64,000 bases of DNA from Sipunculus nudus. Taxonomy: Eukaryota; Annelida; Sipuncula; Golfingiida; Sipunculidae. The notes under the pieces were generated by a model. That model was not told the DNA's origin. It was given only the letters and a program-made list of their open reading frames with translations, and searched no databases. The stretch lies in contig CM049306.1 of NCBI GenBank assembly GCA_026874595.1, positions 82,052,142-82,116,141 on the forward strand. The letters are read 5' to 3'. Numbering within the stretch: position 1 is the first letter of the stretch; each line of letters opens with the position of its first letter. Shown here piece by piece: positions 1-64,000 of this stretch. A program made the translations under genes and the position numbers.

Positions 1-336
1 AGAACAAAAATTCTTGTTACAGTCATCAACAGCTGCTGCCTTAAAGGACTAGTCTCTTGTTCCGGATTCATTGATATATCAGAAGTCTGTTTCTTGCAAA
101 TCCGCTTTATATCTGTCATAAACAACAACATCTTTATCAACATAATGCTTTGTGTAAAGTTTGAACTAACAACAGATACACTGGCTGAATATGATAGTAC
201 TGAGATCAACGTAAACAGAAGATATTTTTTTTTTCATGACCAGATTACATAAATATTATATACATGTATATCTTGCTATAGTTTCCTATGGTACATTTAT
301 ATCATGAAAAAAATCCGGCACGCATGTAATAGTTAA

Positions 337-372
<36 letters not shown>

Positions 373-700
373 ACCTAAAACACCAAACTGATTCTGAGTC
401 GTTAAAAAATTCACGAAAATGACCTATATCATAATAACGCAGCAACGTTTTATATGGACGTTTAATCGCGATATACAGTTTCCCAATGAAAGTCGGTTAA
501 AAGTCAAGAAATATATTTTATGGGTAATATTATAATGCATTTCTGTTACTGGAATACATCACATGAATGGTTAAATCACAACAGAAATGGTTACATTGGT
601 CAGACTCCAATGAGTGCTGTTAGTCCTATATTATACAAATTTGGTTTGCAAATAAGTTATGCTTTTCCTTTGAGAATAATATCATAAAGAGGAGAAACGT
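1..700. other. AT-rich DNA without a recognised gene
   Basis: There is only a (TA)n tract at about 338-369. No coding exon, RNA gene or element boundary is supported. Confidence 0.6.
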
Positions 701-854
701 ATCTATAATTATTAATCCATTTGGAGATGACTCAGATGACACCTCGGGGTGACTCTTGGCATCAAAATAACAAAATATCACGACAGATAAACATGCAGTC
801 TACCAGCAGTCTCTGCTACAGCTCTTCCTGCTGTATACATATATACCCACTGCT

Positions 855-900
855 TTTCCAGAAAGCTGTTTCTGGGAAGTCCATTTGCATTGCTCAGTCA
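855..900. promoter_or_regulatory. Conserved 46-bp block of copy A, with octamer ATTTGCAT
   Basis: It differs from 4454-4499 at only two of 46 positions, while flanking parts of the duplicated segments are heavily diverged. It holds an inverted repeat (TTTCCAGAAA / TTTCTGGGAA), the STAT-like TTCTGGGAA, and the POU octamer ATTTGCAT (883-890). Selection on a regulatory or structured element is inferred. Confidence 0.4.
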
Positions 901-1769
901 TTGCTTGTATTATAAACATCATGCACGCTATGATTTGGAATATAACAACTGTATTGTCTTAAGCGGATAACACGGCATTCAGCGATAAAAAAGGATATAA
1001 GTTACTTATGGACAGCACTACGTAAGTAGCTGCAGATAACTTTCTGTAATGTTCCTCGGAATTTATTCCATACGTCATCTGCCTGAAACTAAAATATTGT
1101 CGCTGTACGAAAGTGTACTCAACGGGTTTTCTACCATGCTTACATATTATTTCCTCTAAAATCATTAATGTCAATGAAAATTTAAGTTTTTGATGCGGAA
1201 AGGTCCAATTCGGTCTAAAGGAACTGCATGACAGTTACATTCCAAATTAGGGAATGTATATACTGATTTGACTAACTATAGTTTCTACATCAAAATGCAT
1301 ATTGCACTTAAAGCAACATAAAATGAATGAAAACGACTTGTTGGTTGAAATGGTTGAACAAACGTAAAATACCGACAATGTCCCCAAAGATAATTTTAAA
1401 TCACTGAAGAAACTTTAACCGGGAAGATTTCTCTTATTTCTACAGTCTTGAAGATGGTTGGATCAATTAATGGATGTCATCTGGTAGTTTTCCAAAGAGC
1501 AGCACAACTGACATGTTAATTAGTTAGGAAAATAAGATTTTTTTCATATATAGCTCATTGAAATGTACCAAAAGGGATTTAAACCTTTGTATATACGCGG
1601 GAGGCTGTGTATAATCCTAAGTAATTTTGAGTAATATATATGTGTGGAAATTTGTAAAGTCTGTTCACTTTGTACCTCCTAACTTTGAGTGTGAGTAGGG
1701 GCGCTTAACTTTCAAACAATAAGTATATAAGTGATTATTTCCAATTATATAATAAAATCGGCCTGTTAT

Positions 1770-2325
1770 TTAAGACTCGATCCCAAATTCGACTCGAGTA
1801 CGGACTCTGTTTTTTTAGGGGGACTTGGACTCGGTGGTCCTGTTCTGGGACTCGTACTCGGATCGGTGGTCAAAACTCGAGAAATAAGGCCCGATCTGTC
1901 TCACGTTTAGAAGAAATCAAAACTGTCTCTAACATTTGCAATAAGACTGGAAACACACCATGCACAAAGACTAAGCTGTAAACAAACTACTAACATAATT
2001 AATATTTCAAATTCAATCAGACAGGTCTATATTGGATACCCTGAATGTCGATCAGAATATAATGGACTTCTGGCTATATGTAATTTAACATTAAAGAAAA
2101 AGGCGAGCATGAACTAAATGAAATATACACATGCATTATTATTTCAGATTTTAATTTAATTTAATTCTTAAGAAATGTAATTTCATTGGACTTGAACTCG
2201 GTTTCTAAAAGACTCTTAATCGAAGAAGGACTCGAACGTAAAGGACTTGGACTAGGGCTCAACCAGCCTAGACTCTGACTTGCACTCTAACTCGGAAAAT
2301 GTGGACTCGACTACAACACCATTAT
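1770..2325. mobile_element. GACTCG-rich insertion in copy A
   Basis: Both ends are built from many GACTCG/CGAGTC and GGACTTGGACT words in a stretch absent from copy B. This looks like a non-autonomous element with subterminal repeats. No clean terminal repeat or target duplication was found. Confidence 0.35.
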
Positions 2326-3399
2326 TGTTAACCGAGTGTGAAATGGTTTTCTACCAGAGTGTTTGCCTTCAGGTTGACATGTGATCTCTGCCTTGGAGCG
2401 CTTGATGGCCAAATTTTATATTTGGGGCAATTAAGTTTACTGATAGATTTACATGTGCTCACACATATGCTGATTTAGCGTGTAGTTTTATACTGATTTC
2501 AAGTGTAAAGAAAAAAAAATCATAATCAATGTACAGACAGACCTGCGTCACCTGTCTGATTAACGGAATATTCTGCGGACATACCTTACCTGAATTTACC
2601 GGTGTATTATATCCCAGAATTCCGCTGGAAATTCAGCTTGATTGATTTTTTAGGGTAACATATTTCTACGCTTAATGCCTTTGTTTTGTTTTAAACATAT
2701 TTATTTCAACTAGATCGACCAAGTAGCTTTATAAAGCTAGAAAACGGCTTCACAAGTATAAAACAAGTAAATAAACAAGAATAAAACACATTAATACATA
2801 TATTATACAACAGAACAGAATGACCGAAGTAGTCATGTCAATAACAAACAAGCCTTCTTAAACATGTACACATACATGATACATTTATGGTATATAGCCA
2901 GTAAAGAAAAAATCGCAATATCTGTCGGATGGAAAAAGTATCATACTGACATAGTTTAAATCTCACGCTCTGCTTCACTTAATATCAGGAGTATAGAACA
3001 AAACATCTTGTTTTGCTGATAAATTGTATAAATATCAATCAAAAAGCAAAATATACCAAGGCGTAAAAAATCCAGCATAATTAAACAAAAATCAATTAGC
3101 AGTCAAAGGGGTTGCTCGCCGGATAAAGAACATGAACTACTTCAATTTATGCCCGATTATTGACCTATTTATATTTATTTATAAACAAATACTAAAGACA
3201 GAACTGAAAATCAGAAGAGTTTAACGGTGAAGCAATCAGCGAAAAATATTATACAATCGAGACAAGAGTAACCTGTACGCTTCGTCATCTGCAAATAATT
3301 CAAGTTTCTTTTTTTTTTAATGTTTGAAAATGGTCATACAAAAGATAAATAAATCCCTGTTTTGAATGGAAGGTTTAATTATGAATAAAAATAATACAT

Positions 3400-4350
3400 A
3401 ATACAAAGCACTTACTAGCTGTACTTTGTTCAATCTATGTTTTTCTCGCCCGGTTAAATATGCCGAACGTTCGCCGATACTTAAACATTATATCAAAGTA
3501 TGGTCCTTAAGTGATGAGGGATATATGTGAAGGCCTAATTTTAAATGATATGTAAAGAAAAAACATTTAGATTTTACAATCAGCTTGACTCTTTGTGACC
3601 ATGCACAATTGACACGGTGTCTCCCATGGGTTGCCAACCTAATTTTGTATTTATATTTTTGAGAATATTTTGTCATCTGTAGCCGATCTGTAGCTTAAGT
3701 GCATGCATTACTCATTTGCGCTTATCAATGAATTGATGTATAAAAAATAGATTGTTTTCTCATATCTCTATTTTACAGCATCTCTTTTTAAGTTTGAAAG
3801 GTATGTTTTTGGTTTGGTTTGTTAATTGGGCCTATGCTTCATACGATCTGCCAATATATAAAATATTGCCAATTTTCAATTGGTGCCCCAGTATATTTTA
3901 TTCTTCATCATAAACGAATGCATTTGGTCAGACCAGTCTCCAATTTGCCTCGATGTTCGCAAACAAATGCCAGGATACTTTTCTGGATTGATGGACATGA
4001 CCTATGAGATTAGTCCATGTTTCTGCCATCACAGTTCTAACAGTTCAATACGAAAGCTGTAAGAAAACCAGATATGCTTTGCTTCCTGGGACAAGAAAAC
4101 TCATGTCTGGAAGTGAAACAAATTGTGCATTTCATTTTAAACAAACATGAAGATATTATTTGTATTGAAGAAATAATTTTTTATTTCCTGGGAAGAAACG
4201 AATTATCCAAAATCCAATGTTACTCTAATAAAGGCTGTTAAACTGAGCCACCTTGTTTGTTAACAATGGTTTTGTTTTGCGAGCAAAGTCGCAAACTTTT
4301 AATGGTCTGGAGAAAAGTATATAGATTTTCTTCATCTTAATAAAGTGAAT
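3400..4350. other. AT-rich spacer between the tandem copies
   Basis: No gene is supported; short overlapping open frames at 3819-4062 have no coding character. Confidence 0.5.
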
Positions 4351-4453
4351 TAATTTGAAGATACTTAGTTGAAACCTCGGTCTAACACGTGGCATCAAAA
4401 TATGTAGTCCGACAAATAAGTCTACCAGCTGTTGCTTCTGTGTAACTACTGGC

Positions 4454-4499
4454 TTTCCAGAAAGCTGCTTCTGGGAAGTCCATTTGCATTGATCAGTCA
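4454..4499. promoter_or_regulatory. Conserved 46-bp block of copy B, with octamer ATTTGCAT
   Basis: Partner of 855-900; the octamer is at 4482-4489. The minus strand reads as a short open stretch (QCKWTSQKQLSGK) in both copies, so a small conserved exon is an alternative to a regulatory element. Confidence 0.4.
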
Positions 4500-4934
4500 G
4501 GATTGAAGTCACAAACACCATACTACATCCTGGACTAGACACTAAATTGGTTAAGGTATACAGCACTAGATCAGCAATAAAAAGGCTATCCAATGGATGA
4601 AGCCACGTAAGTTACTTCATATTCCATTATGTAATGTTGCCTAGAATATTTACCAGTTGTAAAATTCTGCCAGACATGCATTATGTCATAAGTCATGCAC
4701 TTCGAACTAAAAAATCATTTCCTGTACGAAAGTGTATTCAACAGTTTTTTTTTAACTTTTTTTTTGCCATGCTTAGCGGGGGATTCTTCTTGAGATATTG
4801 ATGTACATTAGATTGAGGTAGTTTAATTTATTTTAGAAATTCTGTCTGAATAAATAAATAAAGCTATTGCAGTTATAATTTCAAATAAGGGAATACATAT
4901 AGTGATAAGACTGATTAGTGATAACTCGATCTCA

Positions 4935-5021
<87 letters not shown>
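4935..5021. repeat. (AT)n microsatellite
   Basis: About 43 dinucleotide units with one interruption. Confidence 0.97.
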
Positions 5022-5025
<4 letters not shown>

Positions 5026-6521
5026 CTGTTTCACGGAATGCGATTTGCTCAAAATCAGACTTCAAATCAACATGAACTAGTTAAAAATAGCCCCTCAGCT
5101 GTTCCAATCTGTTAAATGACCACGGTAATATACAAGCACTGGTCATCACCATTTTCCTCAAACTCTTCTGCTAAGCGTTCCTTTGTTAACTGAAATGCTA
5201 TAGACATAAGGTAAATATAATTCAAGGAAGGGCCTTTTACGGGTCACATTTCTTCAATTTTACATTCTTTAATTTAATACCAGTGTATCCTTGGACATTC
5301 TTGGTGCTTGTATGGAGTTTTTCCAAAGACCAGAACTACTGACTTCTTAATTTTTTATCAAACTAATTCCATTTATAACTTATTGAAACTTGAGATGGCC
5401 TATAGCTTGGGTATTATCATAAAGTAAATGTAAAGATCTGGAAAATTAATAGGGGTTTGTTCACCATCTAAACCCTGACATAACTGATAGCTTTGCGCGC
5501 TCAAGTCCCACAGATCAAATTTAACATCAGCTTGTCCAATAATTCTATTAAGTCTATGGGTGCTTATTTCAAACTATCTGATATTATAAATTGCCAAGAG
5601 TTAACGTTTCTCTTTCAGAATGTTTGCTTATAAATCAATATATACCTGTAGGCGTAGCCGTGAAGGTAAGTTTTTTTCCGGCATTATCGAAGTTTCGCTG
5701 CATCAGTTGCATCAGGGATATACCGACAGATTTACATTATTATCTATAGGTGCTAATTTCAGGAGTAAAAATAAAAAAAAATCAATATATTGAATTACCT
5801 GCGTCACCTGTCTTATGGTTGGAATATTTAGTATATACCTATAACATGAGAATTACCAGTGTATTACTTGTGGAAATCTACCTTATGAGAGATCCAATAA
5901 TGATGACGGTGAAATATTTTACCTTTTGGAACCAAGTATAGACAGGAAACATTTGCATCACGTAACAGTGGGAAAAGTATTATGGTCACATAGTCCAAAG
6001 TGGACGTCATAACTCCATTTGATATATGGAGAATGACACATGAAAAATCCTGTTGTTGAAGTCTTATTTAAAAATTAGACACAAGGCAAACTAAAATACC
6101 GACCAGAAGAAAATCCCCAGTTGCGTGAAACTGGCATTCGCCGGACAAACCTTATACATGAAGTGCATGAAATACTTGCATTTATGCCTGTTTATATATC
6201 TAATTATTGTTAATAATGTATACTAACATGAATACATACATGTTAATAAAATTAAGAAGAGTCAACTGATGATTCAATAATAAAAAACGTTATTTAACGG
6301 AGATACAAGAGCAATACCTATAGTTATTCATCTAAAATCGGTTTCATCTGAAAAAAAGTTTCTTCACGGCCTTTGTGGAACTGCTAAATATGGTAAAATC
6401 TTGATGTGAAAGCTTATTAAATTAGATGTTGATGGTACATTGTATATTTTTGCTTATTAAAGTCTCTCCTCTTCTTGATCGTCTATATGAGGTCAATTAT
6501 TTTTTTTGGAAGGTTTTCATA

Positions 6522-6836
6522 CAGGGATGTAGCCAAGTACTCCCCGTCCTCCCGAATTTTCACTTAGTCTAATAATAAAAAAAATTATAAGACACACGAA
6601 GTTATGAAATTCCCGTCACTGGTATCCTCAGATTTATGACTTAATTCAATATAAAGCATTGCACATGCAGTAATCAGTGTATTCTTTATTGATATTCTAC
6701 ATTTCATTAGGTTTGATCCTTCAAATACGATATATCTTATTTATTCATTTTGTACATTGGAATTTAAACATGTGAGGTGTGTGTTATATATATTTCAAAT
6801 GCCTTTGCCAAATATTTCGGCCCTCTCCCTGCCTGT
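6522..6836. mobile_element. hAT-like non-autonomous element, copy 1
   Basis: It starts CAGGGATGTAGCC, a variant of the CAGGGGCGTAGCC terminus seen at 18259. Its body shares GCATTGCACATGCA, TTTCATTAGGTTTG and GCCAAATATTTCGG with 63120-63375. Confidence 0.5.
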
Positions 6837-7295
6837 TATGTAAAAACGTCTGATCCTGTTCAATAAAGGTTTATATACAGAAGCTCTGCTGCTCGAAATA
6901 TGCTTCGTTTGGTCAGAGAAGCTCTTTTTATCTGCTATACCTCAGACTCAGACGTTCACGTTTTTGAGAAAGGGGTCTTCCTGCAGTTGCAAATTTTTTT
7001 ACAATTTTCCTTCCCCACGACAAGCTAGGAAAAAGCCTTAAAACATCCGTTAACTTGTCGAAATACATAAGATATCAAGGTAATCATGTAGGCGAAGATT
7101 GGGTTTTATCTTTATTAACATTTTAGTGTTTGGCCATCAATGCTTCAGGTTATAGCTGAAGAAGGGTCCTCGAAATTAAACCAAAGGGCCTTAGTATCTG
7201 AGTAAATTTATTAAAAAAGTATGGGGCGCAAATTTGTGTCCGAAGGGGTGTTCCCCTCTCAATGTGAGAAATATTTAAAATTTGAGCTGCCAACT

Positions 7296-7466
7296 CAGGG
7301 GCGGATCCATCAAAGGAGTCCTAATAAAAACACCTTTAAAAAGTGGCTTGATCCAGAAAGGAAGGGGTCCTTGCCAGTAAAATTGGTTTAAAATCCCTGG
7401 AAAAAAATGGTTGTTGCGGTTCAAAAGGAGGGGTTCAGGAACCCCCCCCCCCCCGATCCGCCACTT
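7296..7466. mobile_element. Small hAT-like MITE with G/C homopolymer
   Basis: The left end CAGGGGCGGATCC and right end GATCCGCCACTT are near-inverted. CAACT occurs just outside both ends as a partial target duplication. A poly-C run (about 7442-7454) lies beside the right end. Confidence 0.5.
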
Positions 7467-8484
7467 CAACTAGGCACACTTGAGGCAGTTTTTATGCAAT
7501 GGAAAATAGTACAGAAATACAGGTTACCATTAAGAATATCCTTGATATTAACAAGTTTGTTACCCGTTCAAATATTTAAGTGTAAGTGAAAGAAGTCACA
7601 AAAATGCAAACATTGAGTTCTTTCGACCTATTCAATGAGATAAGCAACGGTATTCTCGGTCACAGTGTGACTAAGAAGAAAGGGTGCTAAAAATAACCGA
7701 CAGGTGGCGCTGTTAGACCTTTTCGTTCAGAACCGTGACCACAACACCCCAAGTGATAGATAGCACTGTGATTATGCAAACACAGCACTAAATTTAACAT
7801 TACTAAGTTTTCTGCAATCCTTTAAAAATTATAAATTTTCCTAAAATTTATGCGTGAGATTCACATTAAGTGTATGTTATGTGTAATGATAAAAACATAA
7901 TGTAGATTATACTTAAAGAATTAACGACAATTGCATTATTATTGATTACACTTATAAATAGACTCGTAAGTAATAATGATATTGCTCAAATACACAATGA
8001 TAATCCTATCATAATGCGATATTTCATATCGTATGAGTAGGCTTTATTATACACAAAACAGTTCGCTGGCAGTACGTTTGTACATAACCAGCTGATGATG
8101 TCACGAGAAGGGATGTAAAATGATAAATATAGAAATCCTAGAACAAGAATTTATAAAAGATCAAAATTAAGCGTAAGCTACTGCGGAAATAACCAATAAC
8201 CAAGTCTCACGATTAGATTTCGTTCTAGCGACGTCATGCTAGATAAACTTAGAGGAGGATAGAGAATACTGTTATAAATTGTTTCCTGTCGACAATTACA
8301 GCCAATAGTTTGCTGTATATACGACTGTCACTGAAAAACATTTATAAATAGTTCTATTTTAACCATGGCTTGAAAGACATTTTCCCTAGCTCTGGTTATG
8401 TGAACCTTAAAAAAATATGAGGAAGTATATATGAAATCTTAGTTGTAAGAAATTCAAAAGAAATCAAATGCTTTACTCTGCGTG

Positions 8485-8752
<268 letters not shown>

Positions 8753-9458
8753 GGCATTTTTCCATAAAACAAGACAGGCGACAGAGTGGATTGTGGATTG
8801 TACATATATGCATCGCTGTAAAAAAGTTGTACTGGTATAAGGCATTTTATTTTATGCCCCTTATATGTAATATGATATAAAATGGGAAAAGTTTAGAGGC
8901 TCAAAACATGTCTTTTTAGTTGAATTATCTGATATCCCCTGTATCGTCGATTTTTGAGCACTCATCTATTAAATTTCTCTTTATAATAATATATTTCTTG
9001 ACAATTTATTTTTAATTCTTAAATGTTTTGACAAGACAACCGATTCAGATAACAGGCTGTGATATACTCTCTGGCACTGCAAAATACTTGCTATATATAG
9101 TGGAATATTCTGGTAAACGTGGTAAAAACCCTGATGCCTCTATGGCTTGGGACAGTGTAACTTATAATTTACTGCCTGGAGAGAAAGACATAAACTTGAA
9201 GTATCTGTATTTTTGTACTTTTTTACTGAATCTAGACATGACCATATCAATGTATACCTATTCAGCATAGGCGTGCGCAATTTTTTTCTATATATTTGGG
9301 GGGGGGGGGGGCGGGAACGTGACTGAAGTCGAAGCTTATGCGTTGAGCAGGATGTACATTAAACACCACCCGGTCAGGATTTAAAGAGAGATCACATCTT
9401 TTATTTTACATAAATGTTATCTAAAATAAGATAATACACAAATAATAGCGAAAAACAG

Positions 9459-9525
9459 CGCCGGGCGTGGTACGAACCGGAGACGTCTGGCCAACCTCCT
9501 ATAACATCCTTTACGCCGCTTAAGA
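9459..9525 (-). mobile_element. tRNA-like SINE head (relic)
   Basis: On the minus strand the sequence has A-box-like AGCGGCGTAAAGGAT and B-box-like CCGGTTCGTACC at tRNA-like spacing. It lacks a clean acceptor stem, so a tRNA-derived repeat is likelier than a tRNA gene. Confidence 0.4.
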
Positions 9526-9659
9526 AGGGATGCATGTTTACACAATCGAGAAGACTGGGTTAAAGTTTTAGCATTTGGACATTTTCTTCATTATTTTGTA
9601 ACTCTCATACTCTGGAGGGGAAATAGACAGGGGCTGAAGCTTTGATAAATTGATTATAT

Positions 9660-9760
9660 ACAGTGGAACCTCTATACTATGGGCACCCTTGGGACTGAGC
9701 CAAACTGCCCATTTTATAGAGGTGCCCAGTATACGGAGGTAATAGCGGCCACATTCACTG
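9660..9760. mobile_element. Tigger-like MITE end
   Basis: It starts CAGTGGAACCTCTATAC, similar to the CAGTGAAACCTCG ends at 26669 and 40590. The matching right end was not found. Confidence 0.3.
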
Positions 9761-9878
9761 CTGCCACCTACTTTAAAATATTACTACAGTTGCCCCTGTT
9801 TAAGAATACATCATTAACTCATGAATGTACTTTCTCCTTGTTTTCAAACATAAGAGCTAATATGTAAAAATTTAAAAT

Positions 9879-9909
<31 letters not shown>

Positions 9910-10286
9910 TATTACATAATTATCGATTGACATAACGTACAAGGAATTGTCCTGTCATTTAAATATTTCTCATATTTCGATAAGTTACCCAATGTCTCCT
10001 TAGATATACCATACTGTTTTACAAACTTCTCTAAGACAAGCCACTCTCAGAATCTTTGAACAGGTACACTTAAGGTTGTGCCAATCTTTCATATTTCAGT
10101 TTGGGATTATAGTCTTTGTAATATAGTTTTCTTAGTGAGATCGACAGGGAGATGCACTCTGGATACGGTGTGCGGTGAGACCTTCTTTTTTTCTTGAATA
10201 GGAAAATTGTTTAATTTAGTTCACCAAGATGTGTAACCCCTTATATTATTAGTCGGATGGAAGATATTTATGATTAAAATGATATA

Positions 10287-10459
10287 CAGTAAAACCGCGC
10301 CTAACGGCCACCTCGGTTTAGAAACACCTTAAAATAACGACAGATTTTTACGGTTCCAATTCTTTTTGCTCTTTATATCATACCTCGCTAAGACGACCAT
10401 CTCGAAAATGTGACACTTTATCAAGGTCCCGTTGGTGGTCGTATTTCGAGGTTTCACTA
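10287..10459. mobile_element. Tigger/pogo-like MITE
   Basis: The left end CAGTAAAACCGCGCC and right end CGAGGTTTCACTAT are inverted, about 173 bp, preceded by TA. Internal GGCCACC and GGTGGTCG words resemble those in the other copies. Confidence 0.5.
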
Positions 10460-11168
10460 TATATCAAGTACATGTGATCCAATATCCCAAAATGTACTTA
10501 TAAATGGGAAATTGGTACAGATATCGACCTCTATTTGAGACTTAGTATATTCATTGAAAATATCAAACAATAACATCAGTATATTTTAGTTTATATACAC
10601 AATAATATTCATTTGAGGGTGCTGAAAAATCACTGATAGGTATCACAAAACTATTTTTTCTTTGTAGATTACTGTTTAGATTTCAATCATTTGGTGCCAG
10701 AATGTTAGTTACACACGTGAGTTATCTCTACTGGTGGAGCCTTTTTGGATATCAATAAGAAAATGATTTTGAGTGGCATTACATTATAGTCTGTTTTTAT
10801 GGGTATCGGTTTCGAACGATCGAAGGCAACGGGAAATGCCTGGTGGTTATTGTCCCCATGCAGTGCTGGTCTGCACATGGTATTGAACTCTTGTCTGCAA
10901 AAAAATCCTCCGGAATTTTTGCTGGCAATTCCGTAGTCTCTCAAGTTAAAAATAAATCTGTGTGCTGTTTTGGCCTGTAACAGAGTTAAACCGGATAAAG
11001 ATATATCGTACATTATTATGATTATAAAGTTTAATAATTTCTTAATTATAAATAAATAATTGAATAATTATCTTTTTTTCACATCATTGCCGTCATAATT
11101 ATAGTAAAATATTGGACAGAAAATATTATCTAGATCAGTAATTTAAGTAGGCCTTACTTATCATTTAT

Positions 11169-11402
11169 CTATTGAATTCTCCGTTTGCAGTAAAATGAAA
11201 TAAACGCGCGCGACGTTGGGATTTCCCATTGCCTTGCCTTGCCTTGGCCTATAGGTCGTTGCTCCGGTAGTAGCGTCGTTTGCAGCACTGTGAATGTGAA
11301 GGCCCGAGCCTGTGCAGCACTGCAGTGGCTGGCTGTGTAAACAATAAAGCACAGCGTTACAGCCAGTGCTGTTTTCCGTATATCGGTCGATAAGAGGACC
11401 AT
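11169..11402 (-). CDS. Hypothetical small secreted protein, or chance ORF
   Basis: A 77-codon minus-strand frame begins with a convincing signal-peptide profile: charged start, hydrophobic core ALAVTLCFIVYTA, then AAQA as a cleavage site. The rest (about 45 residues) is basic and matches no family I know. An AATATAAG word lies only about 35 bases upstream of the ATG, and local GC is above the surroundings. A longer frame overlaps on the same strand, and no splice partner was found. A first exon of a larger gene is possible. Confidence 0.2.
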   Translation of the reverse strand: MVLLSTDIRKTALAVTLCFIVYTASHCSAAQARAFTFTVLQTTLLPEQRPIGQGKARQWEIPTSRAFISFYCKRRIQ

Positions 11403-11586
11403 TTTCTGGGAAGCGACCCCGAAACCATGCGCTTATATTGCGGAACGCTACCATCATTAGCTTAACACTGCTCGGGGTGAAAAACCGCCAGACCGGATGA
11501 TATACGTCATCCTGGGGACTTCGTCTCCGCCCCCCCCCCCAGATTAATAAAGGAATTTTTATTAGATAATTGAAGATATAAAAAAT

Positions 11587-11714
11587 AAGGGCGCGTGGAA
11601 GATGATATTTATGTATTTTATATCCTAAACTAATTACGTAGACGTTCATTAAGGGCGCGTGGAAGATGATATTTATGTATTTTATATCATAAACTAATTA
11701 CGTAGGCGTTCATT
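11587..11714. repeat. Tandem 64-bp duplication
   Basis: Two adjacent 64-bp units starting AAGGGCGCGTGGAAG differ at two positions, indicating a recent duplication. Confidence 0.9.
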
Positions 11715-13390
11715 AAAATTTACATGCAAGTATGCGTATGTCATCGGAATTGAGATCGGTTATATCGATTTTCCCGGATCCTTCTTATTGCAAAATAAAT
11801 CTTGTAAATCAAGTATATGCAGGAGATCATCTTATATATAGTTAAGACGTTTTCCCAAAATTTTCAATTGCTATAATTAAGTAATAAAAATTTCTTGTAC
11901 ATTTCAAAGATCTCTGTTGACTTTTCCATGAAAGAAAATTATTTTCCCAAGAAAATTTTAAAACTTAAAATAAACGTATGTGCAAGTGACATGGAAATAT
12001 TTTTCTTATTGAAATTTTTATATTATGAAATATGGTAATCAAAGTTTTCTTTATTCATGCTACCGTATATTCCCGTAATTTTCTGCTGATAAGTCAATCT
12101 AAACATAATCCAAAATACCAAAATACATTTCCAAGTCTTGTTTGAAGTACACTGTGAAATAAATATCCTTGTCTTATGAAAAATAAAAATGCATTTACAA
12201 TTCCTAATTAATTACATTCCTTAAATATATTTTTGTGTTTAGATAATATTGTGATTTTGTAAAAGAATATTTTATACATTGTATCTTTATTACAGACGTA
12301 CTAATTGTTTATACAAATGAAAAGATACCCAAATTACTCTCTTCTACATGAAAGTTTTATTTTCCACCAACGTAGAAAATTTAAAACAGACCTGACGTTT
12401 AAGCATCAAATATAACCAGAATATTGCATATTAAGGTCTAAGTATTGTCAAAAGATAATTAAATGTTAGTTTTTCAGAAAATTTGATTTTTCAGAAAAAA
12501 ATCTTGTCATGAAAATGTTTAATTCACAGGGTAGTTCATTTTAAGAAAAAGTGACATTCTAATTGGCTTGTAGAGCCACATGGGATGGAAACAAAGCCAC
12601 TCTCTGTATGTTCAGCGAGAATCATGCTATTTTTCAATTGTTGAGTGGATAGTAAAGAGAGCTAAGACTTGATTGACATGAGGTTGTGGCCTTCAGTAGC
12701 ATAGAGTGTACTGAGCTTGGGAAAGCATCTTGACAAGCAGGGTCTTGCTTATTGACCCTAAGTGCCAGCAAGGACAACCATGCAAGCAACCTCACTGATT
12801 CTTCAAAAATCAGTTAATCATTAGCTCTGCCTCTTTCAAAGCTTGACCCTCACAGATTTAACAGTTATCATAAAAATCACTTTCTACATGATAAATGGAT
12901 AAGAGTATGTAAAGAGAGAGAGAGGGGAAAAACAGACTATGATGTGGATTTATGTTACGCAGCTGTCATTTCCACATGTTATGCAGTTGTAAGTCCCATT
13001 CATATTTCAGATAGCCGACTATAGGACAAAGTTACTCTCCCCAAAAAGTGTTTGGTCTTTTTTTTCAAAAGAACCAAACAATATTTCAGTCAATTACAAC
13101 ATCAATACAGGGATATTTCACACAAACCACCAGGAATCGAGATTACACATGTTTGAAAACATATCATCTGAAAGGTGTATTTTTCTTTTTATGATATCTA
13201 ACTTTAAAGAGCAGTAACAGGCCATTTTTAACAAAGGACCATTGATAATTGTTTGGAATTTAAGATAAGGTTACAGTTGAATGTATACTTATTTCCCAGC
13301 GATTTGATATATATGATTTATTTGTAAAAATTAAGATTTTGCTCTATATGACCAACAGTAAAATTTTCATTTGAATATAGCTCATCTCAT
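11715..13390. other. AT-rich DNA without a recognised gene
   Basis: No exon, RNA gene or element boundary is supported in this stretch. Confidence 0.5.
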
Positions 13391-13393
13391 AGA

Positions 13394-13472
13394 GGATAAT
13401 CTGATAATACCTAATAATGTATATACCATAGGGGATAAATCTGATAAAACCTAATAATGTATATACCATTGG
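13394..13472. repeat. Two-copy 39-40 bp tandem repeat
   Basis: Units start GGATAAATCTGATAA and contain CCTAATAATGTATATACCAT; a third copy breaks off after the first few bases. Confidence 0.8.
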
Positions 13473-13759
13473 GGATAAATTTAATTATATCTTACATGCT
13501 AAAGCTTAATTGAACTAAGGTATTTGATTATGTTCAGACATTTAAACCATCTTACTCCCGGCAGTTCACAGGTTGCTTATTCAAATTATGTCATCAACTT
13601 TAAAAGAAAGCTTCACAAAGTGCTGTGTTTTTTTCAATGATTTTTTTATGAGCTGTGCAATTCAAATTGCTACCACAATGCATAAAAAGGGCGGACCCTT
13701 GCTCTACACGATCCATGAACTATTTTTCGAACGATGTATACTTGTCGATTCACTCTCAC

Positions 13760-15590
13760 CACTCCACATAACCCATAATATCCCACATAGTATTTCACAT
13801 GCCCCCATGATATCCAACATACTCCATGATATCCAACATACCCCATGATAATCAACATGCTTCATGATATCCCACTTACCCTATGATATCCCACATAACC
13901 CATGATATTCTACATTCCCCATGATACCCAATACAAACGATGATATCCCACATACCCCATGATATTCAACATGCCCTATGATATCCCACATTCTCCAGGA
14001 TTTCCAACATAGCCTTCTTCCATACTTCATGATATCAAACATACTCCATGATATCCTACCTCATGAAATCCCACATATCACCGATGATATCCCACATAAC
14101 CCATGATATTCTACATTCCCCATGATACCCAATACAAACGATGATATCCCACCTACCCCATGATATTCAACATGCCCTATGATATCCCACATTCTCCAGG
14201 ATTTCCAACATAGCCTTCTTCCATACTTCATGATATCAAACATACTCCATGATATCCCACCTCATGATATCCCACATATCACCTGATATTCCACTGCCCA
14301 TGATTTCCCACATGCCTCATAATATCCCATATACCTCATGATATCCAACATACCCCATGATATCCCATATACCCCATGATTTCCCATATACCCCATGATA
14401 ATCAACATACTCCATGATATCCCACATAACCCATGATGTCCCACATGCCTCATAATATCCCACATAACCCATGATATCCCACATACCCCATGATAATCTT
14501 TATGCTCCATGATATCCCACATACCCCATGATAATCAACATACTCCATGATATCCCACATAACCCATGATGTCCCACATGCCTCATAATATCCCACATAA
14601 CCCATGATATCCCACATACCCCATGATAATCTTTATGCTCCATGATATCCCACATACCCCATGATAATCAACATACTCTATGATATCCCACATACCCCAT
14701 GATAATCAACATGCTTCATGATATCCCACATACCCCATGATAATCAACATGCTTCATGATATCCCAAATACCCCATGATAATCAACATGCTTCATGATAT
14801 CCCACATACCCCATGATAATCAACATGCTTCATGATATCCCACATATCCCATAATAATCAACATGTTCATGCTCCATGATATCCCACATACCCCATGATT
14901 ATTAACATGCTCCATGATATCCCACATACCCCATGATAATCAACATGCTTCATGATATACCACATACCCCATGATAATCAACATGCTTCATGATATCCCA
15001 CATACCCCATGATAATCAACATACTCTATGATATCCCACATACCCCATGATAATCAACATGCTTCATGATATCCCACATACCCCATGATAATCAACATGC
15101 TTCATTATATCCCACATACCCCATGATAATCAACTTGCTTCATGATATCCCACATATCCCATAATAATCAACATGTTCATGCTCCATGATATCCCACATA
15201 CCCCATGATTACTAACATGCTCCATGATATCCCACATACCCCATGATAATCAACATGCTTCATGATATCCCACATACCCCATGATAATCTTTATCCTCCA
15301 TTATATCCCACATACCCCATGATAATCAACATGCTCCATGATATCCCACATACCCCGTGATATTCAACATGCTCCATGATATCCCACATATCCCGTGATA
15401 TTCAACATGCTCCATGATATCCCACATATCCCATGATAATCAACATGCTCCGTGATATCTCACATACCCCATGATAATCAACATGCTCCATGATATCCCA
15501 CATATCCCATGATAATCAACATGCTTCATGATATCCCACATACCCCATGATAATCAACATGCTCAATGCATGATATCCCACATGCCTCGT
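13760..15590. repeat. 19-bp minisatellite with 38-bp and longer higher-order units
   Basis: Two monomers, ATGATATCCCACATACCCC and ATGATAATCAACATGCTTC, alternate to make 38-bp dimers over 1.8 kb. Longer blocks are duplicated on top: 13885-14085 repeats at 14086-14286 (201 bp), and the block from 14398 repeats at 14531 (133 bp, seven monomers). The open frames here are by-products of the repeat. Confidence 0.95.
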
Positions 15591-15599
15591 ATTACATCG

Positions 15600-17100
15600 T
15601 ATTACGTTCGGGTCGAGCTTGCCGCTGCAAGGCGTTATTTGGGACTCTTTTGGCACAAATCGGAATATCATATCATTTATTTAAACTTTTATCATGAATT
15701 ATTTTGGTGTTTTCTTAACCGTATACATGTATAAACGTAGCAGGCAGTGACAGCTGATATCAATTCAAACGGCTTAAAATAAAGTGTCTCTTTCCAATAC
15801 TATTTAAAAGTGAAAATAGTGAAATAATATTCATTTATTTATTTCGAACATATTAAATAAGGAAAGCCCAAACTGTTTTGCATAATGATTTTTATCCAAT
15901 GGCGCATACCTCACAGAGGACGATAGAGTATTATCCTAAAGACATCGGAGTTCTAATAGCTTCAAGGATAGTCCCGTTGAACTTGCGAACTTTCGTAGGA
16001 AGTTCTGAATCGGTCGGGGAAACTCGGCGGAACTCGCGATTAATCGTACAAATTTCGGCCAAGCTCGTATATGACTTGTATATAAGTAGGTGTCACAACG
16101 GCGTGACTCGCACAACGCTTATACTGCGCTCGTATACAAGCTCCCGGTGACCTCGTATTTTTCTCCTAAGGCCGTGTCACTCTGGACGATTTAAGGGTAC
16201 GTGTTACCACGAGTGCTGGCATGTAATAACTCGTCGAAATTTGAGTTTGAGTTTGTTTTTGATGACGGAGACATCAGTATAACTCCTGCTCGAGTTCTGT
16301 TCTAGTTCTGTTCCACAGTGATAGGACACTTGTACGATACTTATCTATTTAGTACGAGTTTAATGAACATCTTTGAACGGTCTTTGACTTTTCTACGACA
16401 ACGTCCGAATAAAGGCGTATCTAGATGAATAACGGCAACAAATGCACGAGTTTATGACGAGTTATGACGATTCAAATATGAGTACTGTACATGTGGGGCA
16501 AACATAGGGTGGTTTGGGCATGAATTGTGATGGTTCCGCACTTTTTTACCAGTCTCAAGATTCCCTTGAAGGTGAAAACATTATAGTGATGGCTCATCTT
16601 CCTGTCCAGAGGCTTAGAAATGTTGGAATCTTCTGGAGAAGGGAATATCAAAATCCATCTTTATAGTGTCGCCACGACTCACTCAAACTCGTAAGAATGT
16701 AGAGGACATGTCGAACAGAACACGTACAAACTGGTACGGATATGGAGCAGAGATCGTGTTCATGTCTGCCAATTTCGCGACTAAACTCGTAGGTATCCGG
16801 CGATTTTTTTATAATGGCGAGAATCGCCGACCAACGACGACATGCCTACCACATGTGTACGGGTTTGGGCGACACGCCTTCAACATGTGTTCAACATATG
16901 TACGAGGCAAAAACTCGCATGCACGAGCATTTAAACCCGTTACAAATACTCACCCTACATGGCGAATACCGGTGACATGAAGAGACATCAGTTCGACATG
17001 CAATGACATGGGTTCGAGTTTTGTAACTCGGTGGTCAGTAAGCTCGGGAAAATCGTAATAATCGGGAAAATGTTAGGGCTGGTTAAGTAATATTCGTCTA
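15600..17100. other. Dispersed-repeat-like stretch rich in CTCGTA/TACGAG words
   Basis: This 1.5 kb has higher CpG and GC than its surroundings and many CTCGTA, ACGAGTT and GACGAGTT words. It looks like a repeat family with subterminal motifs rather than a gene. Ends were not resolved, and short open frames here are not supported. Confidence 0.3.
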
Positions 17101-18362
17101 AAAACTGCACACACGACCCCTGCACCATACCAGAAACCCAATGACGGTTCATGGTCGCCGATCTGTAATCTTCAGCGTTCCATCTGAAGAACTTCCTGCT
17201 TTAATCGGAACAAAAAAAATCACTTCCCGAACGTGTGTTTGATTACTACTTATTGAATATATGTATATGTAAAATTCTCCAAAAAGGGAGGATAACACCT
17301 ATATACAGAACTGGTCTAGAGGGTAGTATTTCTGTTTAGTATTCTATTATAAACTCACGCCAAGTATCTTTTTATAGTATATTTAAGCTATCTGAGATGT
17401 TATCTGACCTTGTTATCATATTGCACCCAGTTGAACATCGTGACATACAAACAGGACTTATGATTATTATGGTCTGGTTCCACTGCAGTCCTGTCTCTTT
17501 CTCACGCTCAATGCTTCCCTCCCTATCCTCCCGATCAATAAATACACTTAAAAGTGGTGATTTACTGCAAGGGTCATAAAACTGTTCATTCAGTTGACTA
17601 GTCAATATTTTTGTCCTATCGCTCAATCAAATGTGAAACGAATACCAGATATCACTGTATCCCTTGCTATTTCCAGTATATCTTACTGTTTGTCTGTCCC
17701 CTCTCTATATGCCCAGGCAAATTTTGCAGCAATCGCTTCGAAACATATGGAGTTGGTATATCTCTATTATCCCTCGGAGAAAGTCGGTTATGGACATACA
17801 TGTTTTTGTAAATAGTTTAGATCAAGGTCATTGAAAAACCTTAAAATCGTTTTTTCTTCATATTTTTTACGTCAAAAGTTATCAGCTATATAGAGGACGG
17901 CTTTTTTAACTTTTAACTTCCAAAACAAGTTGTATCATAGTCATAATTTGTATATAGGCAATATGCTTTAGACATTTGACATATCCAGTGTAAATAAGCT
18001 TATCGATTTCATCCTTTCAATCCTGCTTGTTACCCGATTGCAATATATGTCACGGACTGATATAGCGACGTCCTGAGCCGATTTAACGCGAGTGGCCGGA
18101 CCTGTCGTGATGCGGTCTAGGGAAATTGTATCGTTTCCCATATATCCAACCAGTTTTTTTTCACCTTCCCTCCTTTTGTTTCTCAATCTTTCTGTCTCTG
18201 TCTGACTGTTTGTCTGTCTGCCCCCCCCCCTCTCTCTCTCTCTCTCTCATATCTCTATCAGGGGCGTAGCCGGGGGGGGGGGGGGGGGGGCGCAGGGGGC
18301 CATGCCCCCCCCCCGTCGCATCCAGTACTCCCCGCCCTTTCGGAATTTCACTTAATCTAATA

Positions 18363-18422
<60 letters not shown>

Positions 18423-18423
<1 letters not shown>

Positions 18424-18836
18424 TGTGGGTGCCTTTTTAATCGCGAGGGTTTTAATTTCACGATATTCGCGAATATTAAACATTTGCGAATATTAAACCA
18501 ACGGGAATAAAAAGACTGATCAACCAAGATGAACAAGAGGGGAAGGGAAGAGTTATCCCACATATAGAAACAATATAATCAGAAAACAAATCAGTATTGA
18601 AACACGCGGTAATCACATGAAATATATAAACTGTTAAGTGAATGACTGAACCTGAAATGAGTGAGCTATTGTAGGATTTGTTCTAAACTAAAATAAATAC
18701 AAATTCAATGTATATGTATACTGCTGTGCTTAGATGGTATATGTTCTGTTTCAATCGCGAAAATGAAACCCTCGCGAAACGCTCAAAATTAAGAAATCGC
18801 GAAATTTCAGCCTCGCGAATATAAAGCCAACCACAG
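18423..18836. mobile_element. MITE with CTGTGG termini and TA duplication
   Basis: The ends CTGTGGGTGCCTTT and AAAGCCAACCACAG are inverted and flanked by TA. The body has repeated CGCGAA/TTCGCG words. The left side abuts a (TA)n tract (18366-18422). A decayed relative is at 44087-44428. Confidence 0.6.
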
Positions 18837-19065
18837 TATACATTAGGTTGCCTTTGCTATAAGTGGCGTGTCCAGCGGGGGCGCCTTCGGCGCGCGGCCA
18901 CCCGTTGAGCTGCAATATCTCTCATTTTATCCAATTTTCAAATTTTCGTAATTTATTTTCGTTTTTCATATTTCTTTTTTATTAAATAGCTATTAGATTT
19001 GATTAAAGTTATCTGCAGTTTATTTCTTTCACATTTATTAGTTGAGTATAAGGATATTTATGAAC

Positions 19066-19150
19066 AGCTGCAGAACACCTGCAGTGCACCAGGCCCTGGA
19101 TGGGGTCGACCTTGAACAATCTCACGGTTCCTCTGGTGATACCGGTACTG
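19066..19150 (-). mobile_element. SINE fragment
   Basis: It resembles the reverse complement of the middle of the SINE at 55531: CTGCAG, GGGGTCGACC and the TCTCACGGT region. Confidence 0.35.
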
Positions 19151-19999
19151 ATCTGTGGTCTTAGCAGTCTTGTGTGCTATTGAGAACACGGAACCAAGTA
19201 AAATGAAAAGTTTAACATAAGACTTCAACCTATCAGTTATTTCACTCCGAGCATTACATTTAAAAGATAACATTTTGCAAGTAAGAAACGTAAATGCGCT
19301 TTTGCGCAACTGACTTGTTTGAAAACGATTTAGAAGAAATATAAATATTAAATATTGAACCTCTCTACAGTTTGACTACAAAACGCAAGGACATAAAAGA
19401 ACAGGTTTTCTAGCATTATATGTTAAAAATTGCCTCAAAATGTCCTCTTTTCATTGCATAATCAAAAAAATTTTCCAATATGGGAGGGGGACACCCCCTC
19501 CCATACCCTCAACAGGTACCTGTTACTATTCTTAATGGTTCATATTTGAAAATAAACATAAATATATTTTCATACACTAAAATATATAACGTATATAAAT
19601 AATATTAATAATAATAAAAAATATATATACATACATATACACGTATGTATATAAAAGTTTTCATAGTAAGCGCCCCTACCCCCCCCCCCCCCACCGTTTT
19701 TCGAATTTCAGGATTCGCCGGCCCCTCCCCTCCTTCAATCCTGGCTACGCCCCTGTCTATATCATATACATCTCAAACAAACCAATCAAACACTGCGGTT
19801 ACATTTTCTGACTGTCGATCTTTACATTTCTGAATCAATGTAATCAGATTATATATAATAATGATATATGATATATAACCATATATAACAGTGTACTAAT
19901 TACGTAAAATCCATAAACATATGATTAAATTTTACATAACCCTTCAAACTGGACAAAACTCCCCTCCAATGGGACAATAAAAAATCCCATTCGACTCTC

Positions 20000-22350
20000 C
20001 AAAATTTTGACTTCAGCGTCCCGGATTCCAATTTTTCACCCTATTGGAAGCTCTGATACTGGCAAAGCCATATATATGGAAAAAAGTACTGAACCGTTGG
20101 CAAAAATTGTTTTGTTAAGTTAATCATCAATTTTATCGAAATGTCATGTAACATACATTAACAATTTTCTAAAGGGCTGTGTGAAAAATTAGAATCAATC
20201 TTCATCGTATCTAATTCATGTTAAAGGTAGCCATCGTGATAACTCAAAGGACATACCATGACCTACAAAAGCACCGAGAAACTTAGAAGTAAATGAAAAG
20301 GTTTTGAAATGAAAGCTTATTTACAAAATAATGCAATAAAAAGTTATTTTTTTATTATTTCCTAATTTTTTAATATTTCAAAATATTTTTAAAATATTAC
20401 TTTTGTTATTTCACCACTTAGGTTTTGTTCCATGTTTGCTCTGTTTAATCATCCTGCCCTCGTCTGTCCGATTCAAGGGGAGCAGAACAAAGCTTGGAAT
20501 CTAGGAACCCGTGAACAGATGCACCAGTTAATTGACATTATGTATCACGGGTTGGCATAATCTCATAACATTTTCCTGGAATCAGGTCATCTTTAAGACC
20601 AACTTGCTTATCATTCTTAGGATTTCGGATAAACGAAAATATATAAGGTTTTCATTCTCAATTTCGGATAAAAGGATTCGCGATTAACGACGCTTTACCA
20701 TATATATATACGATTACTTTATGATTAATTAAAAAAATACAGCCACAATTACAAACCTTAATATTGTCAAAAGGTAATGCAAGAACTGTATACTGTATAC
20801 CTTTATTCAAATGTATAAAACAAAAGAAAACTTACAGAGTTTACAGATCCAATAGTTAGTCTCATCAAGATATGAAATAGATAAAATAGTCTGAAGAATA
20901 ACTAGAAATGATTTATATAATTTCAAATGCTTGTTGCACTTTATAAACATAAGTCTTGATTTCATGATTTCGCAGGTTGGGTCAAAGACATTTCAACTGC
21001 GGGAGGGGGCGGGTCAGGGCTAGAAGCTGGCATATGCGGGGCAGGGCGGGCTACACGAATAAAATGTGGACCTGCGAGCCAAAATATGGTTGTAGTAACA
21101 GTGATCATCTTTACCAGAATATAATGCCCATGTCTGTTCATGTTCCTTTGATTATTCCATTTTCTGGAGAGAGTTTACTGTATATGAAAGTGTTGAGCTC
21201 ATGAAGTCTTAATTCTCTAATTTTTTAGACAGATTCGTGTTTGCTCCAGTGAGTCCCCACTGGACATGGTGTTGTACAAATATACCTTGACATAATGTTG
21301 TATGTTTACACTGTTCAGTAATGTAAGCTTATACTTGTTGCCAGTCTCATATATTACATAACATGGTCCAGAGTAGAGCACCAGCATGATTACCTGTTAC
21401 CTTATATTAGCCACTATAGGGGCTACATCTGGTTTTGTCACCAGCTGGATATAGCTTTGCATGACCCACTTAGTCTGAGGTGTTATCCTCATGGATCTGC
21501 GAAAGACCAATGGCTTGTTTTAAGCACTGCATGGGCAAACACTGCCCGCAACAAAAAAGCCATGCTCCTTTTGATATCTATCTCTGTGTCCACCTCCTGG
21601 ATAAGAGCTGTTGTTCCATGGAGAACCTGATTTTATCTTAATGGAAGTACCATACCCTTCCCCCTTCACAGCTAATTAGCTTAGCATTACTTAACAGGAT
21701 TAACCTGACCACTGACCAAATCTTTGTAAAATATAAGGTGTGAAATGTTGTCAGTCAATATACTGTCCTCCAGCTAAAGCGGCTAGTGGCTCTTGGCATA
21801 CATACTCAATAGAAATGGATCCCTTTATCCTTGAGTGTTGTTTTATATTTCAGTATAGATACATGTACATGGAAGACATAGGGCCGCTACTGTATATTTT
21901 CCCCATTAAAATGTTAAATCTGACCGTTCAAGGTGTGATAAGGTATGATATGTTGTTTTATGCATTTAAGCCATTGAAACCTATACCTTTACATATATTA
22001 GTTTGTGTGGTCAAGATATCGTACAAAGGTATCTATTTATGATTATGTGGGGACAATAAATTCTTTGCTCATATACTAATGATGTAATTAGCGGGTGCAT
22101 ATTACCTGGCTTACTTTACCTGCTCATTTTGGCAGTAACAATTACACAAGTAAAAATAGCTAGGAGCACTTCACCATGGTCTTTAACAAAGTTATGAAAA
22201 CCATACTAAATATGCTAGAATTTAAATTAAAAATGGTGATTTTAATTTTTTTTCTCTCTTATTAAATCTCAAAATGCTCGCACAAACAATCCACCTAGCT
22301 TCCATTAGATACATCTACTACCTAAGTATGATTTGATGGCTGTCAGGAGT
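20000..22350. other. AT-rich DNA without a recognised gene
   Basis: A G-rich patch occurs at about 21000-21050. Small frames at 20977 and 21740 lack coding support. Confidence 0.45.
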
Positions 22351-22359
22351 CACAACTCT

Positions 22360-22639
22360 TAGGCCAAAAAAAATAAAAGGTATGGTTCTCAGGCACCGCC
22401 CGCGTCAATTTTAACCCCCCGCATCAAAAATTTTTATTTTGATTTTTATCTTTCCAGAAGACAAATAATACAATTTATGTAGTATTTAGCAAAATATTTG
22501 TAATTTTCATGGTTTTTCCTGATTATATGACATTTTTATCGAAACATACAAAAAAAGGTCAAAAATAAAATACCGCCCGCCCGCACTGATTTCTGAAAAA
22601 AAGTGCCTGAGAACCATACCTTATTTTTTTTTTGGCCTT
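22360..22639. mobile_element. MITE with TTAGGCC termini, copy 1
   Basis: Long inverted ends contain GGTATGGTTCTCAGGCAC and GTGCCTGAGAACCATACC, bounded by TTAGGCC and GGCCTTA. Internal CCGCCCGC sequence occurs near both ends. Confidence 0.65.
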
Positions 22640-22889
22640 AGGGATGTTTTTTTTATCAGTGTTAAACATGAAAGATAAGTGTTGTTAGGAAACATTAACT
22701 GTAGCTGTTTAAAATTGGAAAATACAAAAGGAATCAATGTAAGCATATCTAATTATCATGATTACAATAACATTGTGAGAGTAATTGATTACGATTACAA
22801 TTACTTTCCTTTTAAAATAAATGAAATCGATTACGATTACGTAACGATTACTAAAAAATATGTATTCGATTGTAATTGATTACCTCATG

Positions 22890-22896
<7 letters not shown>

Positions 22897-22960
<64 letters not shown>
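22897..22960. repeat. (TA)n microsatellite
   Basis: About 32 uninterrupted TA units. Confidence 0.97.
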
Positions 22961-22961
<1 letters not shown>

Positions 22962-23319
22962 GTTCACTTCATACACATACACCAGCCTGTCGCACCAATT
23001 TCCGGAGGTCACACAGTCTTCACAGCATGAGCCCCACATTGCGCCAAATGAATGACTGATGTCGCTGAGGAACGTCCGAGTTGCACCCCTACGTACACAT
23101 TATATCATAAACATTACATCACCCATGTCTGCGACATATTACGGCAAACTTTCTTCAGCACTCTGTTTATATTTTCATTTTCGTTATGGTCAGCGGAAGT
23201 CTCGAGTTTTGAGTTTCCTTTACAATTACCGCACGGCATTTAAATGCAGGTTATCTTATGTTTACGTCAAAGTGGCATTTTAGCACATTATCTTCAAAAT
23301 ACCTGCAAGCTGATAACTC

Positions 23320-23520
23320 CGCCAATTGCCAACAGGCCCGATTGCTCAGACTGCAATTGCATGCACCATTTTACGCTCTCAGTTTCGCTTCCATGGAGAC
23401 GGCACGTGCGTGACGTGATACTGACATTCCGGTCAGCATAATTTCACCCTGTGGCCGTCTGCTCATATCTGCATGCAGACGTCGCATATTGTAGGATTCT
23501 GGGAAAGCTGGCCGACATCT
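23320..23520. promoter_or_regulatory. CpG-richer candidate regulatory patch
   Basis: Within 200 bp there are an X-box-like GCTTCCATGGAGAC, an E-box CACGTG, a CRE-like TGACGTGA and a STAT-like TTCTGGGAA. No adjacent exon was identified. Confidence 0.2.
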
Positions 23521-24722
23521 GTGTAACCGATTTCTCTGTGTACTCGTTGTAAGGTCATGATATCATTACAAGCTCTTGAATTTACCACAAAACATCTGTT
23601 TTAAATTGACCAACACCACCAGTATAATGCATTCATGTAATATGTTTATACAGCAGGGTGCTGGGCTTTAAACAAGTGCTATTGATGAACACAAATGAAT
23701 CCAAGGACCTGTGACTACAGTTACCATGTATTTCCTTTACTGTACTATTGATGTTTATATTGCACATGTATAGAAGTATATAAAGCAGGGTTCATTATAA
23801 CATAATTATTGATTATATAACTATACACTCAAATTTAATAAAATATTATATATATATTTAAATATATATATATATATGGGGACGCCTGAGGCAAATTAGA
23901 TAAATACAAAACTACATATGCATGTATCAAGTGAAAAGACAATAGGACGAGATTCAATCCATTCTAACTTATGATCACTGTATATATCTGTGTTAGGTTT
24001 AATATTCCAGTGTCTGGGTGCTTTGAAACTAGAAAGTACTCAGAGACCACAGTTACTCCGCCAACATTCTGGATCAATTGATCCGGAATATTACCAGGAT
24101 CCTTTAAAAAATTCATGCCGAGAGAAATGTGTGTAATGGTTCAAGAACTAAAAGGTTGCATCATTGCATCACTGGTTGGCTTTGCCGGGCAGAACAAAGG
24201 CGACACTAATTAACTTACACGTCCACAGTGCAGTCAGATGTTGAAAACTTTGTGCCCTTTCGGGTAGTTACACTTGTATTTTCCACAAATACCAGTGAAT
24301 CTACCTTTACCTCACAGAGCTAAAGAATCTCTCAGACTAAAACATATACTGGTGAATAGATTTCACAATTTTTTTCCACAAACATTAATTTTAAAAAAAT
24401 CGTGTGAAGACCAGCCAACCAATCATACAACTCAAATTTCTGGCTCAGGTATAATCACAAAATAATTGTCGGTCTCAAAATCCACTGCCAGTCATATATT
24501 GAATCACTGCTCACTTTACACTGCATGCAGTATTAACTATGAATAGAACCAGGTCATGCGAACAGGCAGCTGTTCAGATAACAGTGTGTATACGAGCTTA
24601 CTTTCTGATATATCAATATAACATATACATAATATTACCCTTGTACACACGAATGACGACATGAAGTAAGGGTGGGGAATTTACGTCTAGAAATGCTGTG
24701 AAATGTATCATGATGAATCCCC

Positions 24723-24724
<2 letters not shown>

Positions 24725-24765
<41 letters not shown>

Positions 24766-24793
24766 CCCCATATATATATATGTATATATATAG

Positions 24794-24822
<29 letters not shown>
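24725..24822. repeat. Interrupted (AT)n microsatellite
   Basis: Alternating AT tracts interrupted by CCCCATAT and GTATAT words. Confidence 0.95.
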
Positions 24823-24829
<7 letters not shown>

Positions 24830-25311
24830 AATATAACGTCTGTATGACACATTCCAAACACAAGTATATTACAATTAAGTATAACGTTTTAGAAAATAAG
24901 GTATTATGTTTCCAGTATAATCTTAAACAAGTTTAGATGTAATACTTCATAGTAAACTCATAAATGAAACCAAGGTCTATAATTCTATTATTTGCAATTT
25001 ATAAATATTATTTTCTGAATAGGGGGGGGGGGTTTATTACATCGACCCCCTTTCCCCTTGCCAAAAAGGGGATATATACCCCCAGTCCCTATATTGACGC
25101 TCCTGATGGTTTGTGCTGTTTTCTGCAATCATTACATTAATATCGCTTAATGGGTGATTAACATTAACCATAGACCTATATTTAATCGCGTTTGGTTGCA
25201 AGATTAGCATTGTGTGATTTTGTTTTGCCATATCCGTCTGTCTGATTTTCGATCTATGTGTGCCGATTATCATATTTTTATTCCGAGCAATATAGTTCCA
25301 AATCAGAAGGC

Positions 25312-25340
25312 GGGGGGGGGGGGGGGGGGGGGGGGGGGGG
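25312..25340 (+). repeat. Poly-G tract of 29 bases
   Basis: Twenty-nine consecutive G residues, preceded by AAGGC and followed by AGGTCCGCCGCAACC. Confidence 0.95.
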
Positions 25341-26409
25341 AGGTCCGCCGCAACCTTTTTATAAGGGTTTCAGAACAAGATTCGCGGCCTGGTCTCCCCC
25401 TTCCCGGACCGGGTGACCTTTATTAAGGATTAGTCATTAGTCTTTCTGGGTTTGACCAAACCTTTTCCTAAAGCCTGCACCTGCCCCTGCCAATAATTAT
25501 TTGATATCATTAAAATATGGTACACTGCTTTTACCTATGAGATGGATAGGATTGTTTTCGGTGGCGCCAGTTATGCTGACCTACTTTCTTCTAGCCAAAG
25601 TGACTTTTCCCTATAAAATAAGGAAAATATAAACCTTCAGTTTTAGCAGCGTGGTTAACCATTCTAAGAGAGTGTGTTTGAATTTAAACATATTTTGAAT
25701 TGATAAAAATGGTCTCTTCACAGTGTAGAGTATAGTAAGTTTTTTTCTCCATTGAGAATTAATCGGAAAACGGTATGATATATTGTGAACAGAACAAACT
25801 GCACGTAAGAGGGTAATATATCGTACAAATATCTTAAATATCTAGAGCTATATCGAATTTGTTTGGCATGAAATAATATATATATATATATATATAACCG
25901 GGGGAGGAAGATGATTAAGTAGATTACGAAGTAAAAGATAAAACTTTCTACTGGTAACAGCCCTAAAAGGGAGAGACCGGATGTGGACCAGAAATGATAA
26001 ACATAAACACACAGAAAAATGGGGGCGGGATTTTAGGATCAATCTAAAGCAAACAAAGGCAGTTCTCGAGGGAAAGAGCACAACTGATTAAATTACTATA
26101 TCATAAGTGACAAACTTGTCACTTCCTCAATCTCCTACAATACTCTCACACTGATTCTTAATGAACAAGAACATACGCTACTCAGAATCTTCCTGATGCA
26201 GTGATTACAGAACAGGATACATAATCTTGATGTGTTTATCCACAGAAGAGTTGAGATAAACTTTTATTATGTGATTGCGGTAGGTTACAGGAGGTAAATG
26301 GCGTGTCATCTGTGACCTTAATATCCAATATATATATATATGCAATATACAGGGCACTTACCATAATTAAAAAAAAGTGTAATAGGAAGAAATAAAAAAA
26401 AAAAACAGG

Positions 26410-26480
26410 AGTCAGAGTTGTCTTAACTCGGCACCTGACCGGAATTAAGAAGATCGTGGGTTCGATTCCCACCTTCAGTG
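26410..26480 (+). mobile_element. tRNA-like relic with intact T-arm
   Basis: GTGGG-TTCGATT-CCCAC (26456-26472) forms a perfect 5-bp T-stem with a 7-base loop and B-box. The upstream A-box and acceptor stem do not fold convincingly, so this is a SINE head or tRNA pseudogene. Confidence 0.4.
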
Positions 26481-26542
26481 AACCGACTTTTCTGTGTATA
26501 CCATTTCCATCTATATACAGTGAACCAGTATGGCTATTCATA

Positions 26543-26546
<4 letters not shown>

Positions 26547-26587
<41 letters not shown>

Positions 26588-26592
26588 ATATA

Positions 26593-26668
<76 letters not shown>
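26547..26668. repeat. Compound (TC)n(TA)n microsatellite
   Basis: (TC)n at about 26547-26582, then (TA)n to 26668, ending at the left terminus of a MITE. Confidence 0.95.
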
Positions 26669-26671
<3 letters not shown>

Positions 26672-26858
26672 TGAAACCTCGTTGTGTCGAACTCGCTTAA
26701 GTAGAATACCCCGCTTATGTCGAAGTTACAGACTCGATATTCTTGACAACTCTAGTTAAAATTTTACCAAATAAAACCCGTATGTGTCGAACCTCGGATG
26801 TGTCAAAGTAGTTTTCTCAGTGTTCTTTCGACTTCGACACAACGAGGTTTTATTTTAC
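26669..26858. mobile_element. Tigger/pogo-like MITE inside (TA)n
   Basis: The inverted ends share CCTCGTTGTGTCGAA: the left begins CAGTGAAACCTCG, the right ends CGAGGTTTTATTTTAC. Both sides abut or lie near (TA)n arrays, in line with TA target use by the Tc1/mariner superfamily. Confidence 0.65.
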
Positions 26859-26860
26859 AC

Positions 26861-26861
<1 letters not shown>

Positions 26862-26911
<50 letters not shown>
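26862..26911. repeat. (TA)n microsatellite
   Basis: Tract on the right side of the 26669-26858 MITE. Confidence 0.95.
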
Positions 26912-26913
<2 letters not shown>

Positions 26914-27269
26914 TCACCCCCTCCCCCCAGTCTGGTAGATAAATCGACGCCACTGAGAGGAATATGTTTTTAATATGGTGCTCTTATATATCTTTTTATA
27001 CTTGCTATACAATGTATGTAACTAGATTAAGTCTCATAGGGAAATAAAATGATAAAGATAAAGGAAGAGTGTTTATAGTCTGATACCAATGACAATGTCA
27101 GAAATCACATTCTTGATCTTTTGGGGCTTTTTAATTCATGTAGCTTCCCTCGGAGCATACAACCCAAGCAGACACAAAAGATGCCACTGGTTTACTCTTT
27201 CTATATTTAGCCTGTCGCCCTTGACGAGTACCCGTCTACTACTGGGTGGAGAGGGCTTCCCCTTGGGGA

Positions 27270-27335
27270 AAAGATTCGAACCATAAACCTTGCGGCCACA
27301 AGTCTAGCTCCATTACGATTACGCCACCACGATCC
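27270..27335 (-). mobile_element. tRNA-like SINE head
   Basis: The minus strand has A-box-like TGGCGTAATCGTAATGG and B-box GGTTCGAATC at tRNA-like spacing; no proper acceptor stem was found. Confidence 0.45.
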
Positions 27336-28294
27336 GACAATAATAAACAACAATCATCATTTTTTATACTTCATCCTCTGTATCGTGTGTAATAATTTTT
27401 TTATCATTATGTTATTTTACTTTTAATTGATTAATTAATTTACTCCAATATTCGCAGTATATCAGGCTTTCCTGAAAGATTATGGTTTCCATATCCAGGA
27501 AGAATTCCATGCTTTAGTTATGTCTTTTTCTTTCCTATGGGAAATATGAGTAACCTGAGCATATGTTGTGTAAATATTTGTGTAAATTAAGTTAGATGTA
27601 CGCGGTTTCGTAAGCTCTGTACTCAGTCAGAGAAATCGCAGCATATACGTAACTAAATAACAGATCAGCGATTAATGAAAATACCATTTTCTGATTTAAT
27701 AAAGAAAAAATACCAAAGCTCGTATATATAGCCCCAGCATAACTTAACTGAGATTGGGATAGTTCCACTAACTGTCAGCATTGCTATAACTATATACACA
27801 AACATATATTTTCCACTGGGGACAGCGCGTACATACGGGTTGACCTGGTTAACAGAGACCTGGTTAAAGGAAACTATCAGTATTGATGTTATACGAGAAA
27901 ACCCACTGAGTGTGTGTACATAACACTATCCTGTTAAATATTTCTAATCTTATCCGTATACCCGTATAAGTCAAAATTAGACAGACATGGTTGTTTATTT
28001 TTGGAATATAGTTTTTTAATATAAACTTACAAAATGTTAGTTTATCTTTCAGTGATAATAATTAAATTATCATAGCTTTGCTATGTTTCTTGAAAAAATG
28101 GGATCATTCTCATTATCTCTTTTTTATTTTCGAACGCCAACACATCTGGATATATCCAAAAATTATTTAATTTTGGTCATTAATTCCTCAACTAATGACT
28201 GATATGCCCTTATGACTGTGCAGCAAAGGGCAATTACACCTAAGATAACATCAATTCATTTTTGGGGTGGTCTGGATCCTCATATTAAGTTTTT

Positions 28295-28808
28295 ATACGC
28301 CCGTCACATGACGGAAGTATATGGTATACCCACCGTCCGTCGTGCCGTCCGTCCGTCCGTCTGTCCGTCCGTCCGTTAACTTTTATTGTCGCTGCGCTAA
28401 ATTACTGGAGCTTTGATGGATTTTCACGAACTCACCATAACTTCTTACAAACAGATTATCTCGTCCAAGTTCGATTATGGGCAACATCGACGCATATTTA
28501 ATAAGGTCACGGGTCACTAGGCTACTTTGTGATGAAGATTATGAAGGATTTTGATAAAACACATCAGAAATGTTAATCAATAAAATATATCGCCTAATTT
28601 CGATTTCTAGCAATGTCCATGCATATTTATTGAAGTCAGAGTTCACCGCACATTGGAGGCACCGTGTTGACTTACCAAAAATCATAAGGCTTTTCATGAA
28701 ACTCACTATACATATTTATCAATAGAGTTTCTCCTTTGAATTACCTTCTCATAAAAATTCATGCATATTTAATGAGGTCAGAGGTCACCAGAGACACGAC
28801 GGGCGTAT
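28295..28808. mobile_element. MITE with ATACGCCCGTC termini and three DR1-like motifs
   Basis: The inverted ends ATACGCCCGTC and GACGGGCGTAT are perfect over 11 bp. Near the left end is a (CCGT)n tract (about 28336-28377). Three internal degenerate repeats each carry GCATATTTA followed by a direct repeat of AGGTCA-like half-sites spaced by one base: 28504-28516, 28633-28645 and 28775-28787. The last is perfect AGGTCA-G-AGGTCA. Confidence 0.7.
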
Positions 28809-29836
28809 TATGCAGGTTTGCGGGGCTCTTGTTTAAAGGATTCTTTACCTTTGCGGGATAGCCAGTTTGTTTATCCTAACCGAGAGCTCGACTCATGCAC
28901 TCGTAATAGATGCCGCCTAAGTTCTGGTTGGCGGAGGTGACCTGTAATGTAATTATTGATTTGGGGACTCTAGTAATATTTCGGATCTGGTTATTCAGAA
29001 TATTGGCGGAGGTATATATGCTGTCTTTGACTACTTTCTAGTTTGTTCCTTAAGTGTCTCATTTTTTTTTATTTACCGGTACATACTTACCTGCGCCAGT
29101 AAGTCCAAGAAGTTTTAATTTTAATTAAAACTTCTTGGTAGGTATAAGAAAAGCTAAAATCTTTTTCACGATTCGTGGTGGAGGATCTCTTTAGAAACCT
29201 GAAATTAAGTCATTCTTACTAAATAACGTCATTTTTTGTTAAACGACACAAAAGTTGTTTTTGTAAAAACAAGAAAAACTAAAAGTTACAAGTCAAGAAT
29301 GCCTTTATTATTACCAAGGAGGTTAAACTTTTGGTAGGATATATATTTAATTGTTAGTAGGGAGTAAATTGTCTGTATAATACAGAGTTTCTTTATAGGT
29401 TTGGTTATGGTATGGGTCCCCTGAAACATTTTATGTGGATATACCTCATTGCCACCATTGACAATAGTTTCCGCTTATCACTAACATTGACGTAAAGTCT
29501 ACTTTGTAAAGAATTAACCATACATTAAGGTAACATATAATTAAATAATTAAATACATAATGATTGTCCTCATTATCCTCATGGGCAGTCTTTATAATAT
29601 GCAAAAAGGGCAAACATTGAGGAAAAGTCTACAGTCTCAATAACTAACCATTCATAAAAAGTGTTCGTTACATATAAATCTGTACATTTGGTTATATATT
29701 GATATAAATCTCCCTCAGTTAAAGAAGTGTTAAGAAAAAGCTGGCCTTATTGAAATATTCTTAGGTACACAGAGGGGAACACGTTAAGGAAGGGCCAGTT
29801 TTTTTGGTATTTGACATTTGATTTTAAAAAGTGGTC

Positions 29837-30439
29837 GGAGTTGTCGTGAGAACTTAATTGTCATCACTGAAACATCTCGTAATTGTAGAAGTTGCCGGGA
29901 GAAATTAATTGTCCCGGCTGAAACAACTCGAAATGGCAGTTGTCGAGAGAATTTTAATGTCACCACTGAAACAACTTGTAATTGTAGTAGTTGTCGGGAG
30001 AACTTTATTGTCACCACTGAAACAACTCGTAATAGGGGGATAATGTCACCACTGGAAAACTCGTAATTGTAGGAGTTGTCTGAAGACATTAGTGTTCACC
30101 ACTGAAACAACTATTAAGTGTAGGAGTTATCAGGGGAACGTTAATGTCACCACTGAATCAACTCATAATTGTTAGAATTGTGGGTAAAACTTTAATTACA
30201 CCACTGAAACAGCTGTTAATTGTAGGAGTTGTCGGGGGAACTTTATTGTCACCAGTGAATCAACTCGTAACAGGGGGAGTTGTCTGGGGACTTTAATGTC
30301 ACCACTGGACAACTCGTTATTGTTGGATTTGTGGGGAAAACTTCAATGTTACCATGCACTAAAACAACTTGTATTTGTAGGAGTATTTGGGAGAACCTTT
30401 ATGTCACCGCTGAAACAACTCGTAATTGTTATAGAACTG
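29837..30439. repeat. 50-bp minisatellite, about 12 diverged copies
   Basis: Units follow the pattern GGAGTTGTCGGG...TGTCACCACTGAAACAACTC...TAATTGTA, with one truncated unit near 30030-30068. Open frames on both strands come from the repeat. The array ends about 0.9 kb upstream of the cytokine-like promoter. Confidence 0.9.
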
Positions 30440-31112
30440 AAATTTTAAATAAGGAACATGAACAAAATTGCATTCTACTGTTGAGCCTTAATTTGTCTCT
30501 GATCGATTAAAGCAATCATTCATGCTGTTAATTTCAAACCGCCCCCCCCCCCCGTCTAATTGATTATGACCAGGCCGCTCGAGTTTAATCGTTATCATTC
30601 TTTGTCTGTCTGTCTGCCCATACCCCCCCCCCCCCCTCTCGCTCTCTCTCTCTCTGCACAAACCATACATAAACAGTTTTCATCAGCTGAACATAATGTA
30701 CACATCATATGGTATAGACGAATCGAAATAATGTACACATGTGATATATGTTTATTCTATATTATTAAAATGGGAATCAATATATATATATATGTGTGTA
30801 TGTGTTGTCTGTATCGTGTATTCTTTAAAAGGATAGCGCAAAAATAGCTTTAATAAGGATAAGTCAAAGAACCCATTGATAATTTAGCTTTGTCATTTAA
30901 AATTAACATCAACCCCTCCAAGCACCCCTCCGTTATCCGCCACTCATATAACACACGTCGCGATACGTAAGCACGTTATAGATCAGCTCAGTACGCGGCA
31001 GCCTCCCAAAGCCAGTGTGTTCACCGCAGATGGCAGGTGGCTCACAGAATGAGGTCATGGCTACTCTCATCTACAGTGTTACCGTGTGAAATTTTCTGAT
31101 AATACTCTCTTG

Positions 31113-31122
31113 TTTCAGTTTA
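31113..31122 (-). promoter_or_regulatory. Possible IRF/ISRE-like site
   Basis: TTTCAGTTTA matches the TTTCNNTTTC interferon-response pattern at all but the last position, about 220 bases upstream of the TATA box. Such a match can easily occur by chance in AT-rich DNA. Confidence 0.25.
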
Positions 31123-31232
31123 TAACATTCAAACTGTATTTTTAGCACACACGGTATACACAGTGAGCTAATAAAGGTTTCAGAACTTCGGGACATCATA
31201 CCAGTACCCAAGCCCTTATCGATTGCTCAGTT

Positions 31233-31251
31233 GTTGCTGTAGGCAACGTCA
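31233..31251 (+). promoter_or_regulatory. RFX X-box-like palindrome overlapping a CRE half-site
   Basis: GTTGCT-GTA-GGCAAC (31233-31247) fits paired RFX half-sites GTTRCY and RGYAAC. ACGTCA (31246-31251) overlaps its end and is a CRE half-site read in reverse. The distal kB site begins five bases later. This is motif matching only. Confidence 0.35.
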
Positions 31252-31255
31252 CGCG

Positions 31256-31266
31256 GGGGAATCCCC
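31256..31266 (-). promoter_or_regulatory. NF-kB/Rel site, distal
   Basis: Read on the minus strand this is GGGGATTCCCC, the palindromic kB site (the same 11-mer as the vertebrate MHC class I H2-K site). It lies 42 bases upstream of the second kB site, so the two are about five helical turns apart. Confidence 0.62.
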
Positions 31267-31308
31267 ACGCCGTGAATCTAATTTTTGGTTTCTTGGGTCT
31301 TGGAGATT

Positions 31309-31318
31309 GGGATTTCCC
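31309..31318 (+). promoter_or_regulatory. NF-kB/Rel site, TATA-proximal
   Basis: GGGATTTCCC is an exact match to the GGGRNNYYCC consensus, 17 bases before the TATA box. Binding by Rel proteins is known for this consensus; use here is inferred. Confidence 0.68.
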
Positions 31319-31335
31319 TATGTACTCCTCTCAAC

Positions 31336-31343
31336 TATATAAA
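31336..31343 (+). promoter_or_regulatory. TATA box of the cytokine-like gene
   Basis: TATATAAA lies 61 bases before the start codon's first base, placing transcription start near 31365-31370 and leaving a 5'UTR of about 40 bases. Spacing to the upstream kB site and the downstream ATG is that of a compact inducible promoter. Confidence 0.78.
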
Positions 31344-31403
31344 TACCGCCCATCTGACAACTGAAGCATTAACAATTTGAATCTTTTGCAAGCAAGACCC
31401 AAC

Positions 31404-31416
31404 ATGAATCTTAATG
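31404..31416 (+). CDS. Exon 1 coding part (MNLN plus one base)
   Basis: Thirteen coding bases, ATG AAT CTT AAT G, are followed by the consensus donor GTAAGT at 31417, so the intron is phase 1. The 5'UTR is short, about 40 bases. The split Gly codon is completed by the first two bases of exon 2. Splitting a signal peptide a few codons after the start is typical of long-chain class I cytokine genes; human EPO exon 1 also carries 13 coding bases, as I recall. Confidence 0.78.
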
Positions 31417-33811
31417 GTAAGTGTTAATGAAACATCCAGGTCGACTGTATGATATAAAATACTGAATAACTAATTTTTCTCTGAATTTTTATCATTCTTT
31501 CTTTTATTTATAAAAATATTTAACACAATATTTATACATTGCACACAAATATGGGTCTAACTTAATAAAAATAATGTTTTTAAATCATTTTCAGTTGTTA
31601 TTATAGATGCATAAATAGCATCTCTCTTAATGCAGACCAAGGATTCCGTATATATGAATTCTTTTTGATAAATATTAAAAAAATACAGCTCTAACGGAAA
31701 ACCTTCCATGCAGTTCTTAGATTTACTGCCGATTTGTATTTTAAATTTACAATGTAATTATGGGTGCTTTCCAATATTTGCCACAGATGTATTTAGAATT
31801 TATTGTGAAATGTTGAATAATAAAAATAGTTATAATAATGATAAGTAAAAGGATAAGAATAATACGAATAACAGGAGTAATAGGAATGATATAAAAAAAT
31901 AACAAAAATTATTGCAGATTAACAAATTATCAACCTTGTTATTTAAAATATAAAGTAAATGAACAGCAATATACAAGAAAAATACAATTCTCCATTTAAA
32001 CCCGACACGTATTTAGTACACTAGAAGCATTTAAATAAAATCTGGCACAAGAATTTCTTACATAATTCTTTCTTCTTCTTTAGGAATAATACTCCTATTG
32101 GTGGGATTCACCATGGCTACAGCAATGCCAGTAGGACGTAAACGGTACTGCAGCCCAAGTAAAAAGCGCGAAGCTTCAAGGAGGGTACCGGCATCTGCTG
32201 CGAAGAGGTCATTGAACGTGTTTTACCTCATGAACTGGATCCAAACACGGATGGATGCCTTTGCGCAAAATCTGGAAAATGCGACAATTGCACTGGTGAG
32301 TTTATTTGTCCGAACAAGTCATAAAAGTTACAAGTTATCATACCTCCTCAAACAGGCGTATGGAATAATGTTTTACACTTGGTTATTTGGTTTGTCTGTG
32401 TGCAATTTTCTGCAAAAAGTTATGAACAGATTTTAATGGAAAATATATGGAGGGTTTGGATAAAATCCCAAGGAACGATTCAATATCTTTCGGGAGGATT
32501 CTGGTTATCCATTGTTTCTTACGGCTATTTAATTATGGAGATATTTTTCGGTATTAGCGGGCAGTTTTTTTTCCCTGCAGGTTACTTAAGATGGGGTTTA
32601 CGGACCGTAAAACTGTTAGGCGTATTCCACAAAGTATGATGAGAATACTCCTGGCGGGGATTTGGAGTCTCTGGCTACTACTTATTTTAATATATCTAGA
32701 TTACCCCCCCCCCCCTTCATTGCGAGACAGACAGACATTTGATTGGGGTTTTGATATAAAAAGTGTATAGTCGTCATGCATATTGAATATCAATAGTAGA
32801 TTCGTAAGCTCAACATCAGAGGCAATAAAATCTTTCCTGCATTTTAGAGCTGACCATTTTGTCCGTACCTCTATCTAAATAACCAGAATAAGCTCCACCA
32901 GTTGTGATATCGGGTGGGGAAATTTATCACTACTTGGGAGTGTATTACATTATCAGTATTAGTGACCCCGACGTACGCAACCATGGCAACGGTAACCCCT
33001 ATATACATGATGTAGATATACAGAGGCGCATACAGAGCGTATATATCAAATGAGTGCATTATATTTTCGATGCCATCTAAAATATAGTTCGTGAGTTTAG
33101 AGCCGGCGGAGGAAAGTGGTCTCTAAGTGCACTTTTATTGTTTGGTTGTGTTATTTATGAATTATTCATGATGTATTACATACCGGCAAGGAATCTATAC
33201 GGGCCAGGAACATGCAACGAGGATTTTGGTTGATTAAATGTCTTTAATCCATACAGATACTGCAAGCTCTGCAAACTTAAATTGACTTCCCCCCAATAGA
33301 TACTCTCTCTCCCTCTCTCTCGTAAAGTGTTATAAATGATATATGATAAAATTGTTATATCAGGTACAAATCAAAAAGTGACTTCGCAAAAGTTATATTA
33401 CTATTAGCACTCCTAAAGAACATTATGTGTCGGGTTGGGTGGGGTAGGTTGGGGGAGGGGGAGGGTGGTAGGAAGGGGCTTTTTATCACCCTTATCTACA
33501 TTTTTTAGGCATTTCTTAAATTTACCAAGAATAAAGTGTGACTATGGAATAAGAACCATTATAATCAGCTTGGCCCTATTATAAATGTAGTTATACATTT
33601 ACATGGTGGATTAGTAAATATTTCCAATCACAGGTTTACCTAATCTTTACTAATGACTTTGCATTTCTTTGCGTCCACTTCTGATGATGCCTCATCAATA
33701 TGAAGGGGGGGGGGGGGGGTATTAAATAATACATTATTTTATTTATTTGGCAAAATAGGCTGTCTTTATCTGCCAATACCATTTGATTCACACATCTTGT
33801 TTTTCAATCCT

Positions 33812-33853
<42 letters not shown>

Positions 33854-34771
33854 GACCGTATCGGTCAAAGGTCAAACCATCACCGAAGTTTCATTATTAC
33901 GTCATCACCTCATGGACTCATGTTCATGACGTTTGGAAATCCCCCAGGTAATGCATCCCCTGGCACGTTTCAACCATGTCCTTTACATGCAGCTGGGAAA
34001 TTAAGTACGTGTATGGTCTCCGAATACACGATCACATAAAATTTATTTTTCATTTGAATTTTTCTCTTTTTTTCCTATTTTATTTGTTTAACATTTTGCA
34101 TACAAAATGGAATTCTCTGCTTAATTACACATATATGAGTGAGGAAACATGATCATATATAAAATCTGGTTTTGTTTTTGTTTGAATTTGATCTTTTATA
34201 ATTCTTTTACCCATATTATATATATATGTATATTATCTTAAATGTTGACTAGCGTTTTAAATTCCCGAAAATGAAAACCTTAAAATCCTTTCTACAATAG
34301 TTTAATTGAGAGATCTCATGCACACGTTGTGATAAAACACAATAAAAATAAATAAAATTTGTATTTGCATTTAACCTGTGGTAAATAAATTTATCGAATG
34401 TGTTAACATACACACACACACACACACCGCACACACACTCACATACACACACACATATAATATATATATTAATATATATATATTAAGATTATGACATTAT
34501 TTCATATTATTTTCCTTTTCATTGCAGGAAAGTCAGTTACCAAGAAAATGTAGGAGTAACGTCACCAAAAAATTCCGCTGTGTAAGTTATTTTCGCTACC
34601 TTATTGTATAATGGATGACTAACAGTAGCTGGAAAGGGTTATACTAAGATAATCCAAAATGCTTTGTTAGCTAATTAAGTCTGCTATTACGGTTCGAATT
34701 TGCTATTTTTTTTATCAGAATGCCGTATTCTAATAGCACTAGGTCTTTTTTATATAACGAGCATATAAATA

Positions 34772-34804
<33 letters not shown>

Positions 34805-35617
34805 TATAAGTGTTTTAAGAAGCAGAGTATTATTATGTAGGACATTGATTTAATTTAAAGAGTGTTTTGTATATTACCTATTTCATTTTCAAATATGATA
34901 CAAATAATTAATAAATTTATCATTAATAGATATCATAAGATACGTACGATACTTATTCACCTGGCATGGTGCATGTTTAATATATATATAAGGCATGTGC
35001 ATGATATCTGAGGTTATCTTAATTTATTTTACTGCTTTAACTTTTAACCAAAACGGATACATTTTATACATCAGTTAATACTTCGAAAATAATTTCGTAA
35101 GGCATAACCAACTATAACGAAAGTATTCTAGGTTAATAGGTTAATTATACTACAACCGTATAAAGACTAATAAATCTTTAAGCCGGATCCATTTGATTAA
35201 GGCAGGGTGGGGAAAATACCAATATAGACCACAGAGTGTCGTAAAATGCCTTCCGTTTTCAAATACTTCCTTAACCCTATTCCTTTTTAATTTCAGCATA
35301 ATCTTTTGTTTGGTACAAACTTACTGAAAAGTTTGTCATTCAAATCTTTTACGCTGTTTTCAAATGGTACCTCCCCATCGCTCTCAGATGGTTTTCTAAC
35401 GCATGCGTTATACTTGAGCGCGACCCAATCTCGGGTCATCGAGTGCGTCATGTATGTTTCATATTCAGATACTAGAACAGAATTCTGACGTTCTAAACAA
35501 AAGTACAACCAAATTTTGCTCGTTAGTCTCTTTAATTCAATGTACAAAATGACTTAAATCATCCCGTATTTATACATATGAATATACATTATTATTGTTA
35601 TAGTTATAATTTTTACA

Positions 35618-35670
<53 letters not shown>

Positions 35671-38171
35671 AATGGTAAACCCTGCAATTGATTAGTTTAC
35701 CTTAACGTCCGACATATCATAAATTAAACTAAGGAAACAAATATGATTTCATTATTAAATATAACATCATCAAGATATATTTTATTCATATTTCTTTATT
35801 GACGAATGGTGTGGAAAGAAATCCTACAGGTAGTGAAAAGTTTAGCCAACAGATGGCGGTGTATCTTGTTAACAAAATATGTTGTGTGATGTCATAAAAA
35901 CCTGGTGCTGGGAGCTAAGCCACTGTTTGTAGCTTAGTTTTATATAAATCTTAAAAGCTTTAGCCAAAAAGGCGACGCACATGTTTTGTGAAATATTATT
36001 TGTGTAAGAGTTGTCGAAAATTGATCAACTCATGCGTGTCAACAAATATATAGTTTTATTAATTTAAATAAAAAAAAGTGCCCAAAAGCCTAGACCATAA
36101 GGCTAGACAGACAAATTCAAAAAGAAAAATTCTTAAACATGTAAATGAAAAAGAATAATTTCAATTTTATTAAGATAGTTTACATGCTGAATAATTTCTA
36201 ATGTTTCTCTGAAAGAGTGAAAATATATGTTAAGATATTACAAAACGGAAGTAACAAAAAAAGTTTTATCTCTTTTCCTCCTGTATTTATCACAAAAGCA
36301 TGTCTGCATGAACTTGCATGCCTTTTCTACTAACCGTTTTCAGCTATCAGACAAGATGGACCCGATAATAGAGATGTTTTCGCAGGCCTTGGTTGCTCTC
36401 AGCTACATACTGGACTATGATGACCTCGAGGCCGACGAAAATTCAACTGTATGTAATGGGTGTATGTGTCATGTGTCTGTGTGTATATATGTGCGTGCCT
36501 GTAAGTCCAAATGCGGTTTACATAAACTTTTGATCTAACGTAAAACCCGGTGAACCTCCTGATATTGCCTTCTAAACCGGAATGACTTACGAAAATATAA
36601 TTTCTAATGCCTGAAGGGGGCCCAATCACCTATCTGACCTTTATAAACTAAATATATTTTCTTGGAGCTTTTATAAAATAGGCAAAAAACATGGATATCA
36701 CCGCACACAGGCCGCTTAATTTGTTTTTATCAACGTGTTTATAAAATGTGGGGGACCCGCCAAAATGACCAAAACAAATTCAACAAGGGCATCTGGCAGC
36801 AAGTCAGATAAGCCAGAGCTTTGCAAATGATATTTTGCAACTAGTAACCTTTCTACATACACACATATGCAACCTACCACCTAAGGTTACATGTTTACCC
36901 ATTTGTTCACATTGCTGTGTTTACAAAAATGCTGTTGATAAACAAGTTCACACATCCTTCAGGAAGGCGTCATAAGATCTTTTCACAGCCAAAATTACCC
37001 TTAGATCATTAATATATACACAGGGGAAGCTATAGAAATCACAAAAATTCTTTTTTGAAAGGTAGTTGAATGGGCACCTTTAAGGTGAGCAACATGGAAA
37101 AACTAATAAACACACGATTAATACACAGTTGAAACTGTCTAAAAGAGAACCTTTCTCAGAAGACTACCTGTCAGTTTGACTATAATTGACCTGTCTAATA
37201 AGGCCACATAAAGTAAGTCGACTCTCGACCAGTTCGATGGGTGGTCTCATAACACAGGTATCACTGTACACGTATTTCAAGCAGGAATCCACATACAGTC
37301 ATTATAATATTCGTATTTAAAATGTTGATATCATTGGTGCTCCATAAAAGGATTTCGTGGCAGTAATAATAAGTGTAAATCTCATGCGGACATGCGCGGA
37401 TGTATTTTTTTTTGTGTATGAGTGTGTGTATAAGAAAGAGAGATTATAATTATTTCCACACTTTTTTGTAGATACCCGAGAAGTAACATAATTATTTAAT
37501 TCTATTTTGACATTTGATATATACTAACAGCATGATAAAAATATTAACAGCATGCCCGTTATATTTATGTACAAAATAACAATGCTATATATTAATACCC
37601 TGGCTGCATGCTAAGTATTGAAACATGTCTTATTGCTAATTAACTTGGCTTATCAATCAGCGCTTACAAGATTAAGCATTTGCAGATCAGTTGCAACGCT
37701 ATGGTTTGACTGCGGTGGCTTAGGCATATTTTTTAATGTTTTAGACATTAAAAGACTATGTTATATCTTTTACATGGTCAAATATATTTTTTTTTCTGTG
37801 TTTAGGATCGAGAGGATGCGGAACTTGTGTACTGCAAACTGGTGGAGCTGAGCGACACCTTGCGGCAAATTTCGAAAATAGCGAAGGTGGCCAAGACTCC
37901 ATTTCCTTTACTCAGAAACAACAGTCTGGAATTCAACCCTCACTATGGCGTACAACAGGCTATTTGCAAACTTGAAATAATAATCAGATACTTGGGTAAT
38001 AAAACACCCTGGCACACCTGTGACAAGAAGAAAGAGTTTGATGACGTCATGAGCACTCGAGACCCAGATGTCAAATCAGAAATATGTGATTTATTGATAG
38101 AGGCGCACGACAAACAAATTCACTTATCTTGCACCGTTGAAAGTCTAATAAAAAACAGGATGGAAGGCTAG
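31404..38171 (+). CDS. Secreted helical-cytokine-like protein, five exons (31404-31416, 32084-32295, 34528-34581, 36344-36448, 37806-38171)
   Basis: The five exons join into one 249-residue frame with GT/AG borders throughout. Residues 1-18 form a signal peptide (hydrophobic core IILLLVGFTMATA). Residues 19-46 are basic, with RKR, KKR, RR and a final KR that may be cut. Predicted amphipathic helices are about 47-79, 94-118, 129-158 and 175-191, followed by a C-terminal helical region about 204-246. Cysteines are at 27, 83, 93, 138, 182, 200, 222 and 237, enough for four disulfides. N-glycosylation sequons are at N70, N86, N126, N166 and N193. Exon 1 is tiny and ends in phase 1; the other introns are phase 0, as in growth hormone, EPO and IL-6 genes. 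The Met at 31404 is chosen because it follows the TATA box by about 60 bases, has A at -3 and starts the signal peptide. No homologue is recognised from memory, so the cytokine role is inferred from architecture and regulation. Alternatives are another helical secreted ligand, for example IL-34/M-CSF-like. Confidence 0.83.
32084..32295 (+). CDS. Exon 2: rest of signal peptide, basic pro-segment, helix A
   Basis: The acceptor is a pyrimidine run ending TTCTTTAG at 32083; the donor GTGAGT is at 32296. The exon has 212 bases, enters in phase 1 and leaves in phase 0. It encodes residues 5-75: the hydrophobic signal core, then the basic stretch with Cys27, then helix A (FYLMNWIQTRMDAFAQNLEN) with sequon N70. 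Another frame is also open over the last 45 or so codons (see findings), but it has an in-frame TAA upstream and stops soon after splicing, so the signal-peptide frame is preferred. Confidence 0.82.
34528..34581 (+). CDS. Exon 3: A-B loop with two cysteines
   Basis: The acceptor TTTTCATTGCAG ends at 34527 and the donor GTAAGT starts at 34582. The exon has 54 bases, 18 codons, and is phase 0 at both ends. It encodes residues 76-93, with Cys83 and Cys93 and sequon N86-V-T. It is too short for the ORF cut-off and was found by frame and splice consistency. Confidence 0.78.
35293..35547 (-). pseudogene. Antisense open frame in intron 3, weakly FGF-C-terminus-like
   Basis: An 84-codon minus-strand frame is richer in GC than the surrounding intron. 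It contains SEYETYMTHSMTRDWVALKY, resembling the Y-x-T-Y...W-V-A-L-K segment of the last fibroblast growth factor beta strands. The usual FGF cysteine signature and the terminal FLP motif are not clear. The minus strand also shows an acceptor-like TTTGTTTAG and a donor GTAAGT around it, so a phase 1-1 exon is possible. The plus strand is open too. It may be a captured gene fragment, an antisense exon or chance. Confidence 0.2.
35618..35669. repeat. (ATT)n microsatellite
   Basis: About 17 uninterrupted ATT triplets within intron 3. Confidence 0.95.
36344..36448 (+). CDS. Exon 4: helix B
   Basis: A canonical branch-point word TACTAAC (36329-36335) sits just before the acceptor CCGTTTTCAG (ends 36343). 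The donor is GTATGT at 36449. The exon has 105 bases and is phase 0 at both ends. It encodes residues 94-128, an amphipathic helix (DPIIEMFSQALVALSYILDY) and an acidic tail ending in sequon N126-S-T. Confidence 0.84.
37126..37266. mobile_element. Tigger/pogo-like MITE relic in intron 4
   Basis: The ends read CAGTTGAAACTGTC... and ...GGTATCACTG followed by TA, a decayed version of the CAGTGAAACC-type termini seen elsewhere in the window. Length is about 141 bp. Confidence 0.4.
37806..38171 (+). CDS. Exon 5: helices C and D and C-terminal helical tail
   Basis: The acceptor TTTCTGTGTTTAG ends at 37805. The exon encodes residues 129-249 and ends at TAG 38169-38171. Helix C is about 129-158 (ELVYCKLVELSDTLRQISKI). 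A proline-rich turn follows, then helix D about 175-191 (GVQQAICKLEIIIRYL), sequon N193-K-T, and a charged tail with Cys200, Cys222 and Cys237. Codon use and GC are clearly more gene-like than the surrounding AT-rich DNA. Confidence 0.86.
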   Translation, partial: DREDAELVYCKLVELSDTLRQISKIAKVAKTPFPLLRNNSLEFNPHYGVQQAICKLEIIIRYLGNKTPWHTCDKKKEFDDVMSTRDPDVKSEICDLLIEAHDKQIHLSCTVESLIKNRMEG

Positions 38172-39090
38172 ATCAAGAGCGCAATATAAGACCAAATGGG
38201 GATTTCTGTCTTAGACGTTTAATGACGCATTTTTGAAACATATGTAATCAGGACATATTTATATATTTATCTATTGTTACGTGTTCCATTATTTATAGCA
38301 CAAGGATAATTTATTATATAACACAGGTGTATTGTTTGTTGTCAGTGAAGTCACATGCATACCTCAGATGCGCCTATGCACATTTTGATCATCGCTACGG
38401 CTATTGCCAGGCAATATTGGATGTTTATGAATTATAATTGTTAACACATATATATGTTGTCTAACTTGAAGGAAAGAGCTGACAGTATTTCCAGAAGACT
38501 AGATCTGATATCAGTATTTGGAGGAGAATATTTTATGGAATGTGTACCTATTTATCTTTTCCTTTTACTTGATGTATTGAAAATGCTCAATTTACATAAA
38601 TTATTCAAGTGACTTATGAAGTGTAAGACGTACAAGTAGACATATATATGTATAATTATAAATATGTGTATTATATATAATTATATATTCTTAAATAGCT
38701 ATATATAGTTTATATAAAAATCAATTATTATAGTTATATAATTATTATTGAAAGAAATATTATATATAAGTAACTGTGATCTCAAATGTAATATGCACTT
38801 GGTATTGTCTATAGATCTTGCCATTAATCCAGGATAGCTGTATTAAGACACTAAACTGATCATATTTACAGGGCACTTGAATCCTCATATATTTATAGTT
38901 TATTAATTTCTGACTTTTTTTTTATTTATTTTGCACTTGTTTACAAGGTTGTCCAAGATATATATGCTTATATTTACAAGATAATGATATATTTTTTATA
39001 TGTGCTTTATTCAAGGAGTATTCCTGCTCAAATAGTGAATATTTATAATGGTGCTTGTATCAATAAAGAATAAATGTTATATGCACTTTA
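38172..39090 (+). other. 3'UTR of the cytokine-like gene, AU-rich-element type
   Basis: Between the stop codon and the poly(A) signals there are eleven ATTTA pentamers (starting at 38257, 38265, 38291, 38309, 38550, 38590, 38864, 38891, 38934, 38972, 39041). Two sit in nonamers, TTATTTATA at 38289 and TTATTTATT at 38932. Class I/II AU-rich elements of this kind mark rapidly decaying cytokine mRNAs in animals. Background AT content alone would predict several pentamers, so the nonamers are the stronger evidence. Confidence 0.6.
39062..39074 (+). terminator. Twin polyadenylation signals
   Basis: AATAAA occurs at 39062 and again at 39069. Cleavage would be expected around 39085-39095, giving a 3'UTR of about 0.9 kb. 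Confidence 0.6.
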
Positions 39091-39252
39091 AACGAGAAGT
39101 TTATAACGCTTTTTTCTGAAAATGGGCTCGCGCTTTTGTGCGTGTGGGTGAGTAGGCGTCTGTGTGCGTGTATGACAGCTGTTTCGGTTATCATTTTAGC
39201 TGATTTGACTTATTTTTTTGCCTGATATATATCCTTATAAAAAGTTTCAGTC

Positions 39253-39271
39253 GGGGGGGGGGGGGGGGGGG
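39253..39271 (+). repeat. Poly-G tract
   Basis: A run of about 19 G residues, just downstream of the cytokine-like gene. Confidence 0.9.
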
Positions 39272-39663
39272 AGATTGACTAAATCATATGTCACACCAGC
39301 TTAAAAGTCTTCTCAATATCAAATTCTCGTGAGTGTGTGAGTGTGTGTGAGTGTGCGTATCACGTTCTCGTGCGTGAGTGAATGTGTGTGTGCGGGTGTG
39401 TGTGTGTGCGTGTGTTTGAACCTAAACCACGACTGACAACTCTAATAAAGCGAAAAATACTTGGTCCGGTATCAACTTACCAGATCTCTCTCATTTCATT
39501 TTCCTTTAATTAGTCAGAAAACCACGCAGAACTCATACCTACCCATGAACATAGTTTGCCGAAGGACATGGCCGTATACACTACCGAGTGCTGTTCCATT
39601 GTGAATTTCGTACCTTTTATAAGAGATATTACATGGAGGTTGATTGTATATGCGTGCATGTAT

Positions 39664-39765
<102 letters not shown>

Positions 39766-40589
39766 CAGAGAGACAGAGAAAGAGACAGAGAGACAGGAGA
39801 AATAGGGAGATACAGACACACACATACAGACGCACAGAAAGACAGACAGACAGAAATAAAGCCATGCCGAAGGAATAGAGTCTGATATGGTGGCAGAAGT
39901 TTTCTTCTGTTAATTTAAATAATGCATCAAATAATACCGACTGTCTTTCTCTAAAGTCATATACATGTAAATTATTTAAAGGATTTCACAGCTACTTGGT
40001 TAAGAAATCGGCCAGTAGAGGTCAGGTCTAGCCGGCATTCACCGTCACAAACTGAACCATATCAGGGCCTTGATAATGCAGTAGAAAGGTAGTATTGACT
40101 GCATTAATGTGATTCTAAAAATCATCAATAAAATTGTTTGAATTAATTCACATTTATTATATCATATTATTTGAAAGCTAAAGTAGCCTTTCCTTGGAAA
40201 CATAAATGATTTCAGTTGTGAAACTCTGCAGCCCAAAATGCCAAGGGTGAAAAGCCTTTCGAGAGCGTGAATGATAAATAAATGAAAAATGCAATTTACA
40301 AGCATAAAAAATATAAAAAAAGTAATAAGTAAAGTAAAAGAGATTCGGTATGGGATTAATCGGTACATATTCTGAAATAAGAAAAAAAGTACCTTGCATG
40401 GTGACTTAACGCCTCAGAGGAGTACTTATAACGGGAATGAAATCATGCTGATATGTTTTTTTTATTATCAGATGGCAAACCTAAAGATTAAATATAACTT
40501 CAAGTTATAAGATTTGATACCAGTTGCTGCTCGAGATCGGTGTGCTATCCAATAACCAGTTACTTGTATATAAGAAGTATAGACCTATA

Positions 40590-40771
40590 CAGTGAAATCT
40601 CGATAATACGACTACCTGGGGGACCAGCAAAAGTTGTCGTGTAAGCGGGGTGGTAGTGTTAGCGGGGTGGTCGTGTTACCGGGGTGGGCCTGTTTGCGGA
40701 ATGTTTTGTGATGAGTTAAATTACAGCCCGTGGTCGTCGATGTGGGGTGGTCTTAAGACAAAATTTCACTG
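40590..40771. mobile_element. Tigger/pogo-like MITE with TA duplication
   Basis: CAGTGAAATCTCG at the left and AAATTTCACTG at the right are inverted, with TA directly outside each end. Internal GCGGGGTGG words repeat three times. Confidence 0.65.
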
Positions 40772-41353
40772 TACATGTGTAGATGTTGTAGGATATATTC
40801 ATATGTATTATGTGTGTTGATAAATTGTTCTTATTGCGACTAAGAGGCAAATTTCTTTACTTAATACAGAAAGACGTTAAAGTGTTTGAAATATACAAAC
40901 TGTTTGAAATTTGTGATATAATAAATTTGTAAATTATATATTTCGTACATTTCTGAGTGTTTATAGGAGAGAACTTATCTTTGTGATTATCTCTGGAGGC
41001 TCATGTAGATAACCAAAAACGGCCCTGGCGGATACAAAAGCTTGACTTCCACCTGTATGAAAGAAGTCATGCACACACCTAATTAAGTCCGCCTCTTCAC
41101 TAGATTGATATACGTTATATATAATTCAATTTCGCTTCATGAAATCTAATCCGAACATCTCCATTTGGAGAAACCGCGATATTCAGTTGCCTGGGTATTA
41201 TTTTCAGCATGGCTTGTGTTCGCTGAGAAAATGCTAGGGGACAATCCACAGGGACACGGCCCGGATGAGACCACGCTTAAAACCTCCAAATGACAGCTCA
41301 TTAATTATGATCATAAAAGCTACCAAATCCTCTTTTCTATATAGAATTTAATT

Positions 41354-41735
41354 ATCATTTTTTGTTGTTGGAGGTAACCACCTCCATTTTTTTTTAATTC
41401 TAGCTTAACTAAGTATATGTACATCTGCCGAATTCCATTCAGGTTTCGGACTACGTGCCAGGGCAGTAAACAGATTTTTAGCCTATCCTGGTGATAACCA
41501 AGCCTGGTGACTACTGCAGCTGCGGGCCCTCGGTGTGTAATCTTCCCGATATCCGGTCTGTCATAGCATAGAGGAACCCCCGAAAGGCGCACTCGTTTGT
41601 GAGTGAACCACGGCCCTTGGCATGGCCTACCCATTATGCCTGCAGAACGCTCACCCTGGGTGGGGTCCGACCGTGAAGAGTCTCATGGTCTTGGCTGAAA
41701 GTTCCGTGATCTACCCCTGACCCACAGAAGCTACG
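41354..41735 (-). mobile_element. tRNA-derived SINE, full length
   Basis: On the minus strand the head TAGCTTCTGTGGGTCAGGGG resembles that of 55531 and carries the A-box. A shared central domain and a 3' end with the hairpin GGAGGTGGTTACCTCC follow. The 3' tail reads A-rich, as expected for LINE-driven insertion. Confidence 0.65.
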
Positions 41736-43215
41736 CTCCCGTGGCAGCGGAAATCCTGCGCTTCTAAAGAAACTATTGATTTTCCCGCTGGCTGGTTTGA
41801 CCGTTTATAATACACTTAGACATCAGGTGTCGGGTCTGTCTGCTGAAAAAAAAACTGCTGGTGTGACTAGCAGCCAGTTAAACACTCGACATGCATCATG
41901 GCCCCGCCCAGAGCTGCGCTTCAAGCGCCGCTTGGTGACAGTTTTATGGTTACTCTTAGTAAAGGAAAGTCGAATTTTAATTGCTTTCTCTGCGTTCTTG
42001 CATCATCAACCGATTCGATTATGACATTAAGACTATGTTAGCTTACCCATGTATCCGTTGCAAAACTGAAACAAGCCAGCGAGGTGTGCACGGAGCCTAT
42101 GTTGTTACATTTCGTTTGAATTACAGCTCACCGACCGGGCATCCTATGTACACAAGGACCTGTGCAAACCACGTGTAGGGCCATTCTCTCTGAGCCTGTG
42201 GCCTGTTCAAACGGTTGCCGGGACGATGAGCTGTCACTCAAAACAAAATGAACAACATTGGCTCCGTGTATTCCTCGCTTGGCTGGTAAACCGTTTCGTC
42301 TTTAGCACAGGGTCTCACCTGATTGGACCAAAATACAGTGTTCCCCTCTGGTGTAGCGATTCAGTATACGAGGTCAAAACAAACAGCGCTCACGATATAG
42401 GTAGTAGGCCTATTAGTAAAGCGCTGTGTAAAGAGCGTACACAGAAGCCTGTATATTATAGTTACAGTTGCAGATATAACCCCCCCCCCCCCCCCCCAAG
42501 ACTGAATGGCAGGCTTGTTGGTTTTGATGAGTTTATTACTACAATAATATGTGGACTTAAAATGTTCGTGAATGGACTAGTTAAGGCCCCCAGAGTGCAA
42601 AACTACGATAACATGCATGTCCCCCCCCCCCCCCCCCAGGCAGCCCTTTTTTTTCCCTTTTTTTATTTCTCCGGTGTTTGCGGCTGATGTCAAATATGGT
42701 TGATTTTCAGAAACTGAGCTTTGGGCACAACACTATTTACATTAGTCAGATCTGTACCTGTTATTTATTTTTGACCTTGGTCATATTTCCAAGGTCGTTC
42801 GCTCATTAGCAGATTCCGTATTATGATCAGTCGCGGGCGTTTGGGGGGGGGGGGAGTCTTCCAGTGATCGCTTGGCGATTGCAAACATCTAGCATAGTGT
42901 TCAACCATTGAAATTTAATATTAAGCACCACATTTACAAACATTATTATAGGATAAACACAGCTAGGGCTAATTACAGTTGAAAGTAATCATTACCTTTA
43001 CAATTAATTTTAAAAATCTGAATTACAATTACAAATAACTTAATATTACAAAGCCCCCCCCCCCCCCCGCCCGTTCAGATGTAACTTCTCTCATTTCTAA
43101 GTTAAGAGCTGAGGATATTAATGAATAGCTCTATGATTTGTTCCGTCAATCAGTCAATAATGAAGGATATGTCTTCGTGTTATTCCATTCCGCTGGGTCA
43201 TCATATGGAGGAATT

Positions 43216-43335
43216 CCATTTCGCATATGCCTGTGAGTGAGACACGCACGGCCTTCCCATTAGCCTGAAGTGAGCTTAACCTGGGTTTGAGTCGACCGTT
43301 GAAAAGTCTCACCGCTCTTCGGCTCTGATTAGACC
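43216..43335 (-). mobile_element. SINE fragment
   Basis: It resembles the reverse complement of the SINE middle section (GTGAGTGAGAC, GAGTCGACCGT, GTCTCACCG). Head and tail are missing. Confidence 0.4.
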
Positions 43336-44086
43336 GGAATCTTTCAGTTATTATTATATTTTGTTTTTAACGTACATTTGCATAATTATCATTGATATCA
43401 ACATCTTACAAATGATTGAATGTAGGGTTTTTTAAATTCATATCCTAAGTTTGAGGAAATGTAAATATTTAAACTGGCCACACTCTAACCCCCCTCCCCC
43501 TCCAAGTTTGACTCCTTTATTCAAAGACATTTAAAAGATTTGAGGTTCAGAAAATCATATTTTCTGTGAAAGGTGTTTAAAATGTCTTCTTTACATTGCA
43601 CATTTAAATATTTTCCCAATATGGGAGGGGTCATCCACTCCGACAGCCTCCTAACAAATACCTGTGATTAATTTTACAAAATATTTGGCTTTTATTCATA
43701 GGTTATATAACAATCAAATATTCATATTTTCATATATTGAATATATTTACTAGTAAAAATACGTAGGGCAATACAATATCAAGTATACAGAAATAAAATA
43801 AAATTTTCCCACATAAAATGTTAAATGCATAATTTAAGAATTAATTTTCATAATATCCATCAACCGCCAACCCAGTATCAGGACCCAACCTCTTTTCTCG
43901 AAAGTACTAATTAAACTTTAATTTGAAGCTATTAGTGAAAATTAATTTATTACTTTCCAGTAACTTTATAAAAAAATGTAAAGTAAAGAGTACAAAATAA
44001 AACACATTTATGCAATCTGGTGTCATATATCAAATGCTTGTTATATATACCCATATGACTGCCAGAACCCAAATCAAAATTATAAA

Positions 44087-44428
44087 CTGTTGTTGGTGTT
44101 TTGTTCGTGATGGTTTCAAATTCGCGATATTCCCGAATGGGATTATTTTTCCAAATTTAAACCTTCGTGTATTAGACGACACATCTGCACAGGCGAACAG
44201 TAATTTTTCTGAAGCCTAAACGGCATCTCACGTATATTGGGACGGCAGCAACTATATAAGCATACGTTTAATGTTACCCGTAATTCAAAGAATATTTAGC
44301 TCGTCGTGTTATTGGAAAGAGGGTGGGTGCATATAGGTGATTGATATAATCATGGTAATGCACTTTCTCTAAAAAACTATTTTGAAGATCGCGAATATTT
44401 AAACTCGCGAATATGACGCCATCCACAG
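44087..44428. mobile_element. Decayed CTGTGG-type MITE
   Basis: It shares TTCGCGATATTC and CGCGAATATT words and a CCACAG-TA right end with 18423-18836. The left end is CTGTTGTTGG without a clear TA. Confidence 0.45.
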
Positions 44429-44679
44429 TATATCGTATTTATTATCAAGAGTTGTGTATCACTCATGTACAGATATGAGTCATGCAAAACTATTAAAATT
44501 TCGTTAAAAATTCTTATATTACAATATAACCTATATTTATTTAACATGGATTGTACAACTAGTAACTTATACGAGGTGCTCTCCATGGCTCGAATGTTTT
44601 GCTTAAGCTAGTCGGTAAGGGGGAGGAAAACGAAGATAACCATCGACCTTTCACGGGCAACTACTGCCCACTCTCATAG

Positions 44680-44752
44680 CCACGCCTGGTCGAACCCGGG
44701 TCGCCAGCGCAGTAATGAGCATTTTACCACTCGGCTGTCAAGGCCCCACACC
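44680..44752 (-). mobile_element. tRNA-like SINE head of Leu/Ser type
   Basis: The minus strand reads CAGCCGAGTGGTAAAATGC, like the A-box region of Leu/Ser tRNAs, then CCGGGTTCGACC as B-box. This is a different head from the 55531 SINE. Confidence 0.45.
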
Positions 44753-44999
44753 TCGTATCACGAATTATCCTTTATCAGACAAATGCCATACGTCTTGATA
44801 ACCTTTACACTAATTATACCACCTGTGAAAATAATTACTGATTTAACATCTGATGACTGAAAACCCTCGGGCTACAAATTAATTAATTAATACATTAATC
44901 TCAAATCATTTAATCCCTATCCATCCATATTCACTTCAAAGTTAACATTCATGCCGCTGGTAAATTGTTGTCAACCCCGTATTTTGTCGTTTATATTGA

Positions 45000-46570
45000 A
45001 ATTAATTGCAAATACACGGCAAGACAAACTGATTTCCATAACAGTCAATAATGTAAACATTAATCTATATACTACTAAAATTGTCCTGTCTGTTTGTTTG
45101 TTTGTACCTGAAAACCTGCAAAAACGGGCCTTGACAGTGGGTCAGTTTTGCTATCAGCATCGTTTACCTGCAGTAGCTTATAGAATGCACATGAATTTAG
45201 CCCTTTCATTTGCACACAATTGAATTCCCGGCAGCATCACATCGCAGGTCTGTCTTCACACCGCTCTCCGCCTCGGCATTGCTGACCTTCACCTTGGCCC
45301 AATACCACAAAGACATAAATAATTGGTTCCGTACCGAGCACCAGACGTCGCTACCTTACGGGTCAGTTGAGTTCGCTAACTTACGGTTCCGGGGACACAC
45401 TACACACTTCCTCTGCACTAGGACCCAATGGGTCCCCATTTTCTTGTCTATATTAAAATTGACGGTGGTCCCATCCTACTCTCTCCAGATCTCCTCCGTG
45501 GCCACGCCTAGGAAAAGTTCGTTTGTGCTGTTGAGATGTAAAGAATTATGTCTCCTAAGGGGGTTATTTCCCAAATTTTTTAAAATCAAAATCCTGAGAT
45601 ATTTCACTATTTTCAGATATCTCAAAATTACAATCACTTTTTCATGGTCCCGATTTTTCTCGTTCTTTATATCATATTGTAACATTTTTGCCCTTTGACC
45701 TGGACCTCAGTTGGCCAGGGGGGTATCAACACTGTTTGACAGTCAATATAGAGATGCCCCATAACCAATCACGATGCAGCGTTTCTACCCTGCCTTCTGT
45801 AGCCTGTATTCAATTGCGAATAAGTCAGAAATTCTCTATCTTTTCGGACCAGACAAGTTAACCCTATAGAAGGCTGGTCTCTCGGCCAGCCAGGGTATGG
45901 CTTCTTATTCACCTTTACGACAGTGACGGCTACCCAGGTGAAGAGCCAATCACTTCCCAAGAGCAGTCTTTTATCTAGCCTGGTAAGTATCTTTCTGTTT
46001 CATTTATAAGTTTAGATAATAATATGCAGTCCTGATAATTTAAAGGTATAGGTATCTAAATTTTATTCCAGTAAAAAAGTGTTATTTTATCTCTTTAAAT
46101 TGTGCGAGCGATGTTGCCCAAGCCCAATTTCCTTCCAGAATAAATAAGCAGCTACAATATATTTAAACCTCCGTTTTACGACCACTAACTCTGGTGCCAA
46201 CGCGTGGCCTGAACCTCGATTATGCGACCACTAAGTACAGAGTAAACATTGCCTTTGCGGGCGTAGCGGAAGGTCGGGCGCAAACCAATGCATTACCTCA
46301 CTATTTGGTTAAGAACAGTGGGTGAAACAAGTGACGGACATACATCGAAGCGTGTTCACGGATGACCACACCAGGCCAGAATGTTAACGTTACGGTTTCA
46401 TAACTTTTTATGAGGCCTGCCGATGATTATATACGTGTTACCTAAGCCCTATACTATCAATAAATAAAGATTGATGATAGGTTCATGTCCAACTCAGCAT
46501 TGGGCCGTTTATAAAACTTCATTGGCTTTAAAAAGTGACTGAGTACTCCTTGATTTACTCTCTTATGTAA
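45000..46570. other. Mixed DNA, no supported gene
   Basis: A 162-codon frame at 45210-45698 looks like chance or an old repeat. CCAAT-type words occur near 45763 and 45948, and a consensus donor GTAAGT at 45981, so a noncoding first exon is conceivable but unsupported. Confidence 0.3.
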
Positions 46571-47069
46571 AATGTCTGAGCTGGAGGACAAGCAGCAGGA
46601 GCGAGGTGTACAAATCAAGTGTCAAAGTCGACAACATTGTATGGATCAGTTTCTCATTAAATAGACTTTATCCGGTTTTGTTTGATGTGTGGCTACTGTG
46701 TATGACATATCAAGTTTAAATATCGTACCAGCATTCATTGTACATATCGTAACGTTGCTTATAATAGAAATGGAGCTTGAGATGTGCTTGGATATGAATG
46801 TCTTTTTAAGTTTGATTTTTTAATAATTAAAACTACAAAACTATCGTGTTCATTTTCTGTCTTGTTATGCAGATTAAATTGGAAACATAATCAGTAATTC
46901 CACATTACATAAAATATCTACGGGCCCTTGCATAGGCCCCTCAAACGTTGACAACGTGTGGCAAGACGAACTATTGTAAGACCCTTGATGGTCAAACCTC
47001 ACATAAGCGACCACCTCGGAATTGTGACCGTGCACTTTATCGTGGTCCCCTTGGTTTTCAAAATTCCGA

Positions 47070-47108
<39 letters not shown>

Positions 47109-47622
47109 GGGTCGTAATAACGCCTGTCCGCCTGTCTCAGACAAGCCAACACGGGCACGGAAAGATGTATTTTAACCAATCCGTTGGAAAAATGAACCCC
47201 TAGAAGTTTCTTACATAAGTCGTTGATAAGTAGTAACAAACATGACACCAAAAACGAATATTTCGTTTATATATATATAAATTTATGTATAAACATATAA
47301 ATATATATATTTATAATATATATAAATTATGTATATATAAATTTCGGCATTTAGGACCTCATGTCATAGATTTTTTTTTGTTTTATTACTGCGCAATCGT
47401 ATTTTAATAATGTTACTATCGAAAGCGTTCAGTTCTTTATGCATGCAAGTGTGCGTATAGGATAGCATATAAGATGGCAGAATCAGGTTTACACTGAGCA
47501 AAGTGTGACTGATATGATGGTACAGGATGTATTTTTTGCGGAAAGGCATTTTTTTCAGCGGGAAGGCAAACTTGTTTTAATGCCTTTCTGCAGAAGGAGG
47601 TGAACATTTCAAAGTATTAGGA

Positions 47623-47629
<7 letters not shown>

Positions 47630-47666
<37 letters not shown>

Positions 47667-47670
47667 CTAT

Positions 47671-47722
<52 letters not shown>
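47630..47722. repeat. Compound (TC)n(TA)n microsatellite
   Basis: A (TC)n tract is followed by a (TA)n tract. Confidence 0.95.
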
Positions 47723-47726
<4 letters not shown>

Positions 47727-48156
47727 AGTGGTAACTTAATAGAGTAAAAGGTCCGGAAAAGTCAGATATTCTTTCAATATCTATATTGTGACTTATGTTG
47801 ATGGTATTATATTGTTGTCACGCAATACCTGTAATGCTACTCCTCGGAAATGCAGGTGTTTGGTCGAGAAGGATCGGAAGCGATGCCCAGTGTGTTTCTA
47901 AGTAGGGCATCGTCCACATTTCAATAAATCTCAAATACATCTTAAATAAATTCAACACAGTTTTCGAAATGTCTATCGTAGTGCCATCCAACTGAAACTA
48001 CATCAACTATGTTATCCAGTAAGTAAACTCGGCCTGGTCCACCCATCTCCTTGTGTTTACCTGTGCACCTGCCTAAGTACAAGAGCGGATAATGTGCCAG
48101 TTTGTATAACTCTAACCTGGATATTTCATGTTGGATATATGATATTTTTTTTACAG

Positions 48157-48315
48157 ACTAACATACTGAAACAAACTAATGCTTGGGAAACTCGGTGCAT
48201 TCTTCATGACTGGCTTGATTTTGTGAGACAGGCAGTTAACAGGGACCAGACCATGTCTTGGAACACAGGAAACACTGGAGACTGTTCAGGTTCTTACAAT
48301 GAACTGACATCTTGA
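48157..48315 (+). CDS. Possible orphan terminal exon
   Basis: A strong acceptor (TTTTTTTTACAG ending 48156) precedes 52 open codons and TGA 48313-48315. The peptide (TNILKQTNAWETRCILHDWL onward, then DFVRQAVNRDQTMSWNTGNTG) has balanced composition, unlike the AT-driven frames nearby. No upstream partner exon with matching phase was found and no family is recognised. An old exon or chance are both possible. Confidence 0.2.
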   Translation, partial: TNILKQTNAWETRCILHDWLDFVRQAVNRDQTMSWNTGNTGDCSGSYNELTS

Positions 48316-48949
48316 TATCAATCTCTGGTTACCTCAAAGGATATCCACAGGAGTAATTCAGCCTTCCCCAGATCATTAAGCTCATTTGTGCCACTGACTC
48401 TACGAGTGAGAGTTAATTTGCAGATATACACTGATATAACCCGATCAGGTCTTTTCCAACCAAATTATTTTGACTGATTTTATTGAAAGTAGAAAAATTT
48501 GTAAATCATATATTTGTTCAAGTGACATGTACATAGACACGTAGACACGTGTAAAATTACATGTTATCGGAAATTAGTTGAATGTGATTGATATTACATT
48601 TATTTATCTCTGGTAATTATTACAATTTCAATTTCTTGCAAGTAAACTTTGTCTAATTGCAAATTACATTAAATGATACTTGAAATTTGTAATTATTGTA
48701 GGTAATTGTATTTACCTATTACCACTAGATATTTTTTTTCACCGAGCGATCAATCGAAGCCTCACCCAACTGAGCAATAATGGGAAACAGAGTAAAGCGT
48801 GTATGACTCAGCATATTAGTTCAGGTCAAAAATCAAGGTCAGGGGCAAATCTGTTAGCGATGTCATATTTTGCTCGATGGTCTGAAAGAAAGAAGACAAA
48901 AAAAACTAGACGACCTTAGGTCGAGCGCTTGCCGGAAATGGCGTAGAAA

Positions 48950-50100
48950 TAGTCAGATGAATGAGCAAGGAGGAAGAAAATGAGCCATTGCTTGTGCATC
49001 TAGGGCCAATATTGTCAAAGTTATGAGGGAAATCAGATTTTGACGTGTTTTGAGGACCTTTGACCTATTTAGACAATACACATAGAAATTCCAGAAATCT
49101 TTAAGACGTACGATAGGAAAGTTACAAAGGGATTCTAGCAAAACTGAGGACTGAAGAATGCTATATGTAAGACGCATGAACCAACAAGCAAGAGAAATTG
49201 AGACAGCTGACAAACAGACTGACATGCTGACAAAGTGACATAAGATTTAGATCAGATGACTTAACCAAGTTATGGAGAGACTCAGAGTAAGAAAGTTTAT
49301 GTAATTGAGGTTCATAGTTTGGAGATATTACCAAAAAATGATATGTTGGGAAGGTTCGAGTGCAGCGACCCCTAGCGGCCATATCCGGAAAATGAAAAAT
49401 TCTTTTCGAGATGTATTACTGTATGACATGTAATACTGTAACAGTTTCAAGAAGATTAATGCAATATTTTCCGTGTAGAATGCTATATGTGAGACGCAAG
49501 AACCAGCAAGCAGGCGAATAGAGGACAAATGACAGACAGACAGACATACTGAAACAGTGACACATGACTGAGACCAGATGACTTAACTAGGTCATGAAGA
49601 AGACTCAGAGGAAGAAAATAAGCTATAGTTTATGTGACTGAGGTTTATAATTTTGGAGTAATGGCCAAAAATGTTATGTTTGGGAAGTTCAAGTGCAACG
49701 CTCCCTAGAGGCCATATCGGAAAAATGACAATTCTATTTTGAGTTATTACTGTAAGACATAAGATGTACCAGTTTCAAGAGGATTAATGCAAAACTTTGG
49801 ATTGTAGAATGATATATGTGAGTTGCAAAAACCAGCACGCAGACGAATTAGAGGACAACTGACAGACAGTCAGACATACTGACACAGTGACACATGATTG
49901 AGACCAGATGACTTAACCAGGTTATGGAAAAAAACTCAGAGGAAGAAGGTTTATGTAATTGAGGTTCATAGTTTTGAGATATGGTCAAAAAATGATATGT
50001 TTGGCAGGTTCGGCTGCAGCGTCTCCTAGTGGCCTAATCCCAAAAATGAAAAATCAGTCGAGATATAAGTGTAAAACAGAAGTTTTCCCAGTTTCAAATT
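48950..50100. repeat. 330-bp tandem repeat, three copies plus a partial one
   Basis: Copies start near 49152, 49477 and 49806 with GAATGCTATATGTGAGACGC-type sequence; a partial copy precedes them. Each contains GACAGACAGACATACTGA-type, ATGACTTAACCAGG-type and GCAGCGNCCCCTAGNGGCC-type blocks. Confidence 0.85.
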
Positions 50101-50439
50101 GATTTCTGAAAAAATATGATAAAAATAAAAAAAAAATAAGTTTTTTGATGACCCTGACTTTTGTCCTTTATTGTAGAGTCGTCACAAACACACAAACGAA
50201 CAAACAGACATACGCAGATGACCAACCTGCTTGACCAAAATCAAAGATTTCCGTCAACAAAAGGCAGCTCATAAAATGAAAGTCCGCCCTCAAAATGTTT
50301 TATTCCCATTCGTGTACCGGTGTAAAGAAGCGGGTTTAGAAAGAAGTATTGGTATAGACACCATTTTATTGTAAGGACAAACACTGTTTTCCATGTATAT
50401 GTAACATGTCTGGTATGGGTCCCTTTAACAGAGTCTAAC

Positions 50440-50560
50440 AATGCACAATGCGTTCCCATCTAGAGTATTGGTCCAACATCTGGATGATGTTGCCAAGACA
50501 CACCACCAAACCATGGAGAGAGTACAGAACCAGGCCTTTTACTCAGCCTTTCGACCCTCT
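50440..50560 (+). pseudogene. LINE reverse-transcriptase C-terminal relic
   Basis: RSHLEYWSNIW in one frame, then QTMERVQNQAF in another, resemble the (V/I)RxxLEYxSxxW...xxExVQxxA segment at the end of jockey/CR1-type reverse transcriptases. A frameshift separates the two parts. Confidence 0.4.
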
Positions 50561-50960
50561 GACATTAGAGAATACCAGCCCGAAACTAGAAATCTGCATT
50601 CAAGGAATGCAAGCATCCTTCATATGTGGGGTCCCTACTGTGAGATGCTCCAAAAACCCTATTTGCATTTACTTATTCGACCAATATTCCCAGGTTCATT
50701 CGTGCATGAGTCCAGCATATTTGTGTATGTTCTTTTGAGACGTTGCTTAATCCAGATCATGTGCCGGTTCCAAAACCTAATCCATCCTGAAATTGCATTA
50801 GAAGAACTACATGGGAGGACTTCATATTTTTTTAAAAGAAAAACTACAGGAGAGGACATATTTTTTTCGAAGAACTGAAGTAAGAGTGCGATGGCGAAAG
50901 ACAAAAAAAAAATAAGTTCACTTTAAGCCTGAAAAAATGTGAGTAGGACAAATCTTGAAT

Positions 50961-50968
<8 letters not shown>

Positions 50969-50991
<23 letters not shown>

Positions 50992-51000
50992 GATATCATA

Positions 51001-51033
<33 letters not shown>
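50969..51033. repeat. (AAT)n microsatellite, two blocks
   Basis: Two AAT/ATA triplet arrays separated by GATATCAT. Confidence 0.9.
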
Positions 51034-51034
<1 letters not shown>

Positions 51035-51150
51035 TTAAGACATTTCTGGCATCGGAGATGATGTAGGTGACCGCAGCATTGTCAGTTTGGATCACGTTCT
51101 GACCTCTATGATTCTTGGAAGAAGGCTTCACCATAAAGGCACGTATCTCT
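51010..51150 (-). pseudogene. DIRS-type RNase H relic
   Basis: The minus strand reads IRAFMVKPSSKNHRGQNVIQ then TDNAAVTYI. This resembles the E-(M/I)RA...G-x-x-V-x-x-TDN-x-x-x-x-x-YI pattern of DIRS-type retroelement RNase H. The frame is short and interrupted. Confidence 0.3.
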
Positions 51151-51999
51151 CTTCCCAGGAGCCATGGGCACTGGTCATGGGCGCCAGGTAGACGTACAAT
51201 AAATGCCCTCGAGAGCGCCTATTATAGATGCCTGAGTTGTATACATCCCAGGAGACCGAGAAAAGCTACAGAAATGAGCAGGCCCGATATACCAAGCAAA
51301 GTGCAGACTAAGATGAAACTGGAAAGTCAGTCTAAAATATACCATATCTTTACCGTTATGTACGACTAAGGGAACATGAGCTATTACTACTAATATAAAT
51401 GTAGACATATTTCCAGGAGCATTAAATACAGTAAAAAAAATTGCCAACTATAGAATTTCATTATAACTGATACTTTCTCATAACTCTGAAAATCAATATA
51501 ATTCGGCACTAGAACATTAAGATTTCTGTCGTAATTAGCTTCAATGTATATCTAATTCTGCTGTGTTTTCGTATAAAGTGTTTGTTCCCAAAAATTACTC
51601 ACGCTGTCATAAAAGGAGTCTCATAAGAGTTTCAAGGAATTTCGGAAATAGGTCGATGAACAAAATATTATATTTTTATGTGGATCCGGCTCATGATCCG
51701 GATTCAGGAATGTCTTCAAGGAATATTTACAAGTGTTCACTCATTTATGCACGAATGAATCTAGGATTATGGGCCGAATAAGTGAATGCAAAGTCATGGC
51801 GGAAGTTTTCATTCATTAGAAGGCTGAAGATTTCTATAGTTTCTTCCTGTTTTCTACCCATCTTGGTATGGTTTGTCATATTATTAGTAACATTATTAGT
51901 CTGTCTGTGTTTGTGTGAGACTGCTTGTTTATTTGTACATGTTGTTTGAGTGAGTTAATATTACCAGCGAAGTCTCTGTATCCGTCAGACTGTTCCTAT

Positions 52000-53000
52000 C
52001 TTAAACTGTTTGTCTGTTTGCCTGCGTTGTTTGACTGGGGGCTATATATTCATACATGTCTATCTCTATGTCTGACCTTTAAATTCATTTTTTACTAACA
52101 TAAACAAGAAGAACAATTTCATACACCATGTTTAAATATCCATTTAAATGCTTTCACGAGGTAAACAGTGTCAAGTCGGATTATTTCATAAATCAAGACA
52201 TGATTAATCCTTTACTTTTCATTTTAATCCTAGATTTCGAACAGATTCTAACAATAACTACATTCATATAACATGTAATATCTTGATCAGCTTTTGTCGT
52301 AATTTAACCAAATAGGTCTATCAACAAAATGCTTAAGGACTGAAAATAAATTACAATATGTTTGATCAAACAAATAAAAAAAATACAGTGTTACCGCGTG
52401 GCTTAAATTGTATCGTGCATGGATTTGGGTTTCGGTTTTCTACTCTGACCACGCCTTCTCATGTGACCATCTACCGACGTAATATAAACGTCTTTGACAA
52501 GTTCAGAGAAGCTGACAAGTTTATGAATATTCAATATGGCGGAAGCCGGGCTTTGATTGGCTAGGATTCAATGCATGGATTATTCGATGTATTGTTACTG
52601 TTAAGCACGGCTTTTGTTTGTGCTAAAATAAAACATACTCAACATTTTTGGCTGTAGACCGATAGTCTTCAAAATTCCTCTGTGTGAATGAAAACAAGTC
52701 CATCATATTTTCAAACTGATAATGTCTAGACTATTTTTTTTTGTTTTCATGGGACGTTTCCTGTTGTGGTTTCCTATAACACCATTTGTTGCTCTTGGTC
52801 TAAAACACAAGCCAGTGTTTCAGAAACTTGCTTTGTTCAGGGTTCTGCCATCCTGAAAACTTTCCATCACTGATACAATGTCTGCTCGAAACAAAACTCT
52901 ATATATTTTACTTGGGACAATTCACGGAGTTTATATAGAATATTAACATTCTATAAACGGTTATATTTGTAGATATATAAAAAATATACACATAAATAAA
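52000..53000. other. AT-rich DNA with one promoter-like patch
   Basis: Near 52530-52562 a YY1-like ATGGCGGA and a CCAAT box (GATTGGC) lie close together. No following exon was found. Confidence 0.25.
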
Positions 53001-53125
53001 TGATAAAAATGATTAAATTAAATTACACACACAAACACACGCAAAAATACAAACATCATCACACAACCCCACACATCTACACACGCACACAACCATCACC
53101 GTCATACGCATACCCGCACGTGTGA

Positions 53126-53156
<31 letters not shown>

Positions 53157-53748
53157 AACAAACATAGTGTCCGGTAATGTTAGATGATATTTCAAATGAT
53201 TTACGGGTTCCTGAGGAACTGTTTATCAAAATGGCCAGTCAGTTTACTCGGACCTAGATGCAAAGATTTTATTGGACAACAGTGAGGTCACAATGGCTTA
53301 AGGAAAATGGCTTGCGTTTACCGATCTCACAAATTTGAATTATGAGGTTTATTTAGCACAAATCTTATCTAAATAACGTTATAATAGTTTATTAACATAT
53401 TATCTTAACATTCCAGATTACAGGACATATATATATATATGTGTATCATTTCAGAAACATTTCTTCAGCTCTTAACCTTCGAAACCCACTACACACAAAT
53501 ACGAGGCTAAATATTAATATAAACGAAAGCCTCTTTAAAGCTAGCTATTGCCCTACCCTTTCTATAGAACCTGTGTGATTTCTGGCTTACTCTGTGTAAA
53601 TATTAATGAACTCTGGTTAACTCCTTTTCAGAAAAGTTCCTATAAAATCTTGATAGTGGACTCATAAAAGGGACCGCGAAAGGTTCTTAATATGGTATAT
53701 AGGTCTTCAAGGAACATGCATTCAAAGAAGGTTTATTTTTGAAAGTCC

Positions 53749-54115
53749 AGTAGCCCATGGGCTATATTAACGGTCTCCGTGCACACTCTCTGGGATTTTA
53801 TGACATAGGTATTTTGAGATCCCCAATTATGTCCAATTTATGAATTTAGATGTTAACATTGACTATTTTGGGATACACTACCCTTTTAGGCAATTTAAAG
53901 ACAACCGCGTCATGACGCACGACACCCGCGGACAGAAAGCCTTGATAAGGGGGTAGGGGTATGTAATTGCTTATAGCTCGCTTAATATTTAACATATTCG
54001 CTATAATAAACTGTATTGTATTTGCAAAATAGTCTTAAATAGCTATTAAGTGATTAAAAACGACATTAATAAAAATCTTGAAATAATGGATGAATTTCAT
54101 GGCTTTTTCTTCAAT
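53749..54115 (+). repeat. Dispersed repeat, copy A of an inverted pair
   Basis: It begins CAGTAGCCCATGG and ends GGCTTTTTCTTCAA. It matches the reverse complement of 57760-58121 in order, including GATTTTATGACA, TTTGGGATACACTACCC-type and GCTCGCTTAATATTTAACAT blocks. Confidence 0.7.
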
Positions 54116-55039
54116 TTTCTGCCAGTTAATATTTTTTTTACAAGATAATATAGACATTTCTGCATACGTTAGTTTTTGACAATCCTGAAAACGCTTTCAT
54201 TTATTTTACCATATACACATATAAGATTATACACATATAATTATAACTTATGGTACCCTTTGTATATAAAGTGTATGATGTGGTCTGTGTTTTTGTCTCG
54301 ATGTACCTCAATGTGACACTTCTCTAACTCAATAAATAATCATTCCTTTGAAACTGAGTGTGCAAACACTAGTAAACACTTTCTCTCAGATCATTTTGAA
54401 TGTATAAGTATAAAATGATATTAAACGCTCTCCATGAATAAGCACTAACCCTTTGTATGTTTACCCTTCTGAATTGCTGTGACGGTTTTGTTCCCAAGAA
54501 GGAAGAAATAACAACCAGATAATACATTTACTCTGGGATTCCTCGAAAGCCTAGGCCCAGTGCATCATGCCATTACAGTACGTTTAGGGTAAGAAAAAGT
54601 GTCACATCACGATTTTCAGACAAGGTTGCCAGTTTTAATCATTATGCATAATTATTAATTATGGCTTATACTGTTAATTGTTTTATTTTATTTTTGTTGT
54701 TGTCTTCTTGTCCCTTATGTAGTTATTTCTCATATTGTTGTTGTAACAAATATATTTTGACCAAACAACATCTTCCCGAGTACCACATTCCTAATGTAGT
54801 TCGGTTGCATAACTGAATGATTTCTTTGACCCCTCTTGCAGTCCTAAGTTTTATATTTTGTCTGCGGATTAATAATTTAAAAGTGCAATAACATCTAAAA
54901 CATTTGTGTTATATTGTGTCGTGTATTGCGCCACACCTAATATAGAAGTGTCTTACTGCTTTGCGCATAGTTTTTTTTCTTTTATTCTTTTTTAGTATCG
55001 ATTTGTATAAGGTGTACATAAATTACATTCCGAGAATGC

Positions 55040-55092
55040 CTACCTCTGCCAATAACCAGGATTACCAGTGGTAGAATGATGTTAGGATCCAT
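55040..55092 (-). CDS. Possible signal-peptide exon
   Basis: The minus strand reads ATG at 55092, then MDPNIILPLVILVIGR followed by G|GTAGGC, a possible phase-1 donor. The hydrophobic stretch resembles a signal peptide. There is no strong TATA box and no next exon was found. Confidence 0.13.
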
Positions 55093-55530
55093 GTCAGACT
55101 TTGGTATGGGGTCCGTTAACCAAGGAACTATATTATTTCATGCTGAGAGTAACGGTTCATGGTTCACAAGCTTGACGCTTGCATCATAGGTGAGCTCAGA
55201 ATGCCAGAACACAAGCGGCTAAAATAGGTCACAACTATGCTTTAGAGTGGGGTATACTATCTCCCTGTTCGGAAATGTGTACTTTTCTCCTAGTGCTATG
55301 AAATGACGACGGTTTCCCTCTCTCCAGGGACAAAAAGTATTGCCTTATCTCATAATGACAAATATTCCTTCAAACATAACCATTTTATGTTGATCAAGGT
55401 TACCTCTAATATCTAAAATATGTTTCCATTGGTGAAAATGTAATAAAAATCTGTTTATAACACAGTCTCACAAACCAGTTCCGGCCAAACTATATTCTCT
55501 CTGGCGAACGTTAAATAAGAAAGCTCTGTC

Positions 55531-55946
55531 TAGCTTCTGTGGCTCAGGGGTAGAGCGCAGGACACAAAGCCGGGAGATTGTGAGCTCGAATTCAGCCGAG
55601 GCGGTGAGATTTTTTCACGGTCAGCCCAAACCAAGGGTTAGCGCTCTGCAGGCTTAATGTGGAGACTGTGCCCAACATTCATGTTTCACTCACAAACGAG
55701 TGCGTCTTTAGGGGGTTTCTCGGTGTTATGACCCAGCGATGGGGATGACACACACCCAGGACTCGCGGAGTGGTACACCGAGCCTGGTTGACATCTGGAT
55801 AATCGGGTATAAGCCCCTATCACGTAGTCCGAAACAAGAATGAAATTCTGCAGATGTATATAGTAATAGTTATAAGCAAGCATTAAAAATGGAGGCGGTT
55901 ACCTCCAGCAAAAAAATAATAATAATAAAAAAATAAATAAATAAAT
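55531..55946 (+). mobile_element. tRNA-derived SINE, full length
   Basis: A-box TGGCTCAGGGG (55540-55550) and B-box-like GAGCTCGAATTC (55582-55593) form the tRNA-like head. Then come the central domain shared with 41354-41735, the 3' motif GGAGGCGGTTACCTCC and an (AATA)n-type tail. Minus-strand frames over it are not genes. Confidence 0.7.
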
Positions 55947-57759
55947 ACATGCACTAGGCATTTCGTGGTGTAGAGGGTGAGTATCTACTTGAAAACAAAT
56001 GTCATTCAAGTGAAATATGGTGACTTTCTAAGAAATATATTCTTAATATCATGGAAGGAAAGTGTGGGTCAGATATGAACCCCTGTGACACCCCCATTTT
56101 GGTACATGGATCGAGCTGAGATCGAGATCAAATGCAGCATTAGAACTGCCAGTATTGCAAACTAGTAAACCTATCACAGTATCTAGCAAATGTATCCCAT
56201 TGAACACGATAAACATAACTAAACGTCTCAGCGTTTTTTTTGCATTTTATAATCTGTCACACAGGTGAAGGTCCTGATCTGTTGGTCACATTTTCCTTGT
56301 TAGCTCAAAATGAATTACAACCCAGCAGTTATCACATGTATTATTTCAATAATTTTTTCAGTATCGAATAATACTTTAAAAAGATACTTCAGGAGAGGAT
56401 CCGATTAGATAAAACTAATTACTCACCAGTAGCTATTGCATATATATATTAGTGAATATTAATGCAGGGACTATAAAGAAACAATAGCATTATTTATGTT
56501 ATCTATTTTAAAAAAATATTCAACTACAGTAAAGTAAGAAGCGGATTCTCCTGGGGGATTTAGGGATGATTTCCCCTCATCGCTATAACGCACATTAAAA
56601 GGTGAGTATATATGATTAATTGAGAGAAATATATAAAAGAAAATAAACTAATAAACAAATTATGTTAGACTTGGACTCACATGTTAGATACTGAAACGTA
56701 AGTTGCAGTCCCAATGGTATCGCCCTACATGTCCCGAAATAGAACATGGGCTTTGCCCCTTTCTGTTAAGAACCCACAGCTTCTGGTTATTTTATATTAA
56801 ATGCATCCCTCTCTTTGCTTCGTCATTTTTTTCTGAATCTTCAAAATCACAAATGATGTGTATGCATTTAAATCAAACTCTTCCTCTTGAATTGCACAGA
56901 TATGATCCCCTCCTTGTTTGATAGTGTGATTGTGAAACCTTCCCGATCATCTGCTTCCCTGTTGCTGTTAATACTCTTACCAAGTCCTTCCATGCATTAC
57001 TTACGATGGCATTTAAAAAAGATATGGTAAGAACATGAGGACTTGTGACCCAGTCATAATATAATTATAATAAAAACATCAAAAACAAGTCAACAAATAC
57101 ATAAAATCATCAACCAAAACAAGATAATGTGATTAAGCTGAATAATTAATATAATTATGCATGATAATTGAAACTGTTGGACAGGCCTTCTCGTTCTTTC
57201 TCCTTTTGACATAACTTTAAACTTGCGGGAATATTGTGGCACAAGACACAACTTATCCCACACTGTACTGGTCAAATGCACTGAGAATTCCACAGTATTT
57301 AAGTTATTTTGTTAATATTTAGTCCTCGATTTTGTGGACAAATATGTATCACAATATTTCAGATTAATAACTTTGAACGGACTGGGTCTAAATCTATTAG
57401 AAAATTTATATGATTATTTTTTATGATTATTATGTAATTAAAATGGCTCAATGGACGGCTTTTATTATTAGTAAAGCTAATTAACACCTTCAGGTTCACC
57501 GGTACAACCATCATAGTATTTTGGATACATCACAGTGAAAATCAAGTGCGTCTGGAGGAACATTGGGCACCACATTCACCTTATATACAACAGTTACTAT
57601 GAAACATACTTAACAGCGGGTCATTCATCGCACCTGTATATGGTCAATTTTTCAATAACTGAGTCATAAGAATTTCTAGGGGTGTCAAGAACTAATGTGT
57701 TTATGCACTAGAAATCAAATATGTGAACATCATAAAAAAAACACTTCTGCTGGGAAACA

Positions 57760-58121
57760 TTTAAAGAAAAAGCCGTCAAATCCAATATTCTTTAGGGTAT
57801 TTTATAAGGATCGTAATTAACTGTTTAATCAACAAAAACATAAAATTCTTTTTTATGATTATTTTTATCCGTGACTTTTTCGACTTTTTACAAATACAAT
57901 ACAGTTTATTTGAAGTGAATATGTTAAATATTAAGCGAGCTATATAAGCATTTACATACCCCTACCCCCTAGTCGAGGCCATCCGTGGGTGGCGTGCGTA
58001 AATGCCGTTGCGAAAAGGGTAGTGTATCCCAAAGTAATCAATGATAATATCTAAATTAATTACTTGGAAATACTTTGGGATCTAAAAAAAACCTGTGTCA
58101 TAAAATCCCATGGGCTACAGG
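57760..58121 (-). repeat. Dispersed repeat, copy B of an inverted pair
   Basis: Reverse-oriented partner of 53749-54115, about 3.6 kb away, with insertions and deletions between the copies. Confidence 0.7.
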
Positions 58122-58682
58122 GTGTCATATAAAACAATTAGGATGAATTTTGTAGTTGGGATATAGAACATTTATTGTTCATTTAAGTCAGAATTATTTG
58201 ATCTGACCAAAAAGGGCTTACATAGGGAAGATTAACATTTAACTTTTGTTTTTGCTGAAGATACATAACAAATTTGTATTTGTTAATACTGCCTTCTCGT
58301 AAAGAGAAACACTTTTGATGAATTATATGACATAATGCAAAAGTGTTTTAATGAAATGTTGGAAAACTGCGAGGACTAAATGTAAAAGTAATTTAAGTTG
58401 TTATTTGTTGTAAATTTTGCTTGATAACTTGGTTACATTATGAAGACACGTTTGACGAACTGTTTGTGTGATCATAGGTATATGTTTGTCTCTGCACCTG
58501 TCATTTCTTTGTTTCTAGCGGTGCGTGCCGGGCCACTATTTTTCTTTGGTTCGAAAGTGTAACTAGTTTTACCTAATATTTACATATGAAAATGTATTTT
58601 TTTATTTTAAATCTTAATTATATATTATGTATTGTATTTATTTCAAAGATATATATAAATTATATATATAAATATATACTAA

Positions 58683-58683
<1 letters not shown>

Positions 58684-58722
<39 letters not shown>
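58684..58722. repeat. (TA)n microsatellite
   Basis: About 19 TA units. Confidence 0.95.
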
Positions 58723-58726
<4 letters not shown>

Positions 58727-59040
58727 AAGGGATTACTTATAACATATAATGTTAAGGGAACACTCACTCCGTGTAGTGCTGTGTTAATAAACGTTAGGAA
58801 GTTGAAGGATTTTTCTCTAAAATATTTCTCTGCTTGTTTGAGGAAAAAATCTGATAATGGGGTCCATAATTGATACATATGGATAAATAAGAAGTAGTCT
58901 TAGTGGGAAAATGCAACAGACTTCATGGCTTCATTTGATATCTAAATCCAAGTTATACAAGTCTCCTTAAACGCAGACATAGGATAGTTAGTGTGAGAAA
59001 GTTAGTTGCTTATGCAGATGAGATGTCTAAGTCGAGTTCG

Positions 59041-59113
59041 ATTGGTTGTGTTATGTGAGCCGCGGTGAATCAAGGGAAATTAGCATGACGTATTCTTAGT
59101 AATCCTATAAATA
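59041..59113 (+). promoter_or_regulatory. Second candidate promoter
   Basis: A reversed CCAAT box (ATTGG, 59041), a CRE-like TGACGTA (59086) and a TATA box CTATAAATA (59105-59113) occur in order at normal promoter spacing. Start of transcription would be near 59137. Confidence 0.45.
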
Positions 59114-59221
59114 CACAGTATCCTTCCTCATTTCCGTGATAGTGTAGGATAGCAATTACACCCTCCTAATTAGCGTACAGATCATCCGGCGAGACATCCA
59201 ACTTTTGTCCAATACTGCAGG

Positions 59222-59371
59222 ATGCCATCCAGCGGGTGTTTCAGTGCACCGGAAGCTAGCAGAACGTCACCGTTAATTACGATATTTCGAGAGAAGGACG
59301 TACGTGATATACGTGGTTTTGTTACTCCTAATACTAGTTTGAAGATCAGAAGTTTGAATACAGAAGTTTGA
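59222..59371 (+). CDS. Hypothetical first exon or 49-residue ORF
   Basis: An ATG 109 bases after the TATA box opens 49 codons with balanced composition (MPSSGCFSAPEASRTSPLIT at the start). A consensus-like donor GTACGT at 59304 would end the exon after residue 27 in phase 0. No downstream exon of matching phase was confirmed; EVYLETFYLEHS at about 59870 follows a plausible acceptor but in phase 1. The family is unknown. Confidence 0.3.
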   Translation: MPSSGCFSAPEASRTSPLITIFREKDVRDIRGFVTPNTSLKIRSLNTEV

Positions 59372-59899
59372 TGAAGGTTTACTTCTGAAAATAAACGGAT
59401 AATTAATTACATCACCTATACTAAAGACAGTCGAAACAATACTTTTTTAACTTTAAAGTATTCCACGGACGGCAAATTAGTGTTTACCTGAAGATAATTT
59501 TCCTAAACTTTTATATTTGATTTCAAATTAAACTAACGACTTAAGATTTTTAGGTAAATCCCAATTTATTCGCCACTTTTTCGACTCTGCCAATGATCTG
59601 GTAGACCAGATGAGTCCTTTTATGAGTAACCATCTTAGTGTAAACTGGTCATATTTTTACACTGTTTACATAATATTATCCAATCAGCAGTAGTCGTATG
59701 AGGCTGTTTGCATGTGACTAATGACCTTGGCCACCATAAATGTGACTGCTTTGTTGTGAAATGTATACTGCTTTCTCTGATTTTTAGATTACGTCTATTT
59801 TACAATGTGAATGGTATTTCCTTTAATTTTATTTATTTATTTTCTTGCCAATGGGGTGTTCCCTTCAGAGGTCTACCTTGAAACATTTTACCTTGAACA

Positions 59900-61225
59900 T
59901 TCCACAGAAAAAAGTATAAAAGAACGAAAAGAAGTCAATGAACGAGATAGTATTGTATTATACGCAGTACCTGTATTGAGTATCCATATATATATACATA
60001 TAACATTATGTAAAAAGATTATCCGGATGAATTGGGGGATTAACCATAATTGCATGCTGAAATATGAAATGAGTGTCTGGGGTTGAGAGTCACATGTTGT
60101 TCACATTAACTGACCAGGCAAGTTTGTTATTGTCTGGGTCAAATGTCAGGTCAAATGTGCTTAAATCCGTCACTGACAGCAGGGGTTATTCATGTGCTCA
60201 ACATTAATCCTGCGCAGGAGGCTGATTGTGTAACACGCCTGTGTTGTGTATAGACGCAGCGACGACGCAGGCATTCCGGTCTTTGCCGAAGGCAGCTCGG
60301 CTTTTTTTCGGTGGTAACCTCCACGCAATTTAAAAACCATGCAAAATCACAAAAAATGACATTTAGATTAAATACTATTTATATCGGCGAGGTCGCTGCG
60401 GGGACAGTAACCTTTAAAATTAGCACAGTGTCACATGCAAAGCGGTTTCAAAGAACAATGAGGACAAAAGTGTAATAAACTCCTTTTATATAAGTATTAG
60501 ATATAAGCATCAATCTGGCACTCAAAGAAGTCTAAACTCTAGAATACTCAAAACAAGAGAAAAGATTATTTATAAATCACTTGTTTGGGAGGCATGATTC
60601 ATTATCATCAGGTTCTTAGTTATTCCATGACAATTTGAGAAATAACGTCCCAGAGATCTACATAGATCCTTTTTATGTATAAATAGTTACCCCCAGATGT
60701 AAGTGTAAACAGTAATGAAACTTGGTGATAGCATGACTAGTGTTTTAACAATTACTTTCATACTATAATTTTCTTAGCCGATATAAAGTGTCCTGTAAGT
60801 TTTTCCTGAATATTACATGCGAAATCGGAATGGGGTGCCATGGCTCCCCTGCTGCACCCCCTAGCTACGCTCTCGGATTATAAACCAGTTAATTTTCCTC
60901 TTTTTTTGCTGCTGGAACAATAATTAAGGCAATAAACTGAGTTTTATACAAATTAACCAACTACCAAAATGAATGTCTCATATGCTTAACGGAAATTACG
61001 AATATATTATAATATTATACCATATTCTGGTTGTGAAACATGTTGTGTAAAACTGGCTTTTTACATTAGATTTACTATCTGGTGTTATTTAATCTGGGGC
61101 CGTTAACATGTGTAAAATTCTTACTGGGATGTTTTCGGTAGGTCTTAATCGACTTCTAAACTTTCCGAACGAAATATCTTTATTATAACTTTTTACAACA
61201 ACAGCAACAAAATAATTTAAATAAT

Positions 61226-61258
<33 letters not shown>

Positions 61259-62040
61259 TTAAAATAAAATTAATAATAATAATGATAATAATAATAAAAT
61301 AGTAATAATAGTAAAAAATAAACAATGACGAGCAATTTTGCAATATTCTCAAATATTTCTGCTCTTTGTGAAAATGCATTTCAAATAATTTAAAAGAAAA
61401 TATTTCATTATGTAATAACCATGTCTTGACTTGGATGAAGTGTTCTGGCAGGAAACATTCAACTTGTCAAATGGAATATATATAAATAGCAAACATGTCT
61501 TGGAATCAAGAACTTTTGACATACTTATCAAACAGGTCATCTCTTAATTCAAGTTCTTTACCTTTCACCATTTTCAACAAGTAAACAGTGGCAATACACT
61601 TGCCTTTAAAATGGGAAAAGTAATAGACAAATCTCTGGTACACTTTTACCCCCTCCCCCTGGGAGGTCATAGATTTGTGGTGAGTAATTACATTCTGAAA
61701 TGTAGAGATATTATATAATAATTAGTATTTTTAATAAACGGCATGGAGAGACAAAATGCGTGTATCTAAAAGAGCTAGTCTCAAGTGAGGGCAGAAGGGA
61801 TTATGAGAATCGATAGTACTAATTATCGATTATTTAATCAATGTCTCATTCAACCGAGTAAGAAAAAAACCAAGAATTTTATTGAAGATTAATAATGGCT
61901 TTATTTTTTGTATATTAAGTATTGAAAGGGTGAAAAATAAGTACGAGGCGGAAATCTGTCACTTGTGACTATCACTCGGAGCATAAGTCTTTTTAAAAAT
62001 CAGTCATTTCTGCTCATCTAGCGTAAATAAGAGCAAAACT
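59900..62040. other. AT-rich DNA without a recognised gene
   Basis: It contains a GTGGTAACCTCCAC word at about 60313 resembling the SINE 3' end, and a CTACGCTC patch at 60860 resembling an hAT terminus. No gene is supported. Confidence 0.4.
61228..61300. repeat. (AAT)n microsatellite
   Basis: AAT/ATA triplets with short interruptions. Confidence 0.9.
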
Positions 62041-62046
62041 GAAAGA

Positions 62047-62368
62047 TAAGGACAAAAAATAAAAAAGTATGGTTCTCAGGCACATTTTTCAGAAATCAAT
62101 GCGAGCGGGCAGTATTTTACTTTTGACCTATTTTGTATGATTCGATGAAAATGTCATATGATCAGGGAAAAGCATGAGAATAACATTTTTTTCTGCTAAA
62201 CAGGTAAAAACTCTATATTTCAAAGAAAATCGTATCAAAATTGTTTTTTTTTGTCTTCTAGTAGGATGAAAACCAAAATAAAAATGTTTGTTGCGGGGGG
62301 GGGGGGTTAAAATTGATGCGGGCGGTGCCTGAGAACCATATCTTTTATTTATTTTTTTTGTGGCCTAA
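62047..62368. mobile_element. MITE with TTAGGCC termini, copy 2
   Basis: It has the same termini (GTATGGTTCTCAGGCAC and GTGCCTGAGAACCATA) with the interior in opposite orientation to 22360-22639. It contains a poly-G run at about 62296. Confidence 0.65.
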
Positions 62369-62684
62369 AGTGGATCAGGTGAACGGCTTTGGAAGTTAGG
62401 TTAAGTTCCACCATAAACATCAGACGCACATTTCTGTCACTTGTGAATATTTCTGTGACCAAAGATCAGTTTTTCAAATTCTTCCATATTGGAGATTAAG
62501 CGCAGATAAAAGTTTTTATTAACGGTATTGCACTCGGGGAAACTATGAATGTTTATCCCCCAAACTTGTGCCAAATATTGACACTGAAAGAAACTCAGAA
62601 CTTCTACGTGGGCTAGCTTAATAAAAGCTGTAAATCTGAACTCATTATTATATCATGTCCCAATAAGAACATCATCACTTAAAT

Positions 62685-62687
<3 letters not shown>

Positions 62688-62740
<53 letters not shown>

Positions 62741-62760
62741 TATATATATATATATATATA
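62688..62760. repeat. Interrupted (TA)n microsatellite
   Basis: TA arrays separated by AAATAAATAAA. Confidence 0.95.
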
Positions 62761-63119
62761 TTTAAGTATCTAAAATAGCGGATATTGCGAGTGAGAGCAT
62801 TATAAACTTTAAAACATATACGAAAAGAATAAATTAAAAAAAACTTCGTTTTGACAAAAGATTACTTCTGGTCTACAAGTTACACTTTTAAGATCTTTTG
62901 TTGACCAAATCATAAAAAAAATTGGCCTTGCTCTCCATAGCGGAATGTTTTAACCATAATAATATGATTGTTGGCTTCGGTCCCGAAGCTTCAAGGTCAT
63001 ACAACAGACATTACCAAGGCTTGGCCTTAAAGAAATTGCCTTTAAACAAAAATTTGTCTCAGTCAATTATATAAAACAGACGAAGAAGAGAAAATGCCCA
63101 GGCTTTTATCATCTCACCC

Positions 63120-63375
63120 GGGACGTGACTGTCACTGGTATACGTATATTTCAAAATAAAGCATTGCACATGCATTAATTAATGTATTGTTTATTGATAA
63201 TTCTATATTTCATTAGGTTTGGTAATACAAATATGATATTTTATTTTTATTTATTCATCTTGTACGACTGATATTTCTATTTAATTGTGTGAGGTGTTTA
63301 TATATGTATATATTATATGTTTCAAATGTTTGCCAAATATTTCGGTCGCCTCCCATGCCTCGGGCTACTCCCCTG
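63120..63375. mobile_element. hAT-like non-autonomous element, copy 2
   Basis: The body is shared with 6522-6836. It ends GGGCTACTCCCCTG, close to the reverse complement of the family terminus. The left end is not well defined. Confidence 0.45.
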
Positions 63376-64000
63376 CTTACATATTTCCTCACCCATCTAA
63401 ATCTATCATTGTACATATTTGAATTGCGTTAAGACTCGTGTTAACATCCTGTTGTAAGGTAATAGTGGATGATTCACTTTTAATTACCAATTCCACATTA
63501 TGTACCCTACAGGTATGCAGCATTAAGAAAAGAAAACTTTGCAACCTAACCTTGTTTGTTTCTTTTGTTCTAATCTACATGATATAGACGATGCATGATG
63601 TTATGGATCCAAATTGCTGTTGTTTTGTATGTGGTTGTGTCTTATTAATTGTATATATTCTGTCACATGTATGTAAGTCACCTGTATGTATTTCCTTATA
63701 AAATAAAAAGAAACACTCCTATATCGACTGTTGGATCAGTCAACTTAGAAGATCATCTTGAAAACCAATTTATCGCGGGCCCCTTGGTCGTCGGGATTTG
63801 CATGCACATTAAACAATATTTTATGTGTCATGAAGATTTGCTTATCATACCCTGCTTGTAGTCTTTGATCCAATATTCCTAACGTTTATGTGTTGAAATG
63901 TTGCGGTGCTGAACTTCTGGGCCACTGAACTATCATATCGATGGTCCCAATCCACGGCAACCAATGTCCCATGTTCAAACTTCCAAATTGATTAAGATAT

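Follow-up and report, generated by a model that had tools for sequence, protein, structure and literature searches.

The locus considered here raises the question of whether an invertebrate genome encodes a secreted helical cytokine that belongs to no recognizable sequence family, and whether the product of the gene concerned, termed gene A in the following, may fill part of the gap in the known immune hormones of invertebrates. Gene A lies in C1:82052142–82116141, a stretch of 64,000 nt that is referred to as the window and provides the numbering for all features below, including those beyond its ends; the genome searched comprises 1,426,538,692 bases in 153 contigs. A sequence-only reading had joined five exons without a stop into a 249-residue chain with eight cysteines and five sequons, and this description proved exact when borders, phases, and counts were derived anew. 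All five exons are on the (+) strand and have GT/AG borders, with intron phases of 1, 0, 0, and 0, and they specify 249 amino acids followed by a stop. The coding part of exon 1 (31404–31416) reads MNLN|G and is interrupted by the phase 1 intron; exon 2 (32084–32295, 212 nt) adds the remainder of the signal peptide, a basic stretch, and the first long helix; exon 3 (34528–34581, 54 nt) encodes 18 residues that include two cysteines and a sequon, and is the weakest part of the model; exon 4 (36344–36448, 105 nt) encodes 35 residues with the sequon NST at its end; and exon 5 (37806–38171, 366 nt) encodes 121 residues plus the stop codon. None of the gene A exons tested contained an in-frame stop, compared with nine and eight stops when exon 5 is read in the two alternative frames.

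The gene model was derived by home-made splice and codon scoring, with generic tables set from general knowledge and seven intron penalties ranging from 0 to 6. Exactly the five-exon chain was chosen at two of the seven penalties (1 and 2), with a score of 32.0 at penalty 2; with the penalty set to 0, the model inserted tiny spurious exons, at penalties of at least 3 it lost exon 3, and at penalties of at least 4 exon 1 was lost too. The donors of exons 3 and 4 are weak, with scores of 3.6 and 2.6, respectively. It might be argued that gene A is no gene and that open frames were chained by chance, considering its weak exon 3, the lack of a relative, the fact that it is known from DNA alone, and the higher scores of some nearby repeats in the same model. 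We find this scarcely credible: in 400 simulated Markov sequences of 7.4 kb each, the best chain per sequence did not exceed 5.3 at penalty 2, against 32.0 for gene A, a value comparable to the 36.2 of the piece with a 5-HT4-like receptor gene, and promoter motifs and poly(A) signals are correctly placed. The chain score alone is not proof of gene A, since 14 of 182 overlapping pieces of 7.4 kb, taken from the 344 kb around it (both strands), scored above 32; two of these pieces contain a zinc-finger gene, one the 5-HT4-like receptor gene, one part of gene A, and among the other ten several are visibly tandem repeats or Arg-Glu runs. Gene A is very probably genuine, with a secreted helical protein as its product.

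The N-terminus of this protein resembles a signal peptide, with a hydrophobic core (mean hydrophobicity of 2.82 for the ten residues starting at residue 6) that, as judged by hydrophobicity only, is in line with the secretion claimed earlier; the putative signal peptide comprises residues 1–18, its end at 18 being set by eye. Residues 19–46 are basic and end in AAKR (residues 43–46), plausibly a cleavage site. For residues 47–249, a mass of 23.5 kDa and an acidic pI of 5.3 were computed. The cysteines are at positions 27, 83, 93, 138, 182, 200, 222, and 237, with Cys27 located in the basic N-terminal stretch. Exon 2, folded alone and without an alignment, formed a helix at protein residues 42–74, with pLDDT block means of 84, 94, and 80 over the last 30 residues (overall mean 68.4, pTM 0.35). 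Exon 5, folded in the same manner, gave helices at 130–156, 177–194, 203–209, and 215–248 (protein numbering), with a mean pLDDT of 72.9 and a pTM of 0.71, the five models spanning 44.2 to 72.9. Of the four to six helices proposed previously, those in exons 2 and 5 thus appeared in the folded fragments, whereas exon 4 is helical by propensity only. The four-helix up-up-down-down bundle with two long crossovers that characterizes class I was approached through these two separately folded exons; structure comparison of the gene A fragments returned generic helix bundles only, the nearest neighbors of exon 5 being de novo designs and talin-like bundles, i.e., ordinary helix bundles. About 19 residues lie between the exon 2 and exon 4 helices, and the crossover loops are not plainly long; owing to this short spacing, a class I reading needs the exon 4 helix to lie inside the A–B crossover.

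Also in line with the sequence-only reading, no sequence family became apparent. At E values up to 10, there were no relatives among 355 word-sharing candidates for the whole protein or among four such candidates for exon 5 alone in a collection of ~5.8 billion proteins, an absence that says little because this collection may hold few invertebrate proteins. A Pfam scan at E up to 10, Egg_lysin (PF01303) included, retrieved no family, and PDB sequences gave two matches, at E 0.73 (unrelated) and 2.1, that we took as chance; for lack of a Pfam or PDB sequence match, gene A is not assigned to any named family. Within its own genome, all four matches at E up to 10 were its own exons and no second copy was found. 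A helical, secreted protein for which no relatives were found might as well be a fast-evolving, lineage-specific reproductive protein of the egg-lysin kind. This we consider very improbable, as judged from the missing PF01303 match, from the eight cysteines and five sequons of the gene A protein, which lysin is not known to have, and from the immune-type promoter of gene A.

This promoter, with a pair of kappaB sites and a TATA box, constitutes the strongest new evidence on gene A. A palindromic kappaB site, GGGGAATCCCC (31256–31266), is the sole match to GGGGAATYCCC in 344 kb, and a second palindromic site, GGGATTTCCC (31309–31318), is located 17 bases upstream of the TATA box TATATAAA (31336–31343, (+) strand), which itself starts 68 bases upstream of the ATG. 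The kappaB consensus occurs at 20 distinct sites in 344 kb, and those at 31256 and 31309 form the sole pair less than 100 bp apart; such a pair arose in none of 40 simulated 344-kb copies (mean of 17.1 sites), too few runs for a probability. At a density of 20 sites per 344 kb, ~0.009 sites are expected per 150 bp, and two would occur there by chance with a probability of ~4e-5, assuming independence. In the window, kappaB matches number 10 when both strands and overlaps are counted, versus 3.24 expected, and one of 100 shuffles reached 10. AP-1, STAT, and C/EBP sites had no match in the 600 bp upstream of gene A. The IL-6 promoter carries a kappaB site, as does that of gene A, and at the level of motifs the promoter looks inducible, in agreement with the earlier claim that it points to a cytokine. 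Two features in the wider surroundings are mentioned in passing: a 51-base satellite, arranged as two arrays of 3.9 and 7.6 copies (window 29839–30429), ends ~0.8 kb upstream of the gene A kappaB sites, and another palindromic kappaB match, at 11218, lies inside a single 98-residue open frame (11161–11457, (–) strand) that has a gene-model score of 6.7 at penalty 7.5 and may be chance.

The probable 3’UTR (38172–39079, (+) strand), its end set at the poly(A) signals AATAAA at 39062 and 39069, contains 11 ATTTA motifs in 908 nt, a count that 0.17% of the surrounding 908-nt windows reach. Given the base composition of the 3’ end itself, p values are 0.076 for ATTTA, 0.104 for TTATTTAWW, and 0.012 for TATTTAW, so that the ATTTA excess is weak. 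Of the cytokine-like 3’UTR claimed before, AU-richness and the 11 motifs were retrieved, but their excess weakened once base composition was modeled. A signal for mRNA decay in the 3’ end of gene A is accordingly only suggestive, and the kappaB signal is the stronger of the two.

A kappaB/TATA promoter and secretion would suit any immune gene. The main rival to a cytokine is therefore an immune-induced, secreted helical effector that does not signal (e.g., antimicrobial, lipid-binding, or opsonizing) and is expressed from the same kappaB promoter; the resemblance of the gene A fragments to generic helix bundles would fit such a protein too. On balance, we regard an effector as somewhat unlikely: Pfam revealed no known effector domain at E up to 10, the portion after AAKR is acidic, unlike most membrane-active helical peptides, and an AU-rich 3’ end, provided that it is genuine, would sooner be expected of a cytokine.

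If gene A encodes a cytokine, the next issue is its class. In class I genes, the coding sequence for the signal peptide is interrupted near its start by a phase 1 intron, and the introns that follow are in phase 0. Gene A shares with the long-chain class I cytokines (IL-6/LIF, EPO, GH) secretion, helices, cysteines, and a first coding exon that is short and followed by a phase 1 intron, all later introns being in phase 0, but differs from them in lacking a sequence match, in the placement of three long helices in a single final exon, and in an A–B crossover that would hold an extra helix. The phases 1, 0, 0, 0 do not settle the choice between class I and class II because IFNL2/3 genes start alike: their first exon encodes four residues, the intron after it is in phase 1, and subsequent introns are in phase 0 (PMC2654155). 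A class II-type helical cytokine, interferon- or IL-10-like and acting on a class II receptor pair rather than on a gp130/Domeless-type receptor, would likewise be in line with the roughly five long helices, their rather short links, and a last helix of 34 residues, several helices with short links being a feature that gene A has in common with IFN-lambda 2/3 and the IL-10 family, to which it has no sequence match. We nevertheless judge class II decidedly unlikely, as there is no Pfam match for the protein and as intron 1 in phase 1 departs from the four introns, all in phase 0, that PMC4929537 gives for teleost type I IFN genes, a pattern to which IFNL2/3 is an exception. From the original helical cytokine interpretation, the secreted, helix-rich protein that lacks relatives in the collections searched, the inducible-looking promoter, and the AU-rich 3’ end have persisted, whereas the phases do not pick a class.

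As to the pathway, a class I cytokine would bind a class I (WSXWS) receptor and signal by JAK/STAT. The STAT_bind profile had three matches over the cut-off in the genome (best E 7.2e-8). One of ten FERM_F1 matches exceeded the cut-off (E 2.7e-9), an exon that we take to be JAK-like in view of the domain’s tie to JAKs. The proposed gp130/Domeless-type receptor failed to emerge, as none of seven IL6Ra-bind matches in the genome was over the cut-off, with which a diverged receptor would still be compatible. Among known invertebrate ligands, insect Unpaired (Upd1-3, ligands of Domeless) resembles gene A in being a secreted invertebrate protein, gene A being only proposed as a JAK/STAT ligand; the libraries searched yielded nothing similar. 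In shrimp, the Domeless ligands MjCC-CL (PMC5645147) and Prx4 (PMC9195186) are described as JAK/STAT activators in immunity; the former is a C-type lectin that contains a coiled coil, the latter a peroxiredoxin, whereas the gene A product is a stand-alone helical protein. For the oyster, PMC8218723 reports CgIFNLP, an IFN-like antiviral cytokine of a mollusc that we liken to gene A by description only. According to a survey from 2026 that covered 18 phyla or subphyla (PMC13203501), IL6R, JAK, and STAT occur together in molluscs, whereas IL6 is confined to vertebrates; Upd serves as a ligand of the same pathway in insects and a lectin does so in shrimp, and other ligands are called possible. 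A GH-like type I cytokine is present in amphioxus (PMC9010856). In the open-licence literature on molluscan and invertebrate helical JAK/STAT ligands, none of the matches listed described a class I-like ligand from a mollusc, and no paper was found there for AlphaFold-era reports or for exon structure.

Our preferred reading, which we hold tentatively, is that gene A encodes an NF-kappaB-inducible cytokine that is secreted, forms a helical bundle, and most probably follows the architecture of the long-chain class I ligands. We arrive at a cytokine because of the gene model, the kappaB/TATA promoter, the helices, the ATTTA count, the intron phases, the FERM_F1 and STAT_bind matches, and the layout shared with a neighboring gene, gene B (see below). 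Arguing against a cytokine are the absence of a sequence family, crossovers that are not plainly long, the generic exon 5 fold, the weak ATTTA excess, the lack of a receptor over the cut-off and of AP-1, STAT, or C/EBP sites upstream, and a gene B that has neither sequence similarity to gene A nor a kappaB match within 600 bp. In a conceivable scenario, danger signals would activate a Rel/NF-kappaB factor that occupies the two kappaB sites, whereupon the TATA promoter would fire and an AU-rich, short-lived mRNA might give rise to a burst of protein. Upon removal of the signal peptide and cleavage of the basic N-terminal stretch at AAKR, a glycosylated, disulphide-bonded bundle of ~23.5 kDa before sugars would be left, which may bind a blood-cell surface receptor signaling via JAK and STAT.

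Gene B is a second gene on the same (+) strand, ~34 kb downstream of gene A (72120–84853), and a putative secreted, helical-looking protein with eight cysteines is its product. Its exons at 72120–72334, 82269–82418, and 84488–84853 (215, 150, and 366 nt) resemble in length those of gene A (212, 54 + 105, and 366 nt); a first exon was guessed at 65368–65410 (+). With a filter fixed after genes A and B had already been seen, phase 1 exons continuing a signal peptide numbered two in 344 kb scanned on both strands, exon 2 of gene A and the exon at 72120–72334, both (+). Gene B models scored 13.5 to 15.5 (penalties 6 and 5.5), far under gene A. By eye and from propensities, the protein might consist of a single long helix, followed by an extended loop that bears three cysteines and then by three helices encoded in the last exon; this would be the long-chain class I order. 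The whole protein matched no Pfam family, its last exon alone reached DUF632 at E 0.077, under the cut-off, PDB sequences gave nothing better than E 0.87, and none of 348 candidates from the ~5.8 billion proteins was a relative at E up to 10; in its own genome, gene B matched its own three exons and two further places (E 2.3 and 4.5). No kappaB match was present in the 600 bp before the guessed start, although a match does occur at 67118, downstream of the guessed first exon and ahead of exon 2.

Paralogy of the two genes by sequence was rejected, with a BLASTP E value of 5.9 and z values of –0.4 for the global alignment and –1.8 for the last exons. The pairing of A and B is one of layout, since there is no sequence similarity. 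We consider it unlikely that both are diverged tandem copies of one helical cytokine gene and the founding members of a class I-like cytokine locus in protostomes, in which gene A is NF-kappaB-inducible and which supplies the missing IL6R/Domeless-JAK-STAT ligands outside arthropods; if true, this would date the ligand family before the protostome–deuterostome split. Sequence searches detect such ligands poorly, and promoter motifs together with gene architecture single out gene A and its neighbor gene B as testable. This suggests a search for kappaB-pair/TATA promoters ahead of first exons that are short and followed by a phase 1 intron.

Genes A and B are flanked by a C2H2 zinc-finger gene and a 5-HT4-like receptor gene. 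The long exons of the former (~–20296 to –18374, (–) strand), upstream of gene A, had Pfam zinc-finger matches under the cut-off, and the encoded protein presumably resembles the C-terminal finger of Ikaros/hunchback. The class A receptor exon (91797–92959, (–) strand) matched 7tm_1 at E 1.3e-59, with 5-HT receptor 4 as the closest PDB sequence (E 5.6e-84). A reverse-transcriptase-like remnant, recognized by eye, is situated within a gene B intron (79061–79987, (–) strand). Repeats in the window further include a minisatellite at 13803–15583, with 47 copies of a 38-base unit and a strong strand skew (GC skew of –0.51 in 14001–16000), and a tandem array at 49138–50054 with 2.8 copies of a 322-base unit.
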